In this document: positions 1 to 64,000 of the stretch, in pieces | Numbering within the stretch: the first letter of the stretch is position 1 | Layout: each line of letters opens with the position of its first letter | From: Aphrocallistes beatrix | Taxonomy: Eukaryota; Porifera; Hexactinellida; Sceptrulophora; Aphrocallistidae | DNA length: 64,000 nt | Direction: 5' to 3' | NCBI GenBank assembly: GCA_963281255.1 | Contig: OY725488.1 | Span: forward strand, 7,971,524 to 8,035,523 | Notes under the pieces: generated by a model | What the model was told of the DNA's origin: nothing | What the model saw: only the letters and a program-made list of their open reading frames with translations | The model's database searches: none | Made by a program: the position numbers and the translations under genes

Positions 1-250
1 AAGTTTATATTTCTCTTTCGTATGATTTCATTTTTGTATAGGATGGATCTGAGAAGAATATAGTTTAATGTCGAAAACTCTTAATATGGCTATAGATTGT
101 AATATAAAAATAAATTCTCAAAAATAGAAGTATAAAATGAAATGTAAAAAAACTAAAAAGTTACATAGTAAGTGTGAGTGTTGCCCTTACTAAGCTAGAT
201 TAGCAAGGTTAACTAGGCGAGAAGTGTCCTACTTGAGCGAACTAAACCAT
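1..250. other. AT-rich spacer downstream of ELOVL
   Basis: This stretch is AT-rich and shows no credible exon. It lies just past the stop codon of the minus-strand elongase and probably holds its 3' UTR. I see no convincing poly(A) signal. Confidence 0.4.
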
Positions 251-1709
251 TCACTCAGTGACCTCGGTTTCTGAAGTTAGTTTCTGCTCTTTTTTAAGCT
301 GTCCGTTACTCTCCGTCTTCTTTGAACGCTTCTTCTTGATGTAAGTGTGATAGTAGAAATTGCCGAACAGAAACAAGAACGAAGTGGCGTAAGTAACGAA
401 TGTAAACTGCATCCACATAGGGAAGTTGCATCCCGTGGTTATTGTGTAAAATCCCAAGACGACGCCACTGCCAAACTGTACCTGGGAATGGGAGTAATCT
501 GTCAACTGTCCAGGTAGTTTATGACCTCAAGGTTCACTTACCAGTTGAAGATCAGTGATGTATCTCTTCCACCAGAGATACGGTCGCAGGTCTGGGAATG
601 CAGACAGACCGTAATAGGTGTACATCACGATGTGTACGATGGAGTTCAGTACGCTCCCAAGGGTGGCTACAAATATTGATTGGTAGATAGCTTCCCACAA
701 ACTCTATTAACTTACGTCGGATTAGTTCATTGCATCAAAGAGTATAGACTTAGATACTTAAGTAACATAACTCACGCACATTGACCTCCTATTTGAACAT
801 AGAAGAGAAACAGAAGGCAATAATTGTATGGAGTAAATTACATATTGGATTGTAAGCGATCCTTACCAGCTACCCAAGCGATGCCCATCCACCAGATGGC
901 AAACATTGTGGCATGATGGTAGATGTGTAGGAAAGTGATCTGGTTGTTCTTCTTGCGTAAAATAAAGAAAATCTAGGAAAAAAATTAAAAGATAACATGA
1001 CTACTTTGATTTCGGAAATTGATTCAGTAGAAGGACTTACAGTGTCTAGAAATTCTATACATTTGGAGAAGTAGTACCACCAGAGTGCATTCGCAACCTA
1101 CACAGTACAAACAGAGACAAAATAGACAAACCGATTCTCAAACAAGGATGATAAGGATACCAACCCTCATGTGTGCTGGATGACGTGAGTATAGCATCGG
1201 CTGGCAGAGCCAAGAGTATTCTACCTCTACAGCACCAAAGAATGCCTAACAAAACAAAAGTTCAGCAAAAAGAATAGAGCAAAAGTATTTCCTACCAATT
1301 CAAGCTCCTACTTCTGTAGCGATGTAAGTGGAGAGTCCGACCATGGCAAAGTTGTAGAAGAAGAGGACGAACTGTAGGTCCCACTCCTTCCTGTTCTTCA
1401 TGATCTTCGGTCCCAAGTAGACTGTCAGTACGTAGAGCGCTACGAGGAAGAGCGTAGGGAAGGGAGACCCCATCAGGAACCAGTCCTTTGTGCGGGGATC
1501 TGTAAGTATGCAGCATTAAATGATTTCAGAAATGTACGTAACTCTATTGAATTGGCGTTACCTTGCATCTCAAGAGCAGCTTTGTAGAACTCAAAAGGCC
1601 CTAACTTTATCATTTCCATCTCCCTGAATAGCCGACCTAGTGAACTCTCGTTTACGTACCTGTCCTTAGGAAGCCATTCCTTCCCTTCCATCAGCTCGGC
1701 TCCTGCCAT
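251..1709 (-). CDS. Very-long-chain fatty acid elongase (ELOVL4/7-like)
   Basis: Condensing enzyme of the ER fatty-acid elongation cycle, which joins malonyl-CoA to a long acyl-CoA. Eight exons can be joined in frame with GT-AG introns: 1562-1709, 1312-1499, 1165-1245, 1041-1097, 867-972, 780-788, 542-666, 251-481. They give 314 residues, a normal length for ELOVL4-type enzymes. Visible hallmarks are [10 protein letters not shown] near residue 50, the block [14 protein letters not shown], the substrate-binding [15 protein letters not shown] with the catalytic HxxHH box, and [10 protein letters not shown] followed by YLWWKRYIT. Several hydrophobic segments fit a multi-pass ER protein. The C-terminus is lysine-rich but then acidic, and I see no clear dilysine retrieval signal at the end. 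The odd part is the 9-nt sixth exon, needed to keep [12 protein letters not shown] the same length as in relatives. Family is certain; the ELOVL4 versus ELOVL7 choice is not. Confidence 0.93.
780..788 (-). other. 9-nt microexon of the elongase gene
   Basis: Read on the minus strand this is GAGGTCAAT, preceded by caaatag and followed by the donor gtgcgtgag. It adds two full codons plus split ones, giving GGQS, and restores the frame between the exons at 867-972 and 542-666. The alternative donor four bases further on (gtgagt) would make 13 nt and break the frame. Confidence 0.75.
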
Positions 1710-2085
1710 CTCCTATCTGTCTATTTATCAGCTAATAAGAATAAATATTCCTATTTCAAAGCTGTGGGCATTCAGGCTATAGTTCTGATATCATATAAGA
1801 CCATTATTGTTTATGCTTTAAGTCGATCCGTGTGTGCTGAAAAAGGAAATTGAGCTAATAGTTAATTCTTAGCTTCAGATCCATACATCTAGTTAATGAA
1901 TAGAAAATAGGAATGAAAAGTCTTGGACTAGGATTCGAGAAGTTTTTCCTCATATGGTGCATTTAAAAACTATTCCAATGAAAGTAAGAGTGTAAGCTTA
2001 TTCACACTATGCCGCTTCTCTGGGGAGTTCAGTGTGGATGCGAGTTCCCACAACGACTGATAGACGTGTTGTTATAATCGATGTG
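1710..2085. other. Spacer between POLR3D and ELOVL
   Basis: 376 bases between two minus-strand genes. I see no coding exon. It must hold the POLR3D 3' end and the ELOVL promoter or leader-acceptor region. Confidence 0.4.
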
Positions 2086-3290
2086 TCAAGTTTTGTCGGA
2101 TTGAGATTGGGATGCAAGCACTTCTAAGTTAGGGGAGCATACCATCCGTCCAGATAGGTATCCTAGATGAGTGAGGTGCCCCTGAGAAGACCCGGGAGGA
2201 TGGTCTATGACAACAAGCTCCTGAAGGAATGCAGCGGGGGTGGAATTTAAGAGATCGAATATAGCATCTCCTATTTTCATCGACACTCTCCCTGACTCGT
2301 GTATCCGAACCTGCCCCACACTGCCTTGTGGGAGGTGTCTCAGACTGGAGAGCTCAGTCCTGCCTGCCATGCGGTCTGGTGTGCCTGCTGGATGCGACTC
2401 GTCACTGTTTAAAGGTTTTCTCACCTGTGGAACAGAATCATAATGTCCGTTATAAATAAAGGAAACTTAAGATACGTTGATGCATACAGGAAACTTGTTT
2501 GGGATCTGTAGGAAGAGAATCTGAGCTTTGTCATCAGAAGGATTAAAGAGCTCAGAAGCTAGAGACCTATCTCCCACTTCCCCCTCCGCCATGGGGGTAG
2601 GGGCTAATCCCGGCCAGAGGGAATCCTGCATCCGTGGTTTAGAATTCCAGAGAGAGATCATTTTGTCTCCTCGAGACGCGATTTGACTGTCCAAGCTTTT
2701 GCTGCTAAGAGTTTTATCCAGAGGAATCATCCGAGGCACTGAGTCATCGTAAGGGTCTAGGATCTCTTCTGGGCCCTCCTCTCTTTCCTCCTCTTGCCTC
2801 GTGGGGGAATATGTGTCGACTAGAAGTGTACAGAACATATGAATGACAACGATCAACTATAAATACAATTTAAGTTCGACATACTGGGAGTAGGCGATTG
2901 AGTGGATTCCATCAAACTCTCATTCTGTCCCAGGTCCCTATCCTTCTTCCTCACTACCTTCTCAGCAAGGCCGCATGAGAAGATCGAAGTCGTAACAAAC
3001 ACATTATTTTTCCTCTTTTTCATTTCCCTTTCTCTTCGCACATCAGACACTTGTTGAGAATTAGATGCCTTATGATGGCTGTGGTTCGGCCTGACTTTTT
3101 TATTTGAATTGTCTGCGGTTTTCGCATGATTCCTACTATCCGGTCCCTCTGACGTCGATGAGGGCAACGGTCTTTTGCGGTTGTTTGGAATGTTGGGAGT
3201 GAAAATGGATTTGGGTTTGTTCCCACCAGTAAGCTTCAGGTCTCTACTCGGCCGTAGGGTAGGGAGCTTCTTCCTGCCCTCAAGTGCCAT
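2086..3290 (-). CDS. POLR3D: RNA polymerase III subunit RPC4
   Basis: RPC4 forms a TFIIF-like heterodimer with RPC5 on RNA polymerase III and acts in initiation, termination and reinitiation at tRNA and 5S genes. Three exons join in frame (2885-3290, 2488-2819, 2086-2424) and give 358 residues, near the usual size. The N-terminal part has the family motif FTPNIP in a basic stretch near residue 30, then a low-complexity basic and charged linker. The C-terminal RPC4 domain is clear in the last exon: GQVRIHESGRVSMKIGD, then AAFLQELV, then MVCSPNLEVL, matching the conserved FLQELV and VCSPNFESL of animal RPC4. I chose the ATG at 3290 (MALEGRKK); an in-frame alternative lies 11 codons upstream. 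The chosen ATG sits 2 nt after a TAG acceptor-like site. Confidence 0.9.
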
Positions 3291-4189
3291 GGCTAATTTT
3301 AAATTGCAATTTTGGTAAAACATGACTATTATGAAAATATTTACTAAAAAATATTTTTTTTACATCTGGAGTTAAATATCTACGTAGGTGTATTATCTTT
3401 CCAATTTAATATTAAAATTCAACTGCTCACTGCTACTTCCTTAATTTCTATTTTGTAAAGTAATCAGCCACATTTGCATACTAATATATGCAGGGTGGTC
3501 CGCCTGTTAACAATTGCCCTTGCAGCGAGATTCGTAAATACATATACTGTTACCTTCAGTCCCAAGCATTCTTATAATATTAATTCCTTTCCCTTGTAGG
3601 GTATTCGCGAAGCTAATAAATTTTTTAGCAAAATGCAGCATGCTATTACCAGTTGGAAATCGAAATTGATATAATAATAATAATAATTACAGTTTAAAGT
3701 TTCCCTCTGACTTCACTATCCTAGGTCTCTCTCCCATTGCGATATTAAGAGATAAAGGATGTCCAATATAATGTAATTGTAATATCATACATTGCAAGCT
3801 CGCTAAAAACGCTTATTAATAAAATGCGGGATAAACTGGGAATGATATGATTAAAGTAGCGTAGGCAGACGAGCTGATTTCACGGCTGGAGCGAGTCTGC
3901 GGTAGATGCAGTATTTTAAGAGATTTTCTGTTTCTTTGTGGAGGTAACGAATAGTTACAATCTAAAAGACAAAAACATGATTTATATCTTATAAAAAGTA
4001 CAGAACATCAATTTAAAACATTGTTCTTTAAAACTGCTGCCCACCTTTACAATAGAGATTATTTATTAATTCAAAGTCTGGTTCTGTGAGGTTGATATGT
4101 GAATTGGCTAGATGAGGGATAAGAGTATTTTTATAAAATGAAAAGCTATTTAAATTAATAATATTTAGAATTATTCTATACAAGCATTC
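3291..4189. other. Spacer, no gene seen
   Basis: About 900 AT-rich bases between two minus-strand genes. It has a short ATA/ATT microsatellite near 3670-3690 and no ORF with coding character. I see no transposon ends here. Confidence 0.4.
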
Positions 4190-7100
4190 TTAAGATCTAA
4201 CCATGAATCCTTGATCCCATACGGCTCTGTTGAATCGTGCGTGAGAGTCGTGCATAGAGAGAGGAGGGATCAGTGTATTGGCGGGAATGGTGGCTGGCAC
4301 GTGCGGTGGGGCTTCGGAGATGGCTGTGGTTAGGTCTCCTTGTACCACTGCTACAGATGGGTACTCGGCTGCAGCTAGGAGAGAGAGAGAGAGAGAGCGA
4401 GTAAATCAGACAGGATTAGTGAGCAGTATTAGCAAATAGTAATACCTTGAGCTGATATGGCCTGCGAATGCGAAACTGGGTCAGTCATTGTGATGTTTGC
4501 GTTCCCGATGATGTTACTCGTGGCATTCTCTAGCGAAGTGAAAATAATGGAGGGCACAGGTGGAGGGACACCCCCTGGGATAAGCTGCTGGGGCAGACTC
4601 AGGGAGTTGGGGTAGACCACTGCCGCAGACACGGAAGGGACTATTGTGGGTAAGGAGAAGGAAATGTGTGGCGAAGTATTGTCGGAGAGGTGTGGGAGTG
4701 GGTAGGCAGTGGCTCTACTACCCTGAAACCGCTCTGGAACGCTGTAGGGCTCCATGCGGTTGGACGTTGATCTCCGTGTCCGCATTCTTCCCGAACCAGT
4801 GCTACTGAATTGATTCTCTATGCTAAGAAAGGAATGGGACCAATGAATGGAGAATCAAATTAACCAAATAATGGACTAGAAGTACTCACCGTTCTGGAGA
4901 CTCATTCAGATTGTTAAGCAGCCACACTGCTTCTGCATTCTGTGCTAGCTCATCATCGTGTATGTTGAAAAGCTCTAAATGATTGGTTCCGATAATCAAA
5001 CAATATATGACCACTTTTGGCGGTGAAAATGAAATATACTCGTACACTATGAGGTAAAGTGTTCATTGTTCAAGTTCTCAAACAGTTTTATTCTATACCA
5101 ACTATATTTGTCTTGTATATACTTTCAACTAATGGTAATGAAAATAATATGTACAGTAGGTACATATCTGTATTCTAATTTTTTAATAAAAAATAAATTG
5201 ATCATTGTAGCATAGGTATATGAGAAAGCATGCCGGTGGGCAATGGACTGGTGTGCGTACACGGGGGAGGAGCCGGGTGCATGCTAGGGGAGAGTATGTG
5301 GGAGCAGCTGTGTAGAGAGCATGGAGTGGCGCCAGACGGGATGGGGGGTGACAAACTTCCCAATTATCATAATAGCTACGTATTCCAAAGTTCATCCGAG
5401 GACAGACTTGTACCCCGAGCACTTTTCATAGACCCAGACGCTCAGGACATGACGCGCCTACGTAAGGGACCATTGAGAAAGCTATGGAGTCCAAAGTCCA
5501 ACTTTGTAACTTGGAATAGAGACACAGGGAACCTCTACACAGAGGGATACTACCTCCTATTTCACGATCTACGCGAGGAGGTGACAGAGAAGTTGAGACG
5601 GCTGGTAGAACCTGTTGATAGGTTGGAAGGGTTTCTCTGTTCAAGGTCAATCAGTGGGGGCACTGGTAGCGGATTGATGAAGCGGATCATGGGAACTCTG
5701 ACTGAATACTCTAAGAAGTCGATAGTAGACCTATGTCTCTTTCCGTCCAGGAGGTATTCCAGCATTACGGTAGAACCTTACAACGCTGTGTTCGGGATAG
5801 TTGACAATCACTACTCCATTTTGTTTAGCAATGAAGGTGTGGGGATTATTTGGCTAATGCCTTCGCTAAGCCCTACTCAACCCTGAAAGAAATCAACACC
5901 TTAATCGCGCGGGTCATATGCAACATAACTTATCACGGTCGTGTGAGTGGGGAGGGAGTGTTGGACAAGCTAGTTAGCACAGCAGTGTACCCATCCCGCG
6001 CATTCAACCTAGCTATGCCCAGCTATTCAATCGCACATTTGGAGGAGATCAGCACAGAAGTAAATTGTAAGCTTCAGCTTACACGGAACATTTTCCAGAA
6101 TAACACTCAGTTAGTAGGCTACCCCCTAGAAAAATCGTTTGGAAACTATTTAAACTACGTAGGAGATGTTTCACAAATGGAGTCTCACCAAATGTTGCCT
6201 GCTGTTCAGATATATGCAAATGAAAAGCTATCAGCACATACATCAGTCAATGCCCTAGAAAACCGTGATCAAATTAGTGTATTTGATAAGGGATTGAAAC
6301 CCCATTGCGAACTAGTGCACGTCAGTGTGAACACAGGTGTGTCTGCAGCGCTGAGAGATCTAGCTGCCAAGTACGACAAGCTGGCCAATAGACGCGCCTT
6401 CATACATTGGATAGTTGGGTGCGGGCTTAGCGAAGAAACAATAGATGAATCTAGGCAGCAGCTGAGACAGGTGATTCAAGACTTTGATGCGTGAACAAAG
6501 CGAGGAGAAGGAACGAGATTGTTAACAATATGGTCAAGATCATACTCATAGCTTTTCAATTGGAAATTTTAAGTCACGAAGATTATATTAGTGAATCGAT
6601 ATTTATTTTCGCTCAGAAAAAAATAATACTTTATAAAATTGTTCAGAAAACATATTATTTACTGCTCAAACTTACCCTCAACTGGTTCTGCTGGGTTTGT
6701 ATGGGTGTGCATGATGGAGGTAGGGGTCGGGTTCTGCCCATCAATAATGAAGTAGGAGGCAGTGTCCATATATGTAGACGGGAAGTTGATAGGAGATGTG
6801 TTCAACTGACTGTAAGTGAGAATGTTAGGCGTTCCGACGTAGGCAGACAAGAGCGAGGGGTAGACAACGAAAGGAGACCAGACGGGCTGTGTGATAACGG
6901 GAGGGTTCCCAGAGGGAACGCCTGATGGGAGGGAGGGGGCTTGGGACAAGAGAATTTCTGGGGTTACATTGATTCGGGGTAGAGTAGAGTTGACAGATAT
7001 CCCAGCGACAGGTGGCCACACTTGTCCAGGCGCAGAGTGATTGATTGGAGGAGCTCGAATCTGAAGTAAAAAATGTAACTAATTCCGATACTATTAAAAC

Positions 7101-7258
7101 TTTTGAAATAAAAATAGTTGTGTATAACCATATGTGCACCTCATTTATCATCTATTCACTTTATAGTTGATACATATATGTAGGATATTATATGGAATAT
7201 GTACCAATGGTAGTTTACTCACCATCCCGGGCATTCCTGTGAGATTGCGATTTTCCAT
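4190..7258 (-). CDS. Proline-rich protein of unknown function
   Basis: I do not recognise this protein. Five exons join in frame with good splice sites: 7223-7258, 6676-7060, 4890-4974, 4446-4822, 4190-4374, giving 355 residues. It begins MENRNLTGMPGM and is rich in Pro, Ser, Thr and hydrophobic residues, with no signal peptide or membrane segment. Two short ordered-looking blocks stand out: an acidic-helical one in exon 3 (HDDELAQNAEAVWLLNNLNE) and the C-terminus (DSHARFNRAVWDQGFMVRS). Exon 4 has a basic patch (MRTRRSTSNR). Composition suggests a disordered adaptor or transcription cofactor, but that is only a guess. Intron 2 (about 1.7 kb) contains an antisense tubulin-like gene. The intron 4 acceptor is preceded by a GA/CT microsatellite at 4379-4400. 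The ATG lies 3 nt after a TAG. Confidence 0.75.
5230..6494 (+). pseudogene. Divergent alpha-tubulin-like gene, intronless, one frameshift
   Basis: The first frame (5230-5886) has a tubulin N-terminus with GGGAGCMLGESMWEQLC, then REHGVAPDGM, VPRALFIDP and a nucleotide-binding loop SGGTGSG, where the family norm is GGGTGSG. The second frame (to 6494) carries the C-terminal half, ending with RRAFIHWIVGCGLSEE, which matches alpha-tubulin KRAFVHWYVGEGMEE. The two halves align to alpha-tubulin without a gap if one base is missing in the GGGG run at 5841-5844, so there is a single -1 frameshift. About 25 residues before the C-terminal helices appear absent relative to alpha-tubulin. It has no introns and sits inside intron 2 of the opposite-strand proline-rich gene, like a retrocopy. 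Either it is a young pseudogene or the homopolymer is a sequencing error and this is a divergent functional tubulin. Confidence 0.8.
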
Positions 7259-7720
7259 TTTCTAAGGGGAATATTCCAATTAGAGTAGAATAACAATTGA
7301 GTGTGCAATCGTTCGAAAAGGAAAACATCTAATTACATGCGAGTTATGAATAATATCATCAATCGACCCTTACCTTCGTAAGATATTTGATGTGGGAGTC
7401 CTAGACAAAAATCCAATAACTCAATGCACATACCATTGTACTTGTAATGAATCGGTGCTGCTATTACCTTGAATACACAGAGAACACACTCTTTCTTCTC
7501 AGTATTCCACACGAGCTGCAGAATCAAATAGTTTTTCTTTCTTTTACTGTAGCTGATACGGCACACATAGAACTAGAAGATCATCAAGTATTTAACAAGC
7601 ATTCTACTGAAAGATAGAACTGGTTTTGTAAAGTCTAGCAATCGTCAGTTGCTCTATTCTTGGAGAAGTAGTAAAATAATGGCGAGGTATCATCGCATTG
7701 ATTAACGACATAATGCAATT

Positions 7721-10700
7721 CTAAATCTGAGGGATAAAGTGTGGCATCCCTAAAACAATTCTAGCTACAAGGTTCAAGCGGAGATAGTCAATGGCATACA
7801 GCTGAGAGACATTTGTACCAAATGCTATCGTGAGGAACGAGTTGATAAGATGTGCAGTTTGAAAGAATGAAAAGAGATGAGAGAATACTTACCATTTTCT
7901 CGACGAAAAAATCCTCCATGCTTTGATTTGTTTCGGTAACGAAATCAACCTTCATAATCTGATTCATTTTCTTCCCAAGATCGAGGGATTGGTCACATTC
8001 CTTGGTTCCACTCTGAAGGGTGAACTTGAGATTGCAAGGCCAAAAACTTGTGTTTCTGTAGAAGAAGTAATAATAAGTAATAACATCACCAATAGCTGTA
8101 TACTTCAATTGAATAGTAATGTTAACGACAATATTGGAACAATGTCAAACATCGTTAACAGTTTAGTCATGCTTGAAACGCGACCTAAAGACACTATTCC
8201 TTTGCTGGTAACCATTACTACATGTTTTGGTGTAGAGCGTAATTTAACAATCTAACATATGTACACTTATGTACACGTATAATAACAAGTAATTTATCCG
8301 TTCAATTCTTCATATGAATACCGCCAACCAGCTCGTATATCATTGAACCAAACAACCATGAATAGACGTGTTATGGATAGCATTAAAGGTAGAGTCAATA
8401 ACTTACATTTCTTGTGAATCGAATGAGATGAAATGTACTTGAAAAGTGGATGGGCCACCCTGGGAATGTAGAAAAATAAAAAGTATAATCAATATGCTCA
8501 ATAAAAAGATTGTAAAGAACTCACAAGTTGGATGTATCCTGTCCATCTCAAAAGTTTATGCTGCAAAATATGACATAAAAATATAATATGTATGTAGGTA
8601 TTTAGCCTTGACAACTAATTATAAGGAGTGCTGGTTACCTGACCGAGAATCTGTCGAATATAAGACTGAGGTTTTGTTCTGGAACAAAAAGGTTGATGTT
8701 CCTAAATAATCCATTTTAAAATAAATACCTTTCTACAGAAATGTGCACACGGTGTGTTAACATGCCAGCATACCATACCTCGATCAGGTCGTTGGGGTAT
8801 ATAATATCGCACTGTGGACAGCGAGAAGGCTTCTTTTCGCATTCTGACTGGTGAGTGTAGAAGTGTCCGCGAGGGAATTTGGAACCACATCCAAACGGAC
8901 ATTGAATCTCAGCTAACTGACACACAGTCAGATGATCCTGCGAATAATATCACAAAATAAAATAATGTTAACGAATCTGAAAAGGTGAAAGTATCGAAGC
9001 AGCTTTTGTTCATTAGATATGTTTAATTCGTTGGTTTGTTCTGGAGATGTTGCTCCGATCACATTGATTTATTTTGACATGGAGAATTACAATATGGTAG
9101 CTATTCTCAATTACTCGAAACTGATCGCTACTCACCTCCAATTCTCTCAGCTCCCCCTTCCAAACACATCCGGGTTTAGAGTTGTTGCAGAGGACAGTGA
9201 GAGATAAGACTTCGCGGCGAGCGAAATTGTCTGGAAAAAGCTAAAAGAAGGAATAAGAACAATCAAACGATTAAATCGTGGGTAGTTTGTAGCTTCTTAA
9301 TGGTAGATGTTGTGGCGATAATGAATCCCAAATTAGATACGTACATTATTATCAAATTAGTAGAATTAGGTTTCATCGGAAAATTCTTCAATCTAATAGC
9401 ATAAATTTGAACTGAATTTCATAATATACATTTTAAATAAACGTGATCAGTTATAATTGAGAAATATAAAAATGGCAATAGAGGATTCATATTCTAGTTC
9501 TCCAGTTAATTACATTTTGGTGTCGCGTGGGCGATTTGGATGTATTGAAAGTACAGAACAAATTTGTTCTTGAAGCCGGATGAAATAGTAACAATTGACG
9601 TTGTATGGTTCAACAAATCATATTGAGAAAAGCAGAGCTTCTCAATTTAGACACGAAATGTGATAATATACGATTAATACAAACGTCTGGATCCATCTGA
9701 AAATATAACACACATATACCTAGAATTTTTCAATACTGACTGATGGTAATTGAAAAGAAATTATTAGGTAATTCGTTATCGAATGAGCAGCATCTGCTTC
9801 GATGACCCAATGATTCAACTCTCTAAAGCCCATTTTTAAAATATAAGATAGGTTGAAATAAAAATATAGATTTTGGGGTATGCAAATGACTATAGGGCAG
9901 TGTTAATAGAAAACTTTTTCAGCTCAAAAATGACCTTTAGTGGGTGTGCGGGGGGCGGGCGGTGTTTCATTATGACTATCTCATTATTTGATTAAAGTAT
10001 AATGGATTACGAACTTGTAATGAACGCACTGAAGTTTAAAACGTCAAGATAAATTGGAGTGTAGCTATACCGACTGTAAAAAAATCAATTGTAATAAATG
10101 CCCAGTACTTGATGAATATACGTAATGAGATACTGATTGTAATGATGGCAATGACGGCAATATACAAATGCGGTAGCTAAATATGGATGCGGGTGATGGA
10201 GCTGAAACATGTTCCTAACTAACTGAGGCATTAGAAGAAGAATCAGTGGAGATGTGAATGGGAAATGAAAAATCTCACTATTAACATGAATCCTGGAAAT
10301 TTTGAAAAGGCTGCCTGTTGATCAAATAATGAAATTTACTTAAATCCACATAAATAAATTTTCAAAAAGAAAAAAAACAAAAGAATCTCCAGTCTAACAC
10401 AATTGTAATCGAATGGAGAAGGTTTGAAACAGACCTGTGTAATCGAGAGGGGTTTGTTGTCAATGGGACACCTTGGACCTGTCATCCTACATACAAATAA
10501 AATCCATAATAATAGCACAACAAATCAATTATATTGTTTCAAACTGACACAAGAAGCAGGGATGCCCCCAATTGGTTGCAATTTTAAAATTCTCTTATCC
10601 GAATTTCCATATCTCACACGCAGTAACCATCTGTCTAGACTGCAATACCCACCCAGCAGTTTCAGAGTGTCATAGCACACTACCTAGCTGGGTAGGGTTA

Positions 10701-11437
10701 CGAGATTCACAATCACTTTCAGAGTATTGAAAAATAAACTCTGTACCATCCATCCTATTAACTGTCATTATTGAATAAGGAGTATTATTACCAATGAGTG
10801 CTGGATAGGGGACGGCAAGATAAAATGTCACTTGATCAGCCCCCAAATGTGCACTATGTTCTCATATCTCAAAGATAATATCAAATTAAATACACTAGAC
10901 ACTACTGGTAGCTGAAGTTATGATAATAATCCCACGCTCGCACTAAACAGACCTGATAACAAGTCACAACTATAATGATATGTAGCAACAAATCTTAATC
11001 TACAGCCATTCCAATTAATGGATCCAGACATTTCTAAATATAAATTCAAATCTGGGAACACGTAACTCTTTCGAAAGAATTCAATGAATCTCAGAGGGTA
11101 CAGGGAGTACATGTTAGCGGTGAGGTTCAGTCACTAACAACTTCCAAATCCATTTACAGATTTCGTGCACAAAAAATATTTTCTGCTCACTTGAACGTTT
11201 TGAAGCCAATACGTAGTTTTAAAGTTGCCAAATATAAAATATGAATGAGTGTACTATATTTATAACAAACGCTTCATACCTGAGAGCATTATCAATGCAA
11301 TTACCACAGAATCGATGTCCACAGGGTGTCTGTAGTGGATCCTTTTGCCCCAGGAGACAAATTGGACATTCGAGTCTCTTCTTTAGAGGCGGTTCAAAGT
11401 TTGCGTCGTATCCATATGTTCTCGGGGAAGAGGCCAT
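7721..11437 (-). CDS. TRAF6-like RING and TRAF-zinc-finger protein
   Basis: Likely E3 ubiquitin ligase or signalling adaptor. The first four exons are solid: 11280-11437, 10435-10486, 9136-9240, 8779-8937. They encode a RING of the TRAF6 type (CPIC, then [11 protein letters not shown], ending CPID so the last ligand is Asp), then [16 protein letters not shown], nearly identical to the TRAF6 linker, and TRAF zinc fingers with regular Cys/His spacing to residue 123. Downstream exons are less certain: 8639-8678, 8525-8546 (or 8560), 8407-8459, 7893-8055, 7721-7801. They read [14 protein letters not shown] and [13 protein letters not shown], which resembles the WPF-containing core of a MATH domain but is divergent. 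No coiled coil is visible. Joining exon 4 to exon 5 in frame may need a 4-nt exon (AAAG, 8729-8732). Confidence is high for RING and fingers, modest for the C-terminal half. The first introns are long (1.2 and 0.8 kb). Confidence 0.8.
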
Positions 11438-12592
11438 TATGTGTTCAAATTACTAAGCTGCACGTGTGATGTGGGCGAAGAAATATTCGGGGTCAATGCA
11501 GAAACAAGTATAGGTATATTCAATACTAAGCTAGCTCTATTCACTTCTTATATAGTAGCTCAACTGCCGTAAAAGCGTATCACATACAACCAAGTTACTA
11601 CATGGCTACCAGAGAACAGATCCGAGCTTCGAGGCGTTGAGTGCTCTCGAACCCTCACTGAGAAAGCTAGAATAACCAATTCATAGCTCTGGTACCAGCC
11701 TGACTTTAACGAATAGAGGGCTCGGTAAACGCGTGGAGAAATCGTTATCCCTATTTTAGATAATTACTAACCATGAATTGGATTTAACCAATAGAATTCA
11801 TGCAATGCATTTAGATAATGTCTAATGCTGATCCATCTGAATAAAATTAAATATTCAATAAATGCAAGATTTTAGTTAAATAAATTCCTATTCAAATACA
11901 CATATGCACTCTACAATATTTAATTGAGACATCGTATGGAGATATGGAGGTATGGCTTGCATGCACTCTCTCATTCTTAATCTTGTTGAGAGGAGAAAAC
12001 CCAATAAAAGAACGCAACAAAACTGAACTTAGTCAAATCAAATTCACTCTCACGAATAATATAACATGACCTTGACTAATCAATGGAAAGAGTAGTACAT
12101 GAATATATGTATACTGCCATTGCAGTGTATCCAAATAGAATATAGCGTAATGAGGATAATGTGAAAATGGCCCAATAAAAATCTATCATGTTATTGATTA
12201 TGAATTGAGGAATTGTAGAGGTTATGTCATGGAGGTCTAATAGGAGCGAGAAAGTGCCATGCACAAAGTCGTCTAGCTCGGTCTCTGAATCAGTTAAACT
12301 TGCCCTGGGCTACTCAATAACATAAGTTATTCACACTCGTATGTTATTGACTTGTTGAGCAGACACTGAGCAGATAAAATGGAGAAATAATTAAGATAAT
12401 ATATACGTATATATCATTAATTATAATAGCTATCTCGAACTCATTATTCTAGCACTAATTACTCGGCTAGTCAACAAATCAGAATATGCTAAATTTAGTA
12501 TATCAATATATTCATACAAAAGTTCCTCAAATATACACACCAGCCTACAAAGAGCTAACAATACACAGCACACAACGACATTCAATCTGATA
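11438..12592. other. Spacer, no gene seen
   Basis: About 1.15 kb of AT-rich DNA between the TRAF6-like and calmodulin-like genes. No exon-like block with splice sites and no clear terminal inverted repeats were seen. Confidence 0.35.
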
Positions 12593-13054
12593 CTAATATT
12601 TAGAAGTGAGAACACGAGCGAATCTCTCATAATTAATCATCCCATCTCCATCCGTCTCAGCTTCATTGAGCATCTCGTCCACCTCATCTTCAGTCAGCTT
12701 CTCTCCTAGGGTCGTCATGATGTGCCTCAGTTCTGGTGCGCTGATCTTCCCGTTGCCCTCCTTATCGAAGACCCTGAAAGATTCCCTGATCTCAGCCTCG
12801 CTGTCTTGATCCTTCAGCTTAGTCTGAATCATAGAGAGAAAAGTCTCAAAGTCAACAGCCCCTGAACCATCCGGATCGGCCTGTTGTGTGATATCTCCAA
12901 TCTCGCTCTCAGACGGGTTCTGCCCCAGAGAGCGTAGGACAGTTGGTAGATCCTTTGTTGAGATGGTATTGTTATTTTTATTATCGAACAAAGCAAAGGC
13001 TTCCCTATACTCGGCCATCTGTTCCTCGGTCATTCCAGCTTGTGAATGGGCCAT
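12593..13054 (-). CDS. Divergent calmodulin-like EF-hand protein
   Basis: Intronless, 153 residues from [20 protein letters not shown]. The start after GMTEEQ matches calmodulin MTEEQIAEFKEAF, and four EF-hands follow at calmodulin spacing. The loops show decay of calcium ligands. Loop 1 is [12 protein letters not shown] (position 3 Lys and position 6 Asn). Loop 2 is [12 protein letters not shown] (position 12 Thr instead of Glu). Loop 3 is [12 protein letters not shown], fully canonical. Loop 4 is [12 protein letters not shown] (position 1 Glu, position 12 Arg). So probably only the third hand binds calcium well. Helices between hands ([14 protein letters not shown]) stay close to calmodulin. 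The lack of introns suggests origin by retroposition of a calmodulin mRNA. An in-frame upstream ATG exists at 13087, but the TEEQ alignment favours 13054. Confidence 0.88.
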
Positions 13055-15275
13055 GTCGTACCAGGTCAGAGATAACACTTCTATCAAAGTAAGCCAAAGT
13101 TGTATGTAAGCAAAATATTATGAAAATCTTTTCTGGACCCAATGCAGACGTTACTTATAATATCTCGCTTACTAGCTTGATAATTCTATCTATATTGAAC
13201 TACGGTGAAATTGGAGAAATAGGCGAATGAAATTTGAAACGAACAATGAATAAGGAAGAAATTAATTATGATAATAGATTTTGGAAATCTCAATTCTACT
13301 CAATATGGTGGTCAATTGGTCATTTTATTAACAATTTGGTATTGAGGTGCGAATATTATGGCACCCATGTTATTTGAAATTCATAGCTCCATGAATATTT
13401 CTCATTTTTGAAGTCATCAGACCTCACAGGTGCGAGATAATTATAATACCTAGAAGTGAATTGGATATTAATATTCAACATCTAAATTTCATTAATTGAG
13501 TAATGAGTTCCGTGATTACCCTTATTGGGATGATATATAAGTAGGATAATCTAGTTTTAAAATGATATCGCCAAATTATTTGGAAGTGATTCATCCATGA
13601 TGATCACTGGATATATCTCGGACTGCAGTATTCATACTTGTGAATTCGTACACGTAGTCAAGAGCCTGAAAAGCTAGAGTGAAATGCAGAAACCCGCTAG
13701 ATTTGAATCTAATTCGCCGATATGAATCTGGTTGACTTCTAAGAATGCAAAAGTAAGTCGGCGAGGCGAGGAGGAAATAAACTAGTGGGAACTTATTAAA
13801 TTAGATTGATTTTGCATTGGTAAAGTGGGGATTGCAGACTATGGGTGGCTCGTGAATCTTAAGATATTTCATTTATGCCTAAGTTGTTAAAATGTGCAGT
13901 TTATACAAAAAACAAATTAGTGATGATCATAGTTAATTCCCCTATCGGACACCTACAAGCATATTTTCTTCATTTTAGGTAAGTATACATATTCTGTATC
14001 TTAATTAATAACCAGTGTGACCCGAGGTTTTCGACCAAATACTGGATATTCAGCATTATCCCAAAAAACCCTTAACTATCTTGGGAAGCCACAAAAAATA
14101 GTGACATTTAAATTTGTGTGTAATTATATGCCCTGCTACGTTAAGTAATTTTTTAATATTCTTTTTGCTCTTAATTTTGGTACAAAAACAATTGATTCTT
14201 ACATAAATTTCGAGATATTTCTACAAAATTGCTATCCTGGTAAATCCTGACTGTCCAGGATAAATCCTCCACATAATGGTTACGGTAATCATTACGTATA
14301 ATTGGTCCGCAAATCGCAGCAACAATTGAAATGCTATCATAAATGTGGTTATTCATACTTCTCCAAACCCAGTTCAATTAGGTCACGGGTGTTTAATTTA
14401 GTACATAGGCGTTTAATTTAGTACATATACCCCTGTGGTTACTCAAAGTTTCCGTGTGATTTGGAAAAGTAAGTTCTAATCTGAAATATAAATCCAATAT
14501 GATAGGTTTCATATAATTTCCAGGAGCGAACAGATGTAGTATGGACGTACGGACGTTACACGCCGATCAGGACATAATGCATTTCCTATACTAGGACCTG
14601 CACTACTGAGGACCATATGTACCGCCTAATTAATTTCAAGTTTGATACCACAATTATGATAGGAAAGGATTTAAGTAATTTGAACTACATACATATGTTA
14701 CTAAATAATTCGACGAATTTCTCAATAGCTTCAGCCGTTAGAATTCTGAGTAGCGATGGTCAAGTCATTTTGTTAATTTACAACAGTACTCACAAGATGC
14801 ATTTAACAGAGAGTTAACACAATTAATATGGTAATCCGTTGGATGATTGTATTAAAACACTTAGACTGACATAATTAGTGATGGGTTGTAATGTGCTGTA
14901 TCGTTTTCAATTCAATTTACAAAATTAACGTATGAGCACTAAACCCCAAAAACTATTAAAATCTAAAATTTCATATCACATGATGAAATCAATTCAATGG
15001 GACGCATTATCGGATGGAATATAGACAACGTATGGAAGCATGCATACCATCTACTCCACGCAAGTGTGCCATCACGAGTAATTAGAAGTTCCAAGCAGTG
15101 GCATTCGTGCTTTAGACTACCAACGTAGAACCTGACAGTGGAATGTCTCTTATTTATAATTATGAGAAAATTACTGAGTTGATATCTTAGCTAAAGATTG
15201 AATTACATATTTGAATTCGTTGGTGCACCATCTCAATAAAATATACAGCCAGAGATTTCAGAAAATTGGTGTATG

Positions 15276-15440
15276 CAGGGTTTGATCCAGCTTTTCTAGA
15301 ATATAATTATGCCTAAAACATTCCTCTGATCATTTTCAACGCCTAGCCTATGAATTTTACATTACGATATAGGTTTTGGAAATTCATTGGCTTAAATTTA
15401 CGCGCCTTTGGCGAGCTACATATGCCTGGATGAAACCTTG
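15276..15440. mobile_element. hAT-like miniature element, older copy
   Basis: Starts CAGGGTTTGATCCAGC and ends GCCTGGATGAAACCTTG, an imperfect inverted pair. It is the same family as the intact copy at 48495-48664, sharing the terminal word and internal GCGCC/CGCCT words. The flanks (GGTGTATG versus GGTGATCA) match only partly, so the target duplication has decayed. Confidence 0.6.
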
Positions 15441-15471
15441 GGTGATCAAGCCGGTCTCACCACAAAGTGTT

Positions 15472-15510
15472 TATCCTGCCGGGATGCACAAAGCATCCCG
15501 ACAGGATTAA
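15472..15510. repeat. Short strong hairpin
   Basis: TCCTGCCGGGATGC and GCATCCCGACAGGAT flank a five-base loop, giving a near-perfect 14-bp stem. It is unusually GC-rich for its AT-rich setting. It could be a tiny transposon remnant or a structured RNA stem. Confidence 0.55.
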
Positions 15511-15688
15511 CAGCTGGCGCCCGTATGATCTGAATCCAGTGGAATTGAGAGTAAATAAGAGAGCAACGCTCATTTAAGGGTGTCTTAGCTCCCCTCCAGC
15601 TATCCCTGTTTACAGCCCCGATTCTACTACTGAATAAAGCTATCAAAATGAATATATAATTTAGGGTATGTTAGTCAACTGCATGGTA

Positions 15689-15778
15689 TACAGTGGAATC
15701 TGCTATAACGGTCACCTGTACGTAGCGGTCATTTTTGGCCAGTCCCTTGGGTGCCCGTTATAGACAGGTTTCACTGTA
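15689..15778. mobile_element. Miniature inverted-repeat element, TA-flanked
   Basis: About 90 bases starting TACAGTGGAATCTG and ending CAGGTTTCACTGTA. Both ends contain the words ATAACGG/CCGTTATA in inverted order. TA-flanked CAGTG ends of this style are typical of mariner/pogo-class miniature elements. Confidence 0.65.
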
Positions 15779-15962
15779 TTTAGTATGGAATCTCATTTAG
15801 GAGATGAGAGCACCTGTTTAACGACTGAACACAGATCAAGATACTAATTTCTATTTAAGATACACAATAGACCACACTCATCATTTCTCCACTACGATAC
15901 AATTGTTCCCTATAATATATAATTTCCAAGCTCATATTTATAAGAATAAGAAATTGGTCCAC

Positions 15963-18900
15963 CTACTTTGAAACCCTGGAACGGAGATAATTTAAAAATT
16001 CATAATAAGACATCATCTCTTCGAATTTGTCCTCAACCAGGCGTTTAGCAAATTCCATTTTATAAATCGATTTGTCAGTGAGGACCATGAAAACAGGAGT
16101 GCGAGCCCGCCAGCACTTGATCTGATTGAGTAGGATCCGCACTCTCTCGGAGAGCATATTATCCATGACGGGGAATTCCTTGATACTGGTAGAGTTGCTA
16201 TCCACTATCTCGTCGGTAGAGGTGACGCCGAATACCTTCTGAATGAACTCATCACTGATGCTTGAGCACAAGTATAGAATGAGGTACTCCCCCACATCCA
16301 GGAAGTAGGCGCCAACTAGGGTGAGCTTCTCAGCCGAGCAGTGCAGGATCTGAGCCTTGATGAGATCTCCGTCGAGCTCGTTGACCAGGCTGGATGTGCC
16401 CACGATGTCGTGCAGACTGTGCAGGGTCGGATAGATGCTGGTGAGGAGCTCGTCTAGCGGCAGCGTCTTCAGGAGGATAGTCTGGTAGCCGCGTTCGTCT
16501 ACCGGGACAGAGCTACTCACGCGCAGCAATGGGTGCTTCAGCAGAGCTAAGATGTAGAGAGGTACGAGTCTCAGGCAGCTGGGAAGAGTTAGAGAGTTTG
16601 ATTTGGAGCCTTGTGATCTGCACAGTGGAGCGTAAGATTTGATGAGATCTGTCACAAAATTAATCACTCCGGTCCGTGCGTCTCCCAAGCTAGAGTCTAC
16701 CATTCTGTCGACTGCCATCTTCGAAATGAACGCAGCTATTGCCTGTGCATTAGCTCCAGCGTAGACGTCCAATAGTTTCTATAGGAATAATAATAATCAC
16801 TGATCCTACAACAAATACTCAATGTAATCGGGAAACTTCACAAAACTACACGTCATCACTAAAAACTAAACTCTATCCTGATGATGCAGTCATTTCGACT
16901 GAGTTTACACTGCACATGATAAAGTGCAGGGGTTCTCGAATCAGGATAAAGTCGAAAACAGGGCACTAAGAATATTGGAATATTTCTAGCGAAGAAACTC
17001 AAGGTTGGGGATTTGAATTCGTTCTAATGAAATGATATTGCAATCACATCTCGCAAGTGCAGCTTATCTAAAGCTTATTTCTAATCGCTTACTGAGGTAA
17101 CTGGAAGGGCGATTGTGGCCACTCTAATCCTCCGTTCCCCTCTGACACTGGTGTAGAGAAGAGCGGATTGAAGGAAAGCTACTTCCATCTCTTCGAGACT
17201 ATCTTCATAAGAGATTTGAATAGCAAACGAATGGTCAGGGTTGACATTAGGGAGAGCTAGAAGGTCTGTAGACCGCACGAAACAGTTTCCATGAAATGTG
17301 TGAAGCGCTAAACCTAAACGAAACCCCATATCATATAAAATAATGGAAGCTATAAGGTACAAAGTTCCTTGGAATACGAGCATATACAGTGCTCATGTTG
17401 CTGCATTAGGTCCGTACTTACCTGGAGAACAGCGCACTCGCATGACAGCTTCGAAACCTATCCTCCGGGTGAAGTACCGCTTCAAGTCTTCTTGGAATGC
17501 TTTAGTTCTGTTGGGAGCTGATTCAGGCGACAGCGTTGGGTAGTACCTCACCTAGTCGTATCGATAGCTTTGAAAATCTAGTACATTTAGCTACACTCTC
17601 TCTCTTCCTTATTACCTGTCCAGATGAAAACCTGGAGAGAGCTGCAAGTGAGAAGAGATCTGTGAACTGGCTGCAAGTTATAAATAAATCGACTGCCACT
17701 TGTTTCTCACAGCAATCTAGCGCCATTTTCTTGTAGTAGTCTGTGCTGGCGGCCAATTGAATAGATTCAGGGCTCTGAGCGTATTTCTTCAAATAATTCG
17801 TCGCCTGTGCGAGATGTGTGTTAAAGCATAGCAGATTTGAAATAAACCGAATCAATTGTTAATTAGTTATCAGTTCTGTATCCAGTGACAGATCCCGGAC
17901 TTCGGGGACAACTCTCTATTGCGAATCTAAGAATCTGATTACTCCAATGAACAAGAATTGAATCCCATCTAGAAATTTAGCATCCCGATTGTAGCAATAT
18001 ATCCCATTTCAATTAATCATTGAAAATACACTGTACCTGCTCTGAACTGAGCGCTCCGTTTCCCTTGGTAGGTCTCTGGGCCGCGAGGATAGAGATCCTT
18101 CCTCCGTTCATCGATATCATCTTGAATGCGGACTCTGTTGCCATTCCCAGGCAACTTTCAGTGGAGTGCGTGTTAGCCCAAATGCCAGGCAGATCTCTCA
18201 GCAGCTGCTTGAATGACTCTTTCGCTTCCTTCAGGAAGACCATCAGGTTGGTGTTGGAGGGGAGGAACACCTCCTCCAGGTCCGGCACCTCATAGATGAG
18301 AGCGGGCAGACTCTCCCTGATGCCGTAGAACTGAACCGAGCTGTTGAATGTGACGAGTCCCACCTGCGTCCTACTGTCGCCAGGAAGGTCGTCTATGCAC
18401 TCGATCAGCGTGTCGCAGAATGTAGAGAGAGCTCCTAACGAGAGAATGTATCAGGACACCGCATACTACGGCCGTAGGTGAATGGTCCAGTACACTGCAA
18501 CATGCACTGCACTGATGTAGCACCTGAGCTGACTGCGGAGTAAGTCACGTCGAGTACGAACACGTACACAGGTGGCTGGGGGGGTCTGAGTGCGTAGTCT
18601 GAGTTGGCTATGTACTCCGCCAGAGGGAACTGCACCTCTGAGTAGCTCCCCACAGAGCTGGCCTTCACGGCTTCGTCGGGATTGAATCCTTCTGGCAGGG
18701 GATTGGCTCGAAAACAAATGTTGCACTTCCACTTACGTCCGGGGAGGAATGCAATGTAGGGGTTGATGTAAGTCCGACAGTTGTGACATCGGATTATGCA
18801 GGAGGTAGATATGACAGGAAGTTTGTCACTGTGGATATCCTGTAGACATCCGTAATAAATCCACTTAAGTATCAATCACTAAAGATTAAACAGTTCAGGG

Positions 18901-21110
18901 AATAGCTAGGCTCACTCTGAATGGCTGGATGAGCACTCCTAAGGGAAGCCTGCTCTTGTTGAGGAGAGATTTGGATTGAGGAATGTTGTTCAAAGTGGAG
19001 CACAGCATGTAAGGATCGAATTGAGCATGGGTCCTGACTCCGACGCTGACTTTGGGCAGGGGAGGTTCGGGAACATATTTAGGTAAGAGGTTTCTGTTTT
19101 CCAGCAGATTAATCGGCTCTAGCTCAGGTGGCAGGACTTGTTGCTGGAAAGATTGAAGTGGAGTTCCTGAATGCGTATGTCAGATGATAGAACAAGTTAT
19201 ATATAACATGCATAGGAGCACTATGGGATACCTCCCTTGCAGTTTCAGTACAATCGATAGCCTAGCTTTACATACGTATTTATATATGTGCTGAATAATA
19301 TAATTTTAAACTTATCAATAGCAGTTTTCATTACTGAAATACGTAGTGTGATGCATGTAATCATATAAAAAATGTCACTTAATGGTTGCTGTGGTTATGC
19401 TTTAAATTAGACATGTACAAACATACGTACAAACTACCAACGCAGTTAGAAATGCTTGTCATGGGACCATGTACAGTAGAACTCAGTTAGTACGTACCCT
19501 CCGGGAAGCGGGAAAAAGTACGTACTAACCGAGTTGATATTACATAAGAATCTATATAATTAATGAATTCTGGTTCAGAGAAATTAGTACGTACTAAGCC
19601 GAAGTACGTTGTATCCCGAGTACGTTCCAACCGAGTTCTACTGTATTATATATTTTTATCAATGGTTACCCCCCTACCCACGTTAGATTCTATAATTCTA
19701 AGAACAAACGCCGTTTTATGGTCTTATTTTATATTTAGATAGTAAGCACACTGTATATATGGTATGGGAACATCTAGTGCAATACCACCCAAGGTCATAC
19801 AAGTTCGACTCAATGTGACCGGCGAGATACATCACGTATCTTTTTCACAAATGGATAAAATAGTGAGAACATGTCTGTGTTCTCTAAAATATTTCGCGGT
19901 AAAATGGTATTAAAATGTGAGAAAACCGACCAGTATGCGGTCCGAACTGCTGCTGCTGTCCAGGAGGTGCTTGCGCAGGATGAGGAAATGCTCCCGGATT
20001 GGCTCCTGGGTTGTGAAGGGACGGCTGTTGAAAACCGGGAGCTCCCATCTGCTGCATTCCCGTGTACTGTGTCCTTCCTAAAGGTACAGAATCAACACGA
20101 GTTTGTATGCCATGCTATTAGGGCACTGTGTGATACCTTGTACAGGAGCCTGAATGGAGAGTCCGGAAGGAGCAGACATGAGTGGGTTCGTAGTCTGTGC
20201 CTGCGGGCCGGGCTGAGGAACTGAGGACAGGAAGTTGGTAGGGGGAGGCTCTAGGTTAGGTGGCGGGTAGGGAGAGGAAGCAGGGGAGAGATGGTGCCTG
20301 AGAGGAGGAGCAGATAGATTAGAGGGAGGTTTCTGAGAATCGAATTTGGATTGAGGCGTGGTGGAGATGGGAGGACGCAGAGGTGCGTTTATTTGAGAAT
20401 GGAGGTGCGAGTGGGTAGAGGCATTCACCGCAGAGGGGGTAGGGTCAGGATGGGAGAGGGGTGGGTTAGAGAGTGAAGACGGCTGCATAGGAACAGGATT
20501 GGTAGACAGTAGGTGGGGATGTGATGGCGGAGTCTGCTGGATCGGATGAAAATGTAAATGAATACAGTTATAGCGTAGTAAGACAATCACGTGCAAACCT
20601 GATTCCTGGGAATAGCAGTCCCAACCCCAGATAGTGAGTTCTGCTGTCCATTCACAAACCCAGCATTCGGAGCAGTGTCTTGTGCACCAGGAGGCATAGA
20701 TGGGACTGTAGACTGGTATGGCGGTTGGGCTCTGATGTGAAGAAGTGATAAAAGTTAGAACTGTATAAAAACACGACCTATTGAATACAAATATTTGCAC
20801 ACCTATGTGACGGGGGGTATTGATTGTGTGGTATCGAAGGTCCCATCTGCATGTCCTTCATCCCCTGCACTAGGTTCTGCGGGTGAGTAGCAGCAGCTGA
20901 TTGGCCGTGAGGGCGAGAGGGAGGGAGAGGTTGTGATTGGGTCGGTAACACGGGGGGTCCCTGGTAGATCTGGGAATGTTGAGGATGAACCTGGGTATAC
21001 TGGGGTGTCTGTGCGGGGTGAACTTGTGAAGGGAACATCTGTCCTGGATACCCGGTGGGAGGTGCATAGGCACCGGTGGGGTAGGATGGGTTGAGTGGAT
21101 GCTCAGACAT
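15963..21110 (-). CDS. SEC24: COPII coat cargo adaptor SEC24
   Basis: SEC24 with SEC23 forms the inner COPII coat at ER exit sites and binds cargo sorting signals. Eleven exons join in frame: 20803-21110, 20599-20731, 20137-20536, 19931-20077, 18916-19166, 18524-18839, 18037-18434, 17616-17804, 17422-17551, 17093-17313, 15963-16778, giving 1102 residues, the usual size. The first 350 or so residues are a Pro/Gln-rich disordered region. Then come LLPKYVPEPPLP, a zinc finger (CHNCRTYINPYIAF with a second pair in WKCNIC), the trunk domain starting YVFVLDVTY, the beta-sandwich (DLKRYFTRRIGFEAVMR, then LALHTFHGNCFVRSTDLLALP), helical domain and C-terminal gelsolin-like domain. The paralogue class (A/B or C/D) is not decided. 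The intron between the exons at 19931-20077 and 18916-19166 carries a transposon at 19472-19645. Confidence 0.95.
19472..19645. mobile_element. Miniature inverted-repeat element in a SEC24 intron
   Basis: Starts TACAGTAGAACTCAGTTAGT and ends ACCGAGTTCTACTGTA, with GTACGTAC words repeated in both halves. The TA edges suggest a TA target duplication. It lies wholly within an intron of SEC24. Confidence 0.75.
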
Positions 21111-23363
21111 GGAGTGTGGATTTACTGAACATGTAATAACATTATATAAAATGTAAATGAAGTACGTTAGTATGTCCTGAGTGTTGGTCGCTGCCTAGTA
21201 TCCGGCTTCGAATCTGGAGATTTAAAATGATTTCAACTTTGCGACTTGTCAGGGGTGGATTGAGCTGTTGGGACACAGGGCATTGTCAGTGGGTTGATTA
21301 ACTGATGCGCTATTTAGCTGATATATTGCGCCAACTGAACTATTTTGCAGGCTATGTGGGCAAGCCGCGCCTCTCAGCTTCACGATCTCGTCGTGTCTCA
21401 CGGTTTTCGCTGTTACATGAGACCATTACTATTATCTCACGAATTTAGAACACTGTTCGCAATGTTATTTTAGCATGTCTCACGAATCACGATTTGCTAC
21501 ATGTCATCACACAATTTAGTTAGATTACAGGTTGAGAGGCCTGTGTGGGACGTTTTGGTTGCCCAATCTGCGCCTGACACTTGTTATCAACAGACCAGGA
21601 TTTAGGAATATTAACTATGGTTTTATAATAAGTGAGGCTAATAACACCGACCAGTCGGTGTCAATAGCCACTTCGTTATAATAATTAGAATAATGCATTT
21701 GCAAAATCAAATAAATTCAAGTATATACAGTTGCGAAATGCAAGCATTCAATGAATGATGTCATATATGCAACATCAACATTTGTACCAGGGAAATACGT
21801 AGTAACCATAGATGTGTGGAGAATTTCAATGATAAGTTTATATTGAGATATTGTAAACGTCAAAAATGACTCAAAATATATTCGGCAACAAATATGTTAG
21901 TTCTGTCTGTGCATGTGAAACATCACTACAAAGTATCATTTACTAGGGATAAAAACAAAATGAAAGGATAGGTTGTGTGTAGAGTGGGACAGATTCGGTG
22001 TTGGAATATCATTAGGAATGCATTTGTTATTAAAATGGGCCTCCTACAAAACAACGCAGTACTTGGAATATAGGGAAGTTAGGAAACTTGTTTCAGCCCC
22101 TGCCCGCCTGCATCAACATTTGGCTTCGTATGTACTGTCGTTATCTCCATTATTGCCATCAGTAGCTCATTCTATTTCAGGTGCAGAGTGCATGGTTACT
22201 ATGAATCGGGATATTATTTAACTTACATTCGCTCTAGGTGTGATTTCAATGTTCTTGGTTTTTGAAACTTGAATGCGTAAGTTGAAAGTTTGTAATTAAA
22301 CATCAAATTATCAGCTTTGATGATATCATCAGAAATGGAATAACAGTAATGAATTAGCGCCCGCTTGCATCTCCACTGGAGGTCCTTTTTCGAACTAAAC
22401 ATATTTTTTATTAATAGTAGCCCGAACTGCCGCCCGCCCGCCCGCGTTTTTTTGTGAATGTGACTGAATAACTACGGACTTGTTGAATCTCGCAAGATAC
22501 TAACTACCAAACTATTGTGGACCAGAAATTGAAAAATAGTCGAGAATTTTCAAAATTTTACATTTTATATTCAAAATTTTAAACAGGTCTAGTACCAGGA
22601 AAATACAGTCGTGCCACGATTGTATTTTTCAAAGTACTTTCTTGATTTGTTGCATAGTTAATATCCATAATCCGATATAAACTTAATAGTCATAATATGT
22701 TACTAACAATAATATTTTCAGTTATATGTCTCTTTTGAAGTTTTAAGAGAATAGTTAGTCCCATCCCCTGATGTAGTGATAAAATTAGAGTTAGATCCGC
22801 CCCGATGCTTAAGATCTCAAGCGATCCAGTTGAATTTTAGCTTGAGACGGCGGAGATGATAAACTCGTACATACTACACTCGTGTTACTTAAAAATATCT
22901 TTAATGTAAGATATTAAATTTCTTAAGAGTAAGAATATGGAAATGTTGGTATATTTGGGGGTGGGCAAAATTGGGAACAATTAATTAAATATTATCCAGT
23001 CATGCCGAACAATTAACAAGTACATGTTAACTATTAATTACTTCTCAAATGAATTCATAAACCCTCAAAAACATAATTGATCTGAAGAATAATCATACAA
23101 TAACATGTAGCAGAATAAGTAGTAAGTGATGAGTTGTCAACGGATCAGGAGCTGCAGTATAATGATAATCAATTAATAATACCAAGGTCATGGTAAAGAA
23201 TCACAGCTAGTTGCTACTTTGCACGTTCGAATATATACAAAACATTAAAAACATAAAAGAACAAAATGCGAGCTTTAACTAGACGGGTTTATATCTTTCT
23301 TAGCTAGGTAACACTAAATAACTTTAGCTTTGGAATAAATCGGAAGGCAGTTATCGCAGTGAG
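21111..23363. other. Spacer with one dispersed repeat copy
   Basis: About 2.25 kb between SEC24 and the T-box gene. It holds a copy of the four-member family (21368-21549) and a short CCCG run near 22430-22446. An ORF at 21973-22221 has no protein-like features I can recognise. Confidence 0.4.
21368..21549. repeat. Dispersed repeat family A, copy 1
   Basis: Begins GCGCCTCTCAGC and ends GGTTGAGAGGCCTG, so the ends are short inverted repeats. The 3' half contains the shared words ATTTAGTTAGATTACAGG and CACGATTTGCT. Related copies are at 46909-47041, 50918-51040 and 61424-61569. It is a non-coding miniature element of unassigned class. Confidence 0.75.
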
Positions 23364-24395
23364 CTAAAGTCTCTGTAGACCGGAGCCAGGCATTAAGGTC
23401 GAGTGGTCCACCTGCTGGGGCTGGGGAGGGGACTGCAGATAGGGGTAGTTCTGTCCGATGATTGAAGTGAACAAGTCCTCGTTGCTGGAGTGCGCTTGAT
23501 CCTGCGAAAGCGAAGTTAAACCATTATTGTCTTTTTGAAGGGACTGGGTATAATCAGAGAGGTTTTGTGAGGTGGCTTCTAACTTTGGGCACTGGAACAT
23601 GCTATGGTATTGAGGGTCATTGTGAATAGAGGGGCCATTGGGATCTATCGTGGAGTAACTTGGGATGAACGTGCCGTCTGTGTAACAGTTAGGGTTATCA
23701 CTACTGCGGAATCCCTTAGCAAACGCGTTGTACTTGATTTTTAGTTTTGTAATCTTAGGGTTCTGATAGGCTGTTACAGCGTAGAAAACGGTTTCAGGAA
23801 AAGTATGTGTGCTGAAACTAGATGGTCGTTTTCCCCCTTGCTCATCCGTCATTTCCATCAGTACAATGTGTATACGTGCCTGATACTTATGCATTGAGTT
23901 TAGAATTATATATCCGTTATGGTCCAAGTTGTTGTTCGTTAGCTTCATCTTCTGGAAGGAAATGGGCTGCTTCATCCATTCCCTGCCAGTAGTGGGTGAG
24001 TCTGGATGGATGTAGAGCCTGCCTTGTACCGGAGGGTCTGCTTTCCCTGCCACCACCCACTCGTTCTCATGGTACTTATAGCGGTTGTCATCATACGGTG
24101 CAAGGTCCATCACCATGATGTAACGTTCACTCGGGTCTAAACCGGACGCACGGATCCTAATCTCCGGGAACATTCTTCTCCCAGCTTTCGTGATAATCAT
24201 CTCAGTATTCTCTCTGTGGAATTCATCCCACAAAGGAAGGTTTTCCAGTTTCACAATCTGTTTGGAATTGAGGTCATTCGCATTATGCTGGCGTAGGTTT
24301 CGAGAATTTATCGATTCGAGTGCGTTTTGGGCCTGAATGGAATTGGCATAGTCCGTTTCCTGATTATTAATTGTACCCACTATGGATTCAGCCAT
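23364..24395 (-). CDS. T-box transcription factor (Tbx1/15/20-type), intronless
   Basis: Sequence-specific transcription factor of 343 residues in a single exon. The T-box spans roughly residues 52-237: [100 protein letters not shown] and FAKGFR at the end. The run [15 protein letters not shown] is closer to the Tbx1/15/20 group than to Brachyury or Tbx2/3, but the family is divergent and I would not fix the class. The N-terminal 50 and C-terminal 100 residues are Asn/Gln/Ser-rich and look disordered. T-box genes normally have several introns at conserved positions within the domain, so the complete lack of introns is unusual. About 24 nt before the ATG is a TTTAG acceptor-like site. Confidence 0.93.
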
Positions 24396-24737
24396 ATGAA
24401 TATATGAATTGGTTGCAACTAAAGCAGTGTTGAATAACCAGTTATGTAGTATGAAGAAAGTTTTTAATACGAGAAGTAGAACTCAGCTTATTAAATAGTA
24501 ATTTACCCTCAGCTCTGGCAAGATTAAAGGAGTGTATGTACATGTATACCAGTATAACATTCAATTAATTTGATCGATGAAATTTAGTAGGTACAATTAT
24601 CTAATTAACTCTAGATTGTTTATTGTAAGATATCAGTTAGCAATCAAACGCACTATAACTATTTCAGTAAGTGTTAAATGCAAATCCGAGATCCATTGAT
24701 TCACTGTCATGGTGGTGTACTCCTTCGTTATGCAGGC

Positions 24738-24821
24738 AAATTGAATAAAGAAACTAAATTGAATAAAGATATTAAATTGAATAATGAGAACTAAATTGAA
24801 TAATGAGAACTAAATTGAATT
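24738..24821. repeat. 18/19-bp tandem repeat, about 4.5 units
   Basis: Units start AAATTGAATAA and vary at the end: two 18-nt units, two identical 19-nt units (AAATTGAATAATGAGAACT), then a partial unit. The 18 to 19 change shows local slippage. It lies about 340 bases upstream of the T-box start. Confidence 0.85.
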
Positions 24822-27800
24822 AAAATCTCAGCTTACTTTTAAACCATTGAGTCTACTCCTCTAATAATTAATACACTAGATCAGACTATTTTTCAGTTTT
24901 AAATGAATTAAACTTCTGTATAAAAGGATTATGTTATGATGGAGAATAGTGACAGAAACACAGCTAAAACTAAATTCAAATTTGTTGATCACACCCTTTT
25001 CATATAAATCGGTACATCTAACATCAATACATTTATTAGAGCGATGAAATGCTGACCATTATATACTGGAGTCAATAGTAATAGAAGAATTGATCTAATT
25101 CAAATCATTTATAGAACTATCTGTAACGACTTATTGCAACGTTAATTTAATTATCCCAACAAAAGCAACAAAGCACTACGTAGTTAGATCAAAACTTGTC
25201 ATTGGTTAAAACATAAACTAAAACAATAAACGCATAATATTAATAATTATTGATTAGTTATCTCATGTCTGCTCAAGTATGTGTTGGCGGTGATCCCGAA
25301 GAGCTTGAAACGCAAAGGACAAATACTAATATACCACAAATCAATCGGAATATCCTGGCACTAGATACCTTGATTAGATTGATGACAACATCAAAGCTAC
25401 TAATTTACCCACAAGTTCATTCAATATTCAGTGAATTAGTGGTTAAAGGGATCTTTTATTCCGGTTCGTATTAGATGATTTATCTGATTGTATGTCTGTG
25501 CCATTGAAAAATTACATTTAAGACAATCTCGATTCCTTATAGTGTAGATGTACACTTGGTACTAGCGCGAAATGTTGTGATTTGCAGTTTTCACATTTTC
25601 AAATTTTAACGTCTATATTTAGTGAACTGAATTTTAAGAAATCGTGCAACTAATATGGGCTAGTTCACCTTGGAGATTTCAATTCTACTGATTAAAAATT
25701 TGTGTTTTCAATTTTTGATGCATAATGATGGCGTCATAACACAGTAATGAGTAATCATTTTGTGATGACAGTTTAATCGTATGTGAGGTATATTAATATA
25801 CATATTTAATTAAAATTTTAGCCTTCTAGCAGTATTATTAATATTTCATTTTTGTATGTACATTTGCATGTTCTTCACATCCCTCGCGGTTCATGAGAGT
25901 ACTTTCCTGAGAATTACTGCGAAAGACGAGACTAAAAGTTAATGAGAATACCTGGAGTAGGTCCTAGATTTCAAAAGGTGCATATATTATTAATGATTAA
26001 AACCGGAATTTACTTGGGTTTTTTTAATTTATAGTATGGATGCAACACATTCCTGGGAAACCCCGCACTGAATAGAAGTCGATTATGATGTATTAGTGCT
26101 CCTAAGTGGAGAAAAACTCTTAGGATTATCTTTAAAATAAATGTGCTGAATTACAGTCACAATTGTCAAAACCAATTCTTTAAACTTTGATTAATAACAT
26201 TGCCTAAAAGTACTGAAAACCGCGAATAGTCTTGGATTATGTTGAGAGTGACAAACATCACAAAATATCTTTCACAAAATGTAAACGAAACTGCGAACTG
26301 CGAGGGCTGCTTGTACATATTTCCAAACTTCTAGCTGGCTTTTTCTGCCAGATTAAACTGAAAATGCGTTAATATTTTATAATATATATTATACGTTCAT
26401 CCCAAATGCCTCAATCATAGTTTTAAAGTATACTAGGGGAATTTTACTTGTGGAGCTATTCAAGCCAAATCATTGATATTATCTTGTTGCATATGTCGTC
26501 CCAGATCTAATCAAACGTGAAGGTGAAAATGGGATGAAGCAATAACTGTATTTCAGCAAGATCCCGCCTGTTTATGGAAAAATTAATTGCTCATCTCAAT
26601 GGATATCAATTTCTCATATTTAGTCTGAATTCTGAGGAAGTTCTCTTCTTCATGTCATTCACACCTGGTCGTGCAAACACATATGTTATCACTATGAATT
26701 AATTTCTGAACTGATATGTATGGTGCAATACTTGCACATGTAAATTGATATACGCCCTCTATTAAAATTTGATACTACCATCATACAAAAAGAATTCTCT
26801 CCACATCCTAGTTCTAGTCACAACTTTCCCTGTAAACCCACTCTTTAGGTGTTAATTACTATGCCAATTACTAAGAAATCCTTACTTCAAACTTCTCTCA
26901 AAAATGATACTATTTTGAAGCAGATAGTTAGATACTCGTGTTTTATTCCAAAATATTCAATGCCCTATATGTATCTGACAACTTACAACTACAGAGCTCC
27001 CCCTTTTGATATGAAACTCAAAATATGAATTAGCATGTAGGTGTCAATGATAATTCTAGCTAGGACAAGGTTAACCAGAGGTTTCACACTTTAGTAAGAG
27101 AAGATAAGAAGAATTTAAAACACTATAACGGGCTTCTACAACAGCATATACTAGTACGTATATGAATTGGAAACCAAGCAATTGAGTAAGTGATTTCAAA
27201 TGCAATTACGCACATAGTTTGAATTTGATATTTGAGAGTGCTAGTAAGCATGGTATATAGGCAGTTGCTCCTCCCCCTTTAAGTTGTCTAAACGACATAC
27301 GTGCATTTATCAAGGCAGATGAATAGTCAAACCCAAATGTGAATCTTATTACTAGCTCGAGACACCTTCTCCACAAACTCAAAGGTTTCTATTAAGATAA
27401 TTAGGTAACTACAGAATAATCAATGTCATATACCTTATAATAATTCTCAACAAATCTACATTTTTGCTATTTTTTTGAAAAACCAATTAGAATTTGTTGT
27501 AAATTGGCTTTATGCAAGCACGTAGTAGGATATATTTGTATTCGTTATTGTCTCTACTAGCGATTAGATTTAATCCAACACCACTTTTTCAAGAGCTAAC
27601 ATCTAATATAGCTGCATTTTATCAATAAATTAAATATGAACCATTTAATTAAAAATCACTAGCTTAACTAGAGCCAGATAATTGATTTACAATTAAATTT
27701 AAGGTTATAGTTATTATGACTTGGATAATATGCATTGTGTATCTTATACGCAGAGTTCATAATGACTGTTCAGATTCACATCTGAACAATCATTATGAAC

Positions 27801-27934
27801 TTTATAACTTTTCAAAAACAAAAAAATCTTCCCAGTCTAAAAGTTGTTATTGCCTAATTCTGGTTCTTTTTGCATAATTCTCTGTTACCTCTTGAATCAA
27901 TTCCAGACAAACACACACGACAATCGAGATTTAA

Positions 27935-28109
27935 TTACAGTCGACTCCGCTTAATAGGACCATCGATTAATCGGACCGAGGCAGGACCGGATAATTCTTA
28001 CACATAGAAGCTAATACAAAATATTTTCTGTTAATAGAGTTCTCTCGGCTTAATTAATCAGGCCAAAATGTCCTCTGACCAATGGTCCTATTAAGCGGAG
28101 TCAACTGTA
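27935..28109. mobile_element. Pogo/Tigger-like miniature element
   Basis: Ends are CAGTCGACTCCGCTTAATAG and TATTAAGCGGAGTCAACTG, an inverted repeat of about 20 bp with one or two mismatches, bounded by TA on both sides. The CAGT-GA-CC-CGCTTAAT terminal word is typical of Tigger/pogo elements. A smaller relative is at 48262-48332. Confidence 0.82.
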
Positions 28110-28595
28110 TATACAAAGATACGTATCTTCCCCTGGATTTTACTGAATGGCTACGCTTTGGTAGAAAGTTAATTAATAACTATACCGTCCCGTGGCATCA
28201 TCCGGAATCCGTGCCTAAATCATTCTTGCGACGTCGATTCAGATTAATTATTTCTGACATCCTGTCCATTCTGTTTAGTGCTTTGATTTGGTGTTTGTTC
28301 CGTGAAATGATTAATCGTGATTTCTTTCTGCTCACGCTAAATTTTCGAGTGCATTGGAACGTTTTCGGAAACGTACAGCGGATCCTGGAAAGCAGCAAAT
28401 CAAACTGAGAATTAACCACATATATATTATCACTATTAGTGATATTAGCAAAGAAATTATTCATACAATTTATTCTATAGGCTCCCTACCTACGTACCTA
28501 GCTCTCGTGGTTTATAATAGAACAAAGTAAGAATTCAATCTTATCCAAATCTTTGCGTTTTAGATTGCCTATTTTAGAAGTGAATAGAACGAAGT

Positions 28596-29018
28596 ATGAC
28601 TGAAGCTCCGCCAGGATATGTAGAGGGGCCTACACCACAACAACCCTACCCAGCACAGCAACCCTACCCAGCACAACAACCCTACCCAGCACAACAACCC
28701 TACCCAGCACAACAGCAGCCAGGGTATCCAACCGGTTATGTCCAACAGCAACCTCTTCCCGTCAAGATGGCTTGGACAGAAAACCCTACCAATGTCGTAT
28801 GCACGAATTGCAAGACACAGCAGACGACAGTTCTACGCAGGAAGATTGGGTTTACGAACTGGATTGTGGTAGGCATTGTGGCTTTCATATTATTCGATTT
28901 ACTGCTCTGGCCTTGCATTCCCCTCGCCTTCATTGCCCTCTGTATCGACGGACTCAAGGACACAGAGCATGTTTGTCCCAACTGTAACTTCGTTAACGGA
29001 GTCAAGCGCAAAGTCTAA
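28596..29018 (+). CDS. LITAF-domain membrane protein
   Basis: LITAF-domain proteins are monotopic membrane proteins of late endosomes and lysosomes that bind sorting machinery through their proline-rich N-termini. This one has 140 residues and no introns. The N-terminal 50 residues contain a repeated QQPYPA unit. The LITAF domain follows from about residue 65: a CTNC knuckle, the hydrophobic segment NWIVVGIVAFILFDLLLWPC, and a second knuckle HVCPNC near the end, the standard zinc-binding layout in which both halves face the cytosol. The usual PPxY/PSAP-type motifs are not obvious apart from Pro-Tyr repeats. A TTTTAG acceptor-like site is 18 nt before the ATG. LITAF versus CDIP1 cannot be separated here. 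Confidence 0.92.
   Translation: MTEAPPGYVEGPTPQQPYPAQQPYPAQQPYPAQQPYPAQQQPGYPTGYVQQQPLPVKMAWTENPTNVVCTNCKTQQTTVLRRKIGFTNWIVVGIVAFILFDLLLWPCIPLAFIALCIDGLKDTEHVCPNCNFVNGVKRKV
28641..28712 (+). repeat. Four 18-bp coding repeats in the LITAF gene
   Basis: Four units of CAACCCTACCCAGCACAA (the first ends AG) encode QPYPAQ repeated. Near-identical DNA in all units shows recent expansion or gene conversion, so copy number may vary between individuals. Confidence 0.95.
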
Positions 29019-29232
29019 CTCAAACGTTAATTTTTGTGATTTTTTTACTCTTTAGGTTAGGCTTTCGTAGTAACAACATTAGATGGAAAGAAACGACTAA
29101 TCTATTTATAAGTTCAATTAGTTCATGTCTCTAGGCTTTACCTGTGTATTATGCTTGTATTTATTATCCAAGAAGTATTGTAGATCGCGAAGGAAATACG
29201 CTTCTGGAATGCGACCAGATAACTGGGTGACA

Positions 29233-29318
29233 GGGCGGCGCCACTTTTCAAAAGTGGTCCGGCTGGTTAAGTAAAAACCAGACCACTTCTAAAACAGTGG
29301 CGCCGGCGCATGGCCGGT
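29233..29318. repeat. Long GC-rich hairpin
   Basis: CGGCGCCACT, AGTGGTC and CTGGTT on the left pair with AACCAG, ACCACT and AGTGGCGCCG on the right around a loop AAGTAAA. The stem has small interruptions. Probably a miniature foldback element. Confidence 0.7.
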
Positions 29319-29576
29319 CTAGGACCCGGCGAGGGGAATTGGTGGGTCCGAGCTTCGTATTCCTTAGAACTACCCTCAACGGACCAACAGCTTTGTTGTG
29401 GAGGGTCAAGATCAGGTGATACGCAAAAAAATCTACTCCGTCTTCAGTTGTAAGAAACGTTAAATCTTCTTTTATAGTTCCGTAGGCGGATGCGTATTTC
29501 ATTGAAGAATAGTTCTTATGGCTCTTCTCAGGCATTAGAGAGCTGTATCTACGTAGCACCATACGACAGCAAATGA

Positions 29577-29768
29577 TACAGTCAGGGTCGCCTATTATAA
29601 ACCCGCTTAATATGAGCATTCGTTTATTATGAACTAACCTTCTGGTCCCGATTTCGTTATTTACATAGGATTTGTATTGAATCAAGTTCGCTTAACTAAT
29701 ATTAAGTACCTCTATTATGAACACATATTTTGGTCCCCTGGTGGTTCCTAATAAGCGACCTGACTGTA
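29577..29768. mobile_element. Tigger-like miniature element
   Basis: Starts CAGTCAGGGTCGCCTATTAT and ends CTAATAAGCGACCTGACTG, inverted repeats of about 18 bp bounded by TA dinucleotides. Internal sequence is non-coding. Confidence 0.78.
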
Positions 29769-29792
29769 CAATGAGTTGAGGTGTATCTTAAA

Positions 29793-30138
29793 CAGAGGCG
29801 TAGTTAGTATCTTTTTAGGGTGCGGCCAAGGTGCGGCACAATATTTTCGATTGCGGCCTGTATCGCTCGGGCACGTGCCGTCCTACGCCTTAGCTGCGGC
29901 ATTTCCCAGCGGCATTGCCCTCGACTCGAGTCCGCAAATATTCTTTTATATTCAACCAATACGACGATAACTTATCCATGCTGTATTGTAATCAGTCCCC
30001 AATAGCCTGGGGTATTGTTAAATGTTACCTGCGGCAATGCCGCGGGGCCTTGACAAAAAATCGATTGGGCCTGTCATGCGGCAGGAATTTTCAGTGTGCG
30101 GCCTTGGCCCCACATGCCGCACCCTGGCTACGCCTCTG
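29793..30138. mobile_element. hAT-like miniature element with perfect 8-bp duplication
   Basis: Starts CAGAGGCGTAGTTAG and ends CTGGCTACGCCTCTG. The flanks are ATCTTAAA at 29785-29792 and ATCTTAAA at 30139-30146, an exact 8-bp target duplication as made by hAT transposases. Inside the ends, GGGTGCGGCC and GCCGCACCC extend the inverted repeat. The body is GC-rich compared with the surroundings. A degraded relative is at 36436-36558. Confidence 0.92.
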
Positions 30139-30191
30139 ATCTTAAATACAATTATTTGCCCTTAACTAATCCATTATGACACCATGACAAC

Positions 30192-30395
30192 CAGGGGTTT
30201 ATCTAAGTGCTCGGCCGGCACTTATAGGTGCCAGCCTGGTATCTTCCGATTAACCAAGGTGCTTGCAGGGTGATTTGATTTTGGTGCCGGATTGCCACCA
30301 CCCCTGGAATTACACAAGAAACCCCTGTTTGGGTGCCATGTGACCTCTATCACCTTAAAAAAGTGCTGGACTGGAAAATCCTAGATAAACCCATG
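30192..30395. mobile_element. hAT-like miniature element with perfect 8-bp duplication
   Basis: Starts CAGGGGTTTATCTAAG and ends CCTAGATAAACCCATG, where the last bases would be CTG in a perfect copy. Flanks are ATGACAAC at 30184-30191 and again at 30396-30403. It sits only about 50 bases from the previous hAT-like element. Confidence 0.9.
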
Positions 30396-30784
30396 ATGAC
30401 AACTATTGAAATTAACTGGGTTGAAAATAACAAGCAGGGAGGAGGCGAGATTTAAGGGGAAGTGTTGGATGACAGATTTGGGAACTATTTTGTTCCACCA
30501 CCTTTAGACATGCCTTCTCTGCCTACTGATGATGGTATTCTTCAGTTCATATGATTCTAGAGAGGTCATACAGTCACGTAGATTATTTCCGTTCGATTGC
30601 AGTACAGTAAGTATAATCATTATTATTATTTGATATTCAATCATACAATGCATTAAAACTTAATGTTTTACACCCATATATCACACAACTATCTTCCAGT
30701 AACAGAGCTGCGAGAGCAAATTATACAAACAAAAATTGCTTATGATTAAAATGCGTAGATAAATTTGTTGTCTCCGTTTGATTG

Positions 30785-33700
30785 CTAATTATTTAGCTCG
30801 CTGAGCTCGCTATTTCTTAGTGTAAGCTCGCGAATTTCTTCTGAATTCCTCTCTAAAATTTCCATTAGCGAATTCTTATTCAGTTTGAGAGAATCAATCT
30901 TATCTCTCAGATTTACAATTTCTGTTTGGTAGACGTGGGTGTTTCTCTTATTTTCTTCTAACTCATCTACCTTACTCTTAAGAAGAGTTTCGACTGATCT
31001 TTTTGCAATTTTTATTTCAGATAGCTCATTCTCATAATCTCGAGTTCTGTCTTCGAGAGAATTTACTTGTTTTAATAACGTAGAATTATTGGTCGCGAGG
31101 TTTTGTACATCGTTGAATGTCTTGTTGAATACTTCTTTATTGCTGCTAACTTTAGTTTTGAAGTCTTCCAGCTCTCTCTTCATAGAGTGGTTCAGTGCTA
31201 GTGTGATCTCGTAGCTCTCTTTCGTCTCTCTCAGCTCGTCTAGGAGGGCCTGCGAGTACTCAGGCAATGCCTCAATCTCGGTAAAGTCAGATTGAGAGGA
31301 GACTGATTTTTCTGAGAAACTTGTCGCGGAATCCTGTTCCTGAGGTCGAGGTGTATCTTCATCTCTCAGCTCATCGCTCATTACGCGCTCCCTCAGTTGG
31401 ATGTCCATAGTGTTTTCTAACAACTGTGTCATTCTAGGAGCATTAAGGCTAAGCTTGTAGTCTGGGGCTCTTACGATGTGCAGAGACTCAATCCCAATAT
31501 TAACATCGTTATCAGGCGAATTGGGGAGCTCAGCTAGAGTTATCTTCAGGTCCTGCAGGGCTATGGAGATGGGGATGGTGGTGGGAGAGGGCAGGACCTC
31601 GTCTTTCACGATTTCTTTAAGCGCTTTCAAGTGTGCGGCATAGATCGCTCCGGAGAGTCCTTGAACTCGAGCGTCCACACTGAGTGTGGGGGGCGGGCAG
31701 TAATTGGAATATTCTTCCTTCACATGATTCCCCAGTTCTGCTACGAATTTTATGACTGGAGAATAAGCGCCGGGGTTTAGTGGGAAATTTTTCAGATGTT
31801 TCGCGTGCCTCCGTGGGTTGTTATGTTGATCAATAAATTCGTTAACTTGTACCGGTTCCTCTGCGAAGCTGAGGTGATTCAGAATCCCTTTGATCTTAAC
31901 TTTCTCGCCTATTATCTCCGGAATTAGAGTAAGTTTGTTCATGTAAAGTCTCAAAACATAAGTCAGAATGTCTTTATTGTTGAGCACTCTCCCATTCGTG
32001 AGGACATCCTTTTCATCCACCAGTGCAAGGAGATCAACCACAGACAATATTTTTTGCTTCACAGGCTGTTGTTTGTGTCCGCGTTTTCCGGTAGTATTGT
32101 CGGTTAACTTGTGACTAAAACTTGCGAAAAAGGACTGGTGATGAAAGTCTGGTGAGACATAGTGCAGCTGCTCCATCATGACTGCGTCACTGTCGAACAC
32201 GTTCATCTGAGAGGAGGTGATGCTGATCTGGTCCGCGTTCACGCTGCTCCCGTCCGAAGAGAGGCTGGAGGTGAAAGTGGATTGGTTGTCGTCGTTGGCG
32301 AACTCCTCGTCTAGCGATTCGAGGCCGGACCGGGAGCGTGTGCCTGAAAATTCGCCGCTAGACCGGGTAGAGACAGAGGAGTGGCTGACCTTGCGGTATA
32401 ACTCTGTGAGCGGAGGCGAATCAGAGACATCCAGATCACACTGTGTACCCACGCTCTTCTGCAGCTCTAGCGGAAGTGGTACGCTCACGCAGAGCTTTTC
32501 GAAACTGACAATTCCTGAAATTTTAAGAAGTGACGATCCTTCCTCCACTCCCCTCTCAGGGGACTCCTTGTTGGACCTATCCAACTTCCTAACCTCGCTC
32601 AGAACATTGTCCTTGAGAGCATTGATTGTGTCTTTGAGCCGCATTAAGCTGAGGAACACGACTCTCTTCAGATTGATATCCAGAATGTTGGGGATGGACA
32701 CGAGGTAGTAGATCAGCGGGTTGTCATTTATCGCGTCCAGGTCAAGATCAGAGAGGTGCTTGCCTAACTCTGCCAATGGCTTTAGATTTGAAATGATGTT
32801 CGTTGCTATCCAAATTTCCAGTGAGAGCGGTTCCATGATCTCATCTGGCCGCATGACGCCTTCCTCAGTGAGTGAGGACACCAGACTAATCAGAAAGTGT
32901 CTGAAATCGATGTGCCATAGCTGTGTCTTCCTCATCTTCTCCAGGTCCCCGAAGTTCCCCTTCTGCTTGGACTCCTTCAGGTGCAACAATGTCAGCAGGT
33001 TCCTCAGGATCGTGGGTCTGACTGGGAGGTCATCCGTGTCGTGAGGATACTCGTTCTGTGACTTCAGAAGCCAGTCCGAGTGGATCCGTCGCAGGAACTT
33101 GACAATCCCTTCACACGAGTCTATCAGGTCTGCTGCAGTGTGGTTCTCAATGGTCACTTCTGAGATGTCCACTTGGACAGCTACAGGTCTGTCTGGCCTG
33201 TCTTTCACCTCTGGAGGGTAGGATACAGGAATGGTAACCTAATCAAGTGAGGCAAGTAAATATCAGGATTCAGTAAGTGGGAGTTAAACAACAGAGATCC
33301 ATTAAATGCCCACTGACAAAGTACAACTACATTTCACTACGCATCACGCATCGCATGCCCACAACTTACCTTCGTCATCAAGGTGGCTACTCGTATATCC
33401 ATTCCTTTGAGCTGATTTCTTCCAATCAGTGTGAGCTCTCCCACCTTTTGCTACAGAACATAGTAGATCATCACTACATTCAGAACAGAGATAACCAATG
33501 AATACTGAGACAAGCTACCTTCTTTGGAGACTGCTTCTCTTCTTCGCTGTCATTTTCTCCTAGCTTGAGGGTGACGGCCATCTTAATGATGAACTTCACA
33601 AACCACAAGAACGTCTCTTGGTAGAATGTGACTTGAACCGGGTTGATGTGGATGTAGAGATTCGGTCGAGGGACTAATTGGTATACATATAAGAGAGTCA

Positions 33701-36700
33701 GATACTCAACTGTATTATCAGGATTGTAAATTTGTGACTTTAGTGCTGAACTCACTTAGGTATCTGTTTTGCGCTATGATTGGGTAGAAGTAAGCAGTGA
33801 AGTCTATCCAGATGGTGGGAGCGTCCTGAGCGAATTTGTAGCTGCCTTTATCCGAGGCGATGAATGGTCTTTGCTTGTCTGATATATCTCCAACGCACAC
33901 AGGAGAGATACTGAAGTCGACACACCGGAAACAAAGGACGCTCTCCCTCAGTCTGTCCAGGCTCACGCCGAGGAGGGTGAGACTGGTGCCCGACTGCACC
34001 CGGGACACCTTCCTCTGAGTATCCTTCAGGAGGCCATATCCCCAGTCCGTTCTATCCTGGAACTTGTAGTCAAAGTTGGCCCAGTGGTGTCTCTTGGAGC
34101 CTGCCTTCTGGTCCGGGTAGATGTCTAGCCCGATCCCTGAGAACTGAATGTAGGTGGACTCCAAGTTCTGCTGTCCTGCCACGAGTTCGCCTGTGTGGCA
34201 GCAGAGATGGACGTCCAGCTTCTGCACTCTGAAGTGCACAGAAGTCTGCACGATCACAGCGGGCGGGATTCTCTTCTTCCCCAGCTGGTACGCTTCTATG
34301 TTCTGGTCCTCATGGATGAGGGTGGACTGTAAGTGCATTACGCTGGCAGAGATGTCGACCTAGTGATGGAACCTTACAATTAAACGTGTGTTACTATAGT
34401 TTAGTGTGTTAGTGAGGTTAGTACACACTTTCCCTTCCTCGTCTTTTTGTAACAAACTCGCAGAGAGACCTGAACTTGACTTTCTCAGAGGTTTATGATG
34501 GTAAGGAGAGCTCTCCGATGTCTGTCTTCTTTTGCTCTTAGAAGAGGGCGAACTCCTAGATTCCGACTCTCGAGCAGCTGAGAGAGAGGGAGGAGGAAGA
34601 GACGATTCAGCGGTTGCTTGCTCCTGTTCCATGACTTTAGCTAGTTCGTGCAGCTGTTTCAAGTGCTGTAGGAAGTTGGAAGCTTCCTTCAACTCAGAAT
34701 CGTTGAGGATGAAAGATAACACTCCCAGCTGGATGACGAATTTGCTGCACATGTGCGAACAGTCGGATAGTTTCTTTTTTGTCGCGAAATTAACAAACGA
34801 ATGATCACAGTTTAAACGGATAGATTGGATATTTATGTCCTCTCCCTTGCTCGTGCTGTTAGTGAGACGAGCGGACTTTGCATTCGCCTACAAAATTAGG
34901 AATATAACGAGTCAATATAGTATATAAAGAATGTTTAAAGAAGATGACCATCTGTACCTTTATGCAAGAGAGAGACAGCTGTCTAAAAACGGTCACGGAC
35001 TGATCTGTGTTGTTGACAGGTCTACTTCTGAGTAGATTCTCAAAACAACTTTTAAATTCATGATCAGTGCATTTTAATGTAACGCCGGATACAAAGAGGT
35101 CAGCATGGAATTGGGATGAAGTGAAGTCTATGTTAATCGTTTCTATCTCAACAAACATGCTGTCCAGCATCTTCTCCGTTAGCCCATATTTACCAGATCT
35201 GTGAAAAAAGTGTAAATCCTTACTATTAAAACTCGATTAATGTGTATATATATCTATATCTGTAACGAATTGATTGAAGAAACTGCCGGTCATAGAAAGC
35301 TAATTTTTGGCATGTGGGGGTCTTTTGGCTATGGCTCCACTAAGTTCTGAGCTCAGAGCAAAATGTCGACTCATCATGGAATTATGACGTCATTGTAACA
35401 TTTTTAAAAGTTAAGCAACAGAGTTATTCGAGCATAACCCAGCCATTATAGGAGATAGGAGGCTGAAATCTTAATATAATCTATATACTAACATACCTCA
35501 CATATCATGTAACTATCATCAAAAAATGATGACACATCACTTTGTTATGACGTCATCATTACTCATCAAAATTTTTAAATTTGATAAATTTGGTGATTTT
35601 TCGTGCGATATCGATTATAACAGTAGGGCAGATGTATTTAGAGATGTTATCTCCCATATAATTAATCAATGATGACCGCAGGCGACCGAAGGGAGCCTCC
35701 GGCGGACACAAAGTGTCCGCCAGCCGTGCAGCGCAAGCAAGCGAAGCGCTTGTTAAAATTAAAATGAAGACACATGACGAAGACCAACGCCACAAACAAA
35801 GAGTAAACTTAATTAATTGCGAGTTATACAAATTTGAGAAAAAATATTAAAATGCTTATTGACCGTTTTAGCAGATTGCTTGAATCTGAATAATCTTTGA
35901 ATTTGTCCAATTGATGGAATTCAAATTTTTAATGCGAAGAAGGAAATACGAGTCTACATTTCTGATTCAAGAAAATGCACAGCAAGCGAAAGTAAAATTA
36001 GAATTGATTCTACAAATATGATGAGCATCTGAATCGTAGTTCTTATTCAATTCCAACCGTAACAATTACTCCATCAACATTACATCCCCAGAACACAACC
36101 AACCAAATAGTCAGTAATTAGTAACATTAGTTTCTCAAATTTACACCAGCAGTTGATTACTCACTGAACAGGTTGGTTTTCTAAATTGCAACATATCGTT
36201 AGTTTATTACATACGTATATATATATATAAGCTTGAATTTGGTATCATTATATTGATAAAACATTGTCACTCACTGGTAGTCTGTTTCTAATAAATTTTA
36301 CATCGTCAAAAGTTTGACCTTGCTCGCTTGACAACTGTTGTCGGTGTCAGCCCATAACTATGATGTAACAAAGCTATATATCATTACTTCTCCTCTCCAT
36401 AGAATAAAACAAACCGACTGCTAAATGCCTGCATGCAGAGGCGTAGCCAGTATTTGCGTTGTGGTGGTGCGACAGGTGCGCTCACCGGATGTTGTATGTT
36501 GCAATATAAAGCCACATAGTACAGGTGATGAGCCGCACCACCTTGACTACGTCACTACCCACATGCATGCCAACCGTATGTCTTTTGACTGGACTGTCAG
36601 CTTTTTTACAAATCTTCACTATATCATATCATGTACAATATATTTATATTGTGTCCAGTTAAATCCAAAGCTCCGTCCAGTTATTATCAAGCCTCAGGTT

Positions 36701-39386
36701 GGCAAGAAGGTATTCGTTGTATGATATTCCAATCATTTCCGAACAAAAGCACAAAAATCGTTTTATAATCTCATTACTATTAAAACTCGATTGCGACTAT
36801 TTCGACTATAACTCAGCCATTTTAGATGATAGAAGGCTGAAATTTTAATAGAATGTGTATATTAATATTCTACACATTTGATACAACTATCATCAACAAA
36901 TGATGACTCATCACTCTGTTATGACGTCATCATTACGCATCAAAAAAAATTTGATGATTTTTCGAGTGATATCGATTTGAAAGTAACACAGACATATTTA
37001 GGATGTTATCTTCCTTATAATTAATCAATGTGAGCCCAGGTGTCCAAAGGGCGCCTCCGGCGGACACGAGGTGTCCGCCAGCTGCGCAGCGCAAGCAAGC
37101 GAAGCGCGCTTGTATGTATTTAAAAGTTAAGTTTGATTCTCATTGTTATCTTTTCTCAAGTTACATTTTTCGCACCACTCAACCCGGGGCATACAAATTG
37201 CAGCTTTTGTATTGCTTTTGCCAGATATGGTCATTTCTAAACCTTTTGCAATGAGGCCATCTCTGCAATTGAATTCGGTTTGAAGAGCATAAATAGAATT
37301 TAATTCGAATTAAATTAGTTGATAGTCACCTTTAAATTATCTACGATATAACTACAATATTCCTATAAATGGCAACCCTTGGACCCAGTCATCATCTCAG
37401 GTTTCTCGTCGCTGGTATGTCTTCAATAGGAAGCTTCTTCCTATAGTATGTGTCCTATCTGATTAGTAGGGCATATATAGGATGGTTATGTGGTAAATTA
37501 GTAGCCGTATTCATTTGAGTTTTGTCGAGTTATATCCTGTGTCGAGTAGGCTTTATGGCTTTTAGGAGGAACGAATAAAAATGATGAGATTAGCAATATT
37601 TCACTAGGGATAACATTAGCTGGACGTTGCATAGTTCAATGTATAAATAACAAGCATTTTCTATTGGTAACAACATTCATTCGAAAGATTCTTTTAGATT
37701 TTATTATACGTATAGAAATCAGAATACAATGGCAGGAGTTTTCGGAAGAGGAGCCCCACCTAAGATAGGAACATCTGCACCAAAATGCCCTACCTGTAAC
37801 AAAGCTGTCTATCACGCAGAGCAGGTCATCGCTCTAGGCATGTCATTCCACAAACTGTGTCTCAAGTGCAAAGACTGCAACAAGATGCTGGACAGTGGGA
37901 ACGTGGTGGAGCATGATCAAGCGCCCTTCTGCCGTCCCTGCCATCAGAAGAACTTCGGAACAAAGGGCTACGGCTACGGCGTAGGAGTTGGAACGCTACA
38001 ATCCGAATATACAAATGAAGACACCCCTGAGACGATCAACAGCTCAGGGGTCCCAAAACCCGCTCGAGCTGCATTCGCACCAAACCCAGACCATTCGAAA
38101 GTAGTGACGATCGGCGGAGCACCACGCTGTCCGATTTGCAACAAATCAGTCTACCATGCGGAGGAAGTTGTAGCGATCGGCAAGTCCTGGCACAAGGCCT
38201 GTCTGCGCTGCGAATCTTGTCAGAAGACGTTGGCTCGAGGAGATGTGCACGACCATGAAGCAAAGCCGTTCTGCAAGTCCTGCTACAGCAAGAAGTTCAC
38301 TACTGCCGGGTACGGGTATGGCATGGGGGCTGGCACACTCTCCAGCGGTACGGAACAGGTGAAAACTGAAAAGTCAACCTATCCCTTCGTCTAGTAACTA
38401 GTTCTACTAACCTCACAGTTCTACTTCAGAAGCACTCATCTCATTATGATACTTGAACAATTAAATACGTAGTGTTACTATACTATTCTACTTTTCATTA
38501 TAAGTTGTAGCTAGCGTGAATAAATATGTAATAATGGATAGGTTGATGCTTACATCGAGTTTAATTAATTAACCATTTCAAAACGGAGTGAGATGTGCGT
38601 AAAGATAGCTCACCCAGTAGATTGCTTACGAGCAGGCAGGTCGTGCTTCTGTCTCAGCTTGATAGCGTCTACGACAGAGATGTGAACATCGATGGAATCA
38701 ATAACCTATGAGGAATGCAGAGTTATTGCTGTTTTACCGTTCATAGGAAATACAATGGATACTTACAATGTGGATAGGCTTAGTTTGGATCTTCGTAATG
38801 TGAACCTAATTGAGCAGGAAAGGTAAGTTGTTGAAATCCTTAGGTTGATACATTACAAACGAACAAACTTACTTCAACTTTAATGTTGTCACAAAGGATG
38901 GAGGTTATTTCAAGCCATGGAGGGAGATTCGTTATTTCGCTAATATATTCTGCATCTAGTTCCAAGTTTTTCAGGGCTCCTGTTCCTCTGGAGAGATTGA
39001 GATCGATATCATCTGAATTTAGACTTTTCGTGAACCTGTCAGAGTAAACGCAAATGAAATATACCCAACTTCTCCTCCTATGCCAAATATTAATTCTATT
39101 GAATACCAGATATACTCGAATAGTTGCCGGCCCTCGTAAACAGGGTGCTAAATTATTTTTGCTACTTCTTAGAATAAAGTTGTATACCAAATAATCCCTA
39201 TCACTTATCCAATCACTCGCGGTTATATTTATTGAAAAGTTTAATATCTGAAAGATTACTTTTCATCCATTGATAATTGGGGTTAAGAATTAATGATCGC
39301 CCGGGCTACTATTCGAGGATATAGGTTACTCTATTAGACCACCTAGCTAGTCGTTTGAGAATTTGTTTCTTCAGCAGGCTGGCCAT
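30785..39386 (-). CDS. BLTP3: Bridge-like lipid transfer protein 3 (UHRF1BP1/SHIP164)
   Basis: Member of the repeating-beta-groove family (with VPS13 and ATG2) that forms a hydrophobic channel for bulk lipid flow at membrane contacts; BLTP3 acts on endocytic vesicles. Ten exons join in frame: 39343-39386, 38873-39035, 38767-38805, 38614-38705, 34958-35198, 34429-34887, 33756-34359, 33519-33709, 33370-33444, 30785-33238, giving 1453 residues, close to vertebrate UHRF1BP1. The chorein-like N-terminus is clear: MASLLKKQILKRLAR, then FTKSLNSDDIDLNLSRGTG, LKNLELD and LPPWLEI. SGKYGLTEKMLDSMFVEI matches the next family block, and LVPRPNLYIHINPVQVTF the middle one. The last 160 residues are a predicted coiled coil. 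The 3.4 kb fourth intron holds an antisense two-LIM gene and several transposons. Confidence 0.95.
35217..35753. mobile_element. Helentron-like non-autonomous element, long copy
   Basis: Starts with CCTTACTATTAAAACTCGAT followed by a TG/TA-rich tract, and ends with GCAAGCGAAGCGCTTGTT. Near the 3' end is a perfect 9-bp stem with a 3-base loop (GGCGGACAC, AAA, GTGTCCGCC), then GCGCAAGCAAGCG. A second copy at 36770-37112 and a deleted copy at 56833-56898 share both ends. No long terminal inverted repeats or target duplication were seen. A conserved 5' word plus 3' hairpins without duplication fit a Helitron/Helentron relative, but class is inferred. Confidence 0.75.
36436..36558. mobile_element. 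hAT-like miniature element, degraded
   Basis: Starts CAGAGGCGTAGCCAG, the same end as the intact element at 29793-30138. The right part (CACCTTGACTACGTCACTA) is a mutated inverted copy. No clear 8-bp duplication remains. Confidence 0.65.
36770..37112. mobile_element. Helentron-like non-autonomous element, second copy
   Basis: Shares with 35217-35753 the start TTACTATTAAAACTCGATT, the block GTTATGACGTCATCATTA, the region before ATTAATCAATG, the hairpin CGGCGGACAC/GTGTCCGCC and the end AAGCGAAGCGCGCTTG. It lacks the first internal part of the longer copy. Both copies lie in the same BLTP3 intron in the same orientation. Confidence 0.78.
37729..38394 (+). CDS. Two-LIM-domain CRIP/CSRP-type protein, intronless
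   Basis: 221 residues in one exon. LIM domain 1 starts at residue 20 (CPTCNKAVYHAEQVIALG, then FHKLCLKCKDC, CRPCHQKNFG) and is followed by the glycine-rich tail GYGYGVGVGTL. LIM domain 2 starts near residue 134 (CPICNKSVYHAEEVVAIG, WHKACLRCESC, CKSCYSKKF) with its own tail GYGYGMGAGTL. This LIM-Gly-LIM-Gly layout is that of CSRP/CRIP2/MLP proteins, which bind alpha-actinin and zyxin and act on actin and as transcription cofactors. The gene lies on the opposite strand inside the largest intron of BLTP3. Its strong codon regularity and intact zinc ligands argue it is functional. A poly(A) signal is at 38519-38524. Confidence 0.93.
   Translation: MAGVFGRGAPPKIGTSAPKCPTCNKAVYHAEQVIALGMSFHKLCLKCKDCNKMLDSGNVVEHDQAPFCRPCHQKNFGTKGYGYGVGVGTLQSEYTNEDTPETINSSGVPKPARAAFAPNPDHSKVVTIGGAPRCPICNKSVYHAEEVVAIGKSWHKACLRCESCQKTLARGDVHDHEAKPFCKSCYSKKFTTAGYGYGMGAGTLSSGTEQVKTEKSTYPFV
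38519..38524 (+). terminator. Poly(A) signal for the LIM gene
   Basis: AATAAA about 125 bases after the stop codon at 38394, on the same strand and before the first BLTP3 exon on this side. Its place fits the 3' end of the nested LIM transcript. Confidence 0.55.
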
Positions 39387-39822
39387 CCCGACTGCGTTAA
39401 TCTATCGAGCTTTTACTCGAACTTCAATTCTTTGATTATATGCACACTTTAAAAACTCTCAAGATCTAATCGTGATATCATATGTTTGCCTATAAAGTTA
39501 GTTTAGTTGAATAAATTGACTGTGTTCAGTAAAATATTTGCAAGAATTGGATGTTGATTGCAGTACTGATAACACTTAAAATTATTCCATTTATAGGGTT
39601 GCGTAGCTTCTTGTGCTGCTTATGATAGAGCTATGTAACTATTCGTCTGTCTACATAATACACTCGAGTACTAACATCATCACAGCTCCAATTAACAGCA
39701 TAGCGTCGGTGTTACTTGAGAAGCTTATAGTATGATCTCATTCAGACACCAATACCCGAACATTATTTCATTTAACTCACGTACCAATACAAACTAATGT
39801 ACAAATAATATGAAATAGAGAA
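39387..39822. other. Spacer between RAD50 and BLTP3
   Basis: 436 bases between two minus-strand genes in tandem. No exon seen. It should hold the BLTP3 promoter or leader-acceptor and the RAD50 3' end. Confidence 0.4.
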
Positions 39823-42800
39823 TCAAGGAGCACCACTCGATAAAGGGAGTTTAGAGATCCTCGAAAAGTTATCAGACTTCTTCAGATCCCAGTAATACTC
39901 GACTAACTCGGAGTGCTCGAAAGCTTCCACGAACTGCTGCTCATGAGTGATGAGCACCATTTGGATGTTGGAGCCAGAGTGGGCCTTCCTTTCCAACAAA
40001 CTAACAAGAGCGTCTGCGAGGGAGAGCATGTTTTTTTGGTCGAGGTTTGTAGTCGGTTCATCGAGAGCGATGATCCCACATTTCCCAGAGAAAGTCTCAG
40101 CTAGCGCCAGTCTAATCAAAATGCAGGCCAGGACCTTCTGCCCCGCGCTACAGCGGCCCCGCATATCCAGCTCGATGTCCCCCTTGACCATGACGACTCT
40201 GTAGTTGTAAGCACTGCGCCCGGTCGCGCTGGTCTTCCCATCGTCATCCGCTGCTATCTGGATGTAGTCTATGTCCGGACCTCTGTAGATGCTCGGCCAG
40301 AGCTCCTGGAGAGTGGCGTTGATCTGGTCGATCTTGCTCCTGTGGAATTGCATCATACAGCGGTCTAGAGTTTTGTAAGAATAATCGAAGTCCTTGATCA
40401 TCGTCTCCACCACCCTCTGCTCGAATTTCTTCACCTCGAAATCCTTCTCTATGTCACGGTACGAATCAGAATTGAGGGTGCGTTCTAGGCCTCCAATGGT
40501 GTTGCGCATCTGTTTCAATTCTCCTGACAGTTTGTCTCGTTTCGAACTCTTAGTCTTCAGGAGAGCATTAATTTGAGAAATCGAGGCTTCTATCTTTGAA
40601 GTTTGCTTAGTTCCTATTTCTATTTTCAACTCCTCCACTTCCTGTTTCAGCCTCTTGAACTTTTCCTGGTGATCTTTGAGCGCAATCGCATCGTTAAATT
40701 CGCGATTAATACTCCTAGAATTGCTTATCTCATTCGAAAATTTTCTGATGTCAGACCTCAACTCCTCGTACTTGGAACTGAGACCGTTCACTCGATCTTT
40801 TGCTAGTCTCACCTCGGTCAGACATGCATCGTGGTTGGTCTCGCTGGTCTCCGACGCTATCATATCCACTTCTTTTTGTTTTTGGTTGATCTTTTCGATC
40901 AAAGATTTGAATTGCTCGAATTGCTGCCGCTTAACATTCAAAATTCTCTCATCTTGCCTGTGTTTATCTTTCAGCTCGCTCTCAAGCTTCAGAATGGATG
41001 CTTTGATTGGACTTATGCTCCGAATAACTTCCTTGATGCTGACGTCTAGACTCTTCAGTTTCTTCTCTAGCTCGACGCGTTTGTCTAGAAGTGCGGTCTG
41101 CTTCTGTCTCCGCTTCTGTTGCTCCAACTGAGTGGCATTCAGTTTGTTGATTTCCTGCTCCTTCGATTGCACTTGTTTCTGGTGAGTGAGTTTGGCTGTC
41201 TGTTTATCTTCGATTTGAGAGTCGAGGAGTTTAACTTGGCGCTGTGCTTTCTGAAGTTGGGACTTCACTTCTTCGGCTGACTTTGAAGCAATCGGGTTTT
41301 TGAGTTTTCCAGATTCGCTGCTAATCTTGGAATCGATTTCAGTACATTCTCTCTCTTTCTCTCTCAACACTCTCACATCCGGGATCAGAGAACTTATCCT
41401 CTCCAGTCGATCTTGAGAATTCTCCAATTTACTTTCCAACTGGCTGATTTCTTGGGATAGCTGACTCTCATCTATGATTAGCTGTTCATCTTCGCTCTGG
41501 AGGTTCGGGATAGTCTCCTTCTCAACCTTAATCATCTCTTCTCTTGTTCCAGATAGATGCTGTAACCTTTCTAACTTGGTCGCGATATAAGAGAGTTGGT
41601 TTTCTTGCTGGGACATCAATTTAGGAACGATCAAGTTCATTCTCTTATCTAAGGATTCCAGGGTCTTTTTCATTGTTTCGCTCTCCTGAAATTCTCTCTT
41701 ACACACAGGACAGGAATGCCTCTGATTGATGTAATTTTGACACTCTTTGTAGAAAGACTTAGAGCTGGAGGAAGTCATCAGTTTATCCTGCTCAGAGTGA
41801 TGTTCTTGCTTCAAACTTTCAACAACATGTGTATAGTCCTCCTCACCGCACATCTCCTTCAGGCTACTCTTGAATCGGTCCAGACTCTCTTTCAGCTCTA
41901 CAATTTGCTGCTCGCACATTTTCTTTCGAGCGCAGGAGTCGCTCAACTCTTTGTTGAGAGTATTAAGCTTGGAAGAGAGTGATTTCCGTTCGTCCTCTTT
42001 CTCAATCTTCAGCTTTCCCAGCTTGCCTTCCAGTTCAGATTGGGGAGGGATCCAATCGAACAGAGACTCCAATTCAGGATTGATTCTATCCAGGATTTCT
42101 TTGATGGATCTTTGTTTTTGCTGTTTCTCTTTGTCGTAGTTATTAATCGTTTTCCTCGTGAAGGTTTCCCTGTCCAGCTCTGCGCTCTCCCGCTCCAGTG
42201 GCGGGATACGTCTCTCCTGCTCCTGCTTCCGAACCAGCAGCTGCTCAATGTCCGACTCTATCTGTCCCACGTCTCGACTCTCTTTCAGGGAGGTGAGCTC
42301 ATCGTTAGCTAGGTCGATTCTCTCCTGGATGTCCTCCAGCTCTGCGCAGGAGCCCAGCTCCTCACGTATGCGTGTCAGGTTGTCCTTGGTCTCCTTCCTC
42401 TCCTCCTCCCTCAGCTTGCAGGTCTGCTCCTGCTTCGCCTGCTCACGCACCAGGTCCTCTTTCCGAGACACCAGCGCACTCTCCTCCGCTTCCTGCTCCG
42501 ACGCCAGACTCTTGATCTCGCACTCCACCAGGTGCAGGTGGGACTTGCCGCGGGAGAGAGTGTCCCTCTGGAGGCCTCCTGGGGAGGAGAGGAGGGGCGA
42601 GCTGTTAGCGGATAACTGGAAGGAAAGCTCATCCATCAGGTCTTTGAGTCCGCTTCGTAGTTTCTCGGCCCCCTTTTTCTTCTCCTTTAGACTCCACAAC
42701 CGTTCCTCACACTCTTTCAGTTCGGACTCGGCAGCAGATTGATCCCTTTCGATATCCTTCATCTCCTTTTCTCGAGATTCGTGATGTTTCTCTTCCTCCT

Positions 42801-43749
42801 GCACCCTCCCCGCGTGTCCCTCCCTCATTCTCCTCAGCTCACCCACGTCCTGATTCGGATTGATCAGGGAGAACTTGCCTGCATAACTGGAAATGTTCTG
42901 CTCTACATTCTTCAGGTTGTTCTGCTTAGTTTGGAATTCCATCTCTCTCTGCCGAGCGCGCTCTAGCATCTGCCCTTCGCACTCCAGCTCATTCTCCTTC
43001 GACTGGATCAGCTCTCCCAGGTCGATCATCTCAGCCTCCTTCTCGGCGTAGGCCTTCTCCTTCGAAGCCTTCTGGAACTTGAAGTCGTCAACCTGCTTCT
43101 TCCTCTCGCCCATGTGCGTCAGCTCATTAGCAACCAGCTTTTTATGGCTCTGGTACTTTGTCTTCAATTTCTTGAAGTTATCCAGAGCTTTCGTGAACCG
43201 ATTTATCTCGAAGATGTTATCAAACTTTGTTTTCACTTCGTTACTCTCTGCCAGTGGCCAGTTTGACTCCTCTTGGTGGCAGAATATGACGGACGACAGG
43301 ACGGATTTGGAGACGCCCAACTGCCTCAACATCTCGCGCTCGTGGTCAATACAGCGTGAAGAGGTGCTCGCTTGTCTTTTCCCGGCAACGATTAGTGAAA
43401 AGTTGAAATCCAGGGACTTGAGGTTGATCTGGCCGCTCCCCTTCAGTGTAGACATGAGCAGCTTGGTAGCGCAGATGGTCTCTCCTTTGCAGTTACGGAA
43501 CTGTAGAATCACGCGGGCCTTCACCTCACTGGTCCCGGTAAGCCTGGGGTCTGTCACGAACGCACCCCCAGCAGATTTGGGGGGCTGTTCTCCTGTAGCC
43601 ATGAAGCGGAGACACTCAATGATAGTCGTCTTACCCGCTCCATTCTGCCCCGATATGATGGTGATAGGAGACCTGAACTTTATTTTGTTTTCTTGATCCG
43701 GACTGAAACTCCGAATCCCCTGAATGATCAGCTCCTCTATAGCCGCCAT
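39823..43749 (-). CDS. RAD50: DNA repair ATPase RAD50, intronless
   Basis: RAD50 is the SMC-like ATPase of the MRE11-RAD50-NBS1 complex, which tethers and processes DNA double-strand breaks. One uninterrupted ORF of 1308 residues covers the full family length. Walker A is GQNGAGKT at residues 34-41. Two long coiled-coil arms flank the zinc hook SCPVCKRE near residue 680. The ABC signature region GRCSAGQKVLACILIRLALAE is near residue 1200 (ABC motif shown to its first 20 residues: GRCSAGQKVLACILIRLALA), and Walker B with the D-loop is IIALDEPTTNLD near 1230. All key residues are intact. Animal RAD50 genes usually have many introns, so a single-exon gene suggests replacement by a retrocopy or wholesale intron loss. 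Its first codons and 5' flank are duplicated at 44574-44712. Confidence 0.97.
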   Translation of the reverse strand: MAAIEELIIQGIRSFSPDQENKIKFRSPITIISGQNGAGKTTIIECLRFMATGEQPPKSAGGAFVTDPRLTGTSEVKARVILQFRNCKGETICATKLLMSTLKGSGQINLKSLDFNFSLIVAGKRQASTSSRCIDHEREMLRQLGVSKSVLSSVIFCHQEESNWPLAESNEVKTKFDNIFEINRFTKALDNFKKLKTKYQSHKKLVANELTHMGERKKQVDDFKFQKASKEKAYAEKEAEMIDLGELIQSKENELECEGQMLERARQREMEFQTKQNNLKNVEQNISSYAGKFSLINPNQDVGELRRMREGHAGRVQEEEKHHESREKEMKDIERDQSAAESELKECEERLWSLKEKKKGAEKLRSGLKDLMDELSFQLSANSSPLLSSPGGLQRDTLSRGKSHLHLVECEIKSLASEQEAEESALVSRKEDLVREQAKQEQTCKLREEERKETKDNLTRIREELGSCAELEDIQERIDLANDELTSLKESRDVGQIESDIEQLLVRKQEQERRIPPLERESAELDRETFTRKTINNYDKEKQQKQRSIKEILDRINPELESLFDWIPPQSELEGKLGKLKIEKEDERKSLSSKLNTLNKELSDSCARKKMCEQQIVELKESLDRFKSSLKEMCGEEDYTHVVESLKQEHHSEQDKLMTSSSSKSFYKECQNYINQRHSCPVCKREFQESETMKKTLESLDKRMNLIVPKLMSQQENQLSYIATKLERLQHLSGTREEMIKVEKETIPNLQSEDEQLIIDESQLSQEISQLESKLENSQDRLERISSLIPDVRVLREKERECTEIDSKISSESGKLKNPIASKSAEEVKSQLQKAQRQVKLLDSQIEDKQTAKLTHQKQVQSKEQEINKLNATQLEQQKRRQKQTALLDKRVELEKKLKSLDVSIKEVIRSISPIKASILKLESELKDKHRQDERILNVKRQQFEQFKSLIEKINQKQKEVDMIASETSETNHDACLTEVRLAKDRVNGLSSKYEELRSDIRKFSNEISNSRSINREFNDAIALKDHQEKFKRLKQEVEELKIEIGTKQTSKIEASISQINALLKTKSSKRDKLSGELKQMRNTIGGLERTLNSDSYRDIEKDFEVKKFEQRVVETMIKDFDYSYKTLDRCMMQFHRSKIDQINATLQELWPSIYRGPDIDYIQIAADDDGKTSATGRSAYNYRVVMVKGDIELDMRGRCSAGQKVLACILIRLALAETFSGKCGIIALDEPTTNLDQKNMLSLADALVSLLERKAHSGSNIQMVLITHEQQFVEAFEHSELVEYYWDLKKSDNFSRISKLPLSSGAP

Positions 43750-44840
43750 AAATCAGGCTTTCTCTGTCGTAATAGTTCAACTATTTTAGACTAGAAACAG
43801 ATCAATTAGAGTCAATATTGGTAGTAATGAATTTGAGATGTCAGTATTTATGTTCCCCATTAGCGAGTCAGAACGGGACTTGAGTAAAAGAAATATTGTA
43901 CAAGATATGTAACGACACTAATATACTTGAGTTCTAATATTGCGGTTTATAACTACGTACACGTACATGCTAACCCTCGTCCTCTAAATTCACGCTATAT
44001 ACCCGAATCTGCTGTTTCTAAACATTGTAGTGCAGCAGTCTTGTACTAGATGTGGGTTATGGTCGTCTACGTAACATTCAGTTCTGCTTGCTGTTCTCTT
44101 TCCTGATCAAACGATAAAATGCCGCTTGAAATAGCACAACCAAACGGTAGTACTGAATGTCAAATTCATATTGGCCTCTCGGGTGTAGAACGCTGTTCGT
44201 TATGCCCTCCTGATTTAAGATCGTCTGTGGATTCGGGATTCTGGAGGGTAAGCGTCTTTCTTGTTACGTCGTATGACATCAGAAGCCTGCGGCGACTTAG
44301 ACGTCCTGATGATCCCATTCGTTAGCATCCTCACCTGTTTTTCAATTCCTCCTGCCACTGGGAGGTATTCGCCTGGGTCTGTGCCTTATGGAGAGACCCT
44401 ATCCTGCAATGATCACATGTCCGCACCCCTCCATCTTAGCTCTTCTGATTCCTTTGGATTCTCTGCAAAAACACGTGCAAACTCTTTCAACACCTTGAGA
44501 GATTTGGGCTGAATGCGGAGTTGGGGATTGACGTTGAAAGAATTTACATCAGGAGACTCCCCACTTCAATGACAATCCCTTGAATGATCAGCTGTTCTAT
44601 CTCTATAGCCGCCATAAATCGGACTCTATGATTGTAATAATTCAACTATGCTAGAATAGTCACGGATCAATTAGCAATAAGAATGGTGTAATGGTTGAGA
44701 TGTTAGAATCGTAATTCAGATCAACATCCCACTCAATCCTATGGGACTACACTCTCTTACTACAATGATAGAATCCAACAATGATAACAGCCAAACATAA
44801 ATATCAGAGCAAGGAATGTGTATATGCTATTTGAGGGAGA
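43750..44840. other. Spacer with decayed coding-like sequence
   Basis: Holds the RAD50 5'-end duplicate (44574-44712). Between 44119 and 44520 both strands show coding-like traces: a plus ORF of 68 codons (44119-44325) starting MPLEIAQPNGSTECQIHI, and minus-strand stretches such as RIQPKSLKVLKEFARVFAEN interrupted by stops. I cannot assign either, and they may be remains of a broken gene. Confidence 0.4.
44574..44712 (-). pseudogene. Partial duplicate of the RAD50 start and 5' flank
   Basis: On the minus strand this reads MAAIEIEQLIIQGI, then diverges and stops soon after, compared with MAAIEELIIQGI of RAD50. Similarity continues upstream of the ATG for about 80 bases (shared words TAGCCGCCATAAATC, TTCAACTAT and GGATCAATTAG or its close match). 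About 140 bases correspond to 43713-43852 with small indels. The coding part is not maintained, so it is a truncated tandem copy that includes promoter-proximal DNA. Confidence 0.8.
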
Positions 44841-46480
<1,640 letters not shown>

Positions 46481-46908
46481 AAGCCGACCCGAACCCGAAT
46501 CAGTTTATGAGCTGAAACCCCGACAATTTTCTATATATTACACATATCAGTTGTTATTTTGTAAATATAAACTAAATACTAAAATGATTTATGTTTTTGG
46601 TGCGGCAGCAGAGTATATGGTAACTCCAGCTTTTATAGATAGATATGATGAATTGCCAATGAACATGTGTTGGTAGTGAAATATACACACTTTATAATAT
46701 GTCTGCACTTCATGTGGAGGATCTCAAAAATCTAGAAAAATTGAGGCTTTGATCGCAGATTATGCCGCAATAGGCCCATTTTAATAGTAGATTCATATGG
46801 AATATTTTCTTAATTAACAAAGTACATTCGTTCCCGTACTCACAATTTACGGAGTTTGACGGAACGGGAATGGTCCCGTTCCATTCCGTAAATTAGGTAT
46901 GTCCATTT

Positions 46909-47041
46909 TCGCTGTTATAATTAATATTATCTCACAATTTAGAGCCACTGTTCGTAATATTATTTACATCTCCCGATTTGCTGCATTTAGTTAGATTTCA
47001 GGTTGAGAGCAGTAGCGTACCCTGCCACTGCTCTCAACCTA
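46909..47041. repeat. Dispersed repeat family A, copy 2
   Basis: Shares ATTATCTCACAATTTAGAGC, CACTGTTCGTAATATTATTT and TTTAGTTAGATTTCAGGTTG with copies 1, 3 and 4. Its end (GGTTGAGAGCAGT) is followed by an inverted copy (ACTGCTCTCAACCT), so the right end forms its own hairpin. Confidence 0.7.
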
Positions 47042-47197
47042 GACAAAAGTGTCCTTTAACCCCTGCGATTGGTTAGTAGATATGCAATATTACATACACT
47101 GTACTTTTAATTAAACATATTGAATAATCAATTTATAAATTCTCTCTAATTAATTAATCCTGAATAGTTCTTAGTAGAATCGTGAAAGGAAGACAGA

Positions 47198-47465
47198 ATG
47201 GCCGATGCAGATGTAGCACAGGTCCTGTTAGTTTGCTGCCTATGAGTAACAACCTCCAGGGCAAAATGAATCTGTTGAAGGAGCTAATTGGGAGTGGGGA
47301 GAGATGAGAATTCTTATTGAGAAGAAAGCAAATAAATTGATCAAAGATTTGAACTCCAGTTGGATGAAACGAATGCTAGAACAGTACAAATTCAAGATTG
47401 AGGCGATTGAAACGCGAAACGAAAAACTAAAGGAAAGTTATAATGAAATGGAAGAATTTTTTTAA
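47198..47465 (+). pseudogene. Small broken or multi-frame coding relic
   Basis: Three consecutive short ORFs in different frames read like one coding region: MADADVAQVLLVCCL (47198), then MSNNLQGKMNLLKELIGSGE (47242-47307), then a 53-codon ORF at 47304-47465 that is lysine/glutamate-rich and strongly helical (KRMLEQYKFKIEAIE, KLKESYNEMEEFF). The second and third overlap by the bases ATGA. I do not recognise the protein; it resembles a short coiled-coil subunit. Two frameshifts suggest a pseudogene, unless only the 53-residue ORF is real. Confidence 0.4.
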
Positions 47466-47799
47466 AAAAGGTCATACTTACCCAATGTTTTGGAGATATT
47501 TTCGAAAAATTAGTGCAATTTTAGCTATCCCTGATTGACCCCAAGCCCCGACTATAAAGTTAGAGCAAAAAATTCCAAAATTTGGCTGAGATATAAGAGC
47601 GTACCATTGTGTCGCCATACTTGACATATGGGTCGGATTTTTCACATTTTTTGGACAATCTATGCGGCGGTTCACTCAGACAGTCATGGAAACAAAATGT
47701 AAATCGGCAAGATTTTAGACAGTTTTAACCAGCCGAAATATTGAGTTAACATTGAAGGGATAATAGTACAATATGGGTTGACAAGAAACTATTCGCAAC

Positions 47800-47987
47800 C
47801 AGGGTATACAGCCCTCCAGAGATACGCTCCTAATCTCAAACCCAAACATTTTTATACGCCTAAATCGATAAATAACAGTATAATAGAGGGTAAATTGGGT
47901 AATATTCTAAATTCTCGCGCTCCTAAACACTTTCGGGCTTAAAATCATACGCCTAAAGGAGCGTCTCGCCTCCTAGATAATCTCTTG
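47800..47987. mobile_element. hAT-like miniature element with perfect 8-bp duplication
   Basis: The 188-base element begins CAGGGTATACAGCCCTCC and ends CCTCCTAGATAATCTCTTG. Both halves contain GAGATACGCTCCT/AGGAGCGTCTC in inverted order. It is flanked by TTCGCAAC at 47792-47799 and 47988-47995. The terminal inverted repeats are imperfect but the exact 8-bp duplication supports the call. Confidence 0.82.
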
Positions 47988-48261
47988 TTCGCAACTGTAG
48001 ATATTTACGCGTAATTCTAAATATTATTACAAACTACTAATATAAGATTATTACAAACATTTTTACCAGCCTGGACTAAACTATCCAAAATCTTGGCTAA
48101 TTAATATTTTTGGTCCATGATACATGTACTATACTTGCTATGCATTGTATTGTTTTAACTTTGAATGGTCACTTCACAAAATGAAAAGGGTTTGAATAGA
48201 GGAGCTGATCATGTTAGTTTAATTGATTGAACTGAAAATACTTGAGAAAACAAATGGAAAG

Positions 48262-48332
48262 TACAGTTGATTCCCTTAATCAGGACACATCGGGTCTTGA
48301 TAATTTGTCACAATTAAGCGGAGTCAGCTGTA
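48262..48332. mobile_element. Small pogo-like element
   Basis: About 70 bases: TACAGTTGATTCCCTTAAT at the left and ATTAAGCGGAGTCAGCTGTA at the right. The right end nearly equals that of the element at 27935-28109, so this is an internally deleted family member. Confidence 0.72.
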
Positions 48333-48494
48333 TTTGTTCAATGATCAAGTAAATCTCAGATAATTGAGCTACTCCATCATAAAATCCAACCTCATTAATT
48401 TCAAATGTTTCTCATCATGATGCCACATATCCTTATTTAATAAAGATATTCTAAAAGCAGCACTAACCTGTAAATCATACAAGATGAATTCGTG

Positions 48495-48664
48495 CAGGCT
48501 TTCATCCAGGCGTACTGGGCGCGCCTAGAGGCGCGTATTTGGTCCCATGGATCATAATTAGCCGTATGATTTAGGCGCGTGGCATAAAACATATATACAA
48601 ATGCAGAGTCTAGGCGCGTAGAAAAATTTAGGCGTATGACTTTGGAAAGCTGGATGAAACCCTG
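48495..48664. mobile_element. hAT-like miniature element with perfect 8-bp duplication
   Basis: 170 bases starting CAGGCTTTCATCCAGGCG and ending AAAGCTGGATGAAACCCTG. Exact duplicates AATTCGTG lie at 48487-48494 and 48665-48672. The interior repeats the word TAGGCGCGT. The older copy at 15276-15440 belongs to the same family. Confidence 0.93.
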
Positions 48665-49944
48665 AATTCGTGTATGAAATATTTGTGTGGATTTAAAATT
48701 TCAATTAAAACTATGGTGTATTAGTCAATGAAATCGTTTTTTGAAACCTCGTTGATTTCTGCAGTCTTTAGCTCCTGAATGCTGGTTACGCTAGAATTTC
48801 GCCGCCAACTAACGGATCATGCATCACCCCAGAACCTCAATTCCGATCCTTAATTGATACAGCTCTGGTTAGGTAGATCCAAAATTATAACATTTCTAAG
48901 AAATGTTGATTATCAAAGCCTTTTAATCTATCTCAATCGGAGTCAATCCATGTGATTGCTCAAACCATCACATGGATACATATTATGATACGACTGCAAC
49001 AACTGGGTAGGGTTAGCTCGTTGGATACGTAATTAGTTAGTTAGTCCTCTGATATCCTAAGCTTTTAAAACTGAATTGATTTCTATTTAAGTATTTTACA
49101 CATTTTCGGAGTCAAATTCCTGTTTAATACCGTTTTACATTTCGTGACTAAATATTCTACCTAAAGACACTCTATTATTTCAACTTGATTTATACAAATA
49201 TTTGAGCGGAGATTAAGATTTAGGATCAGAGACTAGTTTTCAACAAACAAATTTGATATGAAAGAGTCACAAATACGTATTGTTTGTCGTCATTTAACAA
49301 TACAACGTAGGTCCCAATTTGAAAGGGTCAATACGGGTCACTCTGGGACTCACTAGGTACCATAGTCGCCAGGTTTATGATCTGCTGGCCAGGTCGGGGG
49401 GTTTCGGCCCCAGGATTGATATTATTTCCAAAACTTCGCGCCTATTCTAAGAATTTTAAAATTATCTCATTATTCTCATGTCCCCTATTTCCTGAATTTG
49501 AGACTATTTGGAGTAAATAGAATGCTCCTTGTTTACAAATGACAGACTATAAAGCCTACTAAACATTTAGAGCTGAATAAAATGAAATTTATAAGTTATG
49601 GCTATCAGATTGATGGATTAGCGAGGAAAGCATATTTCAGTGAATGTAGTTTTTACCCTTAAAGCGGGTCAGCGGGTGTCGATCCTTCAAATGTGGGTCT
49701 GATGGGACCTATGTACAAATGCATTTTTTTATTCAAGAAATTATTGACAGGATTTCATCTGAAAAGGGCAAGATATTTTTATACTGGGAATATTTTCTGA
49801 CTGCTCTCTCCTTGAGAGTCAGTTAAGTCCTAGCAACGCTTGCTTGTGACTAGTTTCTCGTATCTTTCACGTTTTACTCTCCGCCCCTTACGCTATGTAC
49901 TACGGATATGTATTGTAATTACTGTTGAATTATTTATTAAGTAG

Positions 49945-50565
49945 ATGGCTGAACGTCAATCTTTTGAGTTCAAAGTTGTACTCCTTGGAGAAGGGTGTGT
50001 TGGTAAAACCTCGATCTTCCTCAGGTACACAGAAGGCAAGTTTAATGAGAGGCACGATTCAACCCTCCAGGCTGCCTTCAAAACGAAAAAGTTGTCGATA
50101 GCCGGAAAACGTGTCGCTCTCCACATTTGGGACACAGCTGGGCAGGAGAAGTTCCATGCGATCGCTCCGATCTACTACAGAGATAGCCGGGGAGCCGTAC
50201 TCGTGTATGACATCACGGATGCGAACTCGTTTGACCGTGTCAAGACCTGGGTGAAGGAGCTGAGGAAGATGTGTGGAGCCGACCTGGTGCTGACTATCGT
50301 AGGGAACAAGAGCGACCTGGAGCGGAACAGACACGTGGAAGAGTGGAAAGCGTTGGAGTACGCTGAACAAGTGGGAGCCAAGCACGCCACTTGCTCTGCT
50401 AAGCAAAATAAAGGTATCGAAGAACTGTTTTTAGAGCTCACCAGGCGTCTGACCTCACCAGGGAACTCTACCCCTAAGGCCAGCCCACCCTCTCGGCCCC
50501 AGCCTTCTCTGGACATAGTAGATGATGATGCCAAGCCCCTGGGCAAGGAAGGAGGTTGCTGCTAG
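49945..50565 (+). CDS. RAB21: Small GTPase RAB21, intronless
   Basis: RAB21 controls early-endosome traffic and integrin endocytosis. 206 residues in one exon. GTPase motifs are GEGCVGKT (residues 15-22), the RAB5/21-type switch I (STLQAAFKTKKL), WDTAGQEKFHAI, NKSD and CSAKQNKGIEELFLEL. The stretch VKELRKMCG and the SAKQNKGIEELF block are specific for RAB21 within the RAB5 group. The C-terminus is a Pro-rich hypervariable linker ending GGCC, the double-cysteine geranylgeranylation site. The ATG follows directly after a TAG in an AT-rich acceptor-like sequence. Confidence 0.95.
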   Translation: MAERQSFEFKVVLLGEGCVGKTSIFLRYTEGKFNERHDSTLQAAFKTKKLSIAGKRVALHIWDTAGQEKFHAIAPIYYRDSRGAVLVYDITDANSFDRVKTWVKELRKMCGADLVLTIVGNKSDLERNRHVEEWKALEYAEQVGAKHATCSAKQNKGIEELFLELTRRLTSPGNSTPKASPPSRPQPSLDIVDDDAKPLGKEGGCC

Positions 50566-50917
50566 TCACTCCCACAGCCAGTGGTCCTGTTGCAGTGACT
50601 TTTTAACGGAAATGAGGTTGCCATAATTAGGTCCTTATTTTAACTCTATTCACTAAGACAACTAATTGAGTGATTTGGATCTTTCTGTTAATAATAATTC
50701 CATTTGAATGTGATAATATTTGTAGTGTCATTGGCAACTCTATTTGTTTATATTTCCCTCACATTGATAGAATTTGTCTCTTGAAGCAAATGCCACTTTG
50801 TCTCCCTCGATTATATGGGATTTGCTTCAATTTCCCCTCACGGATAGAGTTTCTGCCTTTAGATATCTTTTAATATCATTCATTATGCTACATCTGAATG
50901 GGTGCAGGCTTTACTCA

Positions 50918-51040
50918 CTCACTATTATCTCGCGATTTAGGACCACTGTTGGTAATACTATTTACCATATGTCACAATTTGTCACATCATTGCCATCACA
51001 CGATTTAGTTAGATTACAGGTTGAGACTTGAGAGGCCTGG
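50918..51040. repeat. Dispersed repeat family A, copy 3
   Basis: Contains ATTATCTCGCGATTTAGGAC, AATACTATTTACCATATG, ACACGATTTAGTTAGATTAC and the ending TTGAGAGGCCTGG. It lies about 350 bases downstream of RAB21. Confidence 0.75.
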
Positions 51041-51592
51041 GTTTATTATTTTACAAGGGCATTAGTAAAATTCAAGTGTCCATTAAATGTGCTAAAAGCC
51101 ACATACGAACCAGGGATTAGCTGTTAGTTCCAAAGATTATATTTTATCTATGGATCCAGTCCATTCCTGAAATAATGAGGCCTCTCGTTATAAAGAAATA
51201 AATTAATGGTATAGCCTATAGCCATTTGAAATAGCTATAGCATACATTACAAATGTTGCTTCAACCTAACTCCGCTTGTAACATATAATACCGGATGTTG
51301 TTTGGTTCCATTCACCTAGAAACATCAATTTAAATCTTGAAATAAATCCTGTTGCTTTCTTCTCATGTTAACATCATTAGAATTTGTGATCATTATTTGA
51401 TGTCTCAGCAGTTTTGTATTGGTGACTACAAATGGTGACTTTGCATAAGGATACAAGAATTGTATGAGACGATGAGACTGGACTAAGTACATCACTCTGA
51501 TGTAAGCAGGTGCAAGTGCACTATTTTCATATCATGAGGGATTATGAATGTACGTATGGTGCACCAATGAGGTAAAACGAATTTTCCAAAAG

Positions 51593-51598
51593 TATAAA
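51593..51598 (+). promoter_or_regulatory. Possible TATA box
   Basis: TATAAA 35 bases before the ATG at 51633. A start about 30 bases downstream would give a 5' leader of only around 10 bases. The site is weak evidence in AT-rich DNA. Confidence 0.3.
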
Positions 51599-51632
51599 TT
51601 CGCCAACTTGAAACAGATCTTACAATTTCCCA

Positions 51633-51929
51633 ATGAAGTTTATACTAATAGCTGCCTTGTGTCTTTTTTGTTTGTGGGTTGTCTCAGTTGAATCGAGCTA
51701 TGCAGAGAGAAAAGAATCCAGACACCAGACAGACAGGGAATGGGTAGTGATGATTGTTTTGACACTCTCAATCCTGTGTGTAGTGGGGTGCATTGGGGGA
51801 ATTATGACATGTTTGGGTCTAGTTATCTTCAACAAATGTCGTGGTAAGAAAACAACAATCGTGAAGTCGGTATCAAAAGGCAAACAAGCAATGGCAGAAG
51901 AACAGCCACCTACATACGACCAACTTTAA
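51633..51929 (+). CDS. Small single-pass membrane protein with PPxY tail
   Basis: I do not recognise the family. 98 residues, one exon. It starts with a signal peptide (MKFILIAALCLFCLWVVSVE), then a short charged lumenal or extracellular stretch (AERKESRHQTDREW), a transmembrane segment from about residue 38 to 67 (VVMIVLTLSILCVVGCIGGI and onward), a basic cytosolic stretch (NKCRGKKTTIVKSVSKGK), and the end EEQPPTYDQL. PPTY is a PPxY motif that can recruit WW-domain proteins such as NEDD4-type ubiquitin ligases. This layout recalls small shisa-like or vesicular adaptors, but the cysteine pattern needed for a shisa assignment is not present. The clear segment order and stop-to-motif placement argue it is a real gene. 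Confidence 0.72.
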   Translation: MKFILIAALCLFCLWVVSVESSYAERKESRHQTDREWVVMIVLTLSILCVVGCIGGIMTCLGLVIFNKCRGKKTTIVKSVSKGKQAMAEEQPPTYDQL

Positions 51930-52524
51930 AAGCTTCTACTATGTCTTTTGTCTTTTTCTTTTATGTGTTCATGTGTGGTTGTTAAAATAATTTTACCCCC
52001 AAGATGTACATGTCTGATTCTTTGTCTCATTAGACTCATAATTTAAATTAATAACTTTATAATTGATAATGGAGTCGTTTGTTCTATCTAGCTCCAATTT
52101 TTAAATTCTGTTGTCTAAATCGAGCTCAAGTCATAAGCCATATCATAAAATCTAAAATGAAGAATTTGTCCAAAATGTAGAATTTAAAATATATACAATT
52201 TACGAGATATATATTCACGAAAAGAATTAAATTAGAATAATTCAAAAAATGTAATAAAATCCCAAAATTTATAAATAATTTAATCTTTTTGAATTGGGCT
52301 TTCTTTTCTTATCAGGATGTGATAGTCTAGGACCCTAGAACATTATTACGCGCTTAGATTTACATTCTTTGAATTCCATTCGCTTGTAAGTATGCGCAAT
52401 GCGCACAGATTAAACTTTGCACATCCTACGCCACCCTACAGAAAGTGTTTTTACCAAATTATAATTCGCCTTTTTCGCTTCACACCCGAATGTAGAACTT
52501 AACATAGAACCAGCTCGCTTTATC
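51930..52524. other. Spacer before eIF2alpha
   Basis: About 600 AT-rich bases. It probably holds the 3' UTR of the small membrane protein and the eIF2alpha promoter. No transposon ends seen. Confidence 0.35.
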
Positions 52525-53469
52525 ATGGCATCTTCAGCGAAACTCAGCTGTCGCTACTACCATTCTCGCTTTCCACAGCTGGACGAGATAGTGATGGCCA
52601 ATGTGAACCGTATAGAGGACATGGGGGCGTACTGCTCTCTGATGGAGTACAACAATATCGAGGGGATGATTCTGATGAGTGAGGTTTCCAGGCGTCGCAT
52701 TCGATCTCTCAACAAACACCTGCGCGTTGGCCGTAACGAGTGCGTGGTCGTGATACGAGTGGACGAGGTGAAGGGGTACATCGACCTCTCCAAGAGGAGG
52801 GTGTCTGCTGAGGAGGCGGAGAAGTTCCAGGACAGATTCATAAAAGCCAAAACTATAAACCAGATCCTCAGACACACAGCCGACACGCTTGACTTCAAGA
52901 CGAACGAGGAGTTTGAAGATCTGTACAATAAGACTGCTTGGGCTATCGACGAGAAGAAGGACCAGAAAGGGGCCTGCTATGAAGTGTTCAAGAAAGCCGC
53001 GATAGACCCCTCCGTTCTAAACCCTCTCAATCTGGACGAGAAGGTGCTGGAGGTGCTGCTGATTTGTATCGGCCGTCGGTTGACCCACCAACCTGTCAAA
53101 CTAAGAGCTACGTTCGAGCTGAACTGCTACACATACGAGGGAATCGAGGCGATAAAGCAAGCCCTGAGGGAAGGTCTGAAGTACTCTTCAGAGAGCATGC
53201 CGCTCCAGATCAACCTCATCGCACCACCCAAGTACATCATGACGACCACCACCCTAGACCACACGGACGGCGTGACCAAGCTACGCTCTGCACTCTACGC
53301 GATCAAACAGGCTATCGAGGACAGACAGGGCAAGTACAACTTGGTGGCTGAGCCTAGAGTGGCTACGGAGACGGACGATCAGGAGTTGGAGAATGAGATG
53401 AAACAGCAGGAGCTAGCCAACCGTGAGGTTGATGGGGATGATAGCCATAGTGCTAGTGACGTTGATTAG
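52525..53469 (+). CDS. EIF2S1: Translation initiation factor eIF2 alpha subunit, intronless
   Basis: The alpha subunit of eIF2, which brings initiator Met-tRNA to the ribosome. 314 residues, one exon, full length. It starts MASSAKLSCRYYHSRFPQLD, with the S1 fold (MGAYCSLMEYNNIEGMIL). The stress-kinase target serine is kept in MSEVSRRRIRSL as residue 55, aligned to human Ser51/52, and the kinase-docking region GYIDLSKRRV is intact. So this animal can regulate translation by eIF2alpha phosphorylation. The C-terminal domain includes APPKYIMTTTTLDHTDG. The end is acidic (DGDDSHSASDVD) but shorter than some orthologues. Animal eIF2alpha genes usually have introns, so the single exon adds to the intronless class seen here. 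Confidence 0.97.
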   Translation: MASSAKLSCRYYHSRFPQLDEIVMANVNRIEDMGAYCSLMEYNNIEGMILMSEVSRRRIRSLNKHLRVGRNECVVVIRVDEVKGYIDLSKRRVSAEEAEKFQDRFIKAKTINQILRHTADTLDFKTNEEFEDLYNKTAWAIDEKKDQKGACYEVFKKAAIDPSVLNPLNLDEKVLEVLLICIGRRLTHQPVKLRATFELNCYTYEGIEAIKQALREGLKYSSESMPLQINLIAPPKYIMTTTTLDHTDGVTKLRSALYAIKQAIEDRQGKYNLVAEPRVATETDDQELENEMKQQELANREVDGDDSHSASDVD

Positions 53470-53658
53470 TTTGAAATTACTACGTAGGTGTTCATACATT
53501 TATTTGTGCTCGATTGCATGCAAAATTCCTAGATTTAGAGAATAATGAGGTACAAATATAACTGAGAAACTGAGCGCGCTTAGAAATGTGGGCCGCCTAG
53601 AGCAGGCACTGGAACGCTTGGTGAGGCCTGCCTTTGAACGATTCATGTAAACTGTGTA

Positions 53659-53804
53659 CAGTGGCCTTCAAACTTTTTTCCAAGCGTACCCCCAGACTGT
53701 TTTTGAAATTATGTATATCCCCAACAGTTAACTCATGCTATTAGTATTAATATGTTGAGATATATAATTTTGAGACCCGGCGTACCCCAGTTTGAATACC
53801 ACTG
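53659..53804. mobile_element. hAT-like miniature element
   Basis: Starts CAGTGGCCTTCAAACTTTTT and ends CCCCAGTTTGAATACCACTG. Inner words GCGTACCCCC and GGCGTACCCC occur in the two halves. The CAGTGG-TTCAAACT end is a common hAT form. Flanks ACTGTGTA and CTGTAATA match only partly. Confidence 0.72.
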
Positions 53805-54082
53805 CTGTAATACATACATTTCACAGGTGCCACAAAGTAGACCACAAATGGTGATTACCCAATGAATGCTGGAACTTTGAATACTCCAGATTTATTTTGA
53901 CTTACTAAGATGTACTTACTCAATTGACCCACTTAACTATCCTTTTACGTATCACCAGGGCCGGTGTAGGAATGTGAGACCTCTGTGACTACACCATCCC
54001 TAGCTAACGAGCTCCCTAGTGGTAGATGTACTGTCTAACTGTCTAGTCTTGCCACTGTGCCAGCCTTGAAATAAGACTTGAA

Positions 54083-54200
54083 ACTTGTCAATTAGTGGTT
54101 ACCACAGACTATGCGACTTTGTTCCACAACCAGCCTGATTCACTTATGCCTGTTGTGGAGCAAAGTCTCATAGTCTGTGGTAACCATTAATTGACAAGTA
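54083..54200. repeat. Near-perfect 118-bp palindrome
   Basis: ACTTGTCAATTAGTGGTTAC and CACAGACTATG run inwards from the left; CATAGTCTGTGGTAACCATT and AATTGACAAGT run outwards on the right, with TTGTTCCACAAC/GTTGTGGAGCAA nearer the centre. Each arm is about 50 bases with few mismatches. It ends only 23 bases before the next start codon, so it covers the promoter or leader-acceptor zone of the carnitine acyltransferase gene. Confidence 0.9.
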
Positions 54201-54223
54201 TGAATCGAATCTAATTTCAGGTC

Positions 54224-56071
54224 ATGAGTTTCTATACTTTGTCGTTTCAAATTTTAACAAATACTATACACCGTATTATTCACGTCATTATTAGAATCTC
54301 TAGTCTTTCATTAATGTCAAGATACAGGATACCGCCCAATCTCCCTGTGCCTGCATTGTCCGAGTCTCTGGCCAGGTTTATCAGTGCTCTGAGGCCTCTT
54401 CTCTCCAGCACTCTGCTGTCTGAAACGATTCGCTTGACTAAGCGCTTCGAAGAAAATGAAGGGAGTTATCTTCAAAATAAGTTATTAGAGATTTCTGCAG
54501 AAACTGATAACTGGGCGTCGCAGACTTTTATCCAAGAGAAATTTCTCTCTAAAAAAATTTCTTTAATCAGATCAAATTCTGCAGGAATTAATCAAAATAG
54601 ATTTCATTGGGCGAATACTGGTGCAAAGCTAGCCACTATATCTAAATATCTCGTTTTTTTGCTCAACAAAGTGGAGGTTATCCGAACTGAAAGATTAGCT
54701 CAGGATATGATAAGGAATGTGCCTCTCTGCATGGAACAATATAAAAACGTGACAGGTGTTTATAGACAACCGAATCCTACACTTGACACTTATACGTATG
54801 CACGAGACAGTACGCACATTGTCGTGATGCATGCGGGGCATATTTACAAGATGCCAGTCTACACGTCAGAAGACAGGACCATTGTCAGCGAAGAGAAGTT
54901 TGCAGCAATGCTGTCTCAGGTGTTAGAAGAGTCCAGTAGGACAGGACCAGAGCAACCTAGATCAGTGGGACTCCTCACGGCGATGGACCGTGACGTTTGG
55001 TACCGAGCAAGGAAGGAACTGATGCGATCTCCCGTCAATGCTGCATCTCTCAAAGTGATTGAGCAAAGTTTGTTCGGACTCTCTTTAGATGGATCGAATG
55101 TGGAAGATATTGTGGAAGTTCTCAAACTAAACAGAGTTGGTGATCCTCGTGAAAACTTTGGCTATTATAACCGTTGGTTCGACTTAGGATTACAAACAAT
55201 TTTCACGAATAGAGGTTACCTCGGTTGGTCGATAGAACATTCGATAAGTGACGGTTCAATTATGCCTTTATTCGAAAATGTTCTCAGCGAATGTTCACAT
55301 ACCGGAGAGTACATTGTGACAGCGCAGGATCCTAATCTGAAAGTTGAATTACTGAAATGGGAACTTTCTTCAAATATTAAAGCAGAGTTAGAGGATATGA
55401 AATGCGAGTTAGCACATTTTTACAAACAATATGATGTTTGTACTTTAGAATTTTCTGAGCTCAGTAAGGATGACATCAAGAAACAAGGCTTAAATTTCCA
55501 TACATTTATCCATATCGCGTTACAATTAGCATATTTTAAATTATATAGTAAGTTAGAAGGATTTTACCATCCTTTCACGCTAAGATTTTTCAAAGGAGGT
55601 CGTTTGGAACAACCATTTTTAATAACGAGCGAGTCAAAAGAATTCGTTGAAGGGATGAATTTGAGGAAACTGCGCAACGACGAGAAGTTGACACTTTTGA
55701 AACGAGCAATGAGAAAGCACCAAGAGATTCTGCTGGATGTTGGACAAGGACAGGTGTATGTGAGGCATCTAAAAGCATTGAAACTTCTCGCAAATAGAGA
55801 GGGTCTATATACGGAATTGTTTGAGAGTGAATCTTTCAAGATTTTTAGCCTTCCTCACCTAGCCGCATTATTTGTACTCACTGAACTTCCTCTTATCAGC
55901 ACACCTATCCCCGATTATTATGGCCACTGGGTCTATTTTCACTCGATAAAAAACTCGATTCATTTTTCCGTATCTACTCTACTTAAATCCTCTTCTACTA
56001 CTCCCTCCTCCGAGTATGCATTGGCATTAGAATCTTCCCTCCTAGAACTGAAACAAATTTTACTCAAGTAA
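54224..56071 (+). CDS. Carnitine/choline acyltransferase (CRAT-like), intronless
   Basis: Transfers acyl groups between CoA and carnitine. 615 residues in one exon. After a 30-residue leader comes the family N-terminus PPNLPVPALSESLARFISAL, then ENWAS-like TDNWAS, MEQYKNVTGVYRQP, HIVVMHAGHIYKMPVY and NRWFDLGLQTIF. The catalytic histidine is His339 in GWSIEHSISDGS. Near the end are RFFKGGRLEQ, where many relatives have GRTETIRS, and PDYYGHWVYFHSI with IHFSVSTLL. The leader MSFYTLSFQILTNTIHRIIH and the next 10 residues have no acids and several basic residues, like a mitochondrial targeting sequence, as in CRAT. A strong acceptor-like CTAATTTCAG ends 3 nt before this ATG, which supports it over the next ATG at 54314. 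The changed RxET region may alter specificity. Confidence 0.93.
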   Translation: MSFYTLSFQILTNTIHRIIHVIIRISSLSLMSRYRIPPNLPVPALSESLARFISALRPLLSSTLLSETIRLTKRFEENEGSYLQNKLLEISAETDNWASQTFIQEKFLSKKISLIRSNSAGINQNRFHWANTGAKLATISKYLVFLLNKVEVIRTERLAQDMIRNVPLCMEQYKNVTGVYRQPNPTLDTYTYARDSTHIVVMHAGHIYKMPVYTSEDRTIVSEEKFAAMLSQVLEESSRTGPEQPRSVGLLTAMDRDVWYRARKELMRSPVNAASLKVIEQSLFGLSLDGSNVEDIVEVLKLNRVGDPRENFGYYNRWFDLGLQTIFTNRGYLGWSIEHSISDGSIMPLFENVLSECSHTGEYIVTAQDPNLKVELLKWELSSNIKAELEDMKCELAHFYKQYDVCTLEFSELSKDDIKKQGLNFHTFIHIALQLAYFKLYSKLEGFYHPFTLRFFKGGRLEQPFLITSESKEFVEGMNLRKLRNDEKLTLLKRAMRKHQEILLDVGQGQVYVRHLKALKLLANREGLYTELFESESFKIFSLPHLAALFVLTELPLISTPIPDYYGHWVYFHSIKNSIHFSVSTLLKSSSTTPSSEYALALESSLLELKQILLK

Positions 56072-57725
56072 ATATATTCCCAGATACCCTGGATTGGTCT
56101 CCAACTCCCATAAAATATTCTTTTTTAAATCCTTAACCCTAGATTATCAACACTCGCGATATCGCGGATGTCTCCAGCCATTTTCAATGGGAAAGAAGCC
56201 ATAAAGTTGTACCACTGTGATATATTTCGGTAGTCTTAGGTTAACCCTTAAATTGTTTGTTATTCACTCATTAATGTCACAGTTCGTGAAATATTTATTG
56301 TGTAATCATTGTTGCTATCCTGATTATTAAAACACGCGGACGGGGTGAGAGGTACTTCTGTATTTAGGAACTAATTCCATTTCATAATTTAGTTGACTTG
56401 TGCCCTGATTAATTAGATTGAGATACTTTTTCAGGGTTGAATAATTGATCTTCTACGATGTATTCTACCTTAAAAGCTATTGTAATACTGGATATTCATT
56501 GTGTCATTGTCACTTCACTTTCATAACGCGTCATCCTACGCCTACGAAGCATTTAACAAAATCACGCGTAGGTTTCGGAATTCAGGATTTTATTATATTT
56601 TGCAAACGTAATCTAATAATTAATCAATATTTAGGTGAATATATCCATGCAACTGCTCGTCGTTTCACAATTGAGTTAGACCCATCGTTTAACAGTCTGG
56701 AAGGACATACATTAATTCGATTTCATCCGGCGGAAAACACATTAATATTATTACTAATTTGCTATCTTACCACGGCGATTCCTTTTAGAAAATAGTATAT
56801 TTACAACATTTATAAAAAAAATATAGTTATCATCCTTACTATTAAAACTCGATTAATGTTTGTGTATGTGTGTATATATATAAGCAAGCGCGCTTGTTTT
56901 TATTAAAAAGCATTGTACATCCAGCACGAAACACAATTTGAAAGCAAGACCTTTCCTTTTGATAGTGCTTTATTCCATCCCAGCATCCATTGTACTTCGT
57001 AAGTAGCTTAGATGGTTGCTAGAGACAAATAGTGTACTGGAACTATAGACTGAATATTTATTGCGCTTCCTTGTATCATATGAGCTGGTTTGATCCAACT
57101 TATACAACATTATGCATTTATACTTTGTGATCCAACATCTGCAGTTAGGAATTTGAGTAAAGGACTTTCCACAAACTTACTCAGAAAAGTTGTACTTACA
57201 TACAGTTACTGCAATGGTTATGGAACAGAAAGGTTTTCTTGGGAGCAGATTATTATCGCTATTGTTTCCATTTACCTGTACTTAATATAGGTAGACTGAG
57301 ACGGGCACATTTCAGAATGTGATATTTGGTCGCTACGAATCATAACTCTATTTGCGACAATTGAATTGCGTTTGGTTTTCTTAGTTCACATAAGTATACC
57401 TATTAAATACCTATTTGTTTAATTTTAATTTATGATAAGGTGGTGAACTGTATGTAAATTTGACATTTTAAATTTATTTATAGCTCAAAAGTACATTTGG
57501 CGATCAATGTTAAATGTGATTAATTGGTGCCACTCTATACCTATTCCGCTGCTACTCTAATTAGCACTGCAGTTTGCTCTGATCCTCTAGTATTAGACTT
57601 ATGTGCAGTACGAAAGGCACTCTATTGAGTATAAATAGACAATTAAACTTACAACTTCTATTTCGAGTCAGCTCGTAATTATCTAGTAAATAGTGACGTT
57701 ACATCTTTTTCAACTAGCTCTTAGA
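56072..57725. other. Spacer before MED25
   Basis: About 1.65 kb. It contains a deleted Helentron-like copy (56833-56898). An ORF at 56445-56795 ends with an odd but unrecognised peptide and is probably chance. The last 20 bases before MED25 are a good polypyrimidine tract and AG. Confidence 0.4.
56833..56898. mobile_element. Helentron-like element, internally deleted
   Basis: Starts CCTTACTATTAAAACTCGAT, passes through a TG/TA microsatellite, and ends at AAGCAAGCGCGCTTG. Only the two ends of the family at 35217-35753 are present, so the termini mark the real element boundaries. Confidence 0.75.
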
Positions 57726-60700
57726 ATGTCAGTTTTCTCTCTCATTCAATCACAAATCACTGACCAGCAGCCTCCAGTCTACAACGACGTCGTATTCATT
57801 ATTGACACTTCTTCTGCTCTCAGCCCATCCTTCTCCTGCCTTTTAGAGGAATATATTGAAAAAATTATCAGGTAATTTACTTTCAAATATTTTGCAATAT
57901 CTTTTAGAATTGTGTGTTCTGTAATCCGATTTTTGGAATTTTCTGAGCATGAACTTTGTGGTCCGAGGGAATGAATCTTCCACTAATAATGAGGTGCACA
58001 TTCAGTAGCAGCTGTGAAACGAACTCGGATTAGACTATTTTAGATAGATAGGCAGTTACAGGCTTACTCGTTAGTTCCTTCTTTGTTCACTCTTCCCTAT
58101 CTTTCGTTTTTCTGCTAATTTAATCAGTGATGAGAGATGCTATCTTCCAGAGCATCTATTTCTTCACTGTACATGTCTATGGAAATAAGTAGTATCGTAT
58201 ACTCAGTAACTAAGTGAGGGGAGGTCTTAAACCCACCAGTTTTGTGGGTTTATCATAAATGAATTCATTTTAAGCAAATTGTTTTAGATGACTTGCCCTC
58301 CTCACTTTGATATTTATTGTTTGGTGAGGATTCGTATGCAGTATTTGTTTTAAAAAGTTTTGGTTAATGGCACGACTTCTTCATACCATGAATTTTGTAT
58401 TGGTTTTTAGTGGTTTGAGGTTAGAATGGTAAGAATAAAGATGAGAGAACTTTAATCGAATAATTAGACCTTGAAGCCCTCCAGCCTCCGCTCCTAACTT
58501 TTAAAAAGGAGAGCGCTCCTTTAATAATACTTTTCGATAAAATTCCTTCCGAGAATAATGAGTTATCTTTGAAAGCCGTTCCTAATTTCTCAGCAAGATT
58601 GAGAAAGTGGAAGATTTGAATACTAATTGATATATTCGGGTGTCATTTTTTGAAAAATCCACTTTCTAATTTAAATTTAGGAGCTCGCTCCTTTCCGAAA
58701 ATATGGAGCACCACTCTTTGGAGCGCGCTACCTAAGCTCTGCGAATAATTAATACGATTTCTATATTTGGAAGGTTTCCTCCTATTAAATAATGTGACAT
58801 AATCGAGAGACTTTCTATTGATTAAATTTGACTTGGTACAATTCCTATAATCTGTGGTATTGGGATCAGAGAGTAGTTAGTTCATAGTAAACAAACTTCT
58901 TTACAGGAGACTGTCGACATTAAGATGCATATTTAAGATTTAGGAATATATTACTTTTTTTTCTCAAAATTCCACTAGAAAATAGTATAGTCCCTCCTGA
59001 TGAGTTCTAGCGTTCGTTATAAATTGGAAGTTTCATAGGTTCTCACTAAGCGATCTTGGTTAGATTTAGTTAACCTAGCAGTACTGAAATCTAGTTCCTA
59101 GTATATAACCGAAATTGTTTGAGTACAATAACTCCGAATGTGCCCCGTATCTCCAAGGTGATTCTTGCAAACTGTATAGCGGGTAAAGATGATTACATTT
59201 ATTATGCGGAGAAAATATTTAAATGGATACATATCTACATCTGTTCAAATTGAGTTTATACTGTCGATTATGCTGCTACTTATTTGTGAAGATAATCTTT
59301 ATATTTTGTTATGTCTGATCGGATCCTACTTCGTAGTACAAATTATGCGGTTCAAGTGTTTCATAGATTTAAATTGATCTATGCTGAGAATTAATTAGGA
59401 AGAACAGGTGGTGCTAATAATGGCTGATGTGAGTATTTAGTATATGCCTACCGTAGTTAGCTTATGTTTGGTTAGGAACAGAGGTGCAGCGGTCTGGACT
59501 GGACTGCGGTCCAGACCGGTCCGAACCGGACCGACCGGTTTCAGCTCAATCCGGTCCGCCTTTTTAAAGTTCGGTCTGGACTGGTCCGAATTAGCGATCT
59601 AACGGTCTGGACCGATCCATCGGTCTGGACTGGTCCACCGGTCTGGACCGATTCATCGGTCTGGACCGGTCCAATATTTTAATCGTGCAGTCTGGACCGT
59701 CTAGAGAATATATATGACGGTCCGGTCCGGTCCATGAAATCACCGGACCGCTGCATCTCTGGTTAGGAAACGTTAATACGTACTATCATTTTACATTCTT
59801 TGTTGATACAATAGCGGATATATGAACGTTGATTTCAGTTGAATTGAGTATGTATTATTCTTTATTCATCCACAATTCAAAATGCCATTCTAGATCTAAA
59901 TGTTAATTGGAATCTAAAATATTTTAAACAAGACTGGCGCTATTAATATTAGGGCACGAAATTTGCTTTCACCATATAACCATCATTCATTTTGATTCTC
60001 AGAACTTTCAGTCTGTGTATTACTCACTGTTATTATTTAGATGTTTTACTGGATTTATCGGAGACCCTAAAGTATTTTACGAATCTAAGGTAGGTTATTT
60101 TATTCCTATGTAATGTAATTAACTGGATGATCTATCAGTAATATTGAGTATGTAATCAGCAATATAAAACTAGCAGTATAATGAAGCGGACTCAATTAAT
60201 GCAAAACTATATCTAGCTTGTGGTTTCTTCAATAGAACACGGTTTCTTCTATTTGGCCTTGAAGCTAATACAACTGCCTTCCACTTCTGGCCAAGTGTCC
60301 AGTATGAATTCCTCCAAGTCGTCCATTGTCCCCTGGATAATGATCTGATCCTCTCCCGTGATGGACGCCCCTCGTGAGTAGTGTTGAGAGAATTGTTTGG
60401 TAGCCTTTTTCAAGTCAATATCACAAGTTTTAAGCCCTTCAACCACTGTTGCAAACTTCCCCTTTGCTCGGTTCGAGAGAGAAATTATTATTTTTCTCTC
60501 TGCATCCTGTTTCTTAGTTTTCTTGATTGCTTTCCCGCCTCGTGTTTGCTTTTTCTTGTCATCGAAAGTTGACAGTTCTTCCAGTTTGATCTCACCCACC
60601 CTTGCAACTAGCGCCTCGTAATCTGATGGGAGATTATCTTGCATCCACTTCTGACACTTCCCATACACCCCACTGTACTCACAGAATTCTGTCGGCATTC

Positions 60701-63700
60701 TACACACCCCGCAGTGTTGCACTGTTAGGGGGTACACAATAGCCTCCTTGTCAAGAGCGAGAGTAGGTTGATCTACTTCCTTCGTTGCCATATCTAAACT
60801 CTTCAATGTTATATTCTATATAGTGAAGAATTATGCTTGATTCTTTGATTGCTCTGTGCAACCCGATAGATAGAATCGCTCTGATTGTTTCTTCAATAGG
60901 GTTTTGGAATTATGGTTTCACTATATAATCCTAAATTACCATTAATATTATACCATCCAGATTTCTGAGGTATTATTGTCTGTTTTTTACAGCTTTAGCG
61001 CGCAGACTTTAACACAATTTGGTCAAATTCTGAAATTCTACCCAGTATATTGATTATTACATCTATTTTTTGAGAATCTTAAGTAATCGAAGTTACTCAA
61101 TTATGGTGGAATTTAGTCATCATAACATCATAGTACACTATTTATACTCTCCCCAAATATCAAGTAGCATATTTTACAACTAATAAGTTATTTCATAATA
61201 ATGATACTAGATAGGTCCAAATGATTAAAATATTTTTGTACGCATTTTAGTAGTACAGGTACGTACGTAGTTCGCTTCACTTATGGTTCGTTATCACGTG
61301 TTTTGTATATTATTTTACCATGTGATTGATCTTTCGTTCATACCGACCAAAGTTGCCAAGATTTGCATGATGAAAGAATGACGTCAGAATTCCATTGCAT
61401 TTGTCCATTTCTGAAATTTCCTTTCCTCAACTCTCACGACCTCATCATTTGTCTCACAATTTTGGTGTTATATGTTACTCACTCTGTTCATAATACTATT
61501 TACCATATCTCTTTTTTGCTCCATGCCATAACGCGATTTACTTTTAATTACAGATTAAGAGGCCTGCCATTAATTATTGATACATTACTCATGCATGTTA
61601 GTTTTAAATGATATAAGTATTTCTAAATGATATGCACATTTTTAGCGATTATTATATTCTGTTTTGTTTCAGGAAGCTTATACTCAGTTCGGTATCGTTC
61701 TGGTTGTACCCACAACGACACCCACAGTCCCACTCGTGAAGAAGCTACAAGCCACGAGTAGCACAGGGCTCGTGTTAGAATACCTCCGAAGTTTAGTGTG
61801 AGTTCACAACGTAATTACATTGAAATTTATAAATAAATACTATGCAATCATACTATATTTATACGAACATACAACACTACGTACAATACTGAATTTGAGT
61901 AGTGCATTTAACAGTAGTTTCCCTGATTTGATTGGTTGAATCATCTCTTTCTATTATATTAGATTTGAAGGAGCAGGATTTGAATATTTTCCTCTTTCAG
62001 ATGGACTTATTGGAGCAATCGATGTAAGCTTATTCGTCTCTCTTATAGGTGTTATTTGAATCTAAAGTTAGCTCCTTTCAGATAGTTATTCAATCAATTA
62101 TTTTCTAATTTTATTTCTTAAACCCTACTATCCTCTTTTCATTAATTCATTAATTTTATCCAATCCATAATATATTTCACACATTCCCAAATTTTAGATT
62201 TTTAGAAATTTACAGAGTCACCAGGATCTGAGGTAGGTTGCTATTATTTGGAGATTCCATGGATTTATACAGCTAGACTTTTCTTGAATTTAGTACGACG
62301 TAAATATCTATTAATATTTAGTTTTTTAATCAAAATGCTAATTTTGTGGTGTTTTTTCTTGCAGATAATATACATACACTCGGATAAGACTTCGGCTAGT
62401 ACACGTAGGTACTTTTTCAAATTTCACTTACGGGTAGTACGTCTTATCCGAGTTCAATTAGCTCTAATATAAAATACTTATTTTTGTGTATTCAAAGAGT
62501 TTTTCACTTTTCATTCTGACTTTGTATAAATCCATGGTTTAAGCATATAAATAATTATAAATGCCAATAGTGCCTATTCTTACTCGCTTTTATTAAGCAC
62601 CTCTGATACAGATATGAGCGAAGCGCGCTAGAAATTTAATATTTTTTTATTTAGACCCGGTTCTCATGAGAAATACTGCGTAGTCGTCACGAATAAACCA
62701 TATCATACGCTCCCTTACTGTAAAGAGAGTGAATTCAAAGGCAGTACCGCGATGGATATCACCAGCTACATGAAGGAGGTAAAACTAATTGCCTTATACA
62801 ATAGCCTAGATTCTACTTCCTCTGCATAGAACTGTATTGAGTTAGATTAATTAACCTAAATTTTGAACAAAGGTAATATGGTTATTGCAACACTATCAAT
62901 ACACTAACTTGAAATGGTGAGGATAGCTATTCTTGCACATATTGTATAAATAACTAAACTGCTATTGAATATTACCTCCTTAGATAATCCTACATACACG
63001 ATATACACATTATTGTTAATTTGCACATACTAGCTGCTAATTGATATTTGTATTCCATTACACTTTAGCAACAGATTAAACTATCAATTGTCTCTCCGAG
63101 AAGAATTCCAGAATTGAAATCGCTCTATGAGCAGGTAGGATATTTTAATTTAGGATAATAACCTTTCTTATACAGAGTTTGTAATAGCAGCGGCTCGCGG
63201 CCACATATCTTTTCTCTATTAATTTAATATATTTGTTTTACCAATTGCTGAATTCCCTTAAATAATATTTTCAATACAGGCCTTGCTTTCTCCTGATTTA
63301 TCAATCATGGACGCGAACAAACAATATAAACATCTCGTGATGCTTCAAGGAATTGACATGCAAGGTAAAGGTAAGTTTTAAGATCCAAGAAGCCGCTTAG
63401 CTGCTTGAGCTACGGAGCTAGGGCATTTTTTCTATTTCGTATATCGTTTGGTATTCATGTAAAATTCGGGTAAATTTTTGTCTTTCCAGTCCTCCATAAA
63501 TGCTAGGACATTTGTCGATCCTCAAAAAGAGGATCGCGTTTCCTATCCCGATCCTTTTGATGAAGTTTATATTAAGACATTTAAAAGTGGAATGTTGCTG
63601 AGCGCACATTCGTAATGAATGTTAACCTCATTAAGGACCATTTTCTAGCTCGAATTACCCTGAAACATTCAATTCTTAAATATTCAAAATATTTTCCAAA

Positions 63701-64000
63701 AAACGTTGAACAATCTTCGATTAAAATTACAATATTATGAGTACAGATAATGGCGACCATTTATACAGTTGGAATCCAATTTATCGATGAATAATTCAAC
63801 AATATTCGGGATGTGAAATAAATTTACTTTGAAAATACATGGTCAATTATGAAATCAAGAAATACATATTATTTGCACTGGTTTCCCGCCATGGAGGCGT
63901 GGGTATGCATGCCATGAGAAAGGATCGGAGTCGAAATTAAAAATCTCCGATCCAATCCCGATCCTACTTTTCTAAATGGATCGCGATCCTGCTCCGATCC
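57726..64000 (+). CDS. MED25: Mediator subunit MED25, N-terminal VWA half (partial)
   Basis: MED25 links activators to Mediator. Eight exons join in frame: 57726-57871, 60041-60089, 61673-61797, 61963-62023, 62216-62232, 62655-62778, 63069-63134, 63280-63370 (a donor at 63364 is also possible); the gene continues beyond the window. They encode the VWA domain: NDVVFIIDTSSALSPSF, then SLVFEGAGFEYFPLSDGLIG, YCVVVTNKPYHTLPYC, QIKLSIVSPRRIPELKSLYE and HLVMLQGI, matching human DVVFVIEGTANLGPYF, LLICNSPPYLLP, HFSIVSPRKLPALRLLFE and HMVLVRGL in order. Exon 5 is only 17 nt and is required for frame. Intron 1 (2.2 kb) carries a hAT-like element, and intron 2 (1.6 kb) contains the antisense gene DENR. 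A TAG acceptor-like site is 1 nt before the ATG. The end coordinate is the window edge. Confidence 0.88.
58480..58740. repeat. Imperfect inverted-repeat element in MED25 intron 1
   Basis: CCTCCGCTCCTAACTTTT and AAGGAGAGCGCTCCTTTAA at the left recur as ATTTAGGAGCTCGCTCCTTT and GGAGCGCGCTACC at the right. The words GGAGCG and CGCTCC in both orientations suggest an old miniature element. No target duplication seen. Confidence 0.4.
59479..59761. mobile_element. hAT-like miniature element with perfect 8-bp duplication
   Basis: 283 bases from CAGAGGTGCAGCGGTCTGG to CCGGACCGCTGCATCTCTG. Flanks are GTTAGGAA at 59471-59478 and 59762-59769, exact. The inside is built of degenerate repeats of GGTCTGGACCGATCCATC and similar words, so it can fold extensively. 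It lies in MED25 intron 1. Confidence 0.94.
60249..60791 (-). CDS. DENR: Density-regulated reinitiation factor DENR, intronless
   Basis: DENR pairs with MCTS1 to recycle 40S subunits and allow reinitiation after short upstream ORFs. 180 residues, one exon, starting MATKEVDQPTLAL. The N-terminal zinc-binding part has the pattern HCGVCRMPTEFCEYSG with WMQDNLPSDYEAL. The middle is lysine-rich. The C-terminal SUI1 domain runs from about residue 100 (RKIIISLSNRAKGKFATVVE, ATKQFSQHYSRGASITGEDQ, ILDTWPEV). All blocks match animal DENR. It lies antisense inside intron 2 of MED25. The ATG follows a TTTAG by 2 nt. Confidence 0.96.
   Translation of the reverse strand: MATKEVDQPTLALDKEAIVYPLTVQHCGVCRMPTEFCEYSGVYGKCQKWMQDNLPSDYEALVARVGEIKLEELSTFDDKKKQTRGGKAIKKTKKQDAERKIIISLSNRAKGKFATVVEGLKTCDIDLKKATKQFSQHYSRGASITGEDQIIIQGTMDDLEEFILDTWPEVEGSCISFKAK
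61424..61569. repeat. Dispersed repeat family A, copy 4
   Basis: Begins CCTCAACTCTCACGACCTC, parallel to copy 1 (CCTCTCAGCTTCACGATCTC), and ends ATTACAGATTAAGAGGCCTG. It contains CATAATACTATTTACCATAT as in copy 3. It sits in MED25 intron 2, just before the third exon. Confidence 0.7.
62216..62232 (+). other. 17-nt microexon of MED25
   Basis: AGTCACCAGGATCTGAG lies between the acceptor TTTACAG and donor GTAGGT. It adds SHQDL and the first bases of an Arg codon, linking the exons that end AIDS and begin PGSHEKYC. Using the upstream AG (27 nt) breaks the frame with the next exon. Confidence 0.7.
63371..64000. other. Right edge: MED25 intron with repeated GATCC words
   Basis: No exon seen after 63370. 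The words GGATCG, CGATCC and their relatives recur at 63514-63565 (including the hairpin CGATCCTC/GAGGATCG) and at 63920-64000. This looks like two ends of an element, or an element cut by the window edge. Confidence 0.4.

Follow-up and report, generated by a model that had tools for sequence, protein, structure and literature searches.

Does an AG a few nucleotides before the start codon mark the place where a spliced leader is joined? The question arises from the window analysed here, a 64,000-nt stretch of DNA in which many genes carry such an AG. The initial annotation took these AGs for 3′ splice sites and proposed spliced-leader trans-splicing, or an unseen 5′ UTR intron, as the simplest explanation. 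We arrive at another reading, to which we assign a probability of roughly 0.7: most AGs near the ATG would be part of a short, unspliced 5′ leader that is rich in TAG and avoids ATG.

Near-start AGs at the named genes

Eight of the genes named as examples could be placed (RAB21, MED25, POLR3D, DENR, carnitine acyltransferase, SRP54, SEC24 and LITAF; a "proline-rich gene" was left without placement), and in all eight the AG lies about as far from the ATG as had been claimed. We describe each site by two acceptor rules, both fixed after the data were seen. The strict rule requires a YAG within 20 nt of the ATG, preceded by 12 nt with at least 8 pyrimidines and no AG; the looser rule accepts at least 7 pyrimidines.

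57723..57724, forward strand: AG of a TAG, 1 nt before the MED25 ATG (57726-57728); the site originally named
57715..57717, forward strand: second MED25 TAG, 8 nt before the start; strict acceptor context (8 of 12 pyrimidines, no AG in the preceding 12 nt)
57726..57869, forward strand: first coding exon of MED25, start of the Med25 VWA domain (Pfam Med25_VWA)
49942..49944, forward strand: RAB21 TAG (AG 49943-49944), 0 nt before the ATG at 49945; neither acceptor context
54218..54220, forward strand: carnitine acyltransferase CAG (AG 54219-54220), 3 nt before the first ATG of the ORF, 54224; looser acceptor context
46339..46341, reverse strand: SRP54 TAG, 4 nt before the start; strict acceptor context
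3293..3295, reverse strand: TAG 2 nt before the ORF called POLR3D; neither acceptor context
60794..60796, reverse strand: DENR TAG, 2 nt before the start; neither acceptor context
21125..21127, reverse strand: SEC24 CAG, 14 nt before the ORF start at 21110; strict acceptor context, start uncertain
28575..28577, forward strand: LITAF TAG, 18 nt before the start (further AGs at 1, 8 and 15); strict acceptor context

As acceptors, the named sites thus divide. MED25 (through the TAG at 8 nt), SRP54, SEC24 and LITAF look like splice sites by the strict rule and carnitine acyltransferase by the looser one, whereas RAB21, POLR3D and DENR do not. At MED25 the nearer AG is preceded by another, which ends 7 nt upstream of it (57716-57717); 19 of the 21 predicted cis acceptors have no AG within the preceding 12 nt.

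Some of the starts themselves are uncertain. The MED25 exon matches Pfam Med25_VWA with an E-value of 0.001 and 19.3 bits, just below the cut-off of 21, and the ORF called POLR3D has no significant match in Pfam. For carnitine acyltransferase the true start may be 54314, the one picked by the gene finder; in the longer ORF the Pfam domain begins at residue 40. The SEC24 start was taken as 21110 by its fit to the claimed distance; the ORF there is without a Pfam match, and the gene-finder model begins at 20488.

TAG is enriched before start codons

We compared 119 starts, 83 of which belong to two gene families, with 2,585 noncoding control ATGs. Thirty-six starts were hand-picked from 45 gene-finder models, ORF lists and the genes of the initial annotation, not every one with Pfam support; this set leaves out the repeat array (0-30 kb of A), block B and several other models. 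Block B, a transposon-rich 100 kb of contig C2, was excluded from the start counts. The Ras family supplied 72 starts from 80 regions taken of 145 matches, after removal of six that lacked an ATG or an upstream stop (L119, L127, L140, L141, L153, L157) and of the near-duplicates L100 and L104. The UBC family supplied 11 starts from 14 taken of 90 matches (L173 and the near-duplicates L168 and L170 were dropped). Sixteen further Ras-family starts and the 11 UBC-family starts, 27 together, make up the later samples, drawn after the TAG excess was noticed.

The claim that an AG often stands shortly before the ATG held up against both shuffles and control ATGs. An AG ends 0-4 nt before the ATG in 20 of the 36 hand-picked starts, compared to 9.4 ± 2.7 in dinucleotide shuffles (0 of 300 reach 20), and 55/119 starts have an AG at most 4 nt from the ATG, compared to 27.0% of the control ATGs (binomial p = 6e-6). 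TAG before start codons is about twice as frequent as chance: over the 20 nt before the 119 ATGs we counted 95 against 39.6 expected (p = 7e-14). CAG (34/28.8, observed/expected), AAG (31/38.0), GAG (35/32.3), TAA and TGA are all close to expectation. TAG was again high in the 16 further Ras-family starts (14 vs 5.3) and in the UBC-family starts (11 vs 3.7). In successive 15-nt bins upstream of the ATG, its observed/expected ratio is 2.15, 1.99 and 1.45, and then 1.10.

We consider it highly improbable that the near-start AGs reflect only chance or start-codon context. When the range is widened to 20 nt, so as to take in SEC24 and LITAF, the 36 hand-picked starts show just a small AG excess (32 vs 26.9, P = 0.04), and at 40 nt they show none (34 vs 33.9); purines at −3 are somewhat raised, as a context effect would have it. 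However, the excess is specific to TAG, reaches ~45 nt upstream and reappeared in both later samples, and a purine context should raise GAG and AAG too.

Upstream ATGs and TATA boxes

Avoidance of ATG is a trait of scanned 5′ leaders. We counted out-of-frame ATGs only, as the choice of start itself excludes in-frame upstream ATGs. Their observed/expected ratio in successive 15-nt bins is 0.18, 0.39 and 0.53, reaching 0.96 at 45-74 nt, so that ATG depletion and TAG excess span the same ~45 nt upstream of starts. The depletion persists beyond the AG: upstream of an AG at 0-4 nt (55 starts) the odds ratio of ATG versus AGT+GTA+GAT is 0.37 (p = 4e-4), and upstream of the 5′-most TAG within 20 nt (75 starts) it is 0.44 (p = 0.002). 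Starts overall therefore do not show the indifference to ATG upstream of the near-start AG that an outron would have. Because out-of-frame ATGs are depleted there, the ~45 nt before the start, including the part upstream of the AG, probably belongs to the mature mRNA.

TATAWA occurs 35-115 nt upstream in a minority of starts, 43/106, compared to 12.8% of controls. Examples within the window are as follows.

57630..57638, forward strand: TATAAATAG, 96 nt before the MED25 start; implied transcription start ~57660
21139..21148, reverse strand: overlapping TATA boxes, 36-38 nt before the ORF start taken as SEC24
28513..28520, forward strand: TATA box, 83 nt before the LITAF start
52460..52464, forward strand: TATAA, 65 nt before the EIF2A start; implied transcription start ~52490
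51593..51599, forward strand: TATAAAT, 40 nt before a small ORF at 51633
37642..37649, forward strand: TATAAATA, 87 nt before the LIM-protein start

The distance from TATA box to transcription start is ~30 nt. On this basis, 36 of 92 genes have an implied leader of 8-85 nt with a median of 38, values bounded by the 35-115 nt searched; a YA signal near TATA +29/+30 is weak. The TATA boxes suggest ordinary short leaders, and a nearby TATA box on its own is compatible with splicing, trans-splicing included.

Taken with the ATG and TAG counts, these features point to the following arrangement. Transcription would begin a short distance from the gene, in many cases ~30 nt past a TATA box, giving a leader of some tens of nucleotides that would, in most genes, be left unspliced. 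Such leaders would avoid ATG and carry extra TAG over the same 45 nt, and an AG just before the ATG would be common because of this TAG bias. TATA boxes 35-115 nt upstream and an ATG-poor stretch of ~45 nt are what these genes share with ordinary TATA-driven genes with short leaders; the difference is the roughly twofold enrichment of TAG over the same stretch, for which we know of no explanation. We hypothesize, tentatively, that UAG in the 5′ leader is an RNA-level signal (e.g., a protein-binding site or a translation filter) in roughly half of genes and, in a subset, also a trans-splice acceptor of the TAG-only kind.

Near-start AGs compared with cis acceptors

The comparison set comprises 21 cis acceptors that are gene-finder predictions made with a fixed generic splice prior, so part of their character comes from the prior itself. 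The generic-prior model replaced a self-trained one whose splice signals had drifted, probably towards a repeat. TAG is the commonest predicted intron end (12/21), followed by CAG (8/21).

An AG within the preceding 12 nt is present for only 2/21 cis acceptors, compared to 65% of YAGs within 10 nt of a start (n = 52), 53% of YAGs within 25 nt (n = 113) and 52% of control YAGs (n = 7,472). Scored with a matrix from the 21 introns, YAGs within 10 nt have a median of −2.2, close to the background (−2.5) and far from cis sites (+1.8); over the 36 hand-picked starts, high scores on this matrix are not enriched near the start. The pyrimidine fraction before near-start YAGs is somewhat raised (0.52-0.54 vs 0.49 in controls; 0.63 in cis sites). 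Within 120 nt upstream, a GTRAG donor occurs before 9% of starts compared to 18% of control ATGs. An acceptor-like appearance, with pyrimidines, an AG-free stretch and CAG beside TAG, is thus not a general property of these starts.

Trans-splicing of a leader to the near-start AG of most genes, as originally proposed, is in our view very unlikely. The enrichment of AG and YAG before the ATG is what it would produce, as is the prominence of TAG, the commonest cis intron end. The step from AG to splice acceptor nevertheless fails for most starts: CAG shows no enrichment, the AG-free stretch seen before cis acceptors is absent and ATG is depleted upstream of the AG. Because TAG before the start shows no splice-site behaviour in most genes examined, it is poor evidence for a spliced leader.

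Search for SL RNA genes

No SL RNA gene was found by the leader-word, 5S-neighbourhood and snRNA-promoter routes, which could have missed one. The 3′-terminal 12 bases of the Hormiphora leader followed by GT gave 3 matches versus 8 for a control pattern, a further point against trans-splicing of most genes. A 17-base Hormiphora word with one mismatch allowed gave 42 matches versus 9 for the control; the 20 of these 42 that we inspected are copies of one dispersed repeat, which is unlike the rest of the Hormiphora leader, and the candidate was rejected.

The 5S rRNA genes are four single, dispersed copies with no other Rfam family within their loci, and in the one flank inspected by eye (L027) no SL was seen. 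Among snRNA genes we found four for U2, three for U1 and one for U5; the upstream regions of six share an element ~55 nt upstream. Its exact core occurs at 24 places (18 for the control), and inspection of 20 of them by eye gave no SL RNA gene candidate: five of the 20 are a clustered, coding-looking repeat, and three of the remaining four places are known U1 and U5 genes. A promoter-to-Sm pattern matched 268 times versus 56 for the control; among the matches listed, 80 letters each, most are repeat families.

Organism and known spliced-leader systems

The mitochondrial DNA contains atp9, and AGR is read as serine (judged by eye from translated cox1 and atp9), a combination that we take to mark glass sponges. 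The source is therefore probably a glass sponge and not a ctenophore, and the ctenophore premise of the initial annotation is probably wrong.

Hexactinellids are named among animals with spliced leaders in passages of PMC7986045 and PMC10282587. For Aphrocallistes vastus, the latter reports that 4% of long reads carry a leader of ~37 bp and that the most frequent leader accounts for ~2% of these leader-bearing reads; it also gives 12,409 single-exon transcripts beside 19,578 genes. Our genes share with those of A. vastus a probable glass-sponge origin and an abundance of single-exon transcripts; the leader reported for that species, however, sits in only 4% of long reads (PMC10282587). Compared to animals with spliced-leader trans-splicing (hydrozoans, ctenophores, hexactinellids), the present genes share an AG near many start codons and probably come from a class named as having the process (PMC7986045). 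They differ in that, at most starts examined, the AG does not have the features of an acceptor, and in that the Hormiphora leader and an SL RNA gene were not found here.

A minority of acceptor-like starts

What stays of the trans-splicing proposal is a minority of starts. The strict rule selects 26/119 compared to 8.3% of controls, including MED25 (TAG 8 nt upstream), SRP54, SEC24 and LITAF, and the looser rule selects 42/119 compared to 15.9%. It is possible, although we think it unlikely, that perhaps 10-20% of genes are truly spliced just before the ATG, by a spliced leader or a 5′ UTR intron, with these four genes and carnitine acyltransferase as candidates and ordinary leaders in the remaining genes.

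The looser-rule excess recurred in the later samples (10/27 vs 4.3 expected), and the 26 strict-rule starts show no ATG depletion upstream of the site (odds ratio 0.94), a result that depends on 7 ATGs. The glass-sponge reports cited above point the same way. However, the rules were set with the data in view, and the strict-rule excess comes from the first 92 starts (23 vs 7.7 expected), with no recurrence among the later 27 (3 vs 2.2 expected). Given a TAG, the strict context is barely commoner than in controls (19/101 vs 13%, p = 0.07). The TATA-implied transcription start of SEC24 (−6 to −8) lies downstream of the AG of its CAG, and the searches made did not turn up an SL RNA gene.

Implications

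The TAG bias of short leaders recurred in later samples. Evidence for spliced leaders in glass sponges is thin, to judge from passages of PMC7986045 and PMC10282587. Spliced leaders in early-branching lineages are relevant to the question of an ancestral origin of trans-splicing in animals. An AG before the ATG in raw sequence is insufficient as evidence of splicing. Two cheap tests that need no cDNA can be applied to such sites: whether the site is preceded by an AG-free stretch, and whether ATG is avoided upstream of it.

AG and TAG before start codons

The initial annotation had read an AG shortly before the ATG of nine named genes as a sign of spliced-leader trans-splicing. All eight of the genes that we placed do carry an AG at about the claimed distance, with the start positions of SEC24 and carnitine acyltransferase being uncertain. 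The name MED25 has weak support (Pfam Med25_VWA, E 0.001, slightly below the cut-off), and the ORF called POLR3D gave no significant match in a Pfam search. An imperfect inverted repeat (window 54083-54199; 85% identity over ~117 nt) ends ~25 nt upstream of the carnitine acyltransferase ORF.

Start-proximal features in the window
57726-57728: ATG of MED25
57723-57724: AG before the MED25 ATG
57715-57724: example of a TAG-enriched leader
49942-49944: example of a TAG-enriched leader
46339-46341: example of a TAG-enriched leader

Among 36 hand-chosen starts in 164 kb, 20 have an AG ending no more than 4 nt from the ATG, compared to 9.4 ± 2.7 in shuffled sequences. The set was then enlarged by 56 Ras-family starts drawn genome-wide, followed by 16 further Ras starts and 13 UBC-family starts, the last reduced to 11 upon removal of near-duplicates. 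The AG was present in 23/56, 7/16, and 5/11 of these samples, respectively, for a total of 55/119 starts compared to 27.0% of 2,585 noncoding ATGs.

Within the 20 nt before the 119 ATGs, TAG occurs 95 times against 39.6 expected, while CAG (34/28.8, observed/expected), AAG (31/38.0), GAG (35/32.3), TAA (74/70.8), and TGA (44/53.5) are all near expectation. At least one TAG lies within this distance at 75/119 starts, compared to 29.8% of controls. In the two samples taken once the TAG signal was known, the 16 Ras and the 11 UBC starts, the excess was repeated (14 vs 5.3 and 11 vs 3.7 expected, respectively). The enrichment is present in all three frames (first 92 starts). We conclude that the near-start AG excess is real and consists of a bias toward TAG in short 5′ leaders.

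Most near-start sites do not resemble splice acceptors

The 21 predicted cis introns end in TAG (12/21) or CAG (8/21), so acceptors placed before the ATG should raise CAG as well; unlike this expectation, CAG shows no rise. A second AG lies in the 12 nt upstream of 2/21 cis acceptors, compared to 65% of the 52 YAGs within 10 nt of an ATG, 53% of the 113 within 25 nt, and 52% of control YAGs. For the 5′-most TAG within 20 nt, the corresponding figure is 43%, compared to 46% in the control. The introns were predicted by a gene finder that used a generic splice prior, so the cis intron and AG-spacing tests rest on unverified introns.

Two further tests are independent of the predicted introns. 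Sequence that is spliced off should tolerate ATG; however, out-of-frame ATGs are depleted in the ~45 nt that precede the start codon (observed/expected 0.18, 0.39, 0.53, then 0.96), and the depletion persists upstream of an AG within 4 nt (odds ratio 0.37, p 4e-4) and of a TAG within 20 nt (odds ratio 0.44, p 0.002), both relative to same-letter triplets. A TATA box is present 35-115 nt before the ATG at 43/106 starts, compared to 12.8% of controls, with a weak YA signal ~30 nt downstream of the box. The implied leader is 8-85 nt long (median 38, in 36/92 genes), a range bounded by that of the search. These boxes fit ordinary leaders and, taken alone, are compatible with splicing. At the ORF taken as SEC24, a TATA at -36/-38 would place the transcription start on the ATG side of the AG at -14.

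The AG excess behind the trans-splicing claim holds, and the near-start AG is not trans-splice-acceptor-like in most starts examined: CAG is flat, an AG-free stretch is absent, and upstream ATG depletion persists.

A minority of acceptor-like starts

With the data already seen, we defined a strict acceptor rule (at least 8 of 12 pyrimidines and no AG in the 12 nt before a YAG) and a looser one (at least 7 pyrimidines). MED25 (TAG 8 nt upstream), SRP54, SEC24, and LITAF satisfy the strict rule and carnitine acyltransferase only the looser, while RAB21, POLR3D, and DENR fail both. A strict-rule YAG is found within 20 nt at 26/119 starts, compared to 8.3% of controls, and upstream of these 26 sites ATG depletion is absent (odds ratio 0.94, resting on 7 ATGs). 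The looser rule captures 42/119 starts, compared to 15.9% of controls (upstream ATG odds ratio 0.64, p 0.13). The strict-rule excess is confined to the first 92 starts (23 vs 7.7 expected) and was not repeated in the later 27 (3 vs 2.2); the looser-rule excess was repeated there (10 vs 4.3). Among TAGs, the strict context exceeds its control frequency only slightly (19/101 vs 13%, p 0.07), and therefore much of the acceptor-like excess derives from the TAG excess. A minority of starts could be spliced at the near-start site.

Organism and search for an SL RNA gene

The 64-kb window belongs to a 100.5-Mb assembly of 28 contigs (contig C1, 7,971,524-8,035,523). In an 8-kb portion of the 18.0-kb contig C28 we found atp9, cox1, cox2, and, by eye, small-subunit rRNA. 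Translations of cox1 and atp9 retain familiar motifs with AGR read as serine and lose them with AGR as arginine. As a general rule, an atp9 encoded in mtDNA excludes ctenophores and bilaterians, and among sponges AGR = serine marks glass sponges. In the nuclear genome, single-exon genes are common and predicted introns sparse and mostly short, in agreement with reports on Aphrocallistes vastus (PMC10282587) and Oopsacas minuta (PMC10280926). Because the mitochondrial atp9 and genetic code indicate a glass sponge and the nuclear genes fit one, the earlier ctenophore premise is probably wrong. At the beginning of the mitochondrial contig C28, visual inspection showed a long inverted repeat (L050, the extracted region, 1-195), which may mark an assembly end or form a control hairpin.

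Hexactinellid spliced leaders were reportedly first described by Douris et al. 2010. PMC7986045 lists hexactinellid sponges among spliced-leader animals. One word of the Hormiphora leader (PMC8527503) gave fewer matches than its control; for another, the 20/42 matches read were all a dispersed repeat. The promoter element of the genome's own U1, U2, and U5 genes led to no SL RNA candidate in the 20/24 places read, and a promoter-to-Sm pattern gave none among the matches listed of 268 (80 letters each viewed). No SL RNA gene was found by these searches, which do not establish absence, since they would overlook a gene whose promoter or Sm site is of another type.

Repeats and gene clusters

Among 90 matches to ubiquitin-conjugating-enzyme domains in the assembly there are two clusters, at C7:223-390 kb, where many lie within open frames of ~900-1,150 aa, and at C1:11.66-11.95 Mb. 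Five near-identical, coding-looking repeat copies span ~51 kb at C6:4.85-4.91 Mb (L060-L064). Related short-repeat ORFs are arrayed upstream of the window (C1:7,871,524-7,896,000, L006-L008; MRNRHLGY..., EEQAFGIPFSIPP), and CGGTCCGGACC-like repeats are densely arrayed, by eye, at window 59487-59760.

A TAG bias of short leaders

The TAG bias is not the subject, by title, of the literature we found on glass sponge UTRs or start codons, and we do not claim novelty for it. Across the 119 starts, TAG is enriched ~twofold over the ATG-depleted stretch upstream. Since the TAG bias spans the same 45 nt as the avoidance of ATG, it points to a leader feature at the RNA level.
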